DNA from: Conexibacter woesei Iso977N
Lineage (GTDB): Bacteria > Actinomycetota > Thermoleophilia > Solirubrobacterales > Solirubrobacteraceae
DNA length: 64,000 bases
Assembly (NCBI RefSeq): GCF_000424625.1
Contig: NZ_AUKG01000001.1
Span: 868,001-932,000, forward strand
Direction of reading: 5' to 3'
A program made the position numbers and the translations under genes. The notes beneath the pieces were generated by a model. The model saw only the letters and a list, made by a program, of their open reading frames with translations, was not told the origin of the DNA and made no database searches. Positions 1-64,000 of this stretch are shown here, in pieces. How positions within the stretch are numbered: the stretch's first letter is position 1; every line of letters begins with the position of its first letter.

Positions 1-417
1 ACCGCCGACCGCGAGTACGCCGATCCGTCCCTGGACGTCTCGGCGCTCGCGGCGCGCGCCCACGTGTCGGTCGCGCACTTCAGCCGCCAGTTCCGGGAGG
101 TCTTCGGCGAGACGCCGAACCAGTACCTCCAGACGCGCCGGATCGAGCGCGCGCAGGAGCTGCTGCGCGTCACCGACCTCAGCGTCCACGACGTCTGCCT
201 CGCCGTCGGCTTCACGTCGGTCGGCTCGTTCTCGACCTGCTTCAAGCGCACCGTCGGCGAGTCGCCGACCGCGTTCCGGGACCGCGCCCGCGAGCAGCAG
301 CTGCTCGCGCGCATCCCGTCGTGCTTCCGCCGCGAGTGGCAGCGCCCCCGCGCGGTGCCCCGACCGACCCAGACGGTCAGCAGAAATCGAGACGACAGCG
401 CGCCGCCCAGGGCGTAG
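1..417 (+). CDS. AraC-family transcriptional regulator, C-terminal part
   Basis: The frame is open from base 1, so the start lies outside the window and about 138 residues are visible. They carry the two helix-turn-helix units of the AraC/XylS DNA-binding domain: the first around LAARAHVSVAHFSRQF, the second around VHDVCLAVGFTSVGSFS, followed by the family hallmark FKRTVGESPTAFR. About 45 charged residues after the domain look like a disordered tail. The effector-binding N-terminal domain is not visible, so the signal is unknown. A VOC protein gene begins 10 bases downstream on the same strand. AraC regulators often sit next to such genes, so it may control that neighbour. That link is inference. 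Confidence 0.93.
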   Translation, partial: TADREYADPSLDVSALAARAHVSVAHFSRQFREVFGETPNQYLQTRRIERAQELLRVTDLSVHDVCLAVGFTSVGSFSTCFKRTVGESPTAFRDRAREQQLLARIPSCFRREWQRPRAVPRPTQTVSRNRDDSAPPRA

Positions 418-427
418 CTTGCCGTCC

Positions 428-865
428 ATGCCCACTCTCAAAGCAGGGATCCTTTGCGCGATGGTCGGTGACCAGGATGAAGCACTTGCCTGGTACACCG
501 AGAAGCTCGGGTTCGAGAAGCGCACCGACATGACCGCCGGCGACTGGCGCTGGGTCACGGTCGGCGCGCCGGACCAACCGGACTTCGAGATCTCGCTGAT
601 CGACCCGTCCGTCCGCCCCGACATCGACGCCGACGTCCGCTCGCTGATGGCCCGCGGCGGCCTCAACGGCGTGATCGTCCAGACCGACGACTGCCACGCG
701 GCCTACTCCGAGCTGAAGGCGCGCGGCGTCGAGTTCACGAGCGAGCCCGAGGACACGTTCTACGGGATCGACTGCGGTTTCCGCGACCCGTTCGGCAACG
801 GCTTCCGCCTCACCCAGGTGGCCGACGTGATGGCCGAGCCGACGCCCGAGAACACGCCCGCCTAG
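428..865 (+). CDS. VOC-family (glyoxalase/bleomycin-resistance-like) protein
   Basis: A 145-residue protein with one vicinal-oxygen-chelate unit pair. The N-terminus has the beta-alpha-beta start with DQDEALAWYTEKLGFEKR, and the C-terminal half ends in the family signature FRDPFGNGFRLTQV. ATG at 428 is preferred over TTG at 419 because it begins the conserved fold. Members bind a metal and act as lyases, dioxygenases or antibiotic-binding proteins; the sequence does not say which. It follows the AraC regulator by 10 bases and its stop overlaps the convergent N-acetyltransferase gene by 4 bases. Confidence 0.9.
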   Translation: MPTLKAGILCAMVGDQDEALAWYTEKLGFEKRTDMTAGDWRWVTVGAPDQPDFEISLIDPSVRPDIDADVRSLMARGGLNGVIVQTDDCHAAYSELKARGVEFTSEPEDTFYGIDCGFRDPFGNGFRLTQVADVMAEPTPENTPA

Positions 866-1698
866 GGCTGCCTGGCGAGGAACGCCTCGTGCTGGGCGCA
901 CGCCGCGGTCCACAGCCGCGCCGTGCGCTCGGCGCCGAGCGCCGCGGGGTCGATCCCGAAGACGTCCTCGAGCGTCGTCGCCAGCTCGTCCTCCGAGTTG
1001 ACGACCACATTGGGAACGTCGAGGCCCGGGCCGACCACGTTCAGCGTCCGCGCGCGCAGGGTCGTCACGCGGTCGGCCGACGGGCGCTGCACGACGAGCG
1101 TCCTGACGAAGTTCGAGTCGGGGTCGGTCGCCAGCCGGTGGTGGTGGGGCGCGAACGCGTCCAGCCCGACCGCCTCGTCGCCCATGTGGAAGCCTGGCGT
1201 CGAGCCCCACGCGTGCTGGATCACCCACCAGCCGGAGTCGTCGGGCTCGCGCTCGAGCGTCCAGTGCAGCGGTCCGCGCTCGTAGGTCCCCGCCGCGAGC
1301 GGCAGCGGCTCCAACGGCCCCTCTCCCCATCCGGCATCGCACAGCCAGCGCGCGCCGTCCTCCGTCGTGGCGACCAACGCCAGGTGGTTGGTCGGCGCGC
1401 CGCCGGCGAACGCCTCGCGCTCGTCGACGATCGCCTCGCGCCGCTGCACGTCGAACCCCAGCTCGCGCAGCAGCGTCAGCAAGATGGTGTTGATCTCGAA
1501 GCAGTAGCCACCGCGCCCCGTGGTCAGCGTCCGCTCGACCAAGGCCATGGGGTCGATCGGCGCATGCTCGCCGAGCTGCGCCGTGATCCCGTCATACGCG
1601 AGCCTCGACACATACGCGCGATGCACGCGGGCCAGCCCGGCAGCATCGCGGTCCGGGCGGTGGTCGATGCCGATGTGCTTCAGCAGCTCGTCGATCAC
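862..1698 (-). CDS. nat: Arylamine N-acetyltransferase
   Basis: A 278-residue cytoplasmic enzyme that moves acetyl from acetyl-CoA to arylamines and arylhydrazines by a ping-pong mechanism. The catalytic triad is complete: Cys66 in RGGYCFE, His105 in TNHLAL and Asp121 in CDAGWG. Length matches bacterial NATs. Its end overlaps the convergent VOC gene by 4 bases. No operon partner is visible. The family is associated with xenobiotic amines and, in some actinobacteria, with sterol or rifamycin-type metabolism; nothing nearby selects one of these. Confidence 0.95.
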   Translation of the reverse strand: MIDELLKHIGIDHRPDRDAAGLARVHRAYVSRLAYDGITAQLGEHAPIDPMALVERTLTTGRGGYCFEINTILLTLLRELGFDVQRREAIVDEREAFAGGAPTNHLALVATTEDGARWLCDAGWGEGPLEPLPLAAGTYERGPLHWTLEREPDDSGWWVIQHAWGSTPGFHMGDEAVGLDAFAPHHHRLATDPDSNFVRTLVVQRPSADRVTTLRARTLNVVGPGLDVPNVVVNSEDELATTLEDVFGIDPAALGAERTARLWTAACAQHEAFLARQP

Positions 1699-1722
1699 CG
1701 CCCGGACTCTACGACGGATCTC

Positions 1723-2367
1723 CTAGTAGAAGATCGACGGCCTGAACGAGCCGTAGGCGTACGGGAGCGAGATGAAGTTCGTCCCGTCGTAGCCCACGAG
1801 CCTCACGTTCGACGAGCCGGCGCCGCTGGTGCCCGTGACGTTCGGGCAGGAGGCGGGGGTCGCCGGCCACGAGATCGTGCCGGACTGCGTCACGCCGAGC
1901 GTGAGGTTCGTGCCGTCGCTGGTGGCGGGGGCATCGATCACGACCGTGAACGGGCAGGTCGCGAACGTCGCCGTCCACGTCGCGCGGAAGTTCCCCCTCG
2001 TCACGCCGCCCGAGTACGAGCTGGCGTCGAAATGCCCGCTGGCGCCGGAGATCGCCACCGTGATGCCGGCGATCGAGCACCTCACGAAGGAGGGCGTGAA
2101 CGTCTCGGCGTTGTTCCACGGGCCGGTGTTGACCGGACCGGTCGGGCCGGCGAGCGTGCCCGCGAGCGAGCCGGTGTTGCAGTTGTAGCCGAAGCCGTTG
2201 GACAGCGCCGACTTGACCACGATCTCACTGCCGTAGCTCGCGCTGAACGCCGAACCGCCGGCGCTCGCGTTGCTCTGCCAGTTGGTCGCCGACGCGGATG
2301 AGACCGCGCTCAAACCGGCGACGAGCGTTGCCGCCAGGGTGGCGGCACGCAGGATGCTGCGAGTCAT
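1723..2367 (-). CDS. Secreted protein of unknown function
   Basis: A 214-residue protein with an N-terminal Sec signal peptide (MTRSILRAATLAATLVAG, cleavage likely after SASA near residue 27). The mature part is Ser/Thr/Gly-rich and contains four cysteines that could form two disulfides. No catalytic motif is recognised. It ends 24 bases from the start of the N-acetyltransferase gene on the same strand. Most of its arginines are coded AGG rather than CGC, as in other exported proteins of this window. Confidence 0.75.
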   Translation of the reverse strand: MTRSILRAATLAATLVAGLSAVSSASATNWQSNASAGGSAFSASYGSEIVVKSALSNGFGYNCNTGSLAGTLAGPTGPVNTGPWNNAETFTPSFVRCSIAGITVAISGASGHFDASSYSGGVTRGNFRATWTATFATCPFTVVIDAPATSDGTNLTLGVTQSGTISWPATPASCPNVTGTSGAGSSNVRLVGYDGTNFISLPYAYGSFRPSIFY

Positions 2368-2587
2368 CTAGCACTCCTCTTTGGTTTACGGAATGAAGCG
2401 CACGGGACGCTCACAGAGGAGAGGCGGATGGTCCACAGCCAAGGCGGCAGGCAGACCGCATCGGCCACCCGAGTAGGTGGGCGATGCTCACTTATCTGCG
2501 CGGGGCCGCGGCTGGCCGCGTTCTTGCGGGACGGAGGCGGGCGGGCTTCATGTGGCTCGCCCGCCTCGGCGTCCTGGCGTCACGGAG

Positions 2588-3556
2588 CTACTTGGTGTGG
2601 ATGGTCACCGTCGAGCCGGTGGCCGGCACGTACTGGCCGTTGGTCACGCCCGCGTAGACGCGGTACTTGCCGCCGCGCGAGATCTTGACGTGCTTGCTGT
2701 AGGCCGACTTGCCGTCCGTGGCGTGGCGCGTCGCGGTGCCCGCGACCGTCACCCAGTGCTTCTTGGAGTTCAGCTTCTGGATCGCGATCGGCGTGCCTTC
2801 GACCGCGGGCGTGATCGTCCCGGAGAACGTCAGCTCGTGGCCGCGCTTGACCGTGTGGCTGCCGAGGTGCGTCGAGACCCGGACCGCGACGCTGACGACG
2901 ACGATCGGGCTCGCGATCGCGGGCTTGTCGGGCAGCGCGACCCGGAACTGCGTGTTGAACGCGACGGGCAGGGCGTTGAAGCTGAAGTTGCCCGCGGCGT
3001 CGGTGATGAGCTTGTTCCCGACCGGCTTGAAGCCCTGGGTGTAGGGGAACGGGTTGGACTGCAAGACGATCTGGCGGCCGCCGTTGCCGGTGCCGGTCAG
3101 CTGGCCGGCGAGCGTCGTGGAGCCGCCCGGGGCGAGCGGGTTCGGCGTTGCGGCGAGCGTGACGCCGAGCGGCTGGGCCTTCGTCTTGAACGTCCTGTCG
3201 GCGCCGTTGGCCAACCCCTTGCTGTTGGTCGCGATGAAGCGGTAGTGGTAGGTCGTCGCGGGCGCGAGGCCGGCGACGTCGACCGAGACGGTGCGCTTGC
3301 CGTCGCCGGTGGCGGTCTGGGTCGGCGTGGTCACGCCATAGCGGTTGGTCGTGCCGTACTGGAACGCGACCTGGGTGTCCGCGCCGTTGGGGTCGACCGC
3401 GCCCGCCAGGGTCACGGTCTGCTGTGCGAGGTTCGACGTGCCGCCGGTGGCGACCGTCGGCGCGGATGCCGCCTGAGCGGCGGCGGTGGGCATGGCGGCC
3501 AGCAACAGCGCGAGCGCGCCGGCGCGGCGCGCCCAGCCCAAGGTTCTACGGTGCAT
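2588..3556 (-). CDS. Secreted protein with fibronectin-III/Ig-like domains
   Basis: A 322-residue protein with a signal peptide ending near AAAQAAS (residue 31). Residues about 32-125 look like a fibronectin type III module: the GTSNLAQQTVTLAGAVDPNG start and the typical GLAPATTYHYRFIATNSKG stretch. Two further beta-rich modules follow (about 128-225 and 226-322), each starting with a valine-rich strand and using a 'GTITPAVEGTPIAIQ' type Ig-like pattern. No enzyme motif is present. Likely role is surface binding or scaffolding; substrate unknown. Confidence 0.75.
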   Translation of the reverse strand: MHRRTLGWARRAGALALLLAAMPTAAAQAASAPTVATGGTSNLAQQTVTLAGAVDPNGADTQVAFQYGTTNRYGVTTPTQTATGDGKRTVSVDVAGLAPATTYHYRFIATNSKGLANGADRTFKTKAQPLGVTLAATPNPLAPGGSTTLAGQLTGTGNGGRQIVLQSNPFPYTQGFKPVGNKLITDAAGNFSFNALPVAFNTQFRVALPDKPAIASPIVVVSVAVRVSTHLGSHTVKRGHELTFSGTITPAVEGTPIAIQKLNSKKHWVTVAGTATRHATDGKSAYSKHVKISRGGKYRVYAGVTNGQYVPATGSTVTIHTK

Positions 3557-3625
3557 TCGTCCCTCCCGATGGGAACTTGGTGTCTTACGGTGGCTGAGAA
3601 CACGCGCGGAGGCCGCGTGTCGCGG

Positions 3626-4210
3626 TCAGGTACCCAGATTTCGTCCGAGCGCAGCGTCGAAGAGCGGCCGGACGGTGGATTGCAGGCGCGGGAGGCGGGT
3701 GGTGCGGTCGGTCGCGACGGCGTGCAGGACGAGCTCGTTGACGGCGCCGAGGAGGGCGATCGCGGTGGGTTGGTCGGGGCGTTCCTGCGGCGGGACGATC
3801 CTGCGCAGGAGCTTGGCGTAGCGGAGGTTGACGGCGAGGTGGAGCTCCAGCGCGCGGGCGCCCGCGGCCTGGATCTCGACGTGGAAGACGCGCGTCATCG
3901 CGGGCTGGGCGGCGAGGCACCTGAGGTAGGTCGAGATGATGATGTCGACCTGGGTGCGCCAGCCCTGGGCGTGGGCTTGGCGCGCCGCGCGCTCGCACTC
4001 GCGGTAGACGAGCTCCGCCGCGTCCTCGTAGGCGGCGAGCAGGCACGCCTCCTTGTCGGCGAACTGCGCGTAGAACGTCCGCTTCGAGATCCGGGCGGCG
4101 CGCGCGAGGTCGTCGATCGTGACCGCGGCGTAGCCCTTCTCGGCGGTCAGATGCGCCATCGCCGGCAGCAGGCGCGCGCGGATCACGGTGGCGGGTACGG
4201 GAGCGGGCAT
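3626..4210 (-). CDS. TetR-family transcriptional regulator
   Basis: A 194-residue protein with an N-terminal TetR helix-turn-helix (TIDDLARAARISKRTFYAQF, residues about 31-50) followed by FADKEACLLAAY, the classic family continuation. The C-terminal helices would bind a ligand and form the dimer. It is transcribed away from the reductase gene at 4269, and a perfect 8-base inverted repeat lies between them at 4249-4270. By family habit it should repress that promoter and probably its own, with release by a small hydrophobic ligand. Confidence 0.92.
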   Translation of the reverse strand: MPAPVPATVIRARLLPAMAHLTAEKGYAAVTIDDLARAARISKRTFYAQFADKEACLLAAYEDAAELVYRECERAARQAHAQGWRTQVDIIISTYLRCLAAQPAMTRVFHVEIQAAGARALELHLAVNLRYAKLLRRIVPPQERPDQPTAIALLGAVNELVLHAVATDRTTRLPRLQSTVRPLFDAALGRNLGT

Positions 4211-4248
4211 GGTGTGGCGCGCGCCGACGCTAGCACTCGGGGCGGCGC

Positions 4249-4268
4249 ATTGGTACTGTCCGGTACCA

Positions 4269-4270
<2 letters not shown>
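4249..4270. promoter_or_regulatory. Palindromic operator, probably for the adjacent TetR regulator
   Basis: ATTGGTAC (4249-4256) and GTACCAAT (4263-4270) form a perfect 8-base inverted repeat with a 6-base spacer. The right arm runs into the ATG of the oxidoreductase gene (4269). Size, symmetry and position between divergent TetR and target genes are typical of a TetR operator. Binding here would block initiation directly. Confidence 0.75.
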
Positions 4271-5278
<1,008 letters not shown>

Positions 5279-5279
<1 letters not shown>

Positions 5280-6046
5280 TGGAGCTGCGCGACAAGGTCG
5301 CGATCGTCACCGGCGGTGCCTCCGGCCTGGGTCGCGCGACCGTGCTGGCCCTGGCGGCCGAGGGCGTGGAGGTCGTCGTCGCCGATGTTGATGAAGAGGG
5401 TGGTCGCGCGGTCGCCGAGCAGGTCGGCGGCCACTTCGTCGCGACCGACGTCTCGTCGCTCGACGCGAACCTCGCGCTCGTCGAGGCGGCGGTCGACCTG
5501 GCGGGCGGCATCGACATCGCGTATTTGAACGCTGGCGTGGCGACCCACTTCGGCGTCGGCCCCGAGTTCGACGCCGAGAAGTACAAGAAGGTCATGGGCA
5601 TCAACTTGGACGGCGTCATCTACGGGACCCACGCCGTCCTGCCCGCGATGAAGCAGCGCGGCGCCGGCGCGATCGTGGCAACCGCCTCCCTCGCCGGCCT
5701 GACCGCCGTCCCCTTCGACCCGATCTACGCCGCGAACAAGGCGGCGGTCGTCGGGCTAGCTCGCTCCCTAGGCCCCGCCCTCGCCGGCGACAACATCACC
5801 TACAACGCGATCTGCCCCTCCTTCGCCGAGTCCAAGATTGTCGACCCCATCCGCGAGGTGCTGGACGGCCAAGGCGTCGAGCTGATCCCCGCCGAGACCG
5901 TCGCGGCCACGGTCCTGCGCATCATCACCGCCGGCAACACCGGCGAAGCCTGGTTCATCCAACCCTCCCGCGACCCAGCCCCCTTCCTCTTCCGCAACGT
6001 CCCAGGCCCGGGCACCGGCAAAGCCGCCCAACCCAACGCGCTATAG
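5279..6046 (+). CDS. Short-chain dehydrogenase/reductase
   Basis: A 255-residue classical SDR. Cofactor motif TGGASGLG (residues about 11-18), the NAG motif in LNAGVA, a catalytic serine in TASLAGL, and the YxxxK pair as Tyr-Ala-Ala-Asn-Lys are all present. Its ATG overlaps the stop of the reductase gene before it, so both enzymes probably act on the same carbonyl or enone compound and share the TetR-controlled promoter. The exact substrate cannot be read from sequence. Confidence 0.92.
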
Positions 6047-6118
6047 GCCAGCTGTCAACGGAAGCCGCCGATCGACGCCCCTCTCAGGGCTGCGATCGCC
6101 GCCACGTCCAGACTTCGC

Positions 6119-6603
6119 TTGGCTTTCCTCTTCGTGCTCGCGGCAACCCCCGCCCTTCCCACCAGCGGACACGCCAGGCGCATCCCGTACTGCACCTGCT
6201 CTCGACCAGTGCTGTGGGCGGGCGGCGGACCACCGGGGTGTGCGGGTGGCCGGGTGGGTGGAGGACGCCCTGTCGCTAACGCACACGGCCAGCAGGATGT
6301 CGGTCTGCACCTTCTCGTCGGGCAGGGATCAGGTGGCCCAGTCGGTGGTGATGATGTTCAGCACGCCGGCCAAGACGGTAAGAAGCTCATGGCGCAGCTC
6401 GCGACGCGGGCCGCCGATCACCCGCGCAAGGTCAGCGGACCTTGGCAGAGGGGATACGCGATCGGCAAGAACGCGGTCTTCGTGTTGAAGGGAAGCCACA
6501 TCTTCTATCTGGAGTACCAGGTGAAGACGACGTCGCGTGCGGTCGTAGGTCTCGGGAAAGACGGCCGCGCGAAAGCTCTGAGGCGACCTTACTTTAGACA
6601 CGC
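6119..6603 (+). pseudogene. Frameshifted paralogue of the small secreted protein at 6631-7134
   Basis: Pieces of one protein, spread over two frames, match the intact neighbour in order. Frame A (from 6119) gives a signal-like start and an IPYC segment matching SKYC. Frame B (about 6195-6370) gives LSLTHTASRMSVCTFSSG, matching PSLTKAKGRLTLCTHKVG, then QVAQSVV matching VVAQTSV. From about 6371 the first frame resumes with KVSGPWQRGYAIGKNAVFVL, matching the neighbour's KTSGPWNDAYYMGEDGFLVQ. At least two indels are needed, the clearer one at about 6369-6375. I read it as a decayed tandem duplicate. Confidence 0.6.
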
Positions 6604-6630
6604 GGAAGCTCAACGGTCATACTCCCAAAT

Positions 6631-7134
6631 GTGTCTAAGTTCGCGATGGTGCTCCTGGGGACGTTGCTGAGCGCGCTCGTCCTTTCGTCAACCGCTAGTG
6701 CCGGGGTCTCGAAGTACTGCAAGCTGCTCCCCGGGCAGGCCATTGCAAGGCCGGTGGAGGCTGCGAACGTCAAGACCTCGAGCATCGCGATCTCCAACCC
6801 GTCGCTGACGAAGGCCAAAGGCCGGTTGACGCTCTGCACGCACAAGGTCGGTGGCGAGGTCGTCGCCCAGACCAGCGTTGCTTCGTTCGGCAACGCAACA
6901 GCGGCGAAGGGTGAGTTCGCTGCGCTGATCCATCGGCAGCAGAGGGCTCACGCGAGGCTCATCAAGACGAGCGGGCCGTGGAACGACGCCTACTACATGG
7001 GCGAGGATGGGTTCCTGGTCCAGAAGGGGCGATACACCTTCCACATCCAGTACGCCTCTGGTGCGCCCGGGTACTCGAAGATCACGTCGCGGACGCTCGC
7101 CGGCCTTGCCGGTAGGGCTGTGGCGAAGCTCTAA
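6631..7134 (+). CDS. Small secreted protein of unknown function
   Basis: A 167-residue protein with a signal peptide (FAMVLLGTLLSALVLSSTAS) cleaved probably before GVSKYC. The mature part has two cysteines and a beta-rich C-terminal half with SGPWNDAYYMGEDGFLVQ and a final ITSRTLAGLAGRAV helix. GTG at 6631 and ATG at 6646 are both possible starts. The decayed copy just upstream shows a tandem duplication. The general shape recalls small actinobacterial exported proteins that bind rather than catalyse; no family name is claimed. Confidence 0.75.
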   Translation: MSKFAMVLLGTLLSALVLSSTASAGVSKYCKLLPGQAIARPVEAANVKTSSIAISNPSLTKAKGRLTLCTHKVGGEVVAQTSVASFGNATAAKGEFAALIHRQQRAHARLIKTSGPWNDAYYMGEDGFLVQKGRYTFHIQYASGAPGYSKITSRTLAGLAGRAVAKL

Positions 7135-9278
7135 CGCGCCGGGGCGTCGCTCAGCAGCGTCAGCGCCTCGGCCGGTACCGGCCGGCCCAGCAGGTAGCCC
7201 TGCCCGAAGGGGCAGTCGTTCGCCTGCAGGAACAGGAGCTGCTCGTCCGTCTCGATGCCCTCGACGATCGTGGTCATGTCGAGGGCGTCGGCGAGCGAGA
7301 GGATCGCCGCGACGATCGCGGCTGAGCCGCGGTCGTTGGGGACGCGGTCGAGGAAGGCGCGGTCGACTTTGAGGACCTGGACCGGGAGGTCCCGGAGGCG
7401 CGCCAGGGAGGAGTGGCCGGCGCCGAAGTCGTCGATCGCGATCGTCAGGCCGGCTTCGTGGAGCTCGTCGAGTAGCGAGCGATGGCGGTGGGCGTCGCTC
7501 ATGATCGCCGTCTCGGTCAGCTCCGCGCAGAACTGCTCCGGGCGTAGGCCGTGCGCGTCGATGCGCGCAGCGATCGAGGACACGAGGTCGGTCCGGCGCA
7601 GCTGGCGCGGGCTCAGGTTGAACGACAGCCGCGGCCGCTGACCCGCCCCCGCCCAGCGAGCGGCGGCAACGCAGAGCTCCTCGACGACCCAGTCGCCGAT
7701 CCCGTCGATCAGCCCCGTCTCCTCCGCGATCGGGATGAAGTCCGCCGGCGGGACGAGCCCGTGCTGCGGATCGTCCCAGCGCACCAGCGCCTCGACCCCC
7801 GTCAAGCACCCGTCAGACAGCGACACGATCGGCTGGTAGTGCAGCCGCAGCTCGCCTTCACCGATCGCGCGCCGCAGCCGCGACGTCAGCGACAGCCGCG
7901 CTCGCGCGTCGCCCTCCTGCTGCTGGTACAGCGCCACCGACCCCGATCCCGTGCGCTTGGCCTGGTACATCGCGGCATCCGCTCGCTTCAGCAGCGACTC
8001 CGCATCCGTCGCGTGCTCCGGGAACAGCGCCACCCCGATCGACGCGCCCACGTGGAACTCGGCATCCGCGATCTCGAACGGCCGCTCCAGCGCCGCCGCG
8101 ATCCGCCGCGCGGCCAGCTGCGCCGCCGACGCCGCGGCGTCGGCCCCCGAGCAGTGCATCAACAACAAGAACTCGTCGCCGCCTTGGCGCGCCAGCACGT
8201 CGCCGCCGCGGACGAGGTCGCTCACCCGCCGCGCCGTCTCGCGCAGCAGCTCGTCGCCGCCCGCGTGGCCGAGCGAGTCGTTGACGAGCTTGAAGTTGTC
8301 CAGGTCGAAGCACACCAGTGCGACCGCCTCGCCCGACCGCCGCGCGCGCACGAGGTCCAGCCGCAGCTGCTCCTCGAGCTGCGCCCGGTTCGGCAGCCCG
8401 GTCAGCGCGTCGTGGTAGGCGAGGTACGCGACCTGCGCCTCGGCCCGCCGCCGCTCGGTCACGTCCTCGCCGGAGCGCAGGACCGCCGTGATCGTGCCGG
8501 CGTCGTTGCGCAGCACGCTGTTGCGCCACGCGATCTTGCGGTCGTCGCCGTCCTTGGTCCGGACGAACGTCTCGACGAGCGCGTCCCGCGTCGGCTCGCC
8601 GCCGGCCACCAGCCGCGCGAACTCGCGCCGCGCGTCCAGGCGGTCGGCCGCCGGGACGACCGCGTCGAACCAGTCGCGCCCGCGCAGCTCGTCCTCGGCG
8701 AAGCCGAGCAGCTCGCAGCCCTGGCGGTTGACGAGCTCCACGCAGCCCCGCGCGTCGAGCACGACGACCAGCGTCGACGCCACCTCGAGGTAGCGCTGCG
8801 CGCGGTCCCGCTCCTCCGCCAGCCGGCGCTGCGTCTGGATCGTCGCGGTCACGTCCGCGAACGTCACGACCACGCCCGCACCCGCACCGGCGCTCTCGCC
8901 CAGCGGCCGCGCGTGGATCCGGATCCATTGCTCGCCCCGCACGGCCATGCCGCGGATCGCCCCGCCCTCGTCACGCGCGAGCGAGCTCAGCGACTCGCCC
9001 GGACCGAGCGTCCGCCCGTCGCGCTCGTCGACGATCCGGAGGTCCGGCAGGAACGGCGCGGTCAACCCGCCGGCGAGGTCCTCGTCGGCGAGATCCAGGA
9101 TCCGTAGGGCCGACGCGTTCCAGGACGTCGCGCGCAGCGCGGCATCCGTGACGATCACACCCTCTTGGAGTCCTTCGACAACGACGCGCGAGAGCGCCTC
9201 GGCCTCGCGGGCCGCCTGACCTGCGCGCGTCTGACGCGCGTTGAATCCCCTGCCCTGCGGCATGTCCTCCCGGTACAT
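7131..9278 (-). CDS. Diguanylate cyclase/phosphodiesterase (PAS-PAS-GGDEF-EAL)
   Basis: A 715-residue signalling protein for cyclic di-GMP. Two PAS-like domains (about 35-150 and 165-280) precede a GGDEF domain with an intact GGDEF motif (about 366-370), and an RGGD inhibitory site lies five residues before it. The EAL domain follows with EALVRW, NLSPRQL, ELTETAIM, DDFGAGHSS, KVDRAFL and EGIET, i.e. the metal-binding and catalytic residues are kept. Both activities could be real. No transmembrane segment is seen, so sensing is cytoplasmic. ATG 9278 is chosen over TTG 9323; ATG 9263 is also possible. A 9-base inverted repeat lies 26 bases upstream. Confidence 0.93.
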   Translation of the reverse strand: MYREDMPQGRGFNARQTRAGQAAREAEALSRVVVEGLQEGVIVTDAALRATSWNASALRILDLADEDLAGGLTAPFLPDLRIVDERDGRTLGPGESLSSLARDEGGAIRGMAVRGEQWIRIHARPLGESAGAGAGVVVTFADVTATIQTQRRLAEERDRAQRYLEVASTLVVVLDARGCVELVNRQGCELLGFAEDELRGRDWFDAVVPAADRLDARREFARLVAGGEPTRDALVETFVRTKDGDDRKIAWRNSVLRNDAGTITAVLRSGEDVTERRRAEAQVAYLAYHDALTGLPNRAQLEEQLRLDLVRARRSGEAVALVCFDLDNFKLVNDSLGHAGGDELLRETARRVSDLVRGGDVLARQGGDEFLLLMHCSGADAAASAAQLAARRIAAALERPFEIADAEFHVGASIGVALFPEHATDAESLLKRADAAMYQAKRTGSGSVALYQQQEGDARARLSLTSRLRRAIGEGELRLHYQPIVSLSDGCLTGVEALVRWDDPQHGLVPPADFIPIAEETGLIDGIGDWVVEELCVAAARWAGAGQRPRLSFNLSPRQLRRTDLVSSIAARIDAHGLRPEQFCAELTETAIMSDAHRHRSLLDELHEAGLTIAIDDFGAGHSSLARLRDLPVQVLKVDRAFLDRVPNDRGSAAIVAAILSLADALDMTTIVEGIETDEQLLFLQANDCPFGQGYLLGRPVPAEALTLLSDAPAR

Positions 9279-9303
9279 CGGCGCCCCGGTTCCGGGGTTG
9301 AGG

Positions 9304-9326
9304 ACCTTGCAGCATGACTGCAAGGT
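9304..9326. promoter_or_regulatory. Perfect inverted repeat upstream of the GGDEF-EAL gene
   Basis: ACCTTGCAG (9304-9312) and CTGCAAGGT (9318-9326) are exact inverse complements around a 5-base centre. The repeat is 26 bases upstream of the proposed start of the c-di-GMP enzyme. It could be an operator or a short leader hairpin. No T-run follows in either direction, so a terminator is less likely. Confidence 0.4.
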
Positions 9327-9419
9327 TCGATGCGTCGAGAGAACGCCCGGGAGGGCGAAGACGAACGCTTGAGGCCGACCGGCGCGGTGACCGTTGCGCC
9401 GGCCGGCCCCTGTTGCGTG

Positions 9420-9656
9420 CTACAGAACCGGCTCGGGCTCGCTCGCCTCAACGGGCGCGATGAGATCCTGAACCTGGACCCTGAGCGCGGACGCCACCTG
9501 CATGACCGTACGCAGGCGAGGTTCGCGCAAGCCGCGCTCCAGGCGGCTCACCTCCGTGGGGTGCAGGCCCGCGAAGTGAGCCAGCATCTCCTGTGACCAG
9601 CAACGCTCCTTGCGCAGCCGGCGCAGGTTGGCGGCGAGCTGCATCTTTGCATCCAT
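9420..9656 (-). CDS. Small XRE-type helix-turn-helix regulator
   Basis: A 78-residue protein made almost entirely of a Cro/C1-type HTH domain: LRRLRKERCWSQEMLAHFAG, then HPTEVSRLERGLREPRLRT and VMQVASALRVQVQDLI. ATG 9656 is chosen because it begins the domain and has AGGAG at a good distance upstream; a longer frame upstream has no domain character. Its cysteine in the first helix is unusual. The gene lies alone between the c-di-GMP enzyme and an MFS transporter, both on the same strand; targets are not evident. Confidence 0.85.
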   Translation of the reverse strand: MDAKMQLAANLRRLRKERCWSQEMLAHFAGLHPTEVSRLERGLREPRLRTVMQVASALRVQVQDLIAPVEASEPEPVL

Positions 9657-9959
9657 CACGCAATCTCCTGTCTTCCGCGTGGCCCCGAACTTACGCGTGT
9701 GTCCGAGTGCCCGACACCAGTTTGCCTGATCTTGAGCGGTGAGACACGAAAACGTGTGCAAACCCGTCAACGCACTTGATCCCGGTGTGGATCCCGCTGT
9801 GACACGGGCACTCAGGACGTCTCGCTGAAGGGTGGCAGACGGCTCCGAGGTGGTTGTTGCCGATCGGGGATCAAGACCCTGCCCGCCCGGCACCACGTTC
9901 TGGCCGTCACCGCTCATCGAGGGGCGACGCTACCGCACTGTGACGCTCAGCGAAAAGGG
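9657..9959. other. Intergenic region upstream of the HTH gene, with a short palindrome
   Basis: No gene is supported here. It holds the leader of the HTH gene and a perfect palindrome ACACGAAAACGTGT (9744-9757). A small HTH protein that controls itself would be expected to bind a site like this, but that is only inference. The end of the MFS gene follows at 9960. Confidence 0.4.
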
Positions 9960-11297
9960 CTATTCGACGGATTGCGTCGACTGCGCCGTCCCGCGACCGA
10001 CCCGGAGGCTAGGGCGTACGCGCCCGTATCCGGGACCATCTCCCGCTCGCAGGCCGAAGATCGTGCCGAGCGCGACCGCTGCGAAGCATCCGAACGCGCC
10101 AATCGCGAGTGACGCACGAGCCCCTGCCAATTGGCCTACCACGCCCACGAGCGGTCCGCCGATCGGGGTCGAGCCCATGAAGGCGACGATGTACAGCGCG
10201 ACGACGCGGCCGCGCATCGCGGGCTCGGCGCGCAGCTGAAGCGTCGCGTTGGTGGTGGAGGAATACACGACGCTGGCCGCTCCTGCGGCGCTGAGGCAGA
10301 GCGCAGCGGTGAGTGGAGACGGGGCGATGGCCGTGAGCGCGAGGCCGACGCCGAACACGGCGGCGGCGATCGTCGTGGTCCGGAGCCTGGGCGCGACGCG
10401 GCCGGCGATCGTCAGCCCGGCGATGACCGCGCCGCCGCCCATCGCGGCGTAGAGGAGGCCGAAGCCGGTGGCGCCGAGGTGGAACGTCTCGTGCGCGAGC
10501 AGGGGGATCGTGACCTGGAACTCGTAGGCGAAGGTCCCGATCAGGGCCATCATGATGAGCGGGACGAGGAGGTCCTCGCGGCTCTTGACGTAGTTGACGC
10601 CTGCGCGCACGGCTCTCGGCGATCGCTGCGGAGGGGTCTCCGGGCGGTGGAGCTTCGAGGCGTCCATCAGCGCGAGGCCCGCGAGCGGCGCGAGGAAGCT
10701 GGCGCCGTTGATCAGGAAGCAGGCGCCGGTGCCGAGCAGCGCGATGATCGCGCCGCCGCCGGCGGGGCCGATCATGCGCGCCGCGGCGGCGACGGTGGAG
10801 TTGATCGAGATCGCCCGCGGGAGCTCGTCGCGGTCGACGAGCTCGGAGACGAACGTCTGGCGCGTCGGCACGTCGATCGCGCGCGCGAGGCCGAGGCCGA
10901 GCGCGAGGACCCAGACCATGGGGAGGGTCGCCTGGTGCGTCAGGGCGGCGATGCCGAGGATGAACGCGAGCGCGGACTGGCTGGCCTGCGTGCCGAGCAG
11001 GAGCTTGCGCTTGTCGCTGCGGTCGGCGAGCGCGCCGGCCCAGGGGCCGAGGAAGAGGACGGGAAGTGCCTGCAAAGCGACGGTGATCCCGAGGGCGGAG
11101 CCAGACGGCGTGAGTTGCAGGACGAGCCAGGCCTGGGCGACCGTCTGGAGCCAGGTGCCGGGGACCGAGATCAGCTGCCCGGAGAAGTAGAGGCGGTAGT
11201 TCCGGGTGCGGAGGGGAGCGGGGCGGGGGCTGGCGACGGTTGCGGCGATACCTACGGTGTAGCAGGTGGTCTGCAGGTTGCCTGAAGATTTGAGCAT
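9960..11297 (-). CDS. MFS transporter (DHA3/EntS-like exporter)
   Basis: A 445-residue, 12-helix membrane protein of the drug/siderophore-exporter type. The N-terminal half has RNYRLYFSGQLISVPGTWLQ and the loop motif GALADRSDKRKLL between helices 2 and 3; FVSELVDRDELPRAISINS is the typical stretch after helix 5. The C-terminal half ends in a charged cytoplasmic tail. ATG 11297 is taken as start; TTG at 11303 is the alternative. It is divergent from the phosphoribosyltransferase gene with 41 bases between. Substrate is not evident. Confidence 0.9.
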   Translation of the reverse strand: MLKSSGNLQTTCYTVGIAATVASPRPAPLRTRNYRLYFSGQLISVPGTWLQTVAQAWLVLQLTPSGSALGITVALQALPVLFLGPWAGALADRSDKRKLLLGTQASQSALAFILGIAALTHQATLPMVWVLALGLGLARAIDVPTRQTFVSELVDRDELPRAISINSTVAAAARMIGPAGGGAIIALLGTGACFLINGASFLAPLAGLALMDASKLHRPETPPQRSPRAVRAGVNYVKSREDLLVPLIMMALIGTFAYEFQVTIPLLAHETFHLGATGFGLLYAAMGGGAVIAGLTIAGRVAPRLRTTTIAAAVFGVGLALTAIAPSPLTAALCLSAAGAASVVYSSTTNATLQLRAEPAMRGRVVALYIVAFMGSTPIGGPLVGVVGQLAGARASLAIGAFGCFAAVALGTIFGLRAGDGPGYGRVRPSLRVGRGTAQSTQSVE

Positions 11298-11338
11298 CCT
11301 CAAGCGCGTGGCGATCTCAGACCGTTAGGCTGCCCTCT

Positions 11339-11854
11339 ATGGAGGCCGCTCCCCACACGCCTCCCGCCAGCGAGCGGGAGATCATGAGCTGGGACCAGCT
11401 TGGTGAGGCTGCGAGGCAGCTCGCGGAGGCGGTTGTCGAGAGTGGGTATCAGCCCGACATCGTGCTGGCGATCGCGCGGGGTGGGTTGCTGCCGGGGGGC
11501 GCGGTTGCGTATGCGCTCGGCGTCAAGAACTCGTGTGCGATGAACGTCGAGTTCTACACGGATGTCGACCAGCGCTTGGAGGTTCCGCTGATCCTGCCGC
11601 CGGCGCCGGAGCTCATCGACCTGGATGGCTCGCGGATGCTGATCGTCGATGACGTCGCGGACACCGGGCGGACGCTCGAGGTCGTGCGCCAGTTCTGCGA
11701 CGGCAAGGTCGCCGAGGTCCGGACGGCGGTCTTGTACGAGAAGCCGGCGTCGGTCGTGAAGTGCGACTACGTGTGGCGCCAGACCGACCGCTGGATCGAC
11801 TTCCCCTGGAGCGCCGCGGGGCCGGTCGCGGGCGGCGGGGGCGCGGTCGCCTAG
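11339..11854 (+). CDS. Phosphoribosyltransferase (xanthine/guanine type)
   Basis: A 171-residue cytoplasmic enzyme with the PRPP-binding loop MLIVDDVADTGRTLEVV (around residue 102) and the PPi loop region VLAIARGGLLPGG (about 42-54). Such proteins join a purine or related base to PRPP. The hood region that chooses the base is not diagnostic here, so xanthine, guanine or hypoxanthine are possible. A stop at 11854 precedes a secreted-protein gene by 33 bases on the same strand, probably without functional link. Confidence 0.88.
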   Translation: MEAAPHTPPASEREIMSWDQLGEAARQLAEAVVESGYQPDIVLAIARGGLLPGGAVAYALGVKNSCAMNVEFYTDVDQRLEVPLILPPAPELIDLDGSRMLIVDDVADTGRTLEVVRQFCDGKVAEVRTAVLYEKPASVVKCDYVWRQTDRWIDFPWSAAGPVAGGGGAVA

Positions 11855-11887
11855 ATCGCCTGGCGCGCGGGTGGGTACACCGCGCGT

Positions 11888-12682
11888 ATGAGGAGGAGCC
11901 TGCTGGGCCGGGGTGGCGCGTGCGCGGCCGCCGTGCTGCTGTGCTGCGGCGTGGTTGCCAGCGGCGCAGGCGCGAAGAGCACGCGGTGGACGTTCAGCGG
12001 TGTCGTGACCGGGTCGTATGCGAACGCCGTCACTGCGGCGGGCAACGCGCAGTGTGCGGCGAGCTACAGCGAGCGGGTGGTGGGTGTGAGGGTCGTGGTC
12101 CGGTCGAGGGTGCCGTTGGTGTACGACCCCGCCACGCATGGGCTGTCCGGCAGGCTTGTCTATTCCGTGCGTGGGAGGTGGACGGTCAGTGGCGCCTACA
12201 CGCCGCTGGTGGCGCAGCCGGATGGGACGCTCGTGTGCGGAACGGCGCAGGTGCCGGTCAGCTGCAGCGCGAGGGTCGTCTTCGAGGATGGGCACCGGAC
12301 GTCGACGTCCGGAAGTGCGCGGTTGGCGGTTGGTGGGACGGCGAGGGGGACGGTCGTCTCGAAGGTCGTCGCGCCGCGGTTGACGGAGCAGTACGCAGAT
12401 GCGGGTAGGCCGCCGGCGGGGTGGCCGGGCGCGTGCGTGCTCGCGCCGGATGACGAGACGATCCCGGCGGCGCCGGTGTTCGGGTTGTCGGCCACGACGG
12501 TGCTGGATCGGGCGGTCGCGGCGCCGCTGATGCTGCCGACGGCGAAGCTCCGCGGCCACCGAGCCTTCACGGTCCTGGCGCAGGTCGAGCGGCCGGCGTT
12601 CTGCCCGTCGGCGGCCTTCGATCCGTGCTCTGAGCAGGGTTCCTTCCGGCTGCGAGTTACGCTAACACCCTCACATCGTTGA
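11888..12682 (+). CDS. Secreted cysteine-containing protein of unknown function
   Basis: A 264-residue protein. The signal peptide (CAAAVLLCCGVVASGAGA) is followed by a beta-rich mature part with six cysteines (NAQC, LVC, VSC, GAC, AFC, DPC contexts), enough for three disulfides. No known domain is recognised. Arginine is coded by AGG or AGA far more often than in cytoplasmic neighbours. It is followed by a long gene-free region with strong hairpins. Confidence 0.75.
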   Translation: MRRSLLGRGGACAAAVLLCCGVVASGAGAKSTRWTFSGVVTGSYANAVTAAGNAQCAASYSERVVGVRVVVRSRVPLVYDPATHGLSGRLVYSVRGRWTVSGAYTPLVAQPDGTLVCGTAQVPVSCSARVVFEDGHRTSTSGSARLAVGGTARGTVVSKVVAPRLTEQYADAGRPPAGWPGACVLAPDDETIPAAPVFGLSATTVLDRAVAAPLMLPTAKLRGHRAFTVLAQVERPAFCPSAAFDPCSEQGSFRLRVTLTPSHR

Positions 12683-12866
12683 GCAATGCCAAGTGTCAGC
12701 GGGAGGGGGGTTGACTCAGCACCGCCTGCGTGCGTGACGTCCGATTGCCGGTTTGGCAGGGCATGGCTTGCGCTAGAGAGCCACCAGTGTGTACCGTCGT
12801 GTTCATAAGGGATCCAGCGAACGCGACGGGCGGTGATCACGGTCACGGCGCGAAAGTGGATCCGGT

Positions 12867-13246
12867 GATGCTCTCAACCAGCGGAAGGTGAGCATCTGAT
12901 AGTGGCCCGGGTTCGATGGATCGGGTCGCGTTGGTCCCGGCGGCCCACACGCGGAAGGGCCGTCGGGACGAGGCTTGGCTCATCTGAGCGCGATGAGCGA
13001 GGAGCGGAGCTCGACGACCTGAGAAGGTCGTCGGGCCCTGCGCTGCCACCGCACGGGGTCCCCGAGCGGTTGGCGCGACCGGTCCAACGGTGCGCGGCAA
13101 GCGGAAGCCGCGCACCTGGGCCCCGGCGCGAGCGGCGGTGCGGACGGTCACCCGCACCGCCGCTGGCGCAGAGCGTCCGGAATCGCGCGCGGGGGCGCGA
13201 TTGCGGGGACTGGCCCAGTGCCGCGAGCCGCGGGGTCGGCTTCGCG
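12867..13246 (+). ncRNA. Candidate structured noncoding RNA
   Basis: The stretch 12,683-13,304 has no convincing gene but a row of strong hairpins. Seen: 12867-12896 (GATGCTC/GAGCATC with an inner ACC/GGT), 12934-12969 (13 pairs, one G-U), 12978-12998 (GCTCATC/GATGAGC), 13013-13032 (8 pairs closed by a GAGA loop), 13089-13116 (10 perfect pairs), 13131-13164 (13 perfect pairs), 13181-13202 (8 perfect pairs) and 13222-13246. Three of the loops (12881, 12951, 13101) carry the same GCGGAA directly before the 3' arm. Purine-rich loops, including a GNRA one, favour the plus strand. A TTGACT at 12711 could be a -35 box, but no good -10 was found. It may be a free RNA or a long leader of the STAS gene. 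RNase P RNA and tmRNA signatures were not found. Confidence 0.45.
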
Positions 13247-13304
13247 TCCGGTTGATGCCTAGGCAGGCTTGAGAGAGCGGTTTCCTGGGCAACTAACCGG
13301 GGCC

Positions 13305-13655
13305 ATGAAGCAGCCGCCGGCCGTCACGATCATCACGGGGGAGTTGGATCTCCAGGCATCGCGCACCCTCGGGCAGCGTTTGAGCGAGGAGGTGGGCGCT
13401 GGGATCACGTCGCCGGATGTGATCCTGGACCTGTCGGCGGTGTCGTTCATCGACTCCAGCGCGCTGGGTGTGATCGTCCAGGCGGATCAGCGGCTCGGGC
13501 GCCAGGGGCGGGGGCTTGCGGTGATCGCTCCGAAGGGGACGGTCGTCGCCGACCTCGTGCAGATCACCCACATCGACAAGTCGCTGCGCGTCGCCGAGAC
13601 GCGCCAGGAGGCCGAAGCCGCGCTCGCCCCGGAGGACGAACAAGCCGCGTCGTGA
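13305..13655 (+). CDS. STAS-domain protein (anti-sigma factor antagonist type)
   Basis: A 116-residue single-domain protein of the SpoIIAA/RsbV type. ITGELDLQASRTLGQRL is the first strand-helix, and LDLSAVSFIDSSALGVIVQA holds the DSS motif whose serine is phosphorylated by a partner anti-sigma kinase. In its unphosphorylated state such a protein frees a sigma factor by binding the anti-sigma factor. ATG 13305 begins the fold; an upstream TTG at 13269 would add 12 residues. No kinase or sigma gene is nearby, so the partner is elsewhere. The hairpin-rich region directly upstream could be its leader. Confidence 0.9.
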   Translation: MKQPPAVTIITGELDLQASRTLGQRLSEEVGAGITSPDVILDLSAVSFIDSSALGVIVQADQRLGRQGRGLAVIAPKGTVVADLVQITHIDKSLRVAETRQEAEAALAPEDEQAAS

Positions 13656-13671
13656 CCGCGGACACCGCGCG

Positions 13672-15285
13672 CTAGGCCGTCTTGATGTCCGCGGCGTCGC
13701 CGAGCCCGAGCTCGGTGATCGCCTGCTCGCGGAGCTTGTACTTCTGGACCTTGCCGGTGACGGTCATCGGGAACTCCTCGACGATCCTCACGTAGCGGGG
13801 GATCTTGAAGTGGGCGATCTGGCCGTGGCACCAGGAGCGCAGCGTGTCGGGGTCGATCGTCACGCCGGCGCGGGGGATGACCCAGGCCATGAGCTCTTCG
13901 CCGTAGCGTTCGTCGGGGACGCCGATGACCTGGACGTCGGCGACGTCCGGATGCGTGTAGAGGAACTCCTCGAGCTCGCGCGGGTAGACGTTCTCGCCGC
14001 CGCGGATGATCATGTCCTTGATCCGGCCGACGATGTTGATGTAGCCGTCGTCGTCGATGGTCGCGAGATCGCCGGTGTGCATCCAGCCGTCGATGATCGC
14101 CTCGGCCGTGCGCTCGGGGTCGTCCCAGTAGCCGAGCATCACGGAGTAGCCCTTCGTGCAGAGCTCGCCGTCCTCGGTGACCCGGATCTCGAGGTGCGGA
14201 TGGACGCGGCCGACGGTCCCGACGCGCTTCTCCAGTGGGTCGTCGAAGGCCGTCTGGGTCGACACCGGCGACGTCTCGGTCATCCCATACGCGATCGTGA
14301 CCTCGTCCATGTGCATGTCCTTGATCACGCGCTTCATGACCTCGACCGGACACGGCGAGCCCGCCATGATCCCGGTGCGCAGCGAGGACAGGTCATAGGA
14401 CTCGAAGTCGGGGTGGTCGAGCTCGGCGATGAACATCGTCGGGACGCCGTACAAGGAGGTGCACCGTTCCGACTCCACCGCGCGCAGCGTCGCCTCCGCG
14501 TCGAACGCCGGCGCCGGGATCACCATGCACGCCCCGTGCGTCACGGCGCCCAGGTTCCCCATCACCATCCCGAAGCAGTGGTAGAACGGCACCGGGATGC
14601 AGACGCGGTCCTCCTCGGTGTGCCGGCACCCCGCGCCGACCAGGAACCCGTTGTTGAGGATGTTGAGGTGCGACAGCGTCGCGCCCTTGGGCGCGCCGGT
14701 CGTCCCCGACGTGTACTGGATGTTGATGGGGTCGCTCGGATCCAACGACGACTCGCGGTCGACCAAGCGCTCGTCCGACGCCTGCTCGGCACCCGCCAGG
14801 AACGCGTCCCACGCCGGATCCCCGTCCAGCCACACCGTGTCCTCCAGCGCCGGCGTCTTGACCGACCCCACCATGTCGGCGTAGTTGGAGGTCTTGAACC
14901 TCCGCGGCGCGAACAGCAGCCGCATCCCGGACTGCCGCAAGGCATAGGCCAACTCGCTCGTGCGGTACGCCGGGTTGACGTTGACGAGCACGGCGCCCAC
15001 CCGCGCGGTCGCGAACTGCAGCAGCGTCCACTCCGCGCAGTTCGGGCTCCACACCCCGACGCGATCGCCGACACCGATCCCGCGTGCGAGCAGCGCGCGT
15101 GTGACCTGGTCGACCGCGGCGTCGAGCTCGGCATACGTCATCCGGACCCCCTGCGCGCAGCTCACCAGCGCCTCGCGCTCCCCGAACCGCGCGGCCGTCG
15201 CGCGCAGCGCAGCCCCGATCGTCTGGTGCAGCAGCGCGGGCTCCGACGGGCCGCGGACGTGGGCAAGCGTCATGGGTTCCATCAT
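13672..15285 (-). CDS. Acyl-CoA synthetase (AMP-binding)
   Basis: An enzyme of about 537 residues that activates a carboxylic acid to its acyl-CoA through an acyl-adenylate. Motifs seen: [16 protein letters not shown] (P-loop for ATP), [43 protein letters not shown], and the catalytic lysine near the end in [13 protein letters not shown]. It is most like the FadD35/medium-chain or FadK type. Start at 15285 (or 15282) is chosen; the longer open frame to 15396 would run into the divergent secreted-protein gene. No acyl-CoA dehydrogenase is adjacent. Confidence 0.93.
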
Positions 15286-15394
15286 CGCGCCCCGCGTCAA
15301 CCGGCGCGCGAACACGGACTTGTGTGCGAACGTCCTCATTCCTGGGTAACACCGGACCGCGGCGGGAGAGGCCGGTCCGCAGGAGGGGAGATCC

Positions 15395-18328
15395 ATGAGG
15401 ACGTTTCGTGCTGGACGCGCAGCGCTGGTCGCTGCGCTGATCTGCGGTGCCTTCGCGCTGCCTCAAACGGCGAGCGCCGACTTCGGCGTGTCGAAGTTCG
15501 ACGCGGGCGTGTGCAGCCAGGACTCGGAGACCGGCGGCACGCAGTGCTCGCGTGACACGCCGAACCTCTTCTTCACGACGGCGGGCGGGCACCCGCAGTT
15601 CGGCATCACGGACTTCAAGTTCAACACCAGGAGCGACCTGCTCGGGTCGCCGGACGGCAACGTCAAGGACGTCCACGTCGACCTGCCGGTCGGCCTCAGC
15701 GTCAACCCCGAGGCGACGCCGAAGTGCACGACCGCGCAGCTGCAGGCCAGGGCGTGCCCGGCAAATTCGAGGGTCGGGGTCAACTACATCACCGCGATCA
15801 GCACCAACGTCGCGGCCCCGATCCCGACCGACGTGTACAACATGGTCCAGCCGGACGGCATGCCCGCCCGGTTCGGCATGTCGGTCCCCGTCGTCGGCGG
15901 TGAGATCTACCTCGACGGCGGCGTCGCCTGGGACGGCGACTACCACGAGTCCTTCGACATCAAGGACATCACCGACGCGATCGGCCTCGTCGAGACGCGC
16001 CTCGTCTTCGACGGACGCGCGGGCGACGGCACCTTCATCACGATGCCCTCGCAGTGCGCCGGGCCCCAGACGACGGGCCTCTACGTCGACTCCCATCAGA
16101 ACCCCGGCAACTACCTGCACTACTCGACGACGACGCCGGTCGGCGCGGTCGGATGCGACAGGCTGCCGTTCTCACCGGGCGTCAGCGTCAGCAGCGACAC
16201 CAGGCGCGCCGGCGCGCCCGCGGGCGTGACGATCGACGTCACGATCCCGCAGAACCCCAACGGCAAGGACCAGCCCAACACCGCCACGCTGAAGGACGCG
16301 CACGTCACGCTGCCCGCCGGCATGGCGCTGAACCCGTCCGCCGCCACCGGCCTGCAGGCGTGCACCGACGACCAGCTCGGCAAGGGCACCAAGAACCCGG
16401 TCACCTGCCCCGCGGCGTCGGCGATCGGCACGGTCGACTTCGAGACGCCGGTGCTCCCGGCCGGGACCCTCAGCAGGGGCACTGTCTACCTCGGCAAGCC
16501 GCTCAGCGGCGACCCGACCAGCGGCGACGAGTACCGGATCTTCCTGGTCGCCGACAGCCCGCGCTACGGCCTGTCGATCCGACTTGTAGGACATGTCGTC
16601 GCCGACCCCAGGACCGGTCAGCTGACGACGTCGTTCACCGACAACCCGCAGGTTCCGGTGTCGCTCGTGCGCGTCTCGCTGCGCGGCGGCGACCACGCGA
16701 CGCTCGTCAACCCGCAGACCTGCGGCACGACGAACGCCAGCGCCAACTACCTCGCCTGGTCGGGTCAGACCGCCACGGCGAGCGCGCCCTACACGGTCGA
16801 TCAGGGCTGCGACGCGCCGTTCGCGCCGACGTTCACCTCCGGCGTCTCCACCACCAAGGCCGGCGCCTCGCCGTCGTTCACCGCCGCGTTCGCGCGCGGT
16901 GACGGCGACCAGCCGCTGTCGAAGATCGACCTGCAGATGCCGCCCGGCCTGCTCGCCAAGCCCAACGGCATCCCGCTCTGCCCGGACGCCAACGCCGCGG
17001 CCGGCTCGTGCCCGGCGGCGTCGAGGATCGGCACCGTCGCGACGACCGCCGGCGCCGGCAACGACCCGTTCGGCCTCGGCGGCCAGGTCTACCTGACCGG
17101 CCCGTACAACGGCGGGCCGTACGGCCTGTCGATCGTCGTCCCCGCGGTCGCGGGGCCGTTCGACCTCGGGCTCGTCGTGGTCCGGGCGTCGATCCGGCTG
17201 GATCGCAACGATGCGCATGTCCAAGTGCTCAGCGATCCGCTGCCGACGATCCTGGACGGCATCCCGCTCAACGTGCGCTCGGTGAAGGTGACGATCGACC
17301 GCGCCGACACCATGCGCAACCCGACGTCGTGCGGGCCGCTGAAGATCACGACCGCGCTGACCTCGACCGGCGGCGCCAACGTCCTGCGCGACGCGCCGTT
17401 CCAGACGAGCGACTGCAACCTGTTGGCCTTCTCGCCGAAGACCGCCATCGACCTGACCGGCACGACGCAGATGACCGACGGCAAGCACCCGGGCATCGAC
17501 GCGAACGTCACGCAGCCCGCGGGCCAGGCGAACATCAGGAACGTCCAGGTGACGCTGCCCAAGACGCTCGCGCTCGACCCCGACAACGCCGAGACGCTGT
17601 GCGAGTACGCCGACGGACTGAAGTCGTCCTGCCCGGCGAAGTCGATCATCGGGACCGCGACGGCCAGGACGCCGCTGCTGCCCGGGACGCTCACCGGCCC
17701 GGTGTACTTCGTCAAGGGCGTGCGCTTCAACGCCAGGGGCCAGCCGATCCGGACGCTCCCGACGTTGTTGGTGTCCTTGCATGGCCAGGTCGACCTCGAC
17801 CTCCGCGCGACGACCGCGGTCGATTCGAAGTCGCGCCTGGTCACGACGTTCGCCAACATCCCGGACGCGCAGGTCTCGTCGTTCCACATGGTGTTGAAGG
17901 GCGGCAAGCACGGGATCCTCGTGGTCACGACCGGCCAGGACGCGTGCCGCGGCGCGCAGAACGCGGGCGTCGTCGCCAACGGGCAGAACGGCAAGGTCGC
18001 CAAGTCCACCAACAAGCTCGGGACGCCGTGCGCGCCCGCGCCCAAGATGATGGACCTGGCCCGCCTGCGCCACGGCGCGGTGAGCGTCGCGGTCCGGGCG
18101 CCGGCCGCGGGCAGGCTGTCGCTGAGGGGCAGGGGCAGGAAGCTGGGGTCGGTCACCCGGACCGTCCGCAAGAACCAGCTCGTCCGCGTGACGCTGAAGC
18201 CGAGCAAGAGCGCCCGGCGCTCCCTGGCCCGTGGCAGGAAAGTGAAGGAGTCGGTCGTCGTCCGCTTCGCCGTCAAGGGTAGGGCGACGTCCACCGTGAC
18301 CTCGAAGAGCCTGACCCTCCGGCGCTAG
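15395..18328 (+). CDS. Very large secreted repeat protein of unknown function
   Basis: A 977-residue protein with a signal peptide ending at QTASA (residue about 29) and a strong ribosome site (GGAGGGGAG) before the ATG. The mature part is built of four tandem units, each holding a CPAxSxIGT-like motif: near residues 120 (ACPANSRVG), 337 ([11 protein letters not shown]), 538 ([11 protein letters not shown]) and 744 ([11 protein letters not shown]), followed by a GxVYxxxP-like strand. The last 90 residues are Lys/Arg-rich and beta-forming. No membrane anchor or sorting motif is seen, so it is likely released or wall-associated. I recall similar long proteins from Solirubrobacterales, with no known function. 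Confidence 0.85.
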
Positions 18329-18426
18329 GACGCCGCGCCGGCCGCCGCCGCGCTCCCTCCCCCGGGGCGCGGCGGCACCCCTGCGCTATGGTGAGTCGCA
18401 TCATGCAACTCACTGGAGGTGGCGAC

Positions 18427-19173
18427 ATGCAGGTCGAAGGAGCGGTGGCGCTGGTCACGGGGGCGAACCGGGGGCTGGGCAAGGCGTTCGCGCGGGCGCT
18501 CGTCGAGGCGGGGGCGGCGAAGGTCTATGCCGGCGCGCGCGACGTCGCGACGGTCACGGATCCGGACGTGATCCCGGTGCAGCTCGACGTCACCGACCAC
18601 GCCCGCGTGGACGAGCTGGCGCGCGAGCTGGGCGACGTCACGATCGTCATCAACAACGCCGGCGTCGCCTACGGCGCGCAGGCGGTCGGCGGCGACGACC
18701 TCGACGCCCACCGTGGCGAGCTCGAGGTCAACTACTTCGGGACGCTCGCGGTCGCGCGGGCGTTCGCTCCGGTCCTCAAGCGCAACGGCGGCGGCGCGCT
18801 CGTGAACATGTTGTCCGCCCTGTCGTTCGTGTCGTTCCCGCAGTTCGGGAACTACTCGGCGAGCAAGGCCGCCGCGTGGTCGCTGACCAACGCGCTCCGG
18901 ACCCAGCTGCGCGCGCAGGGCACGCAGGTCGTCGCGGTCCACGCCGGCTTCATCGACACCGACATGGCGGCGAGCGTGACCTCGGCGAAGATCGCGCCCG
19001 AGGAGGTCGCGCGCCAGACCGTCGAGGCGCTGCGGACCGGGGCGGAGGAGGTCCTGGCCGACGACACCTCCAAGAACGCGAAGGCCGCGCTCCCGAACGA
19101 CCTCACGCACATCTACCCCAACATCCAAAAGGACTACGACGCGGCGACCGCCGCCACGGCCACCGCGTCGTAA
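18427..19173 (+). CDS. Short-chain dehydrogenase/reductase
   Basis: A 248-residue SDR with TGANRGLG near the N-terminus, INNAGVAYG, and a catalytic Tyr-x-x-x-Lys as YSASK. ATG 18427 is chosen because GGAGGT lies six bases upstream and the Rossmann fold begins there; an earlier in-frame start at 18388 lacks both. The C-terminal part differs from 3-ketoacyl-ACP reductases and fits the group of SDRs with broad carbonyl substrates. It stands alone between two secreted-protein genes. Confidence 0.9.
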   Translation: MQVEGAVALVTGANRGLGKAFARALVEAGAAKVYAGARDVATVTDPDVIPVQLDVTDHARVDELARELGDVTIVINNAGVAYGAQAVGGDDLDAHRGELEVNYFGTLAVARAFAPVLKRNGGGALVNMLSALSFVSFPQFGNYSASKAAAWSLTNALRTQLRAQGTQVVAVHAGFIDTDMAASVTSAKIAPEEVARQTVEALRTGAEEVLADDTSKNAKAALPNDLTHIYPNIQKDYDAATAATATAS

Positions 19174-19193
19174 TGCCCTCCGTCCGCCCTGTG

Positions 19194-20153
19194 CTAGGCG
19201 GTGACGTCCGTCGCCGACGCCGTGAGGTCGTGGAACCGCACGGTGAAGGTGACGGTGACCGGCAGGGCGGTGCCGGTCGGGTTGGTGACCGTGAACGGGC
19301 CGATGGGGGCGCCGCTCAGCCTGTACAACGTGCTCGCGTCGGTCAGGTCGATCGCGTCCGCGTCCGGGAACGAGAGCGGGTTCGGCGTCGCGTCGACCCG
19401 CGGTGCCTTGTTCGGGATGTTGTAGAGCGGAGCCCTGCCGAGCGCATCGTTCGGCGCCGACGTGAGCGGCGCCCTGGTCAGGACCGCGTCGCCGCCGCCG
19501 ATGGTGACACCGCCGCCAGAGGCGTCGGCGGCGCTCATCGACACGATGCCCGCCGAGGCGACCGGGTCACCCGCGCCGGTGCCGTCGGCCTCACCGGAGC
19601 GCACGCCCGCGAGCAGGCGGATCGGCACGCCGGTCGCGCCGGCCGGAACCGGGACGATCACCGTGCCGGTCAGCGTCGCGCCGTTGCTGTCGTCGGGGAT
19701 GTCGCTCGAGTTGAGGATCGCGCCCGGGACGTCGGTCGTGCCGAGCTGGATCTTGACGGTGCCGTACTCCTGGGCGGCCAGCGCGTTGCCGATGGTCGTC
19801 AGGCCCGCGGCCGCCTGCGTCAGGCCGGCCGCGAGCTTCTGGAGCCCGTCGGTGATCGCCGGCACGCCGGCGAGGATCGTGTTGACGCCGCCCTGCGCGC
19901 CGTCGGCCTTCCTGCTCGCGGCCGCCGCGGCGGCGAGGCCGGCGGTGGCGCTCCTGGACGCGGACCTCGCGGACCTGCTCGCGGAGGTCGCGGTCCTGCC
20001 GACCTTCCTGATGGCCGCGTTCTGGGCCCTGTCGGTCTTCGAGATCTTCGGCTTGGACTTCGTCTTGGCACCAGCGGCGGGCGCGCCGATCAGCGCGAGC
20101 GAGCAGGTGGCGACGACGGCAGCGGTCAGCGGCCGGCGAACGGCATGGGACAT
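19194..20153 (-). CDS. Secreted protein with an Ala/Ser-rich coiled stretch
   Basis: A 319-residue protein. After the signal peptide (AVVATCSLALIGAPAAGA) comes a basic stretch, then Ala/Ser/Arg repeats (ATSASRSARSASRSATAG) and a helical region about residues 60-125 that could form a coiled coil, then a beta-rich C-terminal half. Every arginine of the Ser-Arg repeats is coded AGG. No domain of known function is recognised. It ends 20 bases from the convergent SDR gene. Confidence 0.75.
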   Translation of the reverse strand: MSHAVRRPLTAAVVATCSLALIGAPAAGAKTKSKPKISKTDRAQNAAIRKVGRTATSASRSARSASRSATAGLAAAAAASRKADGAQGGVNTILAGVPAITDGLQKLAAGLTQAAAGLTTIGNALAAQEYGTVKIQLGTTDVPGAILNSSDIPDDSNGATLTGTVIVPVPAGATGVPIRLLAGVRSGEADGTGAGDPVASAGIVSMSAADASGGGVTIGGGDAVLTRAPLTSAPNDALGRAPLYNIPNKAPRVDATPNPLSFPDADAIDLTDASTLYRLSGAPIGPFTVTNPTGTALPVTVTFTVRFHDLTASATDVTA

Positions 20154-20239
20154 CTGGAGTACTCCCCCTCCATCGGGACATGGACCGACGCCGAACGGAC
20201 CGGATCTCGGCGTCGTGGGAAGAACCTATTCCGGTTGGC

Positions 20240-21703
20240 TCACCAAACGCAAGTCGCGGCCCGTTCGCCGATCAGGATCGAGGGCGCCATCGTGTTGCCG
20301 CTCGGGACGACCGGCATCACCGACGCGTCGGCCACGCGGAGGCCGTCGATCCCGTAGACCTTCAACTTGGGATCGACGACCGCGGTCTCGCTGATCCCCA
20401 TCCGGCAGGTGCCGACCTGGTGGTGGTAGGTCAGCGCGGTGCGCCGCACGTACTCGCGCAGCTGCGCGTCGGTCCGGACCGTCGGCCCCGGGTAGAGCTC
20501 GCGCGCGCCCCACTCCTCGGCCAGCGTGGCCTGGGCGCCGATCTCGCGGCACTGGCGGACCGAGGCGCAGAGCGCGTCGAGGTCCTCGGGCGCGGTCAAG
20601 ATCATGGGGTCGATCAGCAGCTCGTCGTCGGGCTCGGGACCGGAGAGCCGCAGCGTCCCGCGGCTGGCCGGCGCGACCATCCCGGCCATCAGCGTGAAGC
20701 CGTCCGGCGGCCCGCTCATCCACGGCTCGTACATCGGCGCCATGAAGTGGATCGGCTGCGTGTCCGGCGCGCGCAGGCCGGGCCGTGAGCGCCACCACAG
20801 GTGCGTCTGGGCCGGGCCGAGCCCGGGCGACGGCGCGCCGACGGGACGCGTGGTCGCGAAGATCACCGGCGCGAGCAGGTGGTCGTGGAGGTTGGCGCCG
20901 ACGCCGCGCAGGTCGGCGACGACGTCGACGCCGAGCGCGGCGAGCGCTTCGGCCGGGCCGATCCCGGAGGCCATCAGGATCCGCGGGGACTCGAGCGTCC
21001 CGCCCGCCAGGATCACGTCGTCGGCACGCACCTGCACGGTGCGGCCGTCGCGCACGTACTCGACGCCGGTGCAGCGCGTGCCGTCGAGCAGGACCCGGCG
21101 TGCGCGGGCGCGCGTGAGCACCTGCAGCCGCGCGCTGTCGGCGACCGGCGCGAGGTACGCCGCGGCGGTCGAGCAGCGCCGGCCGTCGCGGATCGTCAGG
21201 TGCATGGTGGAGACGCCGTCGAGCGTCCCGTCGTTGTAGTCCTCGTTGAGCGGGAGACCCCACGAGCACGCGGCCTCGACGATCGCGGTGTGGATCGGAT
21301 CGACCCGTACATGTCGGTCGACGTGCAGCGGTCCGGCCTCGATGCGGTCGAAGTCAGGAGCCACGTCGTCCCAGCTCCAGCCGGTCGCGCCCGCGTCGGC
21401 CCACGCGTCGTAGTCCTCGCGCGCGCCGCGCACGTAGATCATGGCGTTGAGGCTCGTCGACCCGCCGAGCACGCGCCCGCGCGGCCAGTGCAGCCGGCGC
21501 CCGCCCGCGGCCGCCTGCGGCTGCGTGTGGTAGGCCCAGTCCTCGGGCGCGAACCACAGCTCGTGCGCGCGCGCCGGGTCGTGGATCGCGCCCGCGAGGT
21601 CCGGGCCGCCGGCCTCCAGCAGCAGGACCGACGCGCCCGCGTCGTGCAGGCGGCGCGCGGCGGCGGCGCCGGCCGCGCCGGCGCCCACCACGATCACGTC
21701 CAC
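20240..21703 (-). CDS. GMC-family FAD oxidoreductase (choline dehydrogenase-like)
   Basis: A 487-residue flavoenzyme that oxidises a primary or benzylic alcohol. Seen: the FAD Rossmann motif VGAGAAGAAAARRL at the very start, the GMC signature 1 WPRGRVLGGSTSLNAMIYVR, the second GMC region GTLESPRILMASGIGP, the active-site His in TYHHQVGTCRMG and the final VVPSGNTMAPSILIGERAA. It is the first gene of the island's left edge, in one minus-strand operon with the MoaF-like gene 9 bases upstream, and so under the operator at 22507. Alcohol substrate unknown; aryl alcohol is plausible in this context. Confidence 0.92.
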   Translation of the reverse strand: MDVIVVGAGAAGAAAARRLHDAGASVLLLEAGGPDLAGAIHDPARAHELWFAPEDWAYHTQPQAAAGGRRLHWPRGRVLGGSTSLNAMIYVRGAREDYDAWADAGATGWSWDDVAPDFDRIEAGPLHVDRHVRVDPIHTAIVEAACSWGLPLNEDYNDGTLDGVSTMHLTIRDGRRCSTAAAYLAPVADSARLQVLTRARARRVLLDGTRCTGVEYVRDGRTVQVRADDVILAGGTLESPRILMASGIGPAEALAALGVDVVADLRGVGANLHDHLLAPVIFATTRPVGAPSPGLGPAQTHLWWRSRPGLRAPDTQPIHFMAPMYEPWMSGPPDGFTLMAGMVAPASRGTLRLSGPEPDDELLIDPMILTAPEDLDALCASVRQCREIGAQATLAEEWGARELYPGPTVRTDAQLREYVRRTALTYHHQVGTCRMGISETAVVDPKLKVYGIDGLRVADASVMPVVPSGNTMAPSILIGERAATCVW

Positions 21704-21712
21704 GGTGTCGAC

Positions 21713-22498
21713 CTAGACCGGCTGGACGTCGGGGTAGGTGACGGACGCCAAGGTGATGATGTTGGCCCCCGACCGCGTGTGCTCGGCGGCGCCCGCGCCG
21801 GTCAGCCCGAGGAAGCGCCCGGTCGAGGTCAGCGCCCTCATGTCGTACAGGAACAGGCTGGCGACCGGGATCCGGAACTCGCGGAAGCAGAAGACGTACA
21901 GGTCGTCGTCGAACTTGTAGGTGCTGCTCAGGTCGACGTCGCCGTGCCCGCGCTGCACGCCCTCCAGGCACTGCCAGGCGTAGCGCTCGCTGCTGAGGTA
22001 GACGTGCTCGTAGAGGTGCGACGGGCTGTAGCGCTGCAGGAAGCGGCGGCCGATCAGCTCGCGCGTCGGGGCCGGGACGGGCGCGCCCGGCTCCGCGCCG
22101 TCGCCGGTGCTCGCGGGCCAGAACTGCTGGCCGACCTGCGGGACGCCGGCGACCGCCTCGGCGGCGATCGCGTGCTCGACGACGAGCGCGCGGCGCGTGC
22201 GCGTCGAGTGGATGATCGTCAGCGCCTCGCGCTCACGGCTGGTCAGCGGCAGGTCGACGAAGACCGCGTGCTCGCCGACGGCGACCGCGTCGTAGGGGTC
22301 GGTCGCGGCGGCTGCGCCGTCCCGGCTCCAGCGCACGGTGGTCGCGTCGAGAAAGTCGAGGACGAGCGACGGGCCGGTCGCGTCGTCGGCGGTGACGTGC
22401 AGCGACGTCCCGGTCAGGTCGAGCGCGGGCAGGCGGTTGGTGCCGATGCCGTGCGCGAAGTCCTCGTAGTTCTTCCAGCCGGGCTCGATGTCTGTCAT
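21713..22498 (-). CDS. MoaF-like protein (copy 1)
   Basis: A 261-residue protein matching in layout the second copy at 34636: both open with a short GTN-containing segment (GIGTNRLPALDL here), have an IGRRFLQRYSPSHLYEHVYL core (copy 2: GRRVQYIYDADHAYEHVYLN), a Y-W-x-C segment and a C-terminal strand-rich half. That is the two-part MoaF fold, named from the monoamine regulon of Klebsiella. The biochemical role of MoaF is not known. ATG 22498 sits only 8 bases from the operator's minus-strand -10-like half, suggesting a leaderless message. Shares the operon with the GMC oxidoreductase. Confidence 0.75.
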   Translation of the reverse strand: MTDIEPGWKNYEDFAHGIGTNRLPALDLTGTSLHVTADDATGPSLVLDFLDATTVRWSRDGAAAATDPYDAVAVGEHAVFVDLPLTSREREALTIIHSTRTRRALVVEHAIAAEAVAGVPQVGQQFWPASTGDGAEPGAPVPAPTRELIGRRFLQRYSPSHLYEHVYLSSERYAWQCLEGVQRGHGDVDLSSTYKFDDDLYVFCFREFRIPVASLFLYDMRALTSTGRFLGLTGAGAAEHTRSGANIITLASVTYPDVQPV

Positions 22499-22506
22499 GA
22501 GAGGAA

Positions 22507-22518
22507 ATCGTATAGGAT
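22507..22518. promoter_or_regulatory. Island operator, copy 1
   Basis: ATCGTATAGGAT, inside GGAAATCGTATAGGATCG, lies between the divergent MoaF-like (22498, minus) and SnoaL-like (22529, plus) genes. TAGGAT (22513-22518) is also a good -10 box for the plus strand, ten bases before that ATG. It matches the island consensus ATC(C/G)TATA(G/C)GAT at all positions. Confidence 0.7.
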
Positions 22519-22528
22519 CGATCGGGTC

Positions 22529-22918
22529 ATGTCTGCCTATGAGCTGATCCGCGCCCACTACGACGCCTCCGATCGCGGCGACCTCGACGGCATGCTCGCA
22601 CCGCTCGGTCCGCAGAGCGCCTGGACCGAGGCCGCGGGCTTCCCGTACGCGGGGACCTACGTCGGCCCGGACGCGGTCGTCGCCGGCGTCTTCGGCCGGA
22701 TCGCCGCCGACTGGGACGGCTACCGGTTCACGTTGGAGGACCTGATCGACGGCGGCGACCGCGTCGTCGGCGTCGGCACCTACACCGGCACCTGCAAGGC
22801 CACCAACAAGCCGATGCGCGCGCGGGTCGCGCACGTGTGGACCGTCGCCGACGGCGTCGTCGCGACGTTCGAGCAGTTCGTCGACACGGTGCCGGTCGCC
22901 CAGGCGATGGAGGCGTGA
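22529..22918 (+). CDS. SnoaL-like/NTF2-fold protein
   Basis: A 129-residue protein with the NTF2-like cone fold of the SnoaL family: YELIRAHYDASDRGDLDGML at the start, TYVGPDAVVAGVFGRIA, and the closing VAHVWTVADGVVATFEQFVD. Members are small isomerases, hydratases or ligand carriers. The ATG follows the -10-like TAGGAT by ten bases, so little or no leader is expected. Its stop overlaps the SDR start (GTGA), giving a coupled operon SnoaL-SDR-amidohydrolase. Confidence 0.88.
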   Translation: MSAYELIRAHYDASDRGDLDGMLAPLGPQSAWTEAAGFPYAGTYVGPDAVVAGVFGRIAADWDGYRFTLEDLIDGGDRVVGVGTYTGTCKATNKPMRARVAHVWTVADGVVATFEQFVDTVPVAQAMEA

Positions 22919-23634
22919 CCGGCGGGCTCGACGGTCGCGTCGTCGCCGTCACCGGCGGGGCGAGCGGGATCGGCGCGGCCTGCGTTGACGCGCTGGCCGC
23001 CGACGGTGCCAAGGTGTACGTGTTGGACGTCACCACGACCGGCGAGCCGTGGTCGCTGCGCGCCGACGTCACCGACCCCGCGTCGGTGGCGCGCGCGGTC
23101 GACCACATCGTCAACGCCGAGGGCCGGGTCGACGGCCTCGTCGCCAGCGCGGGCGTCCGCGGTCCGGACCGCGGCGCCGAGGAGCTGGACGTCGCCGACT
23201 TCGACGCGGTCCTGGACGTCAACCTGCGCGGCGTCTTCGTCACCTGCCAGGCGTTCGCGCGGCCGATGCTCGCGGCCGGCCGCGGCGCGATCGTCGCGAT
23301 CGGCTCGATGTCGGGCAACCACATCATCAACACGCCGATGCGGATCGCCGGCTACCACGCGGCCAAGGGCGGCGTGCGCGCGCTGGTCCGGGCGCTGGCG
23401 ACCGAATGGGGCCCGCGGGGCGTGCGCGTCAACCAGCTGTCGCCGGGCTACGTCGCGACGCCGCTCAGCGACGCCGACCCCGAGCACCACGACGCGTGGC
23501 GCGACGCGACGGTCCTCGGCCGCCTCGGCACGCCGGAGGAGATCGCGGCCGGCGTGCGCTTCCTGCTCGGCGACGGCGCGGCGTTCTGCTGCGGGGCCGA
23601 GCTGCTGATGGACGGCGGCTACGTGCTGCGCTGA
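22915..23634 (+). CDS. Short-chain dehydrogenase/reductase
   Basis: A 239-residue SDR with TGGASGIG, a catalytic Ser in IGSMSGN and YHAAK. GTG 22915 overlaps the stop of the SnoaL-like gene by four bases; upstream in-frame codons lie inside that gene and are not conserved-looking. The C-terminal FCCGAELLMDGGYVLR is the usual SDR end, with an unusual pair of cysteines. Likely oxidises a hydroxy intermediate of the island's pathway. Confidence 0.9.
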   Translation: MTGGLDGRVVAVTGGASGIGAACVDALAADGAKVYVLDVTTTGEPWSLRADVTDPASVARAVDHIVNAEGRVDGLVASAGVRGPDRGAEELDVADFDAVLDVNLRGVFVTCQAFARPMLAAGRGAIVAIGSMSGNHIINTPMRIAGYHAAKGGVRALVRALATEWGPRGVRVNQLSPGYVATPLSDADPEHHDAWRDATVLGRLGTPEEIAAGVRFLLGDGAAFCCGAELLMDGGYVLR

Positions 23635-23676
23635 GCAGCCGACACCACCAACAACGAGACCGACCCAAGGACGACC

Positions 23677-25377
23677 ATGGACCATCCCGCCGACCTCGCC
23701 TTCACCGGCGGCTCGATCATCACCCTCGACGGCGCCGGCACCGTCGCGAGCGCCCTCGCGGTCCGGGACGGCCGGATCGCCTACGTCGGCGACGCCGCGG
23801 GCCTGCGCGAGCACCTCGGCGCGGGCACCGAGGTCGTCGACCTCGCCGGCCGCGCGGTCCTGCCCGGGATCAACGACTCGCACCTGCACGCGCTGATGTA
23901 CGGCGCGCGCCAGCCGCCGCTGACGCTCGACGTCTCGCCCGGCGCGGCGCGCTCGCTGGAGGAGATCGCGAACATCCTGCGCGAGGCCGCGGCGAAGGTC
24001 CCGGCCGGGACCTGGCTGCGCGGCATCGGCTGGGACCGCGGCTACCTCGCCGAGTGCGTCGCCGACCCCGAGCGGCTGCCGACGCGGTGGGACATCGACG
24101 CGGTCACGCCCGACCACCCGGTCCTGCTCGACGAGACCTACGGTCACACGTCGTGGGTCAACACGAAGGCCTTGGCACTGGCGGGCGTGACCAAGGACAC
24201 CACCTCGGCGCCGGGCTCGGAGATCGTGCGCGAGGCCAACGGCGAGCCGACCGGCCTGCTGCGCGAGATCGCCGCGCAGGCGTTGATCCAAGGCGTCGCG
24301 CCGGCGCTCACGCGCGCCGAGCGCCGTGCGGCGATCGCGCTGGCCCAGGACCAGCTCTCGGCGCTGGGCATCACGAGCTACACCGAGCCCGCGCTCGGGC
24401 CGGGCGGCGACCAGGTGCTCGGCGGTGCGTTCGCCGACGAGGGCATCCGCGTCTACGAGGAGCTGGCGCTGGCGGGCGAGCTGCGCGCGCGGATCAACGT
24501 ATTGCTGTTGTTCGGCGAGCCCGACGGGACCGCGGGCGCCGACGACATCCGCGCGGGGATCGAGACCTACACCATGCCCGACGCCGCGCCGGAGTGGCTG
24601 CGGATCGCGGGCGTCAAGATCTTCGCCGACGGCATCCCGCCGTCGAAGACCTCGTGGATGAACGAGCCCTACGTCGGCGGCGGGACCGGCTCGCTCGTCA
24701 TCCGTGGTGCCGACGACCGCGAGCGCGAGGCCGAGCTGCGCAGGATGGTGGGGATCGCGCACCGCGCCGGCATGCAGGTCGGGATCCACGCTACCGGCGA
24801 CCGCGCGATCGACGCGACCGTCGCGGCGTTCGTCGCCGCCCAGGAGTCCGGCGGCCCGCGTGACCTGCGCCACTACGTCATCCACGGCGACTTCCTGTCG
24901 GCGCGCACGCGCGAGCGGATCGTCCGCCACGGCATCGGCGTCAACGCGCAGCCGGTCATCCACACCACCTTGGCCGAGCTGCTGGCCGACGTCGTCGGGC
25001 CCCAGCGCGCCGACGACCAGTGGCCGCTGCGCGCGCTGATCGACGCGGGCGGCGCGCCGTGCCTGAGCAGCGACGCGCCGATCACGTCGCCCGACTGGCG
25101 CGCGGGCGTCGCCGCGGCGGTACTGCGGGAGTCGAAGGCGAGCGGCCGCGTGTCCGGGCCCGAGCACCGCATCACGGTGACCGAGGCGCTGCGCGGCTAC
25201 ACGATCAACGCGGCCCGGCAGGACCACGCCGAGGACCTGAAGGGGTCGCTCGAGGCCGGCAAGGTCGCCGACCTCTGCGTCCTCGGCGCCGACCCGCTGG
25301 CGATCGACCCGTCCGAGATCCCGGACGTGCCGGTCGTGCAGACGGTGCTCGACGGCCGGACCGTCTACCGCGCCTGA
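23677..25377 (+). CDS. YtcJ-like metal-dependent amidohydrolase (copy 1)
   Basis: A 566-residue amidohydrolase of the YtcJ/amidohydrolase-3 type. Metal ligands are visible: the HxH pair in INDSHLHALMYG, the lysine in GVKIFADGIPP, His in GIHATGDRAID, His in HYVIHGD and Asp in LSSDAPITSPDWR. It also has the family's central GWDRGYLAE and GHTSWVNTKAL segments, which are missing in copy 2. Such enzymes hydrolyse C-N amide bonds of varied, often N-acylated, substrates. Transcribed with the SnoaL-like and SDR genes; 13 bases overlap the convergent deacetylase-like gene. Confidence 0.9.
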   Translation: MDHPADLAFTGGSIITLDGAGTVASALAVRDGRIAYVGDAAGLREHLGAGTEVVDLAGRAVLPGINDSHLHALMYGARQPPLTLDVSPGAARSLEEIANILREAAAKVPAGTWLRGIGWDRGYLAECVADPERLPTRWDIDAVTPDHPVLLDETYGHTSWVNTKALALAGVTKDTTSAPGSEIVREANGEPTGLLREIAAQALIQGVAPALTRAERRAAIALAQDQLSALGITSYTEPALGPGGDQVLGGAFADEGIRVYEELALAGELRARINVLLLFGEPDGTAGADDIRAGIETYTMPDAAPEWLRIAGVKIFADGIPPSKTSWMNEPYVGGGTGSLVIRGADDREREAELRRMVGIAHRAGMQVGIHATGDRAIDATVAAFVAAQESGGPRDLRHYVIHGDFLSARTRERIVRHGIGVNAQPVIHTTLAELLADVVGPQRADDQWPLRALIDAGGAPCLSSDAPITSPDWRAGVAAAVLRESKASGRVSGPEHRITVTEALRGYTINAARQDHAEDLKGSLEAGKVADLCVLGADPLAIDPSEIPDVPVVQTVLDGRTVYRA

Positions 25378-26417
25378 GCGATCGCCGCGGCCTGGTGGGG
25401 CTGGAGCTCCTGCCCCGCCGGGCCGGCCATGTTGGGGAGGAACGGGTCCTCGACCCCGGTCCGGACGCCCGCCAGCGTCTCGATGACGGCGAGCGCGAGG
25501 AACGGGACCGAGGCCTCGTGGTAGCCGCCCTCGTGGATGGCCACCACCTTGCCTTGGGCGAAGGCCATCAACTCGGTCGTCAGCGCGCGGTAGGCGTCGG
25601 AGTGCAGCATCAGGCGCGCGTGCGGGTCCATGCCCGCGGAGTCGAAGCCGCAGGCGATGACCACCAGCCCGGGCGCGAAGCGGCGCAGCGCGGGGAGGAC
25701 GACCTCGGAGAACGCGTGCGCGTAGGCGCCCGCGCCCGAGCCGGGCGGCAGCGGGATGTTGATGGTGTCGCCCGTGTTCTCGCCGACGCCGCCGGAGCCG
25801 GGCGGGAACACGGAGTCCTGATGCAGCGAGATCGTCAGGACCGACGGGTCGCGCGCGAACGCGGCCTGCGTGCCGTTGCCGTGGTGGGCGTCCCAGTCGA
25901 CGATCGCGACGCGCTCGATCCCGCGCGCCCGCGCGTGGGCCGCGGCGAGCGCGGCGTTGGCGAGCAGGCAGAAGCCCATCCCGCGGTCGGCGAGCGCGTG
26001 GTGGCCGGGCGGGCGGACCAACACGTAGGCGTTGTTCACCGCGCCGTCGAGGACGGCGTCGACCGCCGCCAGGCCGCCGCCCACGGCCAGCGCCGCGAGC
26101 ATGAAGCCGCCGGGGCCGAACGGGGAGTGGCCGTCGCCCGCGTCGCCGCCGCCGGCCGCGGACTCGCGCTCCAGGCGGTCGAGGTAGGCGGCGTCGTGGA
26201 TCCGGAGCAGCTCGTCGCGCGTCGCCTCGCGCGCGTGTACCTGTGTCAGCTGCGAGGTCAGGCCCGACGCGTCGAGCAGGTTCTTGATCCGCCGCTTGCC
26301 CTCGGCGGACTCGGCATGCTGCCCGGGCTGGACCCAGCCGCCCGCGCGCAGCGGCCCGGCACCGACCGGGTTGTGCCACATCAGCCGTTCGTCCCACACC
26401 AGCCCGGTCGAAAGCAT
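25365..26417 (-). CDS. Histone-deacetylase/acetylpolyamine-amidohydrolase family protein
   Basis: A 350-residue zinc hydrolase. Seen: LVRPPGHHALADRGMGFC with the His pair, VDWDAHHGNGTQ with zinc-binding Asp and His, LHQDSVFPPGSGG, and CGFDSAGMDPHARL with the third zinc ligand, then IHEGGYH. Bacterial members remove acyl groups from amines such as acetylpolyamines. ATG 26417 begins the conserved LVWDERLMWHNP. It lies seven bases from the operator at 26425, so the message would be nearly leaderless. In the island it may free an amine or acid from an acylated substrate; that is inference. Confidence 0.9.
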   Translation of the reverse strand: MLSTGLVWDERLMWHNPVGAGPLRAGGWVQPGQHAESAEGKRRIKNLLDASGLTSQLTQVHAREATRDELLRIHDAAYLDRLERESAAGGGDAGDGHSPFGPGGFMLAALAVGGGLAAVDAVLDGAVNNAYVLVRPPGHHALADRGMGFCLLANAALAAAHARARGIERVAIVDWDAHHGNGTQAAFARDPSVLTISLHQDSVFPPGSGGVGENTGDTINIPLPPGSGAGAYAHAFSEVVLPALRRFAPGLVVIACGFDSAGMDPHARLMLHSDAYRALTTELMAFAQGKVVAIHEGGYHEASVPFLALAVIETLAGVRTGVEDPFLPNMAGPAGQELQPHQAAAIAQAR

Positions 26418-26424
26418 GAGCCAA

Positions 26425-26436
26425 AACATATACGAT
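26425..26436. promoter_or_regulatory. Island operator, copy 2
   Basis: AACATATACGAT matches the island consensus at all but two positions; the right half TATACGAT is exact. It lies between the divergent deacetylase-like gene (start 26417) and the SDR gene (26515). Confidence 0.5.
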
Positions 26437-26514
26437 CCGAGCGAGGTGATCGGCGGCGCGCAGGCGCGCGGCCGGAGCCCCCACAACGACGACGAAAGGC
26501 AGCACCAGAACACC

Positions 26515-27318
26515 ATGCGTCTCGACGGCAAGGTCGCGGTCATCACCGGAGGGGGGACCGGCATCGGCGCGGCGGCGGCGCGGTCGCTCGCCGCTGCGGG
26601 CGCCAGGGTCGCGGTGACCGGGCGGCGGCCGGAGCCGCTGCAGGCGGTCGCGCAGGAGATCGGCGGCTTCGCGGTCGCGGGCGATGCGGCGAAGGCCGAC
26701 GAGGTCCGCAACACGCTCGCCGCCGTGCGCGAGCACTTCGGCGGTGCGCCGATCGACGTCGTCGTCGCCAACGCCGGCGGCCACGGGCTCGGCTCCGCCC
26801 TGGACACCGACGACGCCGGCTGGGCGACCTCGTGGGACGTCAACGTCACGACCGCGTTCCTGCTCGCGCGCGAGGCGCTCCCGGACCTGATCCAAACCCA
26901 GGGCTCGATCGTCGTGGTGTCCAGCCTCGCCGGGGTCATGGCGGGCCCGGACGTGCTCGGCTACACGACCGGCAAGCACGCGCTGATCGGCCTGACGAAG
27001 TCGCTGGCGCGCGACTACGGCAAGCACGGCGTGCGCGCCAACGCGGTCTGCCCCGGCTGGGTCCGGACGCCGATGGCCGACGAGCAGATGGACGAGCTCG
27101 GCGCGCTCGGCGCCGGAACCCGCGAGGAGGCCTACGCGCTGGCGACCTCCGAGGTCCCGCTGCGCCGTGCCGCCACCGCCGAGGACATCGCGAACATCGT
27201 GACGTTCCTGGCCTCGCCGCTGAGCGCCGCGATGACGGGCACGACGGTCATGGCCGACTGCGGCGCGCACGTCGTCGACCTGCCGACGCTCGCCTTCGAG
27301 CGCCTCCAACAACATTGA
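26515..27318 (+). CDS. Short-chain dehydrogenase/reductase
   Basis: A 267-residue SDR with TGGGTGIG, VVANAGGHG, the catalytic Ser in VVSSLAG and YTTGK. ATG 26515 begins the Rossmann fold; the frame is open back to an ATG at 26419, but that would place the operator inside the gene. Its stop codon overlaps the -35 box (TTGACT) of the next promoter. Belongs to the island regulon and probably oxidises or reduces a pathway intermediate. Confidence 0.9.
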   Translation: MRLDGKVAVITGGGTGIGAAAARSLAAAGARVAVTGRRPEPLQAVAQEIGGFAVAGDAAKADEVRNTLAAVREHFGGAPIDVVVANAGGHGLGSALDTDDAGWATSWDVNVTTAFLLAREALPDLIQTQGSIVVVSSLAGVMAGPDVLGYTTGKHALIGLTKSLARDYGKHGVRANAVCPGWVRTPMADEQMDELGALGAGTREEAYALATSEVPLRRAATAEDIANIVTFLASPLSAAMTGTTVMADCGAHVVDLPTLAFERLQQH

Positions 27319-27344
27319 CTTCGCTGAAGGAAATCCTATAGGAT
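27315..27344 (+). promoter_or_regulatory. Promoter and perfect island operator for ABC importer 1
   Basis: TTGACT (27315-27320), an 18-base spacer and TAGGAT (27339-27344) make a good vegetative promoter. The perfect palindrome ATCCTATAGGAT (27333-27344), extended to GGAAATC on the left, covers the -10 box, so a bound regulator would exclude RNA polymerase. It drives the substrate-binding protein gene and the ABC operon after it. Confidence 0.75.
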
Positions 27345-27398
27345 TCCGGATCACGTCACGCACGATGCTGCGTGGCGGGGAACCAGCGAAGGAGGAGT

Positions 27399-28637
27399 GT
27401 GTTGCTGAGGATCGGACTCCGCGCGGCATCTGCCGCCGCGGTTGGACTCGCCCTGCTCGCCGCCGGATGCGGCAGCAGCGGTTCGTCCGACACCACGAAG
27501 TCGTCATCGGCGAGTGCCTCGGGCGCCGCCGCGTCAGGGCCGTCCTGCAAGGGCGGCAAGATCAAGATCGGGTCGGTCTCGACCCTCTCCGGGGCGGTCA
27601 CGTTCCCGGACGTCTCGGGCGCGGCCAGGGCCACGTTCGACCAGCTCAACGCCAGGGGCGGGATCAACGGCTGCAAGGTCGACTACGTCGTCGAGGACGA
27701 CAAGGGCGACCCGCAGACCGCCACGCAGGCGGCGCGCGACCTCGTGCAGAACCAGGGCGTCGTGGCGCTGGCCGGCTCCGGCGGCCTGCTCGACTGCGAG
27801 GTCAACGGGCAGTTCTACGCCCAGCAGAGGATCGGCGCGGTGTCCGGCCTCGGCGTCGACGGCGCCTGCTGGTCGACGCCGAACATCTCACCGGTCAACG
27901 TCGGCCCGTTCACGCTGACGACCGCGATGCTCTACTACGCGTCGGAGAAGCTGAAGCTCGACAAGCTCTGCGTCGTCAACTACATCCTGGCGGGCACGAA
28001 GAAGGCCTACCAGAACGCGGTCGACCAGTGGACCAAGCTGACGGGCAAGAGGCTCACGCTCTTCGACCAGACGCTGCCGCCGCAGGGCGACTACACGCCC
28101 TACGTGCTCAAGACCAAGAGGGCCGGCTGCCAGATGGTGCTGTCCAACGCGGTCGAGCCGCAGGCGCTGTCGTGGATGAAGATCGTCGACCAGCAGAAGA
28201 TCTCCGGCATCAAGTGGTTCTTCCTGGCGCCGGGCTACTCCGACGCCGTCGCCAAGGCGCTCGAGAACACCAGGTCGGACGTCTACGCCGGCACCGAGTG
28301 GGAGCCCTACACCGACAAGGAGAGCTCCGCGAACACCGACTGGCGTTCGACGATGGAGGCCGCCGGCCGTCCGCTGACCGCGTTCTCGCAGGGCGGCTAT
28401 GAGTCGGCGACCGTCATGGCCGACGTGCTCAGGTCGATCAGGGGCGACATCACGCGGGACTCCGTGTACCAGGCCCTGGTCGACATGAAGCCCATCTCGA
28501 CGCCGCTGACCGGCACGCCGTACGTCTTCGGCCCCGGCAGGACGCACGCGTCGAACACCGCGACCAAGATCATGCAGTTGGACCACGGGACCTGGAAGGT
28601 CTCGACGCCCGACTGGGTCGTCCTTCCCAAGTCCTAG
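27399..28637 (+). CDS. ABC importer substrate-binding lipoprotein (LivK type), importer 1
   Basis: A 412-residue lipoprotein. The lipobox LLAAGC ends the signal peptide and marks the lipidated cysteine. A Ser/Ala-rich linker leads to a type I periplasmic-binding fold (GKIKIGSVSTLSGAVTFPDV, then GGINGCKVDYVVEDDKGDP). AAGGAGG (27389-27395) precedes GTG 27399 and TTG 27402; either could start. Most arginines are AGG. LivK-type proteins bind branched amino acids, amides or aromatic acids; this context favours an aromatic compound or conjugate. It is the first gene of the operon with LivH, LivM-LivG and LivF. Confidence 0.9.
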   Translation: MLLRIGLRAASAAAVGLALLAAGCGSSGSSDTTKSSSASASGAAASGPSCKGGKIKIGSVSTLSGAVTFPDVSGAARATFDQLNARGGINGCKVDYVVEDDKGDPQTATQAARDLVQNQGVVALAGSGGLLDCEVNGQFYAQQRIGAVSGLGVDGACWSTPNISPVNVGPFTLTTAMLYYASEKLKLDKLCVVNYILAGTKKAYQNAVDQWTKLTGKRLTLFDQTLPPQGDYTPYVLKTKRAGCQMVLSNAVEPQALSWMKIVDQQKISGIKWFFLAPGYSDAVAKALENTRSDVYAGTEWEPYTDKESSANTDWRSTMEAAGRPLTAFSQGGYESATVMADVLRSIRGDITRDSVYQALVDMKPISTPLTGTPYVFGPGRTHASNTATKIMQLDHGTWKVSTPDWVVLPKS

Positions 28638-28640
28638 GAC

Positions 28641-29501
28641 ATGATCACCAATGGCGTGGCCGGCCTCGCGGCCGGCGGGACCTACGCGTTGCTCGGCGTC
28701 TGCGTCGTGCTGCTCTACCGCGTCGTCGCGGTGGTCAGCTTCGCAGGCGCCGCGCTCGCGGCCTTCGGCGCGTTCACCACGACCGTGCTCACCGAGCACG
28801 GCTGGGCGTTCACGCCGGCCTTGATCGTCGGCGTCGCGTGCGGCGCCGCGGTCACCGCGCTGGCCGGCCTCGTCATGGCGACGTGGTTCGCCGAGTCGAG
28901 CCCGTCGACGAAGGCGGCCGTCATGGTCGCCTTCCTCGTCGGCCTGATCTCGCTCGGCGCCCGCATCTTCGGCGCCGAGCACCCGCACGACTTCCCGTCG
29001 CCGTTCTCGGGCGGCGTGGTGACGATCGCGGGTGCCGTCATCACGGAGGCGAGCGTCATCACGGTGGTGCTCGCCGCCGCGCTGACCGTCGGGATCTCCG
29101 CGTTCCTGAAGCGGACGCGGACCGGCGTGCGGCTGCGGGCGCTCTCGGAGCGCCCGTCGACCGCCGAGCACCTCGGCCTGCGCACGCGCTGGCTGGCGTG
29201 CGGCATGTGGGCGACCTCGGGCGCGCTGGCGACGATCGCGATCGTCGTCATCGCCCCGAGCCGCACGCCCTCGTTCAGCTCGCTGAGCCTGCTGATCGTC
29301 CCGGCTCTGGCCGCGGCCCTGATCGGGCTCTTCCAGTCGATCGAGATCGCGTTCTTCGGCGGCCTCGCGCTCGGGATCCTCGAGGGCGTCGCCGCGGGGA
29401 TCGATCAGATCCAGGAGTACCGGGGCGTGCTGCCGTTCGCCGTGATCCTCGTCGCGCTGCTGTGGTCGCAGCGCAAGGAGCAGTGGGATGAAGCGCGTTA
29501 G
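28641..29501 (+). CDS. ABC importer permease (LivH type), importer 1
   Basis: A 286-residue membrane protein with about eight hydrophobic segments and the branched-chain-transporter permease layout; LLRALSSRP-like KRTRTGVRLRALSERPSTAE is the cytoplasmic coupling loop that contacts the ATPase. It starts three bases after the binding-protein stop and its end overlaps the fused LivM-LivG gene by 14 bases. The matching permease of importer 2 (56437) has the same FGAxHPH(D/N)FPxPF loop, so the two importers are paralogous. Confidence 0.9.
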   Translation: MITNGVAGLAAGGTYALLGVCVVLLYRVVAVVSFAGAALAAFGAFTTTVLTEHGWAFTPALIVGVACGAAVTALAGLVMATWFAESSPSTKAAVMVAFLVGLISLGARIFGAEHPHDFPSPFSGGVVTIAGAVITEASVITVVLAAALTVGISAFLKRTRTGVRLRALSERPSTAEHLGLRTRWLACGMWATSGALATIAIVVIAPSRTPSFSSLSLLIVPALAAALIGLFQSIEIAFFGGLALGILEGVAAGIDQIQEYRGVLPFAVILVALLWSQRKEQWDEAR

Positions 29502-31218
29502 CGCCCTGGGCCGCCCGGTCGCCGGGCCGCTCGCGTTCGTCATCGCCGGGATCGTGCTGGTCCCGGCGCTGCTGAGCGACTACTACATCTTCCTCGCGAC
29601 GACCGCGGTGATCGCGGCCGTCGCGCTGCAGAGCCTCGGCGTGGTCTCCGGCCGCGCGGGGATGCTGAGCCTGTGCCAGATGTCGTTCGCCGCGATCGGC
29701 GCCTACACGGTCGCGTGGCTCAACGTCCACCACGCGCCGGGCGACCTGTTGTTGTGGATCCTGCTCGGCGGCCTGGCGGCGGTGCCGTTCGGCCTCGCGA
29801 TCGGGCTGCCGTCGCTGCGCCTGCGCGGGATCAACCTCGCGGTCGCGACGCTCGGCTTCGCGACCTGCGCGGACGTCGTGCTCGGCTCGACGTCGTTCCC
29901 GGGGCAGACCGACTTCATCGCGGTCCCGCGGCCGTCGTCGTTCCTGACCGACACGCAGTACTTCAAGCTCTGCCTGATCGTCTTCGGGATCGTCGCGGTC
30001 GTCCTCGCGCTGATCTCGCGCACGCGGCTGGGCGCGTCGTGGACGTCGATCGCGCACTCCGAGCGCGCGACCGCCGCGCACGGCGTGAGCGTGCCCCGGA
30101 GCAAGTTGTCGGCCTTCGCGCTGAGCTCGTTCATCGCGGGCATCAGCGGTGGGCTGCTCGCCGGCCAGCTCGGGACGCTGGTCGCCGACAACTTCAACAT
30201 CATGCAGTCGCTCGTGCTGTTCGCGCTGGCGACGATGGCCGGCTCGCAGTACGCCGAGGGCGCGGTCTTCGGCGGCGTGCTGAGCGCGTTCTTCCCGGAG
30301 CTGCTGCGGCGCCTGCACTGGGCCCAGGACCTCGGGAACATCTTCTTCGCCGTCGGCGCCACGCAGGCGCTGAGCGCGGGGACGACGCAGAGCGAGGCGC
30401 TGCGCGGCCTGCTGCGCCGGCACCGCCCGAAGCGCCCGGTGCCGGAGCCGCCGCCGGCCGACGCGCTGCCGCCCGCGCCCGAGCGCGCGCGCAGCGACAA
30501 GCCCGCGCTGGCCGTCCGCGGCCTGCGCGTCGAGTACGGGTCGATCAGGGCGCTGGACGGCGTCGACCTCGTGGTGCCGCAGAAGTCGGTCGCCGCGCTC
30601 GTCGGCCCCAACGGCGCGGGCAAGTCCACGTTCATCGACGCGGTCTCCGGCTTCCTGGCGCGCTACGACGGGACCGTCGAGCTCGACGGCCGCCCGCTCG
30701 AGGGCCTGACCGCGTCCGAGCGCGCCCGTGCAGGCGTGCGGCGCACGTTCCAGCAGACGCGGATCGCGCCCGACCTCACGGTCGGGCAGTACCTGCGCCT
30801 CGCGGTCGGCCGGTCGCTGACCACCCGCGAGCTCGACGCGCTGCTGGCGTGGCTGGGCTGCCCGCCCGCGTCGGCGCGGATCGCCGAGGTCGACGTCGGG
30901 TCGCGGCGCGCGGTCGACGTCGCCGCGGTCGTCGCGGCGCGGCCGCGGCTGGTGATGCTCGACGAGCCCGCCGCCGGGCAGGCGCACGACGAGTCGGTCG
31001 CGCTGGCCCAGCGGATCGCCGACCTGCCCGCGCGCTTCGGCACGTCGGTCCTGCTGGTCGAGCACGACATCGACCTGGTGCGCGTGTGCAGCTCCAGCGT
31101 CACCGTCCTGGACTTCGGCGTGGTCATCGCGTCGGGCGCTCCGGACGAGACGCTCGCCGCGCCCGAGGTCGTCAAGGCCTACCTCGGCGTGCCCGAGGAC
31201 CAGGAGGTGACAGTGTGA
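29488..31218 (+). CDS. ABC importer fused permease-ATPase (LivM-LivG), importer 1
   Basis: A 576-residue fusion. Residues about 1-310 are a LivM permease with SGRAGMLSLCQMSFAAIGAY and the TRLGASWTSIAHSERATAA coupling loop. After a Pro-rich linker, residues about 337-570 are the LivG ATPase: Walker A GPNGAGKST, Q-loop in RRTFQQTRIAPDLT, Walker B LVMLDEPAAG and the H-loop LVEHDIDLV. The signature motif is degenerate: VDVGSRRAVDVAAVV stands where LSYGQQRRLEIAR is usual. The stop overlaps LivF (GTGA). Confidence 0.92.
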   Translation: MKRVSALGRPVAGPLAFVIAGIVLVPALLSDYYIFLATTAVIAAVALQSLGVVSGRAGMLSLCQMSFAAIGAYTVAWLNVHHAPGDLLLWILLGGLAAVPFGLAIGLPSLRLRGINLAVATLGFATCADVVLGSTSFPGQTDFIAVPRPSSFLTDTQYFKLCLIVFGIVAVVLALISRTRLGASWTSIAHSERATAAHGVSVPRSKLSAFALSSFIAGISGGLLAGQLGTLVADNFNIMQSLVLFALATMAGSQYAEGAVFGGVLSAFFPELLRRLHWAQDLGNIFFAVGATQALSAGTTQSEALRGLLRRHRPKRPVPEPPPADALPPAPERARSDKPALAVRGLRVEYGSIRALDGVDLVVPQKSVAALVGPNGAGKSTFIDAVSGFLARYDGTVELDGRPLEGLTASERARAGVRRTFQQTRIAPDLTVGQYLRLAVGRSLTTRELDALLAWLGCPPASARIAEVDVGSRRAVDVAAVVAARPRLVMLDEPAAGQAHDESVALAQRIADLPARFGTSVLLVEHDIDLVRVCSSSVTVLDFGVVIASGAPDETLAAPEVVKAYLGVPEDQEVTV

Positions 31219-31952
31219 GTGGCGAGCAGAAGCAACTCCTACACATTGACGAGTTGTCGGTCGACCGGGCCGGACTGCCGATCGTCCGCGACGCGTCGCT
31301 GACCGTCGAGGCCGGCAAGATCACCGTGTTGCTCGGCGCCAACGGCGCGGGCAAGACCACGCTGCTGGACGGCCTGTCGGGCGCGGCGCGCTCGCGCGCC
31401 GGCCGCGTCCTGCTCGACGGCGAGGACATCGCCAGGCTGCGGCCCGCGCGGCGTGCCCGCGCCGGGCTCGCGCACGTCGAGCAGGGCCGCACGGTCTTCA
31501 GGAACCTCTCGACGATCGACAACCTGCGCGTCGGGTTGCACCCGGAGTCCGCGATCCCCGAGGCGTTCACGCTGTTCCCGGAGCTGGAGAAGCGCCGCGA
31601 CGTCGCGGCCGGCCTGCTGTCGGGCGGCGAGCAGCAGATGCTCGTGATCGCCCGCGCGCTGGTCGGCGCGCCGAAGGTGCTGCTGATCGACGAGATGTCG
31701 CTCGGCCTCGCGCCGATCGTCATCCAGCGCCTGATGCGCGCGGTGCGTGACCTCGCCGACCGCAAGGGCGTCGGGATCCTGCTCGTCGAGCAGTTCGCCC
31801 ACCTCGCGCTCGCGGTCGCCGACCGCGCCTACGTGCTCAGCCGTGGCGAGGTCGTCTACGACGGCGCGCCGGCCGCGCTGCGCGGCGACGAGGAGCTGCT
31901 GCGGCGGCTGTACCTCGGCGAGGCGGCGACCCCGCCCGCGGCGGTCGCCTGA
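31215..31952 (+). CDS. livF: ABC importer ATPase (LivF type), importer 1
   Basis: A 245-residue ATPase with Walker A GANGAGKTT, the LivF-typical EQGRTVFRNLSTIDNL, an intact signature LLSGGEQQM, Walker B VLLIDEMSLGLAP and the H-loop LVEQFAHLAL. GTG 31215 overlaps the stop of the fused gene. It pairs with the LivG half of the fusion; the intact signature here could compensate for the degenerate one there. Last gene of the importer operon. Confidence 0.93.
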   Translation: MSGEQKQLLHIDELSVDRAGLPIVRDASLTVEAGKITVLLGANGAGKTTLLDGLSGAARSRAGRVLLDGEDIARLRPARRARAGLAHVEQGRTVFRNLSTIDNLRVGLHPESAIPEAFTLFPELEKRRDVAAGLLSGGEQQMLVIARALVGAPKVLLIDEMSLGLAPIVIQRLMRAVRDLADRKGVGILLVEQFAHLALAVADRAYVLSRGEVVYDGAPAALRGDEELLRRLYLGEAATPPAAVA

Positions 31953-31981
31953 CCCGAACCGATCAACTATGACTGATCTCG

Positions 31982-32005
31982 ATACGACACAATGTCGTAT
32001 AGGAT
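31982..32005 (+). promoter_or_regulatory. Double inverted repeat and island operator upstream of the APC permease
   Basis: ATACGACA (31982-31989) and TGTCGTAT (31993-32000) form a perfect 8-base inverted repeat with a 3-base centre. The right arm overlaps the island operator GTCGTATAGGAT (31994-32005), whose TAGGAT is a -10 box for the permease gene. Two regulators could therefore act on one promoter, or one regulator could bind two frames. Confidence 0.6.
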
Positions 32006-32065
32006 CGCCGAACATACGACCAAGTGACGGTAGGCGCCGCAAGCCGTCAGGCAGAGGATGGAACC

Positions 32066-33508
32066 GTGACCTCCATCGCCACCACCACGTCGTCCGAGCC
32101 GCCGACCCCGCCCACGGGCGGCGGCGGAGACCACCACGACGGCCACTACAAGCAGGAGCTGCACCGGGCGCTCAACGTGCTCGGCAACGTCGCGATCACC
32201 GTCTCGGCGATCACGCCGGCCTCGTCGGTGTTCATCATCATCCCGGTGCTGCTGGTCACGGTCGGCAGCGCGACGTTCCTCGCGCTGGCGATCGCCGCGT
32301 TCATCGGCGCGGCGATGTCGCTGTGCTGGGCCGAGCTCGGCGCGGCCTACCCGATCGCCGGCGGCGACTACGCCATCATCAACCGCGTGCTCGGCCGCGC
32401 GGCCGGGTTCGTCTCGCTCGTCCTCACCGGCCCGGTCGCCGCGGCGTTCATCCCCGCGGTCATCGCGCTCGGCATGGCGCAGTACCTGAGCGTCGTGTTC
32501 TCGATGGACGCCAAGACGCTGGCCGCGATCGTGATCGCGCTGGCGACCGTCGTCGCGGTCTTCGGGATCCGCTTCAACGCGGTCGTCACCGGGATCTTCC
32601 TGTCCTGCGAGCTGCTGGCGTTGTTGGTGGTGTCGGCGCTCGGCCTGATCCACATCCAGCAGCCGGTCAGCGAGCTGTTCTCGCCGCACGTCTGGGACGC
32701 GACCGGCCACGCGACGACCGTGTCGCTGTCGATGATCCTGTCGGGCGTGGCGATCGCGATCTTCGCCTACAACGGCTACGCCAACGCCTTGAACTTCGTC
32801 GAGGAGACCGAGGGGCCGTCGAAGGGCATCGCCAAGGCGATCCTGTGGTCGCTGACGATCGCGGTGGTCTTCGAGCTGGTCCCGATCACGCTGGCGCTGC
32901 TCGGCACGCCGTCGCTGGCGGCCTTCACCAACGACGCGAGCCCGATGCAGTACCTGATGACCACGTTGGGGTCCAAGACGCTCAACGACATCATCTCGCT
33001 CGCGATCGCCGCCGCGATCCTCAACGCGGTCATCGCGATCCTGCTGCAGTGCGCGCGGATCATGTGGTCCAGCGGCCGCGACCGCGCCTGGCCCGGGCCG
33101 GTCAACAAGGTCTTCTGCGCCGTGCACCCGCAGCTGAAGACGCCGTGGCTGGCGACGATCGTCGTCGGCGCGGTCGGCGTGATCCTGGTGCTGACCGTCG
33201 ACGTCGTGACGCTGTCGACCTGGACCGGCGTCACCCTGGCCATCGACTACGCGATGATCGCGCTGGCCGCGATCCTCAGCCGCGTGCGCCGCCCGGACCT
33301 CGACCGCCCCTACCGGATGCCGCTCTGGCCCGTCGCGCCGATCGTCGGCCTGGTCGGCTGCTGCGTCATCTTGTACGAGCAGGCCTGGAAGGACCTGCGC
33401 GTCGGCATCATCATCGTGGTCGTGTCCCTCCTCTACTACGGCGTGTTCCTGCACCCGCGGCGCAAGACCCACTGGTTGATCCTCAACGCGACGAGCGACC
33501 AGGGCTGA
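32066..33508 (+). CDS. APC-family amino acid/amine permease
   Basis: A transporter of about 480 residues with some twelve hydrophobic helices. The first helix has the APC pattern ITVSAITPASSVFIIIPVLL, then a conserved GAAYPIAGGDYAIINRVLG loop after helix 2 and AYNGYANALNFVEETEGP in helix 6. GTG 32066 (after AGAGGATGG) is preferred; GTG 32024 would add 14 residues. APC permeases carry amino acids, polyamines or arylamines. It shares a TGATG overlap with the P1 peptidase gene, so an amino compound is probably taken up and then cleaved. Confidence 0.88.
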   Translation: MTSIATTTSSEPPTPPTGGGGDHHDGHYKQELHRALNVLGNVAITVSAITPASSVFIIIPVLLVTVGSATFLALAIAAFIGAAMSLCWAELGAAYPIAGGDYAIINRVLGRAAGFVSLVLTGPVAAAFIPAVIALGMAQYLSVVFSMDAKTLAAIVIALATVVAVFGIRFNAVVTGIFLSCELLALLVVSALGLIHIQQPVSELFSPHVWDATGHATTVSLSMILSGVAIAIFAYNGYANALNFVEETEGPSKGIAKAILWSLTIAVVFELVPITLALLGTPSLAAFTNDASPMQYLMTTLGSKTLNDIISLAIAAAILNAVIAILLQCARIMWSSGRDRAWPGPVNKVFCAVHPQLKTPWLATIVVGAVGVILVLTVDVVTLSTWTGVTLAIDYAMIALAAILSRVRRPDLDRPYRMPLWPVAPIVGLVGCCVILYEQAWKDLRVGIIIVVVSLLYYGVFLHPRRKTHWLILNATSDQG

Positions 33509-34608
33509 TGCGGGCCCGTGACCTCGGCCTGACGATCGGATCGCTGCCGACCGGCCCGCAGAACGCGATCACCGACGTGCCCGGCGTCCGGGTCGGGCAC
33601 GCGACCCGGATCGAGGGCGACGGCCCGCTCGACGTCGGGCGCGGCCCGGTCCGGACGGGCGTGACGCTCGTCCTGCCCGCGGCCGATCCATGGGCGCACC
33701 CGGTCTTCGCGGGCGCGCACCGGCTCAACGGCAACGGCGAGATGACCGGCCTGGAGTGGGTCCGGGAGTCCGGGCTGCTGACCGGGCCGGTCGGGCTGAC
33801 CAACACGCACTCGGTCGGCGTCGTGCGCGACGCGCTCGTCGCCGAGCACGCGCGCCGCCACGGGCACAACGGGCTGTTCTGGTCGCTGCCGGTCGTGGCC
33901 GAGACGTGGGACGGGTTGTTGAACGACATCGACGGCCAGCACGTGACCGCCCACGACGTGACCGCCGCATTGGCGGCGGCCGACGACGGGCCGGTCGCCG
34001 AGGGCGGCGTCGGGTCCGGGACCGGGATGGTCTGCCACGAGTTCAAGGGCGGCATCGGGACGTCGTCGCGCGTGACCGCGGACGGCTACACGGTCGGCGT
34101 GCTGGTCCAGGCCAACCACGGCCGCCGCTCGCGGCTGACGGTCGAGGGCGTCCCGGTCGGGCGCAGGCTCGGTCCGGACGTCGTGCCGGTGCCCGCGCCG
34201 CCGCTGCCCTCGCCCGCAGGCGCCGGCGGCGGGTCGATCATCGTGGTCGTCGCGACCGACGCGCCGCTGTTGCCGCACCAGTGCACGCGGCTGGCGCAGC
34301 GCGCGACGATCGGGATCGCCCGGATCGGCGGGACCGGCGAGCACTTCAGCGGCGACCTGTTCCTGGCCTTCGCCACCGGCAACGGCGAGCTGCACGCCGA
34401 CAGCTACGACGACCTCGGGCCCAAGGAGGTCGCGCTGCGCGCGGTCGGCAACGCCTACATGGACCCGCTGTTCGACGCGGCGATCGAGGCGACCGAGGAG
34501 GCGATCGTCAACGCGATGGTCGCCGCCGAGACGGTCACCGGCCGCGACGGCGTGACCGCGCACGCGATCCCGCACGACGCGCTGCGCGAGCTCGTGCTCG
34601 CGGCGTAG
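33508..34608 (+). CDS. P1-family peptidase (DmpA/L-aminopeptidase type)
   Basis: A 366-residue N-terminal-nucleophile hydrolase. Seen: the family start AITDVPGVRVGHAT, LTNTHSVGVVRDA, and the processing-site region GVGSGTGMVCHEFKGGIGTSS, where members cleave themselves and free a catalytic residue. The C-terminal half has SGDLFLAFATGN. Relatives are D-/L-aminopeptidases or beta-peptidyl amidases. Its start overlaps the permease stop. Together they could import and split an aminoacyl or beta-aminoacyl amide. Confidence 0.9.
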   Translation: MRARDLGLTIGSLPTGPQNAITDVPGVRVGHATRIEGDGPLDVGRGPVRTGVTLVLPAADPWAHPVFAGAHRLNGNGEMTGLEWVRESGLLTGPVGLTNTHSVGVVRDALVAEHARRHGHNGLFWSLPVVAETWDGLLNDIDGQHVTAHDVTAALAAADDGPVAEGGVGSGTGMVCHEFKGGIGTSSRVTADGYTVGVLVQANHGRRSRLTVEGVPVGRRLGPDVVPVPAPPLPSPAGAGGGSIIVVVATDAPLLPHQCTRLAQRATIGIARIGGTGEHFSGDLFLAFATGNGELHADSYDDLGPKEVALRAVGNAYMDPLFDAAIEATEEAIVNAMVAAETVTGRDGVTAHAIPHDALRELVLAA

Positions 34609-34613
34609 GATTG

Positions 34614-34625
34614 ATCCTGTAGGAT
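34614..34625. promoter_or_regulatory. Island operator, copy upstream of the second MoaF-like gene
   Basis: ATCCTGTAGGAT, followed by TTCAT, differs from the palindrome consensus at one position. TAGGAT (34620-34625) is a -10 box ten bases before the ATG at 34636, as for the SnoaL-like gene. Confidence 0.65.
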
Positions 34626-34635
34626 TTCATATCTG

Positions 34636-35394
34636 ATGGCCGACCTCTACGAGTACGTCCCTCCCGCCGAGTGGAAGACCCTCAACGCGCTGGAGGGGTT
34701 CGGCACGAACTCGATCCCGCGCACGGACGGCCTCGCGGGCCGGACGTTCGCGGTGACCTACGCGGAAGGCACGACCAACACCTACACCTTCCACGACGCC
34801 GACCGGCTGACCTGGGACGCGGGCGACGAGGCCTACGCCGCGCGCGAGGTCCTGGACGACGTGTTCCTGGTGGACTTCATGGTCGCCGGTGCGCCCGGCA
34901 CCGCGGTCGTGCTCGTCCTCGACCTCGAGCGCGCGATCGTCACGGCGGTCACCTCGACGGTCGGCGACGGCGAGATCGCGGTCAGCGAGGTCGTCGAGCA
35001 CGGCACGCTCGAAGGCGCGGCGCCCGGCGCCAGGCACGAGCGCACCGGCGCGATGGTCGGCAGGCGCGTCCAGTACATCTACGACGCCGACCACGCCTAC
35101 GAGCACGTCTACCTCAACGACTCGACCTACGCGTGGCACTGCATCGAGGGCGCCGAGAAGGGCCAGGCCGACGCCGAGCCGACGCTGGCCTACGAGATCC
35201 GGCCCGACGTCTACCTGTTCACGTGGCGCGAGCGCGTCGTCCCGTGCGACGGCATCGTCGTCATCGACTGGGTCAACCTGCGCAACAACGGCCGGATCTT
35301 CGGCTGGGACACGGCGGACGAGGCCTACAACTCGATCCGCATGGGCGCCCGCGCGGTCGTCCTGAACACCACCGAGCACGCACCGCTCACCTAG
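34636..35394 (+). CDS. MoaF-like protein (copy 2)
   Basis: A 252-residue protein similar in layout to that at 21713-22498 and matching the MoaF two-part barrel: FGTNSIPRTDGLAGRTFAVT at the start and VYLNDSTYAWHCIEGAEKG in the C-terminal part, where copy 1 has VYLSSERYAWQCLEGVQRG. In Klebsiella, moaF belongs to the monoamine-inducible regulon, but its function is not known. It leads a two-gene unit with an SDR and has its own operator ten bases upstream. Confidence 0.75.
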   Translation: MADLYEYVPPAEWKTLNALEGFGTNSIPRTDGLAGRTFAVTYAEGTTNTYTFHDADRLTWDAGDEAYAAREVLDDVFLVDFMVAGAPGTAVVLVLDLERAIVTAVTSTVGDGEIAVSEVVEHGTLEGAAPGARHERTGAMVGRRVQYIYDADHAYEHVYLNDSTYAWHCIEGAEKGQADAEPTLAYEIRPDVYLFTWRERVVPCDGIVVIDWVNLRNNGRIFGWDTADEAYNSIRMGARAVVLNTTEHAPLT

Positions 35395-35398
35395 CGCC

Positions 35399-36133
35399 TT
35401 GGACCTCGGGCTGGCCGGGCGGTCGGTGCTCGTCACCGGCGGCGCGTCGGGGATCGGCGCGGCGTGCGTGCGCGTGCTGTGCGACGAGGGCGCGCGGGTG
35501 ACGGTCCTGGACCGCGACCCGCGCGGCGCCGGCGCCGCGGGCGCCGAGGCGTTCGTGCGCGCCGACGTCGCCGTCGAGGCCGACGTCCGCAGCGCGCTGC
35601 GGACGGTCGCGGCGCGCGGGCCGCTGGACGCGGTCGTCTGCTGCGCCGGGATCTCCGGCCCCGTCGGGACGCCGGCGCATCAAGTTGATGTGGAAGCGTG
35701 GGACGCCGTGATGGCCGTCAACGCGCGCGGGCCGTTCCTGGTCGCCAAGCACGCGCAACCGCTGCTCGCGGCGCGCCCGGGCGCGGCGATCGTCTTCGTC
35801 GCCTCCGACTCCGCGCTCGTCGCCGCGCCCGGGATGGCGCCCTACTGCGCCTCGAAGGGCGCGCTGCTGATGCTCGCCCGCGCGCTGTCGGTCGACCTCG
35901 CGCCCGACGGGATCCGCGTCAACTGCGTCTGCCCGTCGATCGTCGACACGCCGATGTCGCGCGGCGACCTCGCGCTGCCCGACGGGTTCGCCGGCCAGGA
36001 CTTCCCGGTCATCGACGCGTCCGAGGTCGCACGTCATGTCGCGTACCTCGCGTCGCCGCTGAGCGCCGCGGTCAACGGCGCCGCGCTGGTCGCCGACCAC
36101 GGCTTCCTGGCCCGATCGGGCTTCCCGGCCTGA
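35399..36133 (+). CDS. Short-chain dehydrogenase/reductase
   Basis: A 244-residue SDR with TGGASGIG, VVCCAGISG, the catalytic Ser in VASDSAL and YCASK. The start is TTG 35399, four bases after the MoaF-like stop; no better start exists before the Rossmann fold. It ends 44 bases before the GntR gene. Together with the MoaF-like protein it forms a small operon of the island regulon. Confidence 0.88.
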   Translation: MDLGLAGRSVLVTGGASGIGAACVRVLCDEGARVTVLDRDPRGAGAAGAEAFVRADVAVEADVRSALRTVAARGPLDAVVCCAGISGPVGTPAHQVDVEAWDAVMAVNARGPFLVAKHAQPLLAARPGAAIVFVASDSALVAAPGMAPYCASKGALLMLARALSVDLAPDGIRVNCVCPSIVDTPMSRGDLALPDGFAGQDFPVIDASEVARHVAYLASPLSAAVNGAALVADHGFLARSGFPA

Positions 36134-36157
36134 TCCGATCACATCGCCATCATCCAG

Positions 36158-36169
36158 ACCATCTAGGAT
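36158..36169. promoter_or_regulatory. Weak island operator upstream of the GntR regulator
   Basis: ACCATCTAGGAT keeps only the right half CTAGGAT of the palindrome. It lies eight bases before GTG 36178. If real, it would allow the regulator to control its own gene; the match is poor. Confidence 0.3.
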
Positions 36170-36177
36170 CGTTAACC

Positions 36178-36864
36178 GTGCCGGCGGCCAAGCAGACCAA
36201 GCAGGAGCGTGTCTACCAGGCGATCCGTGAGCGGATCCTGAGCGGGCAGTGGGGTCCGGGCTACCGCGTGGTGATCGACGCGCTCGCCGAGGAGTTCGAG
36301 GTCTCGGCGCTGCCGGTCCGCGAGGCGATCCGGCGCCTGGAGGCCGAGGGCCTCGTGATCTACCGCCCGAACGCGGGCGCGCAGGTCGCGCCGGCCGAGC
36401 CCGGGCTGTTCGACGAGGAGATGACGGTCCTCGCGGTCCTGGAGGGCTACGCGACCGCGCTCGCCGCGCCCGAGCTCAGCAAGACGGACCTCAGGGCGCT
36501 CAAGGGCTTCACGCAGGAGATGGTCGGCGCGATGGAGGCGATGGACTCGCTCGCCTTCGGCCGCCACAACCAGGCCTTCCACAACCTGATCTACGAACGC
36601 TGCCCGAACGCGACGCTCGTCGCGAGCCTGCGCGACGTCGCCCGCCGCCTGGACGCGATCCGCCGCACGGTCTTCGTGCAGATCCCGTACCGCGGCTCGC
36701 AGTCGGTCGCCGAGCACCGCGAGCTGATCAGGCTGATCGAGAAGCGCGCGCCGGCCGGCGACATCGAGGCCGCCGCCCGCGCGCACAAGCTCCACACGGT
36801 CGAGTCCTTCCGCGCCTGGCAGAGGGAACGCGCCGAAGCGGGCGACGTGCCCGCCTCGGCGTAG
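36178..36864 (+). CDS. GntR/FCD-family transcriptional regulator (copy 1)
   Basis: A 228-residue regulator of the FadR subfamily. The N-terminal winged helix has QERVYQAIRERILSG and VSALPVREAIRRLEAEGLV; the helical FCD domain follows (about 90-215) with the metal-ligand-like NQAFHNLIYERCPN and SVAEHRELIRLIE. Ligands of this class are often acids or acyl-CoAs. It is very similar to the regulator at 47482. Both lie inside the island, and FCD regulators bind short palindromes with a TA-rich core, so these two are the prime candidates for the repeated operator. Confidence 0.93.
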   Translation: MPAAKQTKQERVYQAIRERILSGQWGPGYRVVIDALAEEFEVSALPVREAIRRLEAEGLVIYRPNAGAQVAPAEPGLFDEEMTVLAVLEGYATALAAPELSKTDLRALKGFTQEMVGAMEAMDSLAFGRHNQAFHNLIYERCPNATLVASLRDVARRLDAIRRTVFVQIPYRGSQSVAEHRELIRLIEKRAPAGDIEAAARAHKLHTVESFRAWQRERAEAGDVPASA

Positions 36865-36866
36865 TC

Positions 36867-37778
36867 CTACAGGTTCAGCAGCGCCGCGACCTTCGCCTGG
36901 CCGGCCTGGCTCAGCGGCGACATCGGCTCGCGCGCGAAGCCGGAGGGCAGGACGCCCATGCGCTCCAGGACCCACTTCGCGGGGATCGGGTTGGTCTCGG
37001 CGAACGCCGCGTCGACGAGCGGGTGCAAGTCGTAGTGCAGCTGCCGGGCGCGCGCGTGGTCGCCGGCGACGAACGCGTCGTAGAGCTCGGCGACCGGCTC
37101 GGGCGCGAAGTTGCCCACGCATGACAGGTGGCCGTCGCCGCCGAGGCAGAGCATCGGGTAGCAGAGCAGCTCGATCCCGCTCAGGGCGATGAAGTCGGTC
37201 CCGCACGCGTTCAACACGTAGGAGACGTGCTCGAAGTCGCGGGTCGTCTCCTTGATCCCGACGATGTTGTCGTGCTTGCGCGCGAGCTTGGCGACCGTCT
37301 GCGGCGCGACGTCGACCGCCGCGCGGATCGGCACGTTGTAGGCGATGATCGGCAGGTCCGGGAACTCGCTCGCGACGCGCGAGTACCAGTCGAACAGGCC
37401 CTCCTGGGTCGGGCGCCCGTAGTAGGGCGTGACGACCAGCGCGGCCGCGGCGCCGAGCGCCTGGGCCTCGGCGCAGAGCGCGAACGTCTCGTCGAGCCTC
37501 GCGCTGCCGGTGCCGGGCAGGAACGGGACGCGCCCGGCGATCGCGGCGGTCGCCGCACGCATCACCGCGATGCGCTCCTCGACGGTCTGCGACGTCGGCT
37601 CGCCGGTCGAGCCGCCGACCGAGATGCCGTGGGTGCCGCGCTCCAGCTGCCAGTTCACGAGCGTCGCGACGGACTCCAGGTCCAGCGCGCCGTCGGGGTG
37701 GAACGGCGTCACCAGCGGCGTGATCGCGCCCTTGACGGAGGTGGGGTCGCCGGCGAACGGCGTGGGGGTCAGCGTCAT
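36867..37778 (-). CDS. Dihydrodipicolinate synthase-family aldolase/lyase
   Basis: A 303-residue class I aldolase of the DapA/N-acetylneuraminate lyase superfamily. The Schiff-base lysine is Lys176 in VGIKETT, the catalytic tyrosine Tyr147 in IIAYNVP, and the substrate loop is GGSTGE (Ser57 where Thr is usual in true DapA). Such enzymes make or break a C-C bond to pyruvate. Overlap with the FAH-RraA gene upstream (ATGA) ties it to meta-cleavage chemistry. It may act as the pyruvate-releasing aldolase or hydratase-aldolase rather than in lysine synthesis. Confidence 0.85.
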   Translation of the reverse strand: MTLTPTPFAGDPTSVKGAITPLVTPFHPDGALDLESVATLVNWQLERGTHGISVGGSTGEPTSQTVEERIAVMRAATAAIAGRVPFLPGTGSARLDETFALCAEAQALGAAAALVVTPYYGRPTQEGLFDWYSRVASEFPDLPIIAYNVPIRAAVDVAPQTVAKLARKHDNIVGIKETTRDFEHVSYVLNACGTDFIALSGIELLCYPMLCLGGDGHLSCVGNFAPEPVAELYDAFVAGDHARARQLHYDLHPLVDAAFAETNPIPAKWVLERMGVLPSGFAREPMSPLSQAGQAKVAALLNL

Positions 37779-39238
37779 GTGGGGAGCTCCTGCTCGTCCG
37801 GGGTCGTCTCGGTCGTCTCGGCGGCGCGCGCGGCGAGCCACGCCTCGTACTCGGCGCGGCGCGCGTCGCCCAGCGGGTAGACGCCGCGGATCGAGTCGCC
37901 GGCGCGCACGCGCTCCAGCGCCCAGGCCTCGCGGTCCTCCTGCGCGAGCGCGTCGTGGGCGATCGACTCGGCCATCGCCGCGGGCAGGACGACGACGCCG
38001 TCGCCGTCGCCGACGAGCACGTCGCCGGGCATGACGAGCGCGCCGCCGCAGGTGATCGGCACGTTGCGCTCGAGCGGGTAGTGGATCAGCCCGAGGACCG
38101 CGGCGTGCGGCGCCTGGTAGTAGGTCGGGAGGTCGAGCGCGCCGACGGCGTCGCGGTCGCGCAGGCCGCCGTCGGTGACGATCCCGGCGCCGCCGCGGGC
38201 GAGCACGCGCGCGGCGAGGATGTCGCCGATCGTCCCGGCGCCCGGGTCGTTGCGCGCCTCCATGACGAGCACCTCGTCGGGGGAGATCGACTCGACCGCC
38301 TGCTTCTGCTGGTTCAGCGGCGCGGTGTCGGCGTCGCGGATGTCCTCGCGCAGCGCGACGTAGCGCAGGGTGGAGGCGTAGCCGAGCAGCCGCAGGTCCG
38401 GGCGCGTGGACTGCACGCCGGCGATGAACGCGTTGCGGATCCCGCGCCTGGTGAGCTGGACCGTGAGCGTCGCGGTCGAGACGCGCTGCAGCGCGGACCA
38501 CGCCGCGTCGGTCAGCGTGACCGGCCGCGGCGCGTTGACGCCGAGCGCGGTCGCGCGCGTCGCGCCCGACACCGCGGGCTGCGCGCCCCACGGCTCGAGC
38601 GGGTGGTCGGCGTCGGCGATGGGGCTGCGCAGCGTCCCGATGCCGGAGACCTCGACCTCGACCGTGCTGCCGGCCTGCACCGGGCGCGAGCCCGCGGGCG
38701 TGCCGGTCAGGATCACGTCGCCGGGCTCCAGCGTGACCAGCCGCGACAGGTCGGCGACGAGGTCGGCGAACGAGAACAGCAGGTTGGCGGTGCTGTCGTG
38801 CTGCACCGTCTCGCCGTCCACGCGCGTCTCGATGACCAGGTGGTCCAGGTCGAGCTCGGCGGCCGGGACGCAGCGCGGGCCGATCGGCGTGTAGCCGTCC
38901 TGGCCCTTCGACAGGAGGTTGGAGCCGCGGTCGGCCCACCGCAGGTCGTAAAGTCCGAAATCATTTGCCACCGTGACCCACCCGACGTGCGCGAGCGCGT
39001 CGTCCGGATGCACGCGCTTGCACCGCTTCCCGATCACCAGCGCGACCTCGCCCTCGAACGCGAGCAGCTCGGTGCCGCGCGGGCGCAGGACCGGCACGCC
39101 GTCGCCCGACAGCGAGGACGGCGGCTTGAGGAAGTAGGACGGGACGTCCGGCACGCGGCCGCGCTGCTCCGCCCGGCTGCGGTAGTTGAGGTGGACCGCG
39201 ATGACCTTGGTCGGCGTCAGGTCGCCGGGCAGGTTCAT
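37775..39238 (-). CDS. Fusion of fumarylacetoacetate-hydrolase domain and RraA-like aldolase domain
   Basis: A 487-residue two-domain enzyme. Residues about 1-225 are an FAH domain (2-hydroxyhepta-2,4-diene-1,7-dioate isomerase/decarboxylase type): LLAFEGEVALVIGKRCKRV, GWTV-like VGWVTVANDFGLYDLRW, SKGQDGYTPIGP and GDVILTGTPAG. Residues about 265-460 are an RraA-like/4-hydroxy-4-methyl-2-oxoglutarate aldolase domain with RGGAGIVTDGGLRDRDAV. In homoprotocatechuate breakdown, FAH enzymes decarboxylate or isomerise the ring-fission product and an aldolase releases pyruvate, so the fusion could join two steps. ATG 39238 faces the divergent dehydrogenase gene over the operator at 39279. Confidence 0.9.
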   Translation of the reverse strand: MNLPGDLTPTKVIAVHLNYRSRAEQRGRVPDVPSYFLKPPSSLSGDGVPVLRPRGTELLAFEGEVALVIGKRCKRVHPDDALAHVGWVTVANDFGLYDLRWADRGSNLLSKGQDGYTPIGPRCVPAAELDLDHLVIETRVDGETVQHDSTANLLFSFADLVADLSRLVTLEPGDVILTGTPAGSRPVQAGSTVEVEVSGIGTLRSPIADADHPLEPWGAQPAVSGATRATALGVNAPRPVTLTDAAWSALQRVSTATLTVQLTRRGIRNAFIAGVQSTRPDLRLLGYASTLRYVALREDIRDADTAPLNQQKQAVESISPDEVLVMEARNDPGAGTIGDILAARVLARGGAGIVTDGGLRDRDAVGALDLPTYYQAPHAAVLGLIHYPLERNVPITCGGALVMPGDVLVGDGDGVVVLPAAMAESIAHDALAQEDREAWALERVRAGDSIRGVYPLGDARRAEYEAWLAARAAETTETTPDEQELPT

Positions 39239-39260
39239 CGGCGGAGGCCGCGAGCGAGCG

Positions 39261-39290
39261 TTGACATCATCAGCTGAAATCCTATACGAT
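39261..39290 (+). promoter_or_regulatory. Divergent promoter with island operator in the meta-cleavage core
   Basis: TTGACA (39261-39266), 18 bases, then TACGAT (39285-39290) form a near-consensus promoter for the plus-strand dehydrogenase-dioxygenase operon. The operator ATCCTATACGAT (39279-39290) covers the -10 box. Read on the minus strand it offers TAGGAT as -10 for the FAH-RraA gene, so one site can control both directions. Confidence 0.75.
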
Positions 39291-39325
39291 CTGAGCATGC
39301 TTTGCCAGCGCATCACGAGCGGCCG

Positions 39326-40864
39326 GTGACGTCCGCGCAGGCGGCCCCCGCGGCCGGCGGGACCCACGCCTATCCGCTCCAGCGCCACTTCATCGACGGC
39401 GCGTTCCGCGAGTCGCAGTCGCGCCGCACGTTCGTCAGCCTCGACCCCGCGACCAACGAGCCGCTCGCCGCGGCGGCGGAGGGCGACGCGTTCGACGTCG
39501 ACCTCGCGGTCGGTGCCGCGCGGCGCGCGTTCGACACCACCGACTGGCCGCGGATGAAGGCGACCGATCGCGCTGCGGTGTTGCGCCGGGTTGGCGCGCT
39601 GATCCGCGAGCGCGCGGACGAGTTCATCGAGCGCGAGGTGCGCGACATCGGGATGCCGGTCGCGCAGATGCGCGGGCTGGCCGCGCGCGCGGCGACCAAC
39701 TTCGAGTACTACGCGGGCGTGGTGACCGAGCTGCACGGTCGCTCGTTCCAGGTCGGCGAGGAGTTCCTGAACTACACGATCCGCAAGCCGGTCGGCGTGG
39801 CGGGCATGATCATGCCCTGGAACGCGCCGCTGATGCTCTCGACCTGGCGGATCGCCCCGGCGCTGGCCGCGGGCAACACGGTGGTGTTGAAGCCGGCCGA
39901 GTGGTCGCCGCTGACCGCGACGCTGCTGGCCGAGGTGCTGGCCGACGCGGGCGTCCCGGCCGGGGTCTTCAACGTCGTGCACGGCTTCGGCGAGACCGCG
40001 GGTGCCGCTTTGTCCTCGCACGCGGGCGTGGACCTGATCTGCTTCACGGGCGAGACGAGCACCGGCTCGACGATCATCGCCGCGGGCGCGCCGACGCTGA
40101 AGCGCTCGTCGGTCGAGCTCGGGGGCAAGTCCCCTGTGTTGGTCTTCGAGGACGCCGACCCGGAGCTGGCGGTCGACGCGGCGCTCGCGCAGATCTTCAC
40201 CATGAACGGCCAGCGCTGCACCGCGGGCTCGCGTCTGTTGGTGCACAACTCGCGCTACGAGGCGGTCGTCTCGGCGATCGCCGAGCGGGCCAAGAGGATC
40301 CGGGTCGGCGACCCGGGCGACCCGAAGACCGAGTTGGGGCCCTTGATCCGCGCCGAGCACCACGAGCGCGTCGTGCAGTACATCGACTCGGCGCGGCGCC
40401 AGGGCGCGCGCGTGCTCGCGGGCGGCCGGCGCCCGGACGGGCTGGACCGCGGCAACTACCTGGAGGCGACGGTGCTCGCCGACGCCGACGAGCACATGGA
40501 CGTCTTCCGCGAGGAGATCTTCGGGCCGGTCCTCGTCGCGACGCCGTTCGCCGACGAGGCCGAGGCGATCCGGTTGGCCAACGCGACCGAGTACGGTCTC
40601 GCCGCGTACGTGTGGACCAACGACCTCACGCGCGCGCACCGCGTCGCGCACGCGCTCGACACGGGCATGTGCTGGATCAACTCCCAGAACGTGCGCGACC
40701 TGCGGACGCCGTTCGGCGGCGTCAAGAACAGCGGCATCGGCCGCGAGGGCGGCGACTACGCCTTCGACTTCTACTGCGAGACCGAGATCGTGCACGTCGC
40801 GCTCGGCACCCACGCGATCCCGAAGCTCGGGCTTGGCGACGACGACCAGGAGACGTCTGCATGA
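39326..40864 (+). CDS. hpaE: Aldehyde dehydrogenase, probably 5-carboxymethyl-2-hydroxymuconate semialdehyde dehydrogenase
   Basis: A 512-residue NAD(P)-dependent aldehyde dehydrogenase. Catalytic glutamate in VELGGKSP, catalytic cysteine in NGQRCTAGSR, cofactor region PWNAPLMLSTWRIAPALAAG and the late EEIFGPVL motif are intact. The gene overlaps the extradiol dioxygenase gene (ATGA), which makes a muconic semialdehyde, hence the assignment. GTG 39326 is preferred over TTG 39302 because it leaves a reasonable leader after the promoter. Other aldehydes remain possible. Confidence 0.85.
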   Translation: MTSAQAAPAAGGTHAYPLQRHFIDGAFRESQSRRTFVSLDPATNEPLAAAAEGDAFDVDLAVGAARRAFDTTDWPRMKATDRAAVLRRVGALIRERADEFIEREVRDIGMPVAQMRGLAARAATNFEYYAGVVTELHGRSFQVGEEFLNYTIRKPVGVAGMIMPWNAPLMLSTWRIAPALAAGNTVVLKPAEWSPLTATLLAEVLADAGVPAGVFNVVHGFGETAGAALSSHAGVDLICFTGETSTGSTIIAAGAPTLKRSSVELGGKSPVLVFEDADPELAVDAALAQIFTMNGQRCTAGSRLLVHNSRYEAVVSAIAERAKRIRVGDPGDPKTELGPLIRAEHHERVVQYIDSARRQGARVLAGGRRPDGLDRGNYLEATVLADADEHMDVFREEIFGPVLVATPFADEAEAIRLANATEYGLAAYVWTNDLTRAHRVAHALDTGMCWINSQNVRDLRTPFGGVKNSGIGREGGDYAFDFYCETEIVHVALGTHAIPKLGLGDDDQETSA

Positions 40865-41889
40865 CCACGGTGGCCGAGATCGTGACCCGGCCGGTGCAGG
40901 CGCCGGACTTCGACATCCTGCGCGCCGGGTACCCGGAGCTGCTGGTCACCGACCTCGACGCGTCCGAGCGGTTCTACTCCGAGTTGTTGGGGTTGATCGT
41001 CGCGGGCCGCACCGAGGACGCCGTGTACTTCCGCGGCTGGGAGGAGCGCTCGCTGTTCTCGCTCGTCATCCGCCAGGCGCCGGTCGCCGGCGTCGGCCGC
41101 CTGGCGTTCCGGGTCCGCTCGCCCGAGGACCTGGACCGCGCTGAGCGCTGGTTCAGCGGGCGCGGGCTGGCGACCGCGTGGGTCGACCGCGCCGAGCTGG
41201 GCATGGGCAGCGCGCTGCGCACGTTCGACCCGATGGGCTACCCGCTCGAGCTCTACTACGCCATGGACCGCGTCGAGTCCCAGCTGCAGCGCTTCGACCT
41301 GCACCGCGGCGCGCCGGTCCTGCGCTTCGACCACTTCAACCTGCACACGCCCGACGTCGCCGAGAGCTTCGCCTTCTGGCGCGCGCTGGGCTTCCGCTGC
41401 TCGGAGTACATCGCCACCGACGGCGACGACGAGCAGCTGACCGCGGCGTGGATGCTGCGCAAGCCGGGTGTGCACGACGTCGCGCTGACCGCGGGCCGCG
41501 GGCCGCGTGTGCACCATGTCGCGTGGTGGGTCGGCGAGCCCGCCGGGATCCTGCGCGCGTGCGACCAGCTCGCGGGCGCGCGCCACTCGGACCTGATCGA
41601 GCGCGGCCCGGGGCGCCATGGCGTGTCCAACGCGTTCTTCGTGTACCTGCGCGATCCCGACGGCCACCGGATCGAGCTGTACTCCTGCGACTACTGGACC
41701 GGCGACCCCGACCACGAGCCGCTGCGGTGGTCGACGGCCGACCCGCGCTGCCGCTCGTTCTGGGGCACGCGCGCGCCGGACTCCTGGTACGAGGAGTCCT
41801 CGCGGATCCTCGGGCCGGACGGGGAACTGGTGGCCACGCGCGCCGCGGGCGTGGATGAGCGCGACACCCACAGCGAGGTGATGGCATGA
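40861..41889 (+). CDS. hpaD: Homoprotocatechuate (3,4-dihydroxyphenylacetate) 2,3-dioxygenase, extradiol type I
   Basis: A 342-residue two-domain VOC enzyme that opens the catechol ring next to the hydroxyls. Metal ligands fit at His158 (FDHFN), His219 (VHHVAWW) and Glu272 (HRIELY). Second-shell residues known from the Brevibacterium enzyme also fall in place with constant spacing: Asn160, His205, His253 and Tyr262. The tail YWTGDPDHEPLRW is typical of that enzyme. The metal could be iron or manganese. It sits between two aldehyde dehydrogenase genes with ATGA overlaps on both sides, in an operon driven from 39261. Confidence 0.9.
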   Translation: MTTVAEIVTRPVQAPDFDILRAGYPELLVTDLDASERFYSELLGLIVAGRTEDAVYFRGWEERSLFSLVIRQAPVAGVGRLAFRVRSPEDLDRAERWFSGRGLATAWVDRAELGMGSALRTFDPMGYPLELYYAMDRVESQLQRFDLHRGAPVLRFDHFNLHTPDVAESFAFWRALGFRCSEYIATDGDDEQLTAAWMLRKPGVHDVALTAGRGPRVHHVAWWVGEPAGILRACDQLAGARHSDLIERGPGRHGVSNAFFVYLRDPDGHRIELYSCDYWTGDPDHEPLRWSTADPRCRSFWGTRAPDSWYEESSRILGPDGELVATRAAGVDERDTHSEVMA

Positions 41890-43352
41890 GCACGGTCGAG
41901 CTTCCGCGCCTGCAGCGCGGGCTGTTCATCGGCGGCGCGTGGCGCGAGGAGTCGTCGACCGGCACGACGTTCGACGTGGTCGCCCCGGCGAGCGAGGAGC
42001 ACCTCGCGACGCTGCCCGCCGCGTCGGCCGAGGACGTGGACGCCGCCGTCCGCGCGGCGCACGCCGCGTTCGAGGGCGCCTGGGGGCGCCTGAGCGGGGC
42101 CGACCGCGGCAAGTTGATGTACAAGCTTGCCGAGCTGATGGAGCGCGACCTCGAGGTCTTCGTGACGTTGGAGGCGCTCGACGTCGGGCGCCCGGCGTTC
42201 GAGCCGCGGGCGGTCGACATCCCCAACGCGATCGACGTCGTCCGCCACTTCGCGGGCTGGGCCGACAAGATCGAGGGCCGGCTGATCGACGCGCTGCCGA
42301 ACTTCGGCCGGCCGCGGCACTCCTACACCCTGCGCGAGCCGCTCGGCGTCGTCGCGGCGATCACCGCGTGGAACGTCCCGACGATGCTCGCCTGCTGGAA
42401 GCTCGCGCCCGCGCTGGCCGCGGGCAACACGGTGGTGTTGAAGCCGGCCGAGGACGCGCCGCTGACCGCGCTGCACCTCGCCGCGCTGGTCGAGGAGGCC
42501 GGGTTCCCGGCGGGCACGTTGAACGTCGTCACCGGGTTGGGCCCGGTGGCGGGCGCGGCGCTGGTCGCGCATCCGGGCGTCGACAAGGTGTCGTTCACGG
42601 GGTCGCTGGAGGTCGGGCGCGAGATCGGCGTGCAGTGCGCGCGCGAGTTCAAGCGCTGCACGTTGGAGCTGGGCGGCAAGTCGCCGCAGATCGTGCTGGC
42701 CGACGCCGACGTGGCCGCGGTCGTGCCCGGGATCGCGGGCGGCTTCCTCGCCAACCAGGGCGAGGTCTGCGCGGCGGGCACCCGGATCTTCGTGGCGCGT
42801 TCCCTGTACGACGACGTCGTCGAGGGGGTTGGCGAGATCGCGCGCTCGGTCGTCCTCGGCGACCCGTTCGACGCCGCGACGCAGATGGGCGCGCTGATCA
42901 ACGCGCGCCAGCGCGACAAGGTCATGTCCTACATCTCGGCCGGGGTCGAGGAGGGCGCGCGGCTGGTCGCGGGCGGCGAGCGGCCGGACCGGCCGGGCTA
43001 CTTCGTGGCGCCGACGGTCTTCGCCGACGGGACCAACGACCTGCGGATCGCGCGCGAGGAGATCTTCGGGCCCGTCGGGTTGTTGGTGCCCTTCGACGAC
43101 GTCGCCGAGGCGGTCCGCGCCGCCAACGACACGCGTTACGGGCTGGCGGCGTACCTGTGGACGTCGGATGTGAGCGCCGCGCACACGCTGGCGCGGCAGG
43201 TCAAGGCCGGGACCGTGTGGGTCAACGGCGCGGGTGCGCCGGACGCGCGGCTGCCGTGGGGCGGGCTGAAGCAGAGCGGCGTCGGGCGCGAGCTCGGCTA
43301 CGCGGGCATCGAGGCCAACACGGAGGAGAAGGTCGTCACGGTGGTGCTGTGA
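41886..43352 (+). CDS. Aldehyde dehydrogenase (phenylacetaldehyde/vanillin-type)
   Basis: A 488-residue aldehyde dehydrogenase with the catalytic Glu in LELGGKSP and the catalytic Cys in QGEVCAAGTR, TAWNVPTMLACWKLAPALAAG for cofactor binding and EEIFGPVGLL. It is closer in style to phenylacetaldehyde or betaine aldehyde dehydrogenases than to the muconic one, so it may make the arylacetic acid before ring opening. It overlaps the dioxygenase (ATGA) and the next amidohydrolase gene (GTGA). Confidence 0.9.
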   Translation: MSTVELPRLQRGLFIGGAWREESSTGTTFDVVAPASEEHLATLPAASAEDVDAAVRAAHAAFEGAWGRLSGADRGKLMYKLAELMERDLEVFVTLEALDVGRPAFEPRAVDIPNAIDVVRHFAGWADKIEGRLIDALPNFGRPRHSYTLREPLGVVAAITAWNVPTMLACWKLAPALAAGNTVVLKPAEDAPLTALHLAALVEEAGFPAGTLNVVTGLGPVAGAALVAHPGVDKVSFTGSLEVGREIGVQCAREFKRCTLELGGKSPQIVLADADVAAVVPGIAGGFLANQGEVCAAGTRIFVARSLYDDVVEGVGEIARSVVLGDPFDAATQMGALINARQRDKVMSYISAGVEEGARLVAGGERPDRPGYFVAPTVFADGTNDLRIAREEIFGPVGLLVPFDDVAEAVRAANDTRYGLAAYLWTSDVSAAHTLARQVKAGTVWVNGAGAPDARLPWGGLKQSGVGRELGYAGIEANTEEKVVTVVL

Positions 43353-44686
43353 GCGACCTGCTGGTGCGCGGCGGCACGGTCGTCACGGTCGATCCGGGGT
43401 TCCGGGTGGTTGCGGACGGGGCGGTCGCGGTGCGGGATGGGCTTGTCGTCTGGGTCGGTCCGGCGGCGGAGAGCGGCGCGTGGGTGGGTCCCGGCACGGA
43501 GGTCCTCGACGTGCGCGGTGGGGCGATCCTGCCGGGGATCAACGACTCGCACGTCCACGCCGCGATGCTCGGTGCGTACTGGCCGCAGCTGTGGATGGAC
43601 TCCATGGCCGCCGGCGGCGGCCTGCCGACCCCGCGCGAGCTGGAGACCGAGGCCGAGCGGCGCGGCGCGATCGAGCGCGCGCAGGACGTGTTGTTGTCCT
43701 ACGGCATCACGAGCTGCACGGAGCCGGGCCTCGGCCCGGGCGCCGACGGTCAGCACGGCGGGGCGTGCGGCGCGGCGGTGCTCGACACGTACGTGTCGCT
43801 CGCGCGCGAGGGCGCGCTACGGGTGCGCGTCAGCGCGCTGCGCCTGTTCGGGGAGCTCGACGGGCCGTCGACGCTCGAGGCGGTCGCGGCCGGGCTGTCT
43901 TCGGAGGACCCCGCGGCGGGCTGCGACCCGCGCTGGTTCAACATCCTGGGGTTGAAGATCTTCGCCGACGGCATCCCGCCGATGCGCAACGCCTACATGT
44001 CGGAGCCGTACCCGGGCGACGGCGGCGGGCGCGGCGAGCTGCTGACCGAGGGCGGCGAGGCGGGACTGCGCGCGATGATCCTCGCGGGCCACCGTGCGGG
44101 CGGGCAGGTCGCGGTGCACGCGACCGGCGACCGCGCGATCGACATCGTGGTCGACGCGTTCGCCGAGGCGATGGCGGCCGACGGCCGCGACGACGCGGGC
44201 CACTACGTCATCCACGGCGACTGCGCGTCGCCGTGCACGCTCGAGCGGATGGCACAGCACGGCATCGGCCTCAACGCCCAGCCGGTGATCCAGCAGGCCA
44301 CCGCCGGGATGCTCGCCGCCGCACTCGGCGACGAGCGCGCCGCGCAGGCCTTCGCGTTCGGCACCGCGCGCGCGGCGGGCGTACCGCTACGCCTGTCCTC
44401 CGACGCACCGGTCGTCGCACCCGACTGGCGCGCCTCGATCGCAGCCGCCGCCACCCGCGCCGACCCCGCCCAGCGCCTGACGGTCGCCGAAGGCATCAAG
44501 GCCTACACCATCGACGCCGCCCACCAAGACGGCGCCGCCGACTGGAAGGGCTCGATCGAGCCCGGCAAGGTCGCGGACCTCTGCATCCTGTCCACCGACC
44601 CCTTCGCCATCCCACCCACCGACCTACCGGCCGCCGACATCACCTACACCTTGGTCGACGGCACCGTTGCGTTCAAAGCTGTCTGA
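43349..44686 (+). CDS. YtcJ-like amidohydrolase (copy 2), internally shortened
   Basis: A 445-residue paralogue of the enzyme at 23677. Metal sites are kept: DSHVHAAMLG, LGLKIFADGIPP, VAVHATGDRAID, HYVIHGD and LSSDAPVVAPDWR. Compared with copy 1, about 100 residues are absent between the HxH segment and the ERRGAIERAQDVLLSYGITS segment; the missing piece includes GWDRGY and GHTSWVN, which line the pocket in YtcJ-like proteins. The reading frame is smooth, so this is a shortened variant rather than damage. A different or larger substrate is likely. Last gene of the 39326 operon. Confidence 0.88.
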   Translation: MSDLLVRGGTVVTVDPGFRVVADGAVAVRDGLVVWVGPAAESGAWVGPGTEVLDVRGGAILPGINDSHVHAAMLGAYWPQLWMDSMAAGGGLPTPRELETEAERRGAIERAQDVLLSYGITSCTEPGLGPGADGQHGGACGAAVLDTYVSLAREGALRVRVSALRLFGELDGPSTLEAVAAGLSSEDPAAGCDPRWFNILGLKIFADGIPPMRNAYMSEPYPGDGGGRGELLTEGGEAGLRAMILAGHRAGGQVAVHATGDRAIDIVVDAFAEAMAADGRDDAGHYVIHGDCASPCTLERMAQHGIGLNAQPVIQQATAGMLAAALGDERAAQAFAFGTARAAGVPLRLSSDAPVVAPDWRASIAAAATRADPAQRLTVAEGIKAYTIDAAHQDGAADWKGSIEPGKVADLCILSTDPFAIPPTDLPAADITYTLVDGTVAFKAV

Positions 44687-44700
44687 ACCGAAGGCGCGTC

Positions 44701-44753
44701 GCTTCTGAGCCCAGAGGCGCAAGGCTTCTGAGCTAGGGATCGAGGCTTCTGCG
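44701..44753. repeat. Short triple repeat in an intergenic region
   Basis: GCTTCTGAG at 44701 and 44724 and GCTTCTGCG at 44745 form three loosely spaced direct copies (23 and 21 bases apart) between two convergent genes. The function is unknown and it may be chance. Confidence 0.3.
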
Positions 44754-44823
44754 TTCAGCGGCGCGACGTCTTGGGTCAGAGGGAGGAGCCCGGACGCGCG
44801 GTGCTTCAGAGCGAGGGTGGTCG

Positions 44824-46506
44824 TCAGCGTGGTGGGCTGAGGACGCTGAGGAGCAGCATCGAGCCCAGGGAGCCGCCGGCCCAGAGGGTCTGCTCGGCGG
44901 CTTGGGTGCGGATGGCGGTCCAGACGGATTCGGTGGTGCCGGGATGTGGCAGGTAGGTCGGGAAGCGTGAGCAGGAGATCGCCAGGCGGAGGCGGTGGCC
45001 GGCTGCGAGCCGGAACGCGATGGCCCCGAGCTCGACGGTCACGCGTGCCGGGCCGTGGAGCGTGTCGACGGTCGCGATGCCTTCGGCGAGCTGGTGGACG
45101 GTCCCGTCGGGTGCGAGGTGCAGCAGGGTCGCGAGCACGTGCATCGCGGGTGCGGTCGAGGCGATCTCCAGCTGTGCGGCGGCCGGGCCGACGAGGTCGA
45201 GGGGCGCGTCGGGGGCCTCGGAGGTGAACGTCGCGACGTCGGGGCGCATGTGCGTCGCGGCCTCGTGCGGGATCGGCAGGACGATCTCGGTGCCGAGCGA
45301 CGGCACCGGCGCCTCGGGGTCGTGGACCCAGCGCGCGCACGAGCGCCGGCGGTCGGCGCGGGCGGACAGCGCGCCGCCGAGCAGCGTCGTCGTCGCGCGC
45401 TCGGCGTCGGCGAGGTGCAGGATCCACGGGCGCAGCGGCGCGGGCGGCCAGCGGTCGGCCTGGCGCCAGCCGGCGCCGGCGATCTCGTAGCGCACGCGCG
45501 GCGGGCGCCGGCGCGGACGGCGTTGTTGGAGGTGTTGAGCGAAGAACGACAACGTGGGCTCCAGCCCGCCGCCGCGCGGCGGCGCGCCCTCGTCGTCCTC
45601 GATCCCGAACGGCCGGCCGATGTGGTCGACCGCCCCGATCACGAGCTGCTGGTCGCCGGCCGCGGGCGCGCCGCCGCCGGTCACCGTCGCCCAGTCCTGC
45701 AGGGACCAGGACTTGAGCAGGTCGAACCAGCCGCCGACGTGCAGCGCCGGGATCCGCAGCGCGCTCGCGGGCAGCCCGCGCGGGTAGGCGTGCGCCTGCA
45801 GCGCGGCCGGGTCGGCCGACAGCGCGCGCAGCTCGCCGAGCAGCCCGCGCACGGCGGTCAGGTCCTCGGGGATCACCTCGGCGTACGGACGGCGCGTCCA
45901 GTCCAGCGACGCGCCCTCGATCCGCGCCGAAGACGCCCACTCGGAGACCAGCCACTCGGTCCCGTCGGGCGCGGCGAGCGCCGGGCCCCACCACGTCGGC
46001 GGGACGAGCTGCGAGGTCATCGCCAGCGACATCGCGCGCAGCGCCGGGTGGCCGGAGGCGGCCGCCGCCCACTGGCAGAAGCCGAGGTAGGACGAGCCGT
46101 GCATGCCGACCGCGCCGTCGGACCACGCCTGCTGCGTGATCCACTCCAGCGTGTCGTAGCCGTCGTCGACCTCGTGGAAGAACGGGCGCCGCTCGCCCTC
46201 GGAGCGGAAGCGGCCGCGGACGTCCTGGACGACCGCGACGTAGCCCTCGGCGGCCAGCGCCAGCGCGACGCCGGGCAGGTCCATCAACAACCCGCACTTG
46301 TCGTAGCACGTGCGGATCAGGACGGCGGGCGCGCGGCCGCGCAGGCGCTCCGGCCGGTAGACGTCGGTCGCCAGGCGCGTGCCGTCGCGCATCGGCACGA
46401 GGTGCGGCTCGGCCGCCGGGTGCATCGGCGCGGCGTCGTACACCAGCGGCGCCCAGCGGGGCGGGACCTCGCGGCGCCAGTCGCTCATCGTGGACGCGGC
46501 CTCCAT
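44824..46506 (-). CDS. CocE/NonD-family serine hydrolase (copy 1)
   Basis: A 560-residue X-Pro dipeptidyl-peptidase/cocaine-esterase-like hydrolase. An alpha/beta-hydrolase domain comes first: MRDGTRLATDVYRPE, VVQDVRGRFRSEG, the nucleophile serine in GMHGSSYLGFCQWAAA and a probable catalytic His in IGAVDHIGRP. A jelly-roll C-terminal domain follows (about 340-560) ending with SRFPTYLPHPGT. Substrates are esters or amides with an aryl group. ATG 46506 follows the aldo/keto reductase stop by four bases, so it is the last gene of the minus-strand operon CocE2-GntR2-AKR-CocE1. Confidence 0.9.
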   Translation of the reverse strand: MEAASTMSDWRREVPPRWAPLVYDAAPMHPAAEPHLVPMRDGTRLATDVYRPERLRGRAPAVLIRTCYDKCGLLMDLPGVALALAAEGYVAVVQDVRGRFRSEGERRPFFHEVDDGYDTLEWITQQAWSDGAVGMHGSSYLGFCQWAAAASGHPALRAMSLAMTSQLVPPTWWGPALAAPDGTEWLVSEWASSARIEGASLDWTRRPYAEVIPEDLTAVRGLLGELRALSADPAALQAHAYPRGLPASALRIPALHVGGWFDLLKSWSLQDWATVTGGGAPAAGDQQLVIGAVDHIGRPFGIEDDEGAPPRGGGLEPTLSFFAQHLQQRRPRRRPPRVRYEIAGAGWRQADRWPPAPLRPWILHLADAERATTTLLGGALSARADRRRSCARWVHDPEAPVPSLGTEIVLPIPHEAATHMRPDVATFTSEAPDAPLDLVGPAAAQLEIASTAPAMHVLATLLHLAPDGTVHQLAEGIATVDTLHGPARVTVELGAIAFRLAAGHRLRLAISCSRFPTYLPHPGTTESVWTAIRTQAAEQTLWAGGSLGSMLLLSVLSPPR

Positions 46507-46510
46507 GCGG

Positions 46511-47485
46511 TCACCGGGGCGGCGTCGCCGCCACGGCCTCCTCGCGCGTCGTGCCCCACGAGGCGCCGGGGTCGACGACGCCGCGGTCGAGCCAGTGGTC
46601 TTCCACGCGTGCGCGTAGTGCGGGTCCATGCTCGGCGGCGAGCGCGAGCGCGCCCAAGTTGTCGTCCAACTGCGCGCGGCGGCTGACGCCGAAGAGCACG
46701 GAGGCGACGTCCGGGTTGGCGAGGCAGAACGCGAGCGCGAGCTGCCCGGGCGTCGCGCCGAACTCGTCGCGCGCGATCTGCGCCAGCGCGGGCGCGCCGG
46801 CCCGGATCTGCTCGCGGATCGCGCCGGTGTCCATGCCGATCCGGCGCGTGGCGGCGGCGCCGCCCGCGAGGATCCCGCCCTCGAAGACGTCGGACGCCTG
46901 GATCGCGATGCCGCGTTCGTCGAGCAGCGCGCGCCACGGCGCGCCCTCGGCGACCGACCGGCGGCAGACCGAGTACTTCAGCTGCGCCAGCGCCGGGCCG
47001 GGGAGCCCGGCGGCGCGCGCGGCGTCGTCGGCGCGGCCGATGTCCTGCGCGCTCCAGTTGTTGACGCCCCACGCGCCGATCCGGCCGTCGCGCAGCAGCT
47101 CGCCGACCTCACCGACCACGCGCTCCACGTCGAGCTCGCCGACGAAGTCGCCGAGGATCGCCAGCTCGGCGCGGTCGTAGCCGGCGCGCTGCTCCAGCCG
47201 GTCGAGCTGGACCGCCAGCGGCTCGGCCGGCCACGTCCACAGCCACAGCTTCCAGCACAGCTGCCAGGCGTCGCGGTCCAGGCCGGAGTCGCGCGCGATC
47301 GCGCCGAAGAGCACGTCGGTCTCCGACCCCTCCTCGTGCGGGCCCATGTTGTAGGACCCGACGTCGAACAGCCGCGCGCCGCCCGTGACCGCGGCGCGGA
47401 ACAGGTCGACGCCCTCGTCGTGGGGCATGCGGTCCCAGGTGTGCCACGAGCCGAGCGCCAGGCGCGACCAAGATGTATGAGTCAT
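46511..47485 (-). CDS. Aldo/keto reductase-like protein lacking the catalytic histidine (copy 1)
   Basis: A 324-residue TIM-barrel protein of the AKR family: LALGSWHTWDRM, LFDVGSYNMGP with Asp and Tyr of the tetrad, a lysine in CWKLWLW, and GAWGVNNWSAQDI. At the usual histidine position (DLxxxH) it has glycine, in ELAILGD. The same change occurs in the paralogue at 50801, so the loss is inherited, not an error. The pair may be a separate group with changed chemistry. ATG 47485 overlaps the GntR stop. Confidence 0.88.
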   Translation of the reverse strand: MTHTSWSRLALGSWHTWDRMPHDEGVDLFRAAVTGGARLFDVGSYNMGPHEEGSETDVLFGAIARDSGLDRDAWQLCWKLWLWTWPAEPLAVQLDRLEQRAGYDRAELAILGDFVGELDVERVVGEVGELLRDGRIGAWGVNNWSAQDIGRADDAARAAGLPGPALAQLKYSVCRRSVAEGAPWRALLDERGIAIQASDVFEGGILAGGAAATRRIGMDTGAIREQIRAGAPALAQIARDEFGATPGQLALAFCLANPDVASVLFGVSRRAQLDDNLGALALAAEHGPALRARVEDHWLDRGVVDPGASWGTTREEAVAATPPR

Positions 47486-48153
47486 CGCTGCTCCTCCTCC
47501 CGCGCGCGGCGGAACGTCTCCAAGGTGTTCAACTTGTGCTGGCGCGCGGCGGCCTCGACCTGCTCGTCGGGCGCGCCGTCGCGGATCAGCGCGATCAGCG
47601 CGTGGTGCTCCTGCACCGCCGCGTCGCCGCGGTAGGGGATGTGGACGAAGGTCGTGCGCCGGATCGCGTCGAGCTTGCGCGCCAGCTCGCGCAGCAGGTC
47701 GACGAGCGGCGGGTTCGGGCAGGCGTCGTAGACCGCGGCGTGGAAGTCCTGGTTGAGCCGGCCGAACGTCAGCGAGTCCCAACGGCCCATCGCCTCGACC
47801 ATCTGCTCGTTCAGCTCGGCGAGGTGGTCCAGGCGCGCGGGGCTGAGGTGCGGCGCGGCCATCACGGTCGCGTGGCCTTCGAGCACCGCCAGCACGCGCA
47901 GCTCGTGCTCGAAGAAGCCGGGCTCGGAGGCCGCGACCTGCGCGCCCTCGTTGGGGCGGAAGACGATCAGCCCCTCGGCCTCCAGCCGCCGGATCGCCTC
48001 GCGCACCGGCAGCGCGGAGACGTCGAGCTCGCGCGCGATGTGCGTGATGACGACGCGGTAGCCGGGGCCGTAGGTGCCCGACAGGATCCGCTCGCGCACG
48101 TGGCGGTAGACGCGCTCCTGCTTCGTCAGTCCGGTGCCCTTGACGCCGGCCAC
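47482..48153 (-). CDS. GntR/FCD-family transcriptional regulator (copy 2)
   Basis: A 223-residue paralogue of the regulator at 36178. Both share TKQERVY, VSALPVREAIRRLEAEGL, LNQDFHAAVYDACPNP-like FCD segments and IRRTxFVxIPYRG. GTG 48153 overlaps the CocE2 stop (TAGTG), and its end overlaps the aldo/keto reductase start. It is thus co-transcribed with hydrolase genes whose promoter carries an island operator, which would give feedback control. Which of the two regulators binds which copy of the operator cannot be told. Confidence 0.93.
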   Translation of the reverse strand: MAGVKGTGLTKQERVYRHVRERILSGTYGPGYRVVITHIARELDVSALPVREAIRRLEAEGLIVFRPNEGAQVAASEPGFFEHELRVLAVLEGHATVMAAPHLSPARLDHLAELNEQMVEAMGRWDSLTFGRLNQDFHAAVYDACPNPPLVDLLRELARKLDAIRRTTFVHIPYRGDAAVQEHHALIALIRDGAPDEQVEAAARQHKLNTLETFRRAREEEQR

Positions 48154-49784
48154 TACGCGTCGCCGCCCGGCAGCACGGAGAGCGTGAGCGTCGCGGAGCG
48201 CGCGCCGCCGACCGCGACCGTCTGGTGCGCGGCGCGGCGCTCGGTCGCGGTCCAGAGGTTGCCGCCGACGCCCGGATGCGCGACCCAGCGCGGGAAGCGC
48301 GAGCCGGAGAGCGCGAGGCGCAGGCGATGGCCCGCGGGCAGGATGTAGGCGATGTCGGCGAGACGCACGGTGGCGTCCTCGGCGCGCGCGTCGAGCCACG
48401 CGATGCCCTCGGTGATCTGCGTGGCGCGGCCGTCCGGAGCGACGTCGCAGAGCGTCGCGACGAGGTGAGCGGAGGGAGCGGTCGACGTCGCCCGCGCCGC
48501 GAGCGTCGCCGGCCCGGCCAACGTCAGCGCCGTCGCGGCGGGCTCGGCGTCGAACGTGAGGACGTCCTCGCGGGCGTGGACGGCGGCCTCGTCGGGGAGT
48601 GCCTCGATCAACATGGTGTTGTCGTCGGCGTGCAGCGAGGGGACGGGGGCGAGGGGGTCGTGGGTCCAGGTGAGCGTCCCGGCGGCGGAGTCGGCGCGCG
48701 GCGTGAGCGCGCCGGAGGCGGTCAGCGCGAGCGACAGCGCCCGCGCCTCCGGCGGCGGCCAGGAGGGCGCGGTGTGCCAGCCGCCGCCGGCCAGCTCGTA
48801 GCGCACACGGGGGAGCGCTCCGCTCTCCGTGCCGCGGACGTGGATGTCGAAGAAGTCGCAGGCGCGGTCGAGGTGCCGGTCGGCGGCAGCGATGTTGTAG
48901 GGGTTGCCGTCGTGGTCGGCCGCGCCCATCACGAGGTGCTGGTGCGCGGCGGCCGGCGCGTGCGCGGTCACCGTCGCCCAGTCGCGCAGCTGGTAGGGCG
49001 TCATGACGTCGAACCACGCGCCGGTGTGCAGCGCGGGGATGCGCAGGCCGCGGGCCGGGAGCGCGCCGGGGTAGATCGCGGCGTGCAGCTCGTCGCGCTC
49101 GAGGCTCAGGAACTCGCGGTGCAGCGTGCGCGCGTCGCGCAGGTCGGCCGGGATCGCGTCGATCAGCGGCCGCGCGGTCAGGTCCAGGATGTCGCCCGCG
49201 ACCATGCCCGGCCCCGACCACCAGCGCGCGAGCCAGTCGACGCCCGCGAGCGATGCGACGTCGGCGGCGAACCACGCGTCCGGCACCTGCTCGGAGGCGA
49301 CCCGCGGCGCGATCGCCTTCAGCCCCGGGTGCGCCGCGGCCGCCGCCGCCCACTGCGTGAAGCCGAGGTAGGAGTCGCCGAGCATCGCGACGCGCTCGTC
49401 GCACCACGGCTGGCGCACGATCCAGTCGATCGTGTCGAAGCCGTCGTCGGCCTCGTGCAGCCACGGCGCGCGCTCGCCGCCGGAGCGGAACGTCCCCCGC
49501 ACGTCCTGGACGACGAGCGCGTAGCCGCGGTCGGCCAGCTGCGCCGCCACCGCCGCCATCGCGGGCCCCGCGCCGGACTTGTCATAGGACAACCGCACGA
49601 GCACGGCCGGGATCCGGCCGCGCAGCGGCGCCGGCAGGTGGACGTCGGTGGCCAGGCGGACGCCGTCGCGCATCCGCACGCGGTGCTCCTGCGCGCCGGC
49701 CAGCGGGGCCGCCGGGCCGTGGAGCCGCTCGGCCCAGCGGGCCGGAAGTCCGATGTCGCTTGCCGTCTGAATCGGCGGCAGCAT
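48153..49784 (-). CDS. CocE/NonD-family serine hydrolase (copy 2)
   Basis: A 543-residue paralogue of the hydrolase at 44824. MRDGVRLATDVHLPA, VVQDVRGTFRSGGERAPW, the nucleophile in MLGDSYLGFTQWAAA, a likely catalytic His in MGAADHDGNP, and the C-terminal jelly-roll with SGSRFPRWVAHPG are present. Its ATG lies 12 bases from that of the divergent methyltransferase gene, with a weak operator between. It leads the minus-strand operon with the second GntR regulator. Confidence 0.9.
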   Translation of the reverse strand: MLPPIQTASDIGLPARWAERLHGPAAPLAGAQEHRVRMRDGVRLATDVHLPAPLRGRIPAVLVRLSYDKSGAGPAMAAVAAQLADRGYALVVQDVRGTFRSGGERAPWLHEADDGFDTIDWIVRQPWCDERVAMLGDSYLGFTQWAAAAAAHPGLKAIAPRVASEQVPDAWFAADVASLAGVDWLARWWSGPGMVAGDILDLTARPLIDAIPADLRDARTLHREFLSLERDELHAAIYPGALPARGLRIPALHTGAWFDVMTPYQLRDWATVTAHAPAAAHQHLVMGAADHDGNPYNIAAADRHLDRACDFFDIHVRGTESGALPRVRYELAGGGWHTAPSWPPPEARALSLALTASGALTPRADSAAGTLTWTHDPLAPVPSLHADDNTMLIEALPDEAAVHAREDVLTFDAEPAATALTLAGPATLAARATSTAPSAHLVATLCDVAPDGRATQITEGIAWLDARAEDATVRLADIAYILPAGHRLRLALSGSRFPRWVAHPGVGGNLWTATERRAAHQTVAVGGARSATLTLSVLPGGDA

Positions 49785-49801
49785 ATCATCACGTATATGA
49801 T
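49782..49801. promoter_or_regulatory. Weak island operator between divergent start codons
   Basis: CATAT (49782-49786) and ATATG (49795-49799) are inverted, and GTATATGATTTC (49793-49804) matches the right half of the island palindrome. The site covers both start codons (49784 minus, 49797 plus), so transcripts in both directions would be leaderless or nearly so. Confidence 0.4.
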
Positions 49802-50804
49802 TTCGTTCACGAAAACTGAAGCAGTGACGCCGGAGCCGATCGTGGCGGTCGCCGCCGGGTTCATGGCCGCCAAGCAGCTGTTCGCCGCGTCGGAGGTCGG
49901 GCTCTTCGCCGGCCTCGCCGACGGGCCGCTCGACCTCGCGGCGCTGGCGGGCAGGCTCGGGCTCCCGGAGAGGTCGTGCCGGATCGTCGCCGACGCGATG
50001 GTCGGGCAAGGCCTCCTGACCCGTGAGGGCGACCGGTACGCCAACTCCGCGGCGGCCGCGACCTACCTGGCGGGCGACGGCGACGCGCTCGACCTGCGCC
50101 CGTTCCTCGCGTTCTGGGACGGCATCTCCTACAACCACTGGACCAACTACAGCGACACGGTCCGCCGCGACGCCCCGCAGTCGCTGGACGTCTTCACCAG
50201 CGCCGAGCCGGACCCGGAGCGCACCGCGCTGTTCTTCGGCGGCGTCAGTACCTACAACACGGCCCACGCGCTGATGCTGGCGCAGACCTATGACTTCTCG
50301 GGCCACGCGCGGATGCTCGACCTCGCGGGCCTGTCGGGCGCGTTCATCACCGCGGCGGCCGCCGCGCGGCCGGACCTCAAGGCCACGTTCTTCGCCGAGC
50401 CGTCGATGGTCGAGTTCGCGGGCGAGTCGTTCCCGGCCGAGCTCGACGTCGAGGTCGTCGGCGCCGACGTGCTGGCCGACCCGATCCCCGGCCGCTACGA
50501 CTGCGTGCTCTTGGAGCACGTCGTCCACCGCTACTCCGCCGAGGACAACATGAAGCTGTTGCGCCGCGCCCGCGCGGTCGCCGAGGACGGCGCGACGCTG
50601 CTCGTGCTCGACTTCTACCTCGACGAGGGCGCGCCCGAGCGGCCGCTCGACGCGCTGCTGGCGGGCGAGTACCTCGTGATCGACGGCACCGTCGTCTGGC
50701 CCGAGGCCGACGTGCGGTCCTGGCTGGAGCCGACCGGCTGGCGCTTCGTGGAGACCCGCGCGGTCCCCGGCTCGCCGCGCGTCCTGATCGCGGAGGCGGC
50801 ATGA
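49797..50804 (+). CDS. O-methyltransferase family protein (winged-helix dimerisation type)
   Basis: A 335-residue SAM-dependent methyltransferase of the plant-caffeate/ASMT-like type. The N-terminal part is a winged-helix dimerisation domain (VGLFAGLADGPLDLAALAGR), the C-terminal part a Rossmann fold with MLDLAGLSGAFITAAAAARP, where DxGGGxG would be usual; the glycine-rich loop is thus altered. YDCVLLEHVVHRYSAEDNM and LLVLDFYLDEG follow. The weak SAM loop raises the possibility of a different reaction. It overlaps the aldo/keto reductase gene (ATGA). Confidence 0.82.
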   Translation: MISFTKTEAVTPEPIVAVAAGFMAAKQLFAASEVGLFAGLADGPLDLAALAGRLGLPERSCRIVADAMVGQGLLTREGDRYANSAAAATYLAGDGDALDLRPFLAFWDGISYNHWTNYSDTVRRDAPQSLDVFTSAEPDPERTALFFGGVSTYNTAHALMLAQTYDFSGHARMLDLAGLSGAFITAAAAARPDLKATFFAEPSMVEFAGESFPAELDVEVVGADVLADPIPGRYDCVLLEHVVHRYSAEDNMKLLRRARAVAEDGATLLVLDFYLDEGAPERPLDALLAGEYLVIDGTVVWPEADVRSWLEPTGWRFVETRAVPGSPRVLIAEAA

Positions 50805-51766
50805 CCACGGTCCCGAAGCGCCGGATCGGCACGAGCGGGCCGGAGGTCTCGGTCCTCGCGCTCGGCTCCTGGCACACCTACGACCGCATGGACTTCCACG
50901 ACGGCGCGGCGCTGCTGCGCCGCGCGGTCGACGCCGGGATCGACCTGTTCGACGTCGGCGTCTACGGCGGCGTACCGCTCGACGAGTCGGGCAAGATCCA
51001 CCACTCGTTCACCGACGTGATCTTCGGGCGCCTCGTCGAGCACGCCGGGATCGCCCGCGAGGACTACAGGTTGAGCGAGAAGCTCTGGCTCGAGCCGTGG
51101 CCGCAGATCACGATGAGCGCGCAGCTGCAGCGCGCGCTCGAGCGCGTCGGGACCGACCGCGCGGACCTCGCCGTCCTCGGCGACATCCGGACCGAGACCA
51201 TCAACTACCGCGCGCTCGTGCTCGACCTCGCCGAGGCCGTGCGCTCCGGCCTGCTCGGCGCGTGGGGCGTCAACAACTGGTCGGTCGCCGACCTGCGCGC
51301 GACGCACGAGGCCGCGCAGGCCGAGGGCGTCCCGGGCCCGCAGCTGGCGCAGCTGAAGTACAGCCCGTGCCGGCGCGCGATGGCCGACGACCCGGAGTAC
51401 CGGGCGCTGCTGGCCGAGACCGGCATCAGCCTCCAGGCCTCCGACGTCTTCGAGGGCGGGATGCTCGCCGGCCGCGTCGGCTCCGACCGCGTGGTCGGGC
51501 GCGACCCCGGCGGCGTCCGCGAGCGGATCGCGGCGGTCGCTCCGCGCCTGCGCGAGATCGCCGCGGGCTGGGACGCGACGCCCGCGCAGGTCGCGGTCGC
51601 CTTCGGCCTCGCGCACCCGGCCACCGCGACCGTCCTGTTCGGCGCGTCGCGGATGGAGCAGCTGGAGGACAACCTGGGCGCGCTGGACCTGCTGGAGCGG
51701 GTCGGCGCCGAGCCGCTGCGCGCGGCGGTCGACGAGCTCTGGGTGGACCAGCATGTCGGCGCCTGA
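50801..51766 (+). CDS. Aldo/keto reductase-like protein lacking the catalytic histidine (copy 2)
   Basis: A 321-residue paralogue of the protein at 46511. VSVLALGSWHTYDRMDF, LFDVGVYGG with Asp and Tyr, SEKLWLEPW with the lysine, and GAWGVNNWSVADLRA match in order. Glycine again replaces the tetrad histidine (DLAVLGD). It overlaps the methyltransferase before it (ATGA) and the SDR after it by 14 bases, so the three form one operon. Confidence 0.88.
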   Translation: MTTVPKRRIGTSGPEVSVLALGSWHTYDRMDFHDGAALLRRAVDAGIDLFDVGVYGGVPLDESGKIHHSFTDVIFGRLVEHAGIAREDYRLSEKLWLEPWPQITMSAQLQRALERVGTDRADLAVLGDIRTETINYRALVLDLAEAVRSGLLGAWGVNNWSVADLRATHEAAQAEGVPGPQLAQLKYSPCRRAMADDPEYRALLAETGISLQASDVFEGGMLAGRVGSDRVVGRDPGGVRERIAAVAPRLREIAAGWDATPAQVAVAFGLAHPATATVLFGASRMEQLEDNLGALDLLERVGAEPLRAAVDELWVDQHVGA

Positions 51767-52505
51767 GCTGAGCGGGCGCGTCGCGCTCGTCACCGGCGCG
51801 GGGTCCGGGATCGGCGCGGCGCTCGCGCGCGGGCTCGCGGCGGAGGGTGCCCGCGTCGCGGTGCTCGACGTCAACGCGGACGCCGCGGCGACGGTCGCGG
51901 GTGAGATCGGCGGCGTGCCGTTCACGGTGGACATCTCCGACGCGGCCGCGGTGACCGCCGCGGTCGAGGCGGTCGCGGCGCAGCTCGGCGGCCCGCCGGA
52001 GATCCTCATCAACAACGCCGGCGTCGTCGCGGGCGGCGGCCCGTTCCTCGACCTCGACCCCGCGGTGCTCGACGCGGTCCTGCAGACCAACGTGCGCGGT
52101 ACGTGGCTGATGACGCAGGCGGTCGGGCGCGCGATGGTCGCGGCGGGCGCGGGCGGCGCGATCGTCAACGTCAGCTCGATCGGTGCGCGCCAGCCGACGG
52201 CCGGCCTCGGCCACTACGAGGCGACGAAGGCCGCGGTCGACGCGATCACCCGCACGGCCGCGATCGAGCTCGCCCCGCACGGCATCCGCGTCAACGGCGT
52301 CGCGCCCGGCCCGGTGCTGACGCCGCTGACCGAGATGGCGATGCAGATGCCGGGCGCCCGCGAGGCGTGGGAGGCGCGGATCCCGCTCGGCCGGATCGCC
52401 GATCCGGCCGACCTCCTGCCGCTTGTGCTGCTGCTCTGCGGCGCGGCCGCGAGCCACGTCACCGGCGTCGTCGTGCCGGTCGACGGCGGCCAGCTCCTCA
52501 CCTGA
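51753..52505 (+). CDS. Short-chain dehydrogenase/reductase
   Basis: A 250-residue classical SDR with TGAGSGIG, INNAGVVAGG, the catalytic Ser in VNVSSIGA and YEATK, ending VVVPVDGGQLLT. ATG 51753 lies inside the last codons of the aldo/keto reductase, a 14-base overlap. A hairpin directly after its stop probably ends the operon. Confidence 0.92.
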   Translation: MSAPELSGRVALVTGAGSGIGAALARGLAAEGARVAVLDVNADAAATVAGEIGGVPFTVDISDAAAVTAAVEAVAAQLGGPPEILINNAGVVAGGGPFLDLDPAVLDAVLQTNVRGTWLMTQAVGRAMVAAGAGGAIVNVSSIGARQPTAGLGHYEATKAAVDAITRTAAIELAPHGIRVNGVAPGPVLTPLTEMAMQMPGAREAWEARIPLGRIADPADLLPLVLLLCGAAASHVTGVVVPVDGGQLLT

Positions 52506-52508
52506 TCC

Positions 52509-52529
52509 AGAAAAGGTCTTGCCTTTTCT
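52509..52529 (+). terminator. Terminator-like hairpin after the methyltransferase-AKR-SDR operon
   Basis: AGAAAAGG (52509-52516) and CCTTTTCT (52522-52529) pair perfectly around a 5-base loop, just after the SDR stop. The stem is AT-rich in a GC-rich genome, so its T-run is short. The TTGCCT inside it (52519-52524) also stands 18 bases before a TAGGAT box, so terminator and next promoter overlap. Confidence 0.5.
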
Positions 52530-52536
52530 TCGCAAG

Positions 52537-52560
52537 CAGGTATAGGATCTCATATACGAT
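52537..52560. promoter_or_regulatory. Tandem island operators upstream of ABC importer 2
   Basis: CAGGTATAGGAT (52537-52548) and CTCATATACGAT (52549-52560, then TTTCC) are two adjacent copies, centre to centre 12 bases, a full helical turn plus a little. The second matches the consensus but for one base. TAGGAT (52543-52548) can be the -10 box. They control the livF-led importer operon starting at 52591. Confidence 0.65.
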
Positions 52561-52590
52561 TTCCGTTACGACGGAGGGGGAGGAGAGCGA

Positions 52591-53304
52591 GTGAGCGTTC
52601 TGGAGGTCCGGGACGTCACGATCGAGCGCGAAGGGCTGCCGATCGTGCGACGGGCAACGCTGGAGGCACAGGCGGGATCGGTGACGGTCCTGCTCGGCCT
52701 CAACGGCGCGGGCAAGACCACGTTGCTGGAAGGGATCAGCGGCGTGATCGGCGTGCGCGCCGGGGAGGTGCTGCTCGGCGGCGAGCGGATCGACCGCCGG
52801 CCGGCGTACCGGCGCGCGCGGGCGGGGCTCGCGCACGTCGAGCAGGGCCGCGGCGTGTTCCCGGACCTGACGACCGAGGAGAACCTGCTGGTCGCCTCGC
52901 CCAGCGGCGAGATCGAGGCGGCGTTCACGCTCTTCCCGGAGCTGGACAAGCGCCGCAACGTCGTCGGCGGCCTGCTGTCCGGCGGCGAGCAGCAGATGCT
53001 CGTCGTCGCCCGCGCGATCGTGCGCGACCCGCGCGTGCTGCTGGTCGACGAGCTGTCGCTCGGCCTTGCGCCGGTCGTCCTCAGGCGGCTGATGGCCGCG
53101 GTCGTGGAGCTGGCCCAGCAAGGCATGGCCATCGTCTTGGTCGAGCAGTTCGCCGCGCTGGCGCTGGAGGCCGGGACCAAGGCCTACGTGTTGCGCGGCG
53201 GCGAGGTCGTCTACGACGGCACGTGCGCCGAGCTGCGCGACGAGGACGGCCTGCTGCAGCGCCTGTACCTCGGCGAGGCCGCGGGCACGGGGGCGGCGCG
53301 GTGA
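52591..53304 (+). CDS. livF: ABC importer ATPase (LivF type), importer 2
   Basis: A 237-residue ATPase with Walker A GLNGAGKTT, EQGRGVFPDLTTEENL, the intact signature LLSGGEQQM, Walker B VLLVDELSLGLAP and H-loop LVEQFAALAL. GTG 52591 follows a strong ribosome site (GGAGGGGGAGGAG). Its stop overlaps the fused LivM-LivG gene (GTGA). Here livF leads the operon, unlike importer 1, where it is last. Confidence 0.93.
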   Translation: MSVLEVRDVTIEREGLPIVRRATLEAQAGSVTVLLGLNGAGKTTLLEGISGVIGVRAGEVLLGGERIDRRPAYRRARAGLAHVEQGRGVFPDLTTEENLLVASPSGEIEAAFTLFPELDKRRNVVGGLLSGGEQQMLVVARAIVRDPRVLLVDELSLGLAPVVLRRLMAAVVELAQQGMAIVLVEQFAALALEAGTKAYVLRGGEVVYDGTCAELRDEDGLLQRLYLGEAAGTGAAR

Positions 53305-55094
53305 GCGCGCCGACCCTGCGGCGCGCGGCGCGCACGACCGGCCCGCTCGTCGCGGTCGTCGTCCTGGCGCTGGTGCTGGTCCCGGCCTACGTCGGCCAGT
53401 ACTGGACGTTCCTGCTGACGAGCGGCCTGATCGCGGTCGTCGTGATGCAGAGCCTCGGCGTGATCACCGGCCGCGTCGGCGTGATCTCGCTGTGCCAGCT
53501 GTCGTTCGCGATGATCGGCGCCTGGGTCGTCGGCTGGTGCAACGTCAAGGGCGTCCCCGGCGGCTTCTACGTCTGGACGCTGCTCGCCGGCCTGGCGGCC
53601 GTGCCCGCGGGCCTGCTGATCGGCGGCCCGGCGCTGCGGCTGCGCGGGGTCAACCTCGCGATCACGACGTTCGCGTTCGCCACGGCGGTCGACGTCGTCT
53701 TCTCCGCCAAGCAGTTCCCGGGGACCGACTCCTTCAGCTTCGTGGAGCGGCCCGCGGCGTTCACCAGCGACGGCGGCTACTTCCAGTTCGTCCTGCTCGT
53801 CGTCGGGATCATCTTCATCATCTTGCAGGTGGTCGACCGCACGCGCCTGGGCGCGTCGTGGATCGAGCTGCGCTACTCGGAGCGCGGGGCGGCCGCGCAC
53901 GGCACGAGCGTCGCGTCGTCGAAGCTGGCGGCGTTCGGCGTCGCGGCGTTCATCGCGGGCGTCTCGGGCGCGCTGCTCGTCGGCCAGGCCGGCTCGACGA
54001 CGCCGCAGGCGTTCGGCGCGCAGACGTCGCTGTTCTACTTCGCGATCGCGGTCACGATCGGCGTCCACAACTGGGACGCCGCGGTGATCGCCGGCATGGC
54101 CGGCGCGCTGATGCCGGTGCTGCTGGAGAAGCTCGACCTGTCGCAGTCCTACGCGAACATCGCGTTCGGCGTGCTCGGGGTCGCGGTGCTCGCCCAGGGC
54201 AGGGGCCAGATGGGGCAGAGCGACATCATCAAGATGCGCCGCCAGGCCAAGCGGGCGCGCGAGGCGACCGAGCGTGCGGCTGCGGCCGACGCCGAGGCGC
54301 CGCTCGCGGTCGAGGCGCTCCTCGACGCGCCGGCCGCCGCGGCGATCCGCGCGCGTCGCGTCGTCCCGCACGACGCGCCGCCGGCGCTGGAGCTGCGCGA
54401 CGTCACCGTGCGCTTCGGCTCGGTGACCGCGGTCGACGACGCGTCGCTGGTCCTGCCGAAGGGCTCGGTGACCGCGCTGCTCGGGCCCAACGGCGCGGGC
54501 AAGTCGACGCTCATCAACGCGGCGACCGGCTTCGCGCCCATGACCGGCCAGGTCCTGCTCGAAGGCAAGGACATCAACAAGCTCGCGCCGCACAAGCGGG
54601 CGCGCGCCGGGCTGCGGCGCTCGTTCCAGCAGCTGCGCGTCCCGCCGGGCCTGACCGCCGGGATGTTCCTGCAGACCGCCGCCGGGCGGAGCATGAGCGC
54701 GGCGGAGATCGCCGAGTTCCTGGAGTGGTTCGACTGCCCGTCGGCCGACGTCCCGATCGGGACGCTCGACGTCGGCGCGCGCCGGATGCTCGAGGTCGCG
54801 GGCCTCGCGGCCGGGCGCCCGGCGGTCCTGTTGCTCGACGAGCCGGCCGCGGGCCAGGGCGCGGCGGAGACCGAGCTGCTCGGGCGCCGGATCGCGGAGA
54901 TCCCGGAGCGGACGGGCTCGACCGTCCTGCTGGTGGAGCACGACATCGACCTGGTGCGCGCCGCGTGCGACGCGCTGGTCGTCATGGACTTCGGGCGGGT
55001 GATCGCCGCGGGACTGCCGGACGAGGTGCTGGCCGACCCGGCGGTCGTGGAGGCCTACGTCGGCAGCGGCCCGCATGCGGGCGCCGCGGCGTAA
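53301..55094 (+). CDS. ABC importer fused permease-ATPase (LivM-LivG), importer 2
   Basis: A 597-residue fusion with the same layout as that at 29488. The LivM half (about 1-310) has TGRVGVISLCQLSFAMIGAW and TRLGASWIELRYSERGAAAH; the linker is Ala/Glu-rich; the LivG half has Walker A GPNGAGKST, the Q-loop LRRSFQQLRVPPGLT, Walker B LLLDEPAAGQ and H-loop LVEHDIDLV. The signature is again degenerate (LDVGARRMLEVAGLA). Inherited in both importers, so probably functional. Confidence 0.92.
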   Translation: MSAPTLRRAARTTGPLVAVVVLALVLVPAYVGQYWTFLLTSGLIAVVVMQSLGVITGRVGVISLCQLSFAMIGAWVVGWCNVKGVPGGFYVWTLLAGLAAVPAGLLIGGPALRLRGVNLAITTFAFATAVDVVFSAKQFPGTDSFSFVERPAAFTSDGGYFQFVLLVVGIIFIILQVVDRTRLGASWIELRYSERGAAAHGTSVASSKLAAFGVAAFIAGVSGALLVGQAGSTTPQAFGAQTSLFYFAIAVTIGVHNWDAAVIAGMAGALMPVLLEKLDLSQSYANIAFGVLGVAVLAQGRGQMGQSDIIKMRRQAKRAREATERAAAADAEAPLAVEALLDAPAAAAIRARRVVPHDAPPALELRDVTVRFGSVTAVDDASLVLPKGSVTALLGPNGAGKSTLINAATGFAPMTGQVLLEGKDINKLAPHKRARAGLRRSFQQLRVPPGLTAGMFLQTAAGRSMSAAEIAEFLEWFDCPSADVPIGTLDVGARRMLEVAGLAAGRPAVLLLDEPAAGQGAAETELLGRRIAEIPERTGSTVLLVEHDIDLVRAACDALVVMDFGRVIAAGLPDEVLADPAVVEAYVGSGPHAGAAA

Positions 55095-55124
55095 CTGACA
55101 ACGACGAGGGGAGAGGTGCACGTG

Positions 55125-56324
55125 ATGTACAAGAAGGTGCTGGGCCTCGTGCTCGGCGCGCTGCTCACGGCCGGTCTGGCGACCGGTTGCGGGAGCAGCA
55201 GCGACAACTCAGGTGGCGGCGGCGGAGGTGGCGGCGGGAGCAAGGGCTCCATCAAGGTCGCCGGCCTGTTCACGCTGACGCCGCAGGCGTTCGGCAACGA
55301 CGCCGTCAAGATGGCCAGGCAGGTCTTCGACGACCAGAACGCCGCGGGTGGCATCGGCGGCCGCAAGATCGAGTACCTGAGCGGCGACGACACCGCCAAC
55401 CCGACGCAGGCCGCGCAGCTCGCGCGCAAGTTCGTCGGCCAGGGCGCGGTCGCGATGGTCGGCACGGTGTCGTTCGTCGACTGCGGGACCAACCACGGGT
55501 ACTACGAGAAGCAGGGCATCGCCTCGATCGTGGGGATCGGCGCCGACCCGTTCTGCTTCACGACGCCGAACGTGGTCCCGGTGAACATCGGCCCGTTCAC
55601 GTCGGTGACCGCGGACCTCTACTACGCGACGAAGTTCCTCGACGACAAGAAGATCTGCATCTTCCTGGCGCCGACGCCCGGCTCCAAGGACGCGCAGGAC
55701 GCGGCGGTGGACCGCTGGACGAAGCTGACCGGCCAGAAGCCGGTCGTGATGGACGACAGCCTGCCGCTGACCGAGTCGAACTTCACGCCGTACCTGCTGC
55801 GGGCCAAGAACGCGGGCTGCGACGCGATCTTCCGCAACGGCTCCGACACGACCGGCCTGTCGATCCTGAAGGCGGCCAGGAACCAGGGGATGCAGGACGT
55901 CGACTTCCTGTTCGACGCCTCGTCCTACACGGCGCAGCTAGCGAAGTCGGCCTCGCCGCTGGGCATGAGGGTGTACCTGGCGTCCGAGTTCGAGCCGTAC
56001 ACCGAGACCCAGGGCGCCAACGCCGACTGGATCGCCACCGCGGAGAGGGGCAGGATCAACGAGACCGCCTTCACGCAGGGCGCCTACGTGTCGGCCAAGT
56101 GGCTGATCGAGGTGCTGAGGTCGATCAAGGGCGACATCACGCGCCAGTCGGTCCTCGCCGCGATGAAGGCGGGCAAGCCCTACAACAACCCGATGGTGGG
56201 CTCACCGCTGGTCATGGGCGATGCCAAGGCGCACGCCCCCAACCAGGCGATCAAGATGGTGTCCATCAAGAACGGCAACTGGGAGGTGGAGAACAAGGAG
56301 TTCTTCACCCTGCCGCAGGGCTAG
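55125..56324 (+). CDS. ABC importer substrate-binding lipoprotein (LivK type), importer 2
   Basis: A 399-residue lipoprotein. The signal peptide ends in GLATGC; a linker with a run of glycines follows, then a type I periplasmic-binding fold (GSIKVAGLFTLTPQAFGND, QNAAGGIGGRKIEYLSGDD). ATG 55125 is preferred; GTG 55122 and 55116 are in frame and closer to the ribosome site. Its last helix segments (EVLRSIKGDITRQSVL) mirror those of importer 1 (DVLRSIRGDITRDSVY). Arginines are often AGG. A strong hairpin follows before the permease gene. Confidence 0.9.
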   Translation: MYKKVLGLVLGALLTAGLATGCGSSSDNSGGGGGGGGGSKGSIKVAGLFTLTPQAFGNDAVKMARQVFDDQNAAGGIGGRKIEYLSGDDTANPTQAAQLARKFVGQGAVAMVGTVSFVDCGTNHGYYEKQGIASIVGIGADPFCFTTPNVVPVNIGPFTSVTADLYYATKFLDDKKICIFLAPTPGSKDAQDAAVDRWTKLTGQKPVVMDDSLPLTESNFTPYLLRAKNAGCDAIFRNGSDTTGLSILKAARNQGMQDVDFLFDASSYTAQLAKSASPLGMRVYLASEFEPYTETQGANADWIATAERGRINETAFTQGAYVSAKWLIEVLRSIKGDITRQSVLAAMKAGKPYNNPMVGSPLVMGDAKAHAPNQAIKMVSIKNGNWEVENKEFFTLPQG

Positions 56325-56361
56325 GCGACCGGACTCGCCTGACCTGCTCCCGGCAACACAC

Positions 56362-56391
56362 GGGGCGCCGCCGCTCGGGCGGCGGCGCCCC
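56362..56391 (+). terminator. Strong hairpin between the binding-protein and LivH genes (attenuator or partial terminator)
   Basis: GGGGCGCCGCCGC (56362-56374) and GCGGCGGCGCCCC (56379-56391) form 13 perfect G-C pairs around a TCGG loop, 37 bases after the binding-protein stop. No long T-run follows. In ABC operons such a hairpin often lowers expression of the permease relative to the abundant binding protein or protects the upstream message. Confidence 0.65.
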
Positions 56392-56436
56392 CTTCGCCGG
56401 CTCGTTGACCGACTCACGTTGAAGGGACGTCCCTGA

Positions 56437-57303
56437 ATGCTCCAAGTCTCCACCACGATCGCCGGGCTGATCGGCGGCGGCGCGTTCGCCCTGCTCGGCC
56501 TGTGCACGATGATGACCTACCGCTTCGTGTCGGTCGTCAACTTCACGCAGGCGGCGATCGGCGCGCTCGGCGCGTTCTGCATGGTCCTGCTCCACGAGAA
56601 GGGCCTGCCGCTGATCCCGGCCGTGCTCGTCGGGCTCGTCGTCGGCGCGCTCGCGCACGGCGTGATCGGGCTGATGATGGTCGCCTGGTTCTCCGAGGGC
56701 AGCGAGGAGATCAAGGCGGCGGTGACCGTCACGCTGTTCACCGCGTTGCTCGGGCTCGGCGGCCTGCTGTTCGGCGCCGCGCACCCGCACAACTTCCCGG
56801 ACCCGTTCGACCAGCCCGCGTTCACGATCGCCGACGTCACGGTGGTCTGGACGGTCGTGGTGATCTGCGGGCTGGCGGTCGTGTTCACGATCGTCCCGGT
56901 GCTCGTGCTCAAGCGGACGCACGCGGGCCTGCTGCTGCGCGCGCTGTCGTCGCGCCCGGGCACCGCGCAACTTGTAGGCGTTGCCGCGCCGCGCCTGGCG
57001 ATGGCGGTGTGGCTGCTGACCGGGGCGGCGACCGCGCTGGCGATCATGGCGATCGCGCCGTCCTACCAGAACGACTTCTCCAGCCTGTCGCTGCTGATCA
57101 CGTGGGCGTTCGCCGCCGCGCTGATCGGCGGCTTCCAGAGCTTCTGGGGCACGCTCTTCGGCGGCCTCGGGCTGGGCGCGCTGCAGGGGCTGCTGAGCTC
57201 GCTGCAGTCCCTGAACGTCTACCGCGGCGTGGTCCCGCTGGTGGTCATCGTGCTGGTGTTGCTCTGGCACCAGCGCCATGACCGCTGGGGCGCGGTCGCC
57301 TAG
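56437..57303 (+). CDS. ABC importer permease (LivH type), importer 2
   Basis: A 288-residue membrane protein with about eight hydrophobic segments. GGGAFALLGLCTMMTYRFVS opens helix 1, KRTHAGLLLRALSSRPGTAQ is the coupling loop and FGAAHPHNFPDPF the periplasmic loop shared with importer 1. It lies after the hairpin at 56362 and completes importer 2, whose gene order is LivF, LivM-LivG, binding protein, LivH. Confidence 0.9.
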   Translation: MLQVSTTIAGLIGGGAFALLGLCTMMTYRFVSVVNFTQAAIGALGAFCMVLLHEKGLPLIPAVLVGLVVGALAHGVIGLMMVAWFSEGSEEIKAAVTVTLFTALLGLGGLLFGAAHPHNFPDPFDQPAFTIADVTVVWTVVVICGLAVVFTIVPVLVLKRTHAGLLLRALSSRPGTAQLVGVAAPRLAMAVWLLTGAATALAIMAIAPSYQNDFSSLSLLITWAFAAALIGGFQSFWGTLFGGLGLGALQGLLSSLQSLNVYRGVVPLVVIVLVLLWHQRHDRWGAVA

Positions 57304-57343
57304 ATGTATGACTTGATGATGAGCGAACGAGGGAGACGACACG

Positions 57344-58102
57344 GTGTGCCACGGTGACGACTCGCGACCGCCCGCGCCGCCGCGCGCCGGGGTGGTCGCC
57401 GAGGCGGGCGACCTGCACCTGACCAGCGCGGACGGGACCAAGGTCATGGCCTACGTCGCGCGGCCGGAGCGGCCGGGCGGCGCGGCGGCGGTGATCCTGC
57501 CGGACCTGCGCGGGCTGCACGGGTTCTACAAGGGCTTCGCCGAGCGCGTGGCCGAGGCGGGGATCACGGCGATCGCGATCGACTACTTCGGCCGCGAGCT
57601 GGGCGACGGCGCGCGCGACGGGACGCCGGAGCAGATGATGCCCTTGGTGATGGGGCTGGCGCCGGAGCAGGTCGCGGCCGACGTCGCGGCGGCGGTCGAG
57701 CATGTGCGTGGTCTTGATGGCGTAGATGATGTCTTCGCCCTGGGGTTCTGCTTCGGCGGCTCGCAGGCGTGGCTGCAGTCGGCGCTGACGCCGGGGCTGG
57801 CGGGGTGCATCGGGTTCTACGGGCGCCCGGACGACGTGCGGCCGTTCGCCGATCGGCTGCGGGCGCCGATGCTCCTGCTCGCCGGGACCGAGGACATGCT
57901 CACGCCGGCCGAGGACTTCCGGCGCTTCGACGCGGAGCTGTCCGATCTTGGCGTGGAGCACGAGTTGGTGTTGTACGACGGCGCGCCGCACGCGTTCTTC
58001 GACGTCGCCGCCGAGGGCTGGGCGGAGGCGTGCGCGGACGCGTGGGAGCGGCTGCTGGCGTTCGTCGCGGCGCGCGCTTCGCACCTGGAGCGGGCGTCGT
58101 GA
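57344..58102 (+). CDS. Dienelactone hydrolase family protein
   Basis: A 252-residue alpha/beta-hydrolase with cysteine nucleophile in LGFCFGGSQAW, Asp in LAGTEDMLTPAED and His in GAPHAFFDVAAEG. In aromatic breakdown the enzyme opens dienelactones, though relatives act on other esters. GTG 57344 has GGGAGA upstream. It overlaps the alcohol dehydrogenase gene (GTGA) and follows the importer permease by 40 bases, so it belongs to the same operon. Confidence 0.9.
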   Translation: MCHGDDSRPPAPPRAGVVAEAGDLHLTSADGTKVMAYVARPERPGGAAAVILPDLRGLHGFYKGFAERVAEAGITAIAIDYFGRELGDGARDGTPEQMMPLVMGLAPEQVAADVAAAVEHVRGLDGVDDVFALGFCFGGSQAWLQSALTPGLAGCIGFYGRPDDVRPFADRLRAPMLLLAGTEDMLTPAEDFRRFDAELSDLGVEHELVLYDGAPHAFFDVAAEGWAEACADAWERLLAFVAARASHLERAS

Positions 58103-59232
58103 GCGCCGGGACGCTGCCGCGCTCGACGCGCGCCGCGGTGATGCACGCCTACGGCGAGCCGCTGCGGATCGAGGAGGTCCCGCTGCCGCGCGAGTTGGAG
58201 GCGGGCGCGTTGTTGGTGTCGATCGAGGCGACGACGCTGTGCGGCACCGACGCGCACCTGTGGGACGGGCGGCTGGCGGGGTTCATCCCGGTGGCGATGC
58301 CGATGATCCACGGGCACGAGATGGTCGGGCGGGTGGTGGCGTTCGGCCCGGGTGCGCGCCTGGACGCCGTGGGGCGTCCGGTCGCTGTGGGCGATCGGGT
58401 GGTGTGGTCGGAGGCGGTGTGCGGGCACTGCCATCCGTGCTCGGTGCTCGGCGAGACCGTGCACTGCGAGCATCGCGCGCTGGGGTTCCTGCAGGCGGCT
58501 GACGTGGCGCCGTATGCGACGGGCGGGTTGAGCGAGCACGTCTACGTCGTCCCGGGCGCGCAGCGGCTCGTCGTCGATGATGTGGTCGAGGACACGTGGG
58601 CCGCGGCCGCGGGGTGCGCGGTCAAGACGATGCTGCGCGCGTTCCGGCAGGGCGGCGGGGTGGCGCCGGGGTCGTCGGTGGTGGTGCAGGGCGCGGGGCC
58701 GCTGGGGCTGTTCGCCACCGCCTACGCGCGTGCCGCGGGCGCGGGGACGGTGATCACGATCGGCGGGCCGGAGGCGCGGCTGGAGGTCGCGCGGGCGTGG
58801 GGCGCGGACCATGTCGTCTCGGTCGATCAGGTTGTTGATGCCGATGCCCGGGTCGCGGCCGTGATGGAGCTGACCGGCGGACGCGGCGCGGAGCTGGTCC
58901 TGGACCTCGCGGGCGCGCCGACGGCCAACCGCGAGGGCGTCTTGATGTGCGCGCGCCGTGGTGCGTACGTGGTCGTCGGGATCGCCGGGCCGGGCGCGGA
59001 GGCGATCCCGATGCCGGTCGTGATGGGGCGCGAGCTGCGGGTCGTCGGCTCGATGAACGGCGACGTCGGCGACCTGGCGCTGTCGCTGGAGTTCCTGGCG
59101 CGCCATCGCGGGACGTTCGACTGGAACCTGATGTTCGACGCGCCGGTCGGCCTGGACGGCGCGACCGGCGCGCTGGCGGCGATGGCGTCGCTTCAGACGA
59201 TCAAGCCGGTGATCGCGCCGGCCATGGGCTAG
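58099..59232 (+). CDS. Zinc-dependent alcohol dehydrogenase
   Basis: A 377-residue MDR enzyme. Catalytic zinc ligands: Cys in TTLCGTD, His and Glu in HGHEMVG. The structural zinc is bound by the four cysteines of CGHCHPCSVLGETVHC. The NAD-binding GAGPLGLFATAYARAAG is intact. GTG 58099 overlaps the dienelactone hydrolase stop by four bases. It resembles aryl- or sugar-alcohol dehydrogenases; an aromatic alcohol is plausible here. Confidence 0.92.
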   Translation: MSAGTLPRSTRAAVMHAYGEPLRIEEVPLPRELEAGALLVSIEATTLCGTDAHLWDGRLAGFIPVAMPMIHGHEMVGRVVAFGPGARLDAVGRPVAVGDRVVWSEAVCGHCHPCSVLGETVHCEHRALGFLQAADVAPYATGGLSEHVYVVPGAQRLVVDDVVEDTWAAAAGCAVKTMLRAFRQGGGVAPGSSVVVQGAGPLGLFATAYARAAGAGTVITIGGPEARLEVARAWGADHVVSVDQVVDADARVAAVMELTGGRGAELVLDLAGAPTANREGVLMCARRGAYVVVGIAGPGAEAIPMPVVMGRELRVVGSMNGDVGDLALSLEFLARHRGTFDWNLMFDAPVGLDGATGALAAMASLQTIKPVIAPAMG

Positions 59233-59251
59233 AGGAAGAGAGAGCAAGGCA

Positions 59252-60196
59252 ATGACATTGCATCCGGAGGCGCAGGCGGTCGTCGACGAGTCCGCGGCCG
59301 CGCCGGCGATCGACATGGACAGCATCTCGGCGGTGGAGATGCGGGCGGGCGCGCTGGCGATGTGGTCCGGCGGCGGGCCGTACGAGGAGGTCGGCTCGGT
59401 GACCGACCGGACGATCCCCGGCCCGGCGGGGGAGATCTCGGTGCGGATCTACCTGCCGCCGGGCGACGGCGCGCCGAGCGGCGTGTTGGTGTGGATGCAC
59501 GGCGGCGGCTGGGTGATCGGCTCGCTGGACGAGAACGAGCGCGCGTGCCGGGCGGTGTGCGCGCGGTCGGGTGCGGCGATCGTGTCGGTGGACTACCGGC
59601 TGGCGCCGGAGCACCGGTTCCCGGCGGCGACCGACGACGTCTTCGCGGCGGTGCAGTGGGCGGCGGCGGAGTTCGCCGGTGTGCCGCTGGCGGTCGGCGG
59701 CGAGAGCGCGGGCGGCAACCTCGCGGCGGTGGCGGCGCTGATGGCGCGGGACCGGGGCGGCCCGTCGCTCGCGTTGCAGCTGCTGGTCTCGCCCGTGCTG
59801 GGGCGCCCGGAGGACGGGCGCGCGTCGTACGACACGTACGCCGACGGCTTCTTCCTGAGCCGGGAGAGCATGGAGTGGTTCTTCCGCCAGTACCCGCGTG
59901 ATGACGCCGACCTGAGCAACCCCTACATGGTGCCCCTCGCCGCCGAGGACCTGGCGGGCGTGGCGCCCGCGCTGATCCTGTCGGCGGAGTGCGACGTGCT
60001 GCACGACGAGGCGTCGGACTACGCGGCGCGGCTGGTCGACGCCGGTGTGCCGACCGAGCTGGTCGAGTACGACGGGCACATCCACGGGTTCTTCGGGTTG
60101 TTGGACCAGCGCCTGACCGTGTCCGCGGAGGCGCACGGCAAGGCGGCGCAGGCGCTGCGCGACGCGTTCGCCGCCGCAAGTGTAGAAATCGCATAG
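59252..60196 (+). CDS. Alpha/beta-hydrolase (HSL/GDXG esterase type)
   Basis: A 314-residue esterase of the hormone-sensitive-lipase group. HGGGWVIGS is the oxyanion motif, Ser in GGESAGGNLAAV the nucleophile, Asp in SAECDVLHDEASDY and His in GHIHGFFGL complete the triad. ATG 59252 follows the alcohol dehydrogenase stop by 19 bases. It ends the plus-strand half of the island; its last codons lie next to a tandem operator pair. Confidence 0.92.
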   Translation: MTLHPEAQAVVDESAAAPAIDMDSISAVEMRAGALAMWSGGGPYEEVGSVTDRTIPGPAGEISVRIYLPPGDGAPSGVLVWMHGGGWVIGSLDENERACRAVCARSGAAIVSVDYRLAPEHRFPAATDDVFAAVQWAAAEFAGVPLAVGGESAGGNLAAVAALMARDRGGPSLALQLLVSPVLGRPEDGRASYDTYADGFFLSRESMEWFFRQYPRDDADLSNPYMVPLAAEDLAGVAPALILSAECDVLHDEASDYAARLVDAGVPTELVEYDGHIHGFFGLLDQRLTVSAEAHGKAAQALRDAFAAASVEIA

Positions 60197-60211
60197 GAGA
60201 TCAGATAGGAT
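60188..60211. promoter_or_regulatory. Tandem island operators with no gene behind them
   Basis: ATCGCATAGGAG (60188-60199) and ATCAGATAGGAT (60200-60211) are adjacent copies, 12 bases apart as at 52537. The second differs from the consensus at one base. They overlap the last codons of the esterase gene. No plus-strand gene follows; the next gene is convergent and ends at 60505. Confidence 0.6.
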
Positions 60212-60214
60212 CCA

Positions 60215-60380
60215 TCCCGTTGTCCTGTCCTCCTCGGACGCTCGGGGTCGGGTCCACTCTCCTCTGTGGTCCTCCTCCGAAGGCTCCGCGCATGGCTGCC
60301 GGAGGGTGACAGGGAGCGGGACCTAGACCACCCCGCTCGGGAAGCGCCGGGCCCGCCTCTCCTCCCCGGAGGGCGGGCCC
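60215..60380 (+). ncRNA. Candidate small RNA with four hairpins under the island operator
   Basis: After the tandem operators and a TAGGAT box (60206-60211) come, in series, hairpins at 60251-60272 (GGTCCAC/GTGGTCC, six pairs), 60274-60305 (CCTCC/GGAGG with an inner GGC/GCC), 60314-60338 (GAGCGGG/CCCGCTC, seven pairs) and 60349-60380. There is no coding potential of note on the plus strand. A transcript of about 160 bases from near 60218 to the last hairpin would be a regulated small RNA. It may also be no more than the terminator zone of two convergent operons. Confidence 0.35.
60349..60380 (+). terminator. Terminator-like hairpin between convergent operons
   Basis: GGGCCCGCC (60349-60357) and GGCGGGCCC (60372-60380) pair perfectly around a 14-base loop. 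It could stop readthrough from the esterase operon, or end the candidate small RNA, and works in both directions. No T-run follows. Confidence 0.5.
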
Positions 60381-60504
60381 GAGCGCGTTCAGCAGCCCCT
60401 CGATACACGCGGCCGAGCTGATGCGTCGTCGGTCGCAACGTCGCGATTGTTGCCCGTCTCCGCCGGCCTCACCGCGTGAAGGGACGACGATGGCTTTCGT
60501 CGCC

Positions 60505-61191
60505 CTAGCGCTTGGAGGGGACGCCGACGACTTGCGTCGCCGCGTCGATCGCGCGGATGTGGCGGCGGATGGCGAGTGGGGTCATCGGGCCGGAGGGGAG
60601 CTCGACGACGAAGGAGGAGGAGCCGGTCAGGCGGTGGTTCTGCCAGCGGGTTGCGGTGCCGGGGAGTTGCGCGAGGCGGTGGGCGCGCATGTGGGCGGAG
60701 AGGGCGTAGGCCTTGATGATGAGCGGCTCGGAGCCGCGGGTGTCGTCGACCAGGTTCATGTGCTGGTGGAACCAGATCGTGATCTGTGGCCTCTCCTTCA
60801 AGATGTAGGCCATGATCGCGCGGGTCTCGGGCTCGGAGGCGGGCCTGGGGCCGGAGGCGTAGATCCCGGACTGCGCGCGCCAGCCCCAGGGGAAGTTGCG
60901 GTTGAGGTCGACGCCGTGGGCGTTGCCGCGGGTGCCGGCGGCGCAGCCGTCCGGGTTGGCCTCGTCGAGGATCAGCTCCTGCGTCGCCAGCGGCGCGTGC
61001 TCCCTGCGCAGCGCGCGCGTGACGGCCAGACCGGCACGCTCGGTCCCGTGGACGCAGCCGACGATCAGCACCTTGATCAGCGCGTCGTCCGCGCCGACCT
61101 TCACGACCCGCAGCGGCCGCCCCCGCACCGACCGCCCGATCACCGTCGCGTGCAGCGCCGGCGGCGCTGTCGCGACGGTGTCGGCGAGCAT
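60505..61191 (-). CDS. M14-family zinc carboxypeptidase
   Basis: A 228-residue metallo-carboxypeptidase of the MpaA-like branch. The zinc site is HGTE (HxxE) near residue 50 and His in WFHQHMN; NRNFPWGW binds the substrate carboxylate; the general-base glutamate is in FVVELPSG. The short length fits bacterial murein-peptide amidases and related soluble enzymes; no signal peptide is seen. Its ATG overlaps the stop of the KamB-like gene by one base, so it is the last gene of the lysine operon. It might supply lysine or another diamino acid from peptides. Confidence 0.88.
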   Translation of the reverse strand: MLADTVATAPPALHATVIGRSVRGRPLRVVKVGADDALIKVLIVGCVHGTERAGLAVTRALRREHAPLATQELILDEANPDGCAAGTRGNAHGVDLNRNFPWGWRAQSGIYASGPRPASEPETRAIMAYILKERPQITIWFHQHMNLVDDTRGSEPLIIKAYALSAHMRAHRLAQLPGTATRWQNHRLTGSSSFVVELPSGPMTPLAIRRHIRAIDAATQVVGVPSKR

Positions 61192-62279
61192 CAGCGCGCG
61201 GTCGCGCCGGCCAGCTCAGCGCCGGCGACGATCCCGGCGACCACGTCGACCACGGCCACGTCCGGGATCGCCAGCGCCAGGTCCTCGCAGAGCTGGCTCG
61301 TCGCGAAGCGGTGCGAGCCGGGTGCGATCGGGTTGACCGTGACGGCCAGCAGGTCGATCGGCGCCAGCACCTCGACGGCGATCCCGCGCGCCGCGCAGCG
61401 CGCGGCGGCCGCCGCGTCGAGGAACACCTTCGCGGCGTCGTCGGCGACGATCGTCAGCCCCTGCGCCACGGCGGCACCGCCGCCGCGCACCCGCGCGACG
61501 CGGTCCAGGAACGGCTCGGTCAGCGCGCCCCGGATCACGAGCGCGCTCGCATCTCCGAGCAGCCGATCCCACTTCGGGTCCGGCTCGGCGTCGCCGCGCA
61601 GGACGAACTCGCGCGGCAGCGGGACGCCCTCGCCGTCGATGACCGCGAGGTGCCCGCGCGCCGCCGAGGCCAGCGTCCGCAGCGCCTCGTCGGCCACCCG
61701 CGGCAGCCGCAGCAGCGCCGCGGCGGTCGCCGTCCTGCGGACGACCTCGCCGCGATCGAGGTCCAGGACCGCACCCGTCGCGAGGATCACGCCGTCGCTG
61801 ACGCTCGGGTTCGCGGCGGCCCGCCGGTCCAGCGAGCCGTCGATGATCACCCGGGTGGCACCGAGCGAGAACATCAGGTCGGTCACCTTCCGGACGGCGC
61901 TCGCGCTGCCCGGTCCGGCGATCTCGACCTCGCCGCCGCCCGCGCCCATGCGGCCGACGACGACCCGCCCCAGCGGGGTCCGGAACGGCGTCTCGGCCAC
62001 GACCTCGATCTCCGCCTGCGCCTTCTGCAGCAGCGGCAGCGCGGTCGCGACCAGCGTACCCGCCGGCAACGCGATCCGCGGCTTGACGATCGAGGAGTCG
62101 ATGACGTCCCGGGCCTCGCCGTCACGCCCGACCGACGTCACGCCGAACGCGACCCCGCGCTCACCCAGGCCGCCCAGCAGCGCGTTGAGCGCCACCGTCT
62201 TGCCGACGTTCTTGGCCGTTCCGATGATCGCGAGGCGCCGGACATCGGCGCCGCTCAGCGCCGCGTCAACCGCCGACAT
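61191..62279 (-). CDS. kamB: KamB-like P-loop protein, probable lysine 5,6-aminomutase reactivase subunit
   Basis: A 362-residue protein with the P-loop GTAKNVGKT near residue 20, then a long Ala/Val-rich body with VIIDGSLDRRAAANPSVSDG. Its gene starts inside kamE (14-base overlap) in the position where lysine-fermentation clusters carry kamB, whose product helps exchange damaged cobalamin in the aminomutase. ATG 62279 gives the proper N-terminus before the P-loop; a longer frame to 62327 would overlap kamE deeply. Assignment rests on position and the P-loop. Confidence 0.65.
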   Translation of the reverse strand: MSAVDAALSGADVRRLAIIGTAKNVGKTVALNALLGGLGERGVAFGVTSVGRDGEARDVIDSSIVKPRIALPAGTLVATALPLLQKAQAEIEVVAETPFRTPLGRVVVGRMGAGGGEVEIAGPGSASAVRKVTDLMFSLGATRVIIDGSLDRRAAANPSVSDGVILATGAVLDLDRGEVVRRTATAAALLRLPRVADEALRTLASAARGHLAVIDGEGVPLPREFVLRGDAEPDPKWDRLLGDASALVIRGALTEPFLDRVARVRGGGAAVAQGLTIVADDAAKVFLDAAAAARCAARGIAVEVLAPIDLLAVTVNPIAPGSHRFATSQLCEDLALAIPDVAVVDVVAGIVAGAELAGATAR

Positions 62280-63030
62280 GCGCCGGCTGCTCCGCGTCCT
62301 GCAGCCGCTCGATCCACGACCGCGCAAGGAACGCGGCGACGTGGTGGGGGTACGTGCCCTTGGAGAACCCGGCGTCGAAGCCGAGCTCCTTGGCCAGCTC
62401 GTCGGAGATCAGGTGCCCGCCGCAGCACAGCACGATGCGGTCCCGGAGCCCCTCGGCCTCGAGCATGTCGACGAGCTGCGTCAGGTTCTGCACGTGCAGG
62501 CCCTGCTGCGTCACGGTCTGTGAGACCAGGATCGCGTCCGCGTCGACCTCGAGCGCCTTCGCGACGAGGTCGCCGTTGGCGACCTGCGAGCCCATGTTGT
62601 AGGCCTTGAACCAGCGGTAGGCCTCGAGCCCGTGATGGCCGTCGTAGCCCTTCAGGTTCAGGATCGCGTCGATCCCGACCGTGTGGGTGTCGGACCCCGT
62701 GGACGCGCCGACGACCGTCAGCGGCCGCCCGACGCCCTTTTCGATCAGCGCCTCGATCTCGTCGTGCGTGAGCTGCTCGTCGACCGACCGCTGGTCGGCG
62801 GTCCCGTCGAACTCGACCGTGTTGGGGTTCAACGCGTACACGATGAAGTACGTGAAGCCCTCGGTCAGCTCCTCGGCGTGGACGACGTGGACATCGCCCA
62901 GGCCCATGCCCTCGACGAGCGCGACCGCGGCCTGCCGGCCCGCGCGCGTCTTCGGGACGGGCAGCGTGAACGCGAGCTGCATCAGCCCGTCGTTCTTGTG
63001 GTCGCCGTAGGCGGCGATGCGCTCAGACAT
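62266..63030 (-). CDS. kamE: Lysine 5,6-aminomutase beta subunit
   Basis: A 254-residue cobalamin-binding subunit. The B12 motif DxHxxG is present as SDTHTVG, with His116 as cobalt ligand, and the lysine that holds PLP in the resting state is Lys127 in LNLKGY, at the eleven-residue distance known for the family. The enzyme moves the terminal amino group of lysine or beta-lysine by a radical mechanism with adenosylcobalamin and PLP. Its ATG lies 8 bases inside kamD, and its stop overlaps kamB. Confidence 0.95.
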   Translation of the reverse strand: MSERIAAYGDHKNDGLMQLAFTLPVPKTRAGRQAAVALVEGMGLGDVHVVHAEELTEGFTYFIVYALNPNTVEFDGTADQRSVDEQLTHDEIEALIEKGVGRPLTVVGASTGSDTHTVGIDAILNLKGYDGHHGLEAYRWFKAYNMGSQVANGDLVAKALEVDADAILVSQTVTQQGLHVQNLTQLVDMLEAEGLRDRIVLCCGGHLISDELAKELGFDAGFSKGTYPHHVAAFLARSWIERLQDAEQPAHVGG

Positions 63031-64000
63031 GCGAGACCACCTCGATGTCCGCGAACGGGTTGAGGTAGGCCTCGTCCAGCGTGACGATGCCGTCGGCGCC
63101 GCGGCCGCCCTCGATCGTCCGCGTCACGTCGCCGAACGTCCCGGCCTCCAGCGCCGTGAAGAGGCTCGTCGAGCGGATGCCCTCGAGCATCCTCGACGCC
63201 TCGTCCAGCACCTTCGCCGCGTGCGTCTGGATCAGCCCGCCGGGCCGCGGGACCAGCTCGGACCCGATGTCGCGCGCGAACGTCGACACGTACGACGACG
63301 CCTGGAGACCCAGGACGCGGTCGTGGATGTGCGGCGTGTGGATGCCCTCGCTCGGCGTGCCGACCGTCTGGATCTCCTGCCCGGTCGCGACCGTGATCAG
63401 GTTGAACAGCACGTCGTTGGCCTGCGTCCGGAACAGGTCGCCGTCCATGTGGCGGGTCGGCGGCATGTACTTGATCGGGCACTCCGGGAACAGCTCGCGG
63501 GTGAGCTGGGCGTGCGCCCACTCCAGCAGCAGGCCGTTCTCGACCCGCGGGTCGATCTCGAACGCGCTGCCGACCGCGATCTGGTCCGGGGCCAGCCCTG
63601 CGCGGCGCGCCAGCGCGTAGTTGATGAACTGCGACGCGACGACCGACGGTGCGGCCTCGATCGCGTCCGCGGTGCGGAGGTAGTTGTCCTCGCCCGTGTT
63701 GATCGTGATCCCGAACAGGCCGTTGATGCGGCGCGAGAAGCGCTGGTCGATCAGCGTCCGGACCGGGTTCAGGTCGCGGTACAGGATCCCGTACAGCGCG
63801 TCGTTGACCATGTTGTCGAAGCCCTCGATCGCGCCCATGACGGCGATCTCCGGCATGCACAGGCCCGAGCAGAACGACGACAGGCGGATGTAGCGGCCGT
63901 GGTCCTTGGACCACTCGTCCATCGCCTCGCGCATGATCTTGAAGTTCGCCTGCGTGGCGAACGTCCCGCCGAAGCCCTCGGTCGTCGGGCCGTAGGGCAC
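63023..64000 (-). CDS. kamD: Lysine 5,6-aminomutase alpha subunit, C-terminal part
   Basis: The frame runs off the right edge; 325 residues are visible of a family of about 520. Seen are GLFGITINTGEDNYLRTADA, VGSAFEIDPRVENGLLLEWA, PPTRHMDGDLF and TPHIHDRVLGLQAS, all typical of the TIM-barrel subunit that binds lysine and PLP. It is the most upstream gene visible of the kam operon. Genes for the next steps (kdd, kce, kal) would be expected beyond base 64000. Confidence 0.95.
   Translation of the reverse strand: MPYGPTTEGFGGTFATQANFKIMREAMDEWSKDHGRYIRLSSFCSGLCMPEIAVMGAIEGFDNMVNDALYGILYRDLNPVRTLIDQRFSRRINGLFGITINTGEDNYLRTADAIEAAPSVVASQFINYALARRAGLAPDQIAVGSAFEIDPRVENGLLLEWAHAQLTRELFPECPIKYMPPTRHMDGDLFRTQANDVLFNLITVATGQEIQTVGTPSEGIHTPHIHDRVLGLQASSYVSTFARDIGSELVPRPGGLIQTHAAKVLDEASRMLEGIRSTSLFTALEAGTFGDVTRTIEGGRGADGIVTLDEAYLNPFADIEVVSHV

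What the first reader, a model, noticed from the sequence alone, without database searches (positions are those of the whole stretch)
12867..13246. Row of eight hairpins in a gene-free region: possible new structured RNA
Perfect or nearly perfect stems of 13, 13, 10, 8, 8 and 7 pairs follow each other in about 380 bases, one with a GAGA tetraloop, and three loops share GCGGAA just before the 3' arm. No protein-like frame exists on either strand. The repeated loop motif is hard to explain by base composition alone. Known RNase P and tmRNA core sequences were not found.
Basis: partly seen in the sequence, partly recalled or inferred. Interest (0 to 1): 0.65.

Follow-up and report, generated by a model that had tools for sequence, protein, structure and literature searches.

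The report
Structured RNA gene with repeated loops
Next to a small stress-regulator-type (STAS) gene of a soil actinobacterium lies a probable gene for a roughly 440-base folded RNA, never catalogued and so far seen in only two related species, that shows the same short loop sequence (GCGGAA) several times, as if to catch a protein.

Summary
Window 12867-13246 (+) is a row of ten predicted hairpins, and it is the most strongly folding stretch sampled in the window. A 5' domain (12804-12866) and a promoter-like block (12731-12803) extend it to an RNA gene of about 440 nt. GCGGAA occurs in three hairpin loops (Poisson P about 1.4e-4).

A sister species (G001) carries the element at the same place, upstream of the orthologous STAS gene. 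Promoter block, 5' stem, H1, H2, H3 and H5 recur. Five pairs change on both sides, others change to or from G-U, and one of 86 cells is broken. G-U use assigns the fold to the + strand. Two loops keep GCGGAAG. The 3' third (H6-H10) is not shared. No Rfam family matches, and no other relative was found in the class genomes searched. A third species has the STAS gene and its promoter-like motif without the RNA, so it is probably a separate RNA gene, not a STAS leader.

RNase P and tmRNA lie elsewhere. CsrA is present, but the loops lack the CsrA motif; the flagellin leader has it. My best guess is a lineage-specific RNA presenting GCGGAA loops to a protein, as CsrB does. Structure is well supported; transcription and function are untested.

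The parts
12731..12803 (+). conserved upstream block: inverted repeat TTGCC-N5-GGCA (12745-12760), -35-like TTGCGC (12768-12773), 18-nt spacer ending TGTG, -10-like TACCGT (12792-12797); predicted promoter and operator
   Evidence: 75% identical to G001, against 46-49% upstream of it; hexamers read from the sequence; the generic promoter scan did not flag it
12804..12866 (+). predicted RNA 5' end and P1 domain; closing stem GGATCC 12810-12815 with GGATCC 12858-12863, inner CGCG/CGCG stem
   Evidence: G001 has GAATCC...GGATTC at the same place, one both-side change
12867..12896 (+). hairpin H1, loop with GCGGAAG
   Evidence: conserved in G001 with 3 both-side changes
12902..12929 (+). hairpin H2, loop with UCGAUGG conserved
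   Evidence: conserved in G001, 1 both-side and 3 one-side changes, all pairs kept
12934..12969 (+). hairpin H3 (13 pairs), loop ACACGCGGAA
   Evidence: conserved in G001, 1 both-side and 1 one-side change
12979..12997 (+). hairpin H4, absent from G001
   Evidence: fold; insertion relative to G001
13004..13041 (+). hairpin H5 with GAGA tetraloop
   Evidence: CGACCTGAGAAGGTCGTCGGG core identical in G001; 2 one-side changes, 1 broken cell in the stem
13046..13073 (+). hairpin H6, window species only
   Evidence: fold
13089..13116 (+). hairpin H7 (10 pairs), loop AAGCGGAA, third copy of the loop motif; window species only
   Evidence: fold and motif scans
13126..13169 (+). hairpin H8 (13 plus 4 pairs), window species only
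13179..13204 (+). hairpin H9, window species only
13222..13246 (+). last hairpin H10, possible 3' end (no U run)
   Evidence: fold; no terminator with U-run found
13266..13291 (+). predicted own promoter of the STAS gene, GGCTT-N16-GGGCA
   Evidence: same spacing and letters in G001 and in G005, which lacks the RNA
13305..13655 (+). STAS-domain protein gene (context, not part of the RNA)
   Evidence: Pfam STAS 1e-15; orthologs in G001 83% and G005 78%

Best explanation
12804 to about 13246 (+) is a separately transcribed, non-coding, highly structured RNA gene of about 440 nt (about 275 nt in the sister species). It is a row of stable hairpins driven by its own conserved promoter with an upstream operator-like inverted repeat. 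Inferred mechanism: the repeated GCGGAA(G) loops (H1, H3, and H7 in this species) are identical binding sites for one RNA-binding protein, and the other stems, one with a GNRA cap, hold the fold and protect it from decay. When the promoter is induced, the RNA would bind several copies of that protein and take it away from other targets, the way CsrB/RsmZ RNAs work but with a different recognition sequence. Shown: structure and strand by comparison with one sister species, repeated motif, absence from Rfam. Inferred: transcription, ends, protein partner, titration. My confidence is about 0.85 for a real structured RNA on this strand, 0.7 for an independent RNA gene rather than a leader, and 0.3 for the protein-binding role.
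For: Folding z -8.8 and the most extreme of the pieces sampled in the window. Homologous element in G001 at the same site, pieces at E 1.4e-14 and 2e-12. 43 pairs compared: 5 both-side changes, 6 one-side changes, 1 broken cell; structures slid by 1-3 columns pair only 33-49% and give no both-side change. Strand: 85 of 86 cells pair on +, 77 of 86 on -. Loop motif GCGGAA three times in 443 nt, expected 0.1, and at the same place in H1 and H3 of G001. A model of the GCGGAA hairpin puts its best two hits in G000 and the best two in G001 inside this element; the better hits elsewhere that I read look like coding sequence. Conserved promoter block at 75% identity below poorly conserved flank. STAS gene keeps its own upstream motif in G005 without the RNA.
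Against: No transcript data. Only two species carry it, so covariation rests on one comparison (16 of 500 shuffles reach it), and the alignment was trimmed and adjusted by hand. The 3' third, including the third GCGGAA hairpin, is not shared. No partner protein is identified, and the repeated loop could serve tertiary contacts inside the RNA instead. G001's own fold is less extreme (z -4.4 on +, -4.8 on -).
Confidence: 0.42

Rival explanations
1. Cis-acting structured 5' leader of the STAS gene (riboswitch-like or processed leader) that controls its expression.
For: The RNA ends about 60 nt before the STAS start codon, same strand, and the pairing with the STAS gene is kept in G001.
Against: A GGCTT-N16-GGGCA element just before the STAS start is kept in three species, one of them (G005) without the RNA. 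The RNA has its own conserved promoter-like block. No terminator of the U-run type was found between them, and no fold sequestering the STAS start was tested for specifically.
Confidence: 0.2
2. CsrA-sequestering RNA of the CsrB/RsmZ type; the genome has two CsrA proteins and FliW.
For: CsrA in 39 of 41 relatives, two copies in G000; fliW-csrA-flagellin cluster; many GGA triplets, some in hairpin loops.
Against: CsrA sites have A-rich context before GGA (RUACARGGAUGU, PMC7652899; (C/A)A(A/T)GGA in C. jejuni, PMC4894983). Here the loops read GCGGAA, only about 3 of 12 GGAs have an A one or two bases before, and those are not kept in G001. The flagellin leader of the same genome has a classical-looking ACAAAGGAUGU hairpin, also kept in G001. 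GGA is only mildly enriched (12 found, 7.6 expected from the window rate). Stems here are very stable, which SELEX disfavoured (PMC7652899).
Confidence: 0.1
3. RNA-polymerase-binding RNA standing in for 6S/Ms1; Rfam's 6S model finds nothing in these genomes.
For: No 6S match in five genomes of the genus; Ms1 shows that actinobacteria have divergent replacements (PMC9130861).
Against: Found in only 2 of 7 genomes of the genus, whereas a 6S-like RNA should be widespread within a clade. The fold is a row of hairpins, not a rod with a central bubble. Gene context differs from Ms1.
Confidence: 0.05
4. DNA-level element (cruciform, decayed mobile element or recombination site), not an RNA.
For: Strong inverted repeats; patchy presence; 3' third differs between species; minus strand also folds well.
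Against: G-U pairs are kept on the + strand (85 of 86) and would be mismatches on the other strand (77 of 86). Loop sequences are conserved as well as stems. Single copy in both genomes; no exact match of the H5 core in the viral or genome collections.
Confidence: 0.1

Closest known systems
CsrB/CsrC and RsmX/Y/Z RNAs
   Same: Several hairpins in one RNA showing the same short purine-rich loop sequence; separate regulated promoter; similar size (CsrB about 370 nt, own knowledge)
   Different: Loop reads GCGGAA, not A(N)GGA; stems much longer; a phylum in which my literature searches found no such RNA; partner unknown
Ms1 and 6S RNA
   Same: Structured intergenic RNAs of bacteria; actinobacterial Ms1 also escapes simple sequence search (PMC9130861)
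   Different: No long rod with central bulge; no shared gene context; present in two species only
Orphan structured RNA motifs from comparative genomics (for example TwoAYGGAY, Collinsella-1; PMC2864571)
   Same: Conserved hairpins without known function, not clearly cis-regulatory; TwoAYGGAY is named for a conserved loop sequence
   Different: No Rfam family matches here; known only from two genomes

Membership tests
Any Rfam 15 family | covariance-model match at or above gathering score | tested here: not met
   0 matches in 64 kb; best sub-threshold hits are miRNA models, 23.9 bits against 56 needed; none at gathering level in the G001 locus
RNase P RNA | this locus is the genome's RNase P gene | tested here: not met
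   found elsewhere, G000:C2:709411, 194 bits
tmRNA | this locus is the genome's tmRNA gene | tested here: not met
   found elsewhere, G000:C2:366755, 162 bits
CsrB/RsmZ CsrA-sequestering RNA | CsrA in the genome | tested here: met
   two CsrA genes over cut-off
CsrB/RsmZ CsrA-sequestering RNA | multiple A(N)GGA motifs in hairpin loops, conserved | tested here: not met
   loops read GCGGAA; few A(N)GGA and none kept in place in G001
CsrB/RsmZ CsrA-sequestering RNA | binds CsrA | not testable with these tools
   needs a binding assay
6S RNA | RF00013 match | tested here: not met
   no match in G000 or four sister genomes at E up to 1
Ms1 RNA | binds core RNA polymerase | not testable with these tools
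   needs pull-down
STAS-gene leader (cis-regulatory RNA) | co-transcribed with the gene downstream | tested here: inconclusive
   separate conserved promoter-like elements for both; G005 has STAS without the RNA; no transcript data
Conserved structured non-coding RNA (general) | base pairs kept through compensatory change in a relative | tested here: met
   5 both-side changes, 98.8% of cells paired; one relative only

The most novel reading that the evidence does not exclude
A new family of protein-titrating RNA in Actinomycetota that uses GCGGAA loops as its recognition code, revealing an unknown RNA-binding regulator (or a CsrA paralog with changed specificity).
Probability: 0.15. Interest if true: 0.75.

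Novelty: new variant of a known kind. Interest (0 to 1): 0.48.

Why it matters
Regulatory RNAs of the Thermoleophilia look almost unexplored: my literature search for Solirubrobacter and noncoding RNA gave nothing on the topic, and no 6S match exists in these genomes. A 440-nt RNA with a defined promoter-like block, covarying stems and a repeated loop motif gives a concrete bait for finding an RNA-binding protein in this group. If it titrates a protein, it would extend the CsrB principle to another phylum with another code.

Tried and rejected
Coding frame (no Pfam match, frame-breaking indels). RNase P, tmRNA, tRNA and 6S. CsrA sponge (motif context wrong and not conserved). Homologs in other genera: DNA search in 101 genomes, a 151-position covariance model in 232 genomes of the order and 399 of the class, and exact patterns in genome and viral collections gave only G001; the weak hit in G035 (28 bits) has mispaired stems and a missing hairpin and is most likely chance. 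A small hairpin model (R2) to find the same loop hairpin elsewhere in seven genomes: outside this RNA the better hits that I looked at appear to be coding sequence, for example a Lys/Ala repeat protein in G002. STAS homologs in more distant genomes: in the sequences I read out no comparable element was evident near the gene (by eye). A sigma-54 promoter reading of the upstream block was dropped because the spacing is 3 nt too long. Whole-genome download was not available. A first shuffle scan timed out and was rerun smaller.

Full report
WHAT IS THERE. The stretch 12867-13246 lies between an open frame for a possible secreted protein (11888-12682, no Pfam match) and a STAS-domain gene (13305-13655). 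Folded hairpin by hairpin it contains ten stems. The whole folds 46 kcal/mol better than dinucleotide shuffles on the + strand (z -8.8) and less strikingly on the - strand (z -6.2). Among 160 pieces of 400 nt sampled across the window, the piece starting at 12801 is the most extreme on both strands. GCGGAA occurs 13 times on + and 15 on - in the whole window, three of them in this 443-nt element, all in hairpin loops.

A RELATIVE. A DNA search of 101 related genomes found one strong match, in a one-contig genome of the same genus (G001), immediately upstream of the STAS ortholog, 83% identical in protein. Identity is 75% in the block 12731-12803, 54% in the 5' domain, 58% over H1-H3, 82% in H5, 10% over H6-H10, 67% before STAS and 85% in the STAS codons. 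Upstream gene order differs. G001 lacks H4 and has only a short GC-rich stretch in place of H6-H10.

STRUCTURE TEST. On an alignment of the core (H1, H2, H3, H5), trimmed by a few loop and linker bases and without the H4 insertion, 85 of 86 cells form standard pairs. Five pairs change on both sides and six on one side. Sliding the partners by one to three columns drops pairing to 33-49% with no both-side change; 16 of 500 shuffles reach the observed covariation, which is about what two sequences allow. Full natural sequences align to the resulting model without a flagged broken pair, though the model was built from them. The 5' stem adds GGATCC/GGATCC against GAATCC/GGATTC. The same pairs read on the opposite strand give 77 of 86, because the kept G-U pairs become C-A. 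This is direct sequence evidence for an RNA on the + strand.

EXTENT AND TRANSCRIPTION UNIT (inference). The conserved block 12731-12803 holds an inverted repeat TTGCC-N5-GGCA, TTGCGC, an 18-base spacer ending TGTG, and TACCGT (TACCTT in G001). Transcription would then start near 12804 in both species, just before the 5' stem. There is no U-run terminator; H10 at 13222-13246 is the likely 3' border. Between it and STAS, GGCTT-N16-GGGCA is kept in G000, G001 and G005 with identical spacing. G005 has the STAS gene directly after the phosphoribosyltransferase gene and no RNA between them. The simplest reading is a separate RNA gene placed before a gene that has its own promoter.

DISTRIBUTION. 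A covariance model of the core finds only G000 and G001 convincingly among 232 genomes of the order and 399 of the class, sets that overlap. The strict filters of those scans lose weak matches, so diverged copies may exist. Exact-pattern scans of the genome and viral collections were empty. The element is therefore either young or fast-evolving.

WHAT IT MAY DO. The GCGGAA hairpin seems special to this RNA: a small model of it, run on seven genomes, places its best two hits in G000 and its best two in G001 inside the element, and the better outside hits that I read appear to lie in coding sequence. Repetition of one loop in one RNA, kept in a sister species at two positions, fits repeated sites for one protein. 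CsrB-type RNAs are the known example, and these bacteria do have CsrA (39 of 41 relatives) next to fliW and flagellin. But the test fails on sequence: CsrA sites have A-rich context before GGA (PMC7652899, PMC4894983), the flagellin leader here has that (GGACAAAGGAUGUCC), and the loops here do not, nor are the few A(N)GGA sites conserved. I therefore hold 'works like a titrating RNA' as the best guess at low confidence and 'is a CsrB-type RNA' as not met. The alternative that GGAA, closed by C-G, acts as a GNRA-type tetraloop in tertiary contacts within the RNA cannot be excluded.

VERDICT. Real structured RNA on the + strand: about 0.85. Independent RNA gene: about 0.7. Protein-binding titrator: about 0.3. 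New to Rfam and, as far as the papers searched go, to the literature. Solid as a candidate family, unproven as a function.

Noticed in passing
L106 8362-10061 (G000:C1) and the same cluster in L108 (G001): fliW-csrA-flagellin cluster; the flagellin leader carries a conserved GGACA-AAGGA-UGUCC hairpin overlapping the start codon, a classical-looking CsrA site in an actinobacterium.
   Followed up: partly
G000:C3:434903 and G000:C1:530411: Two CsrA genes per genome in most members of the genus; the one outside the flagellar cluster scores higher and nearly equally (about 89.8 bits) in all of them.
   Followed up: partly
five genomes of the genus (G000, G001, G002, G005, G006): No 6S RNA match with the Rfam model, so this group may have a diverged or different RNA-polymerase-binding RNA.
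   Followed up: no
window 13266-13304: GGCTT-N16-GGGCA before the STAS gene in three species; resembles stress-sigma-factor promoters (from memory), which would give a nearly leaderless mRNA.
   Followed up: partly
window 11888-12682: 264-aa possible secreted protein without Pfam match; a stretch of its 3' end (GCCTTCGATCCGTG) has a counterpart upstream of the RNA in G001, where no equivalent gene was seen.
   Followed up: no
window 56355-56395: Strong GC-rich hairpin between a gene that looks like a transporter substrate-binding protein and the next gene; the 400-nt piece at 56001 is second in the fold scan.
   Followed up: no
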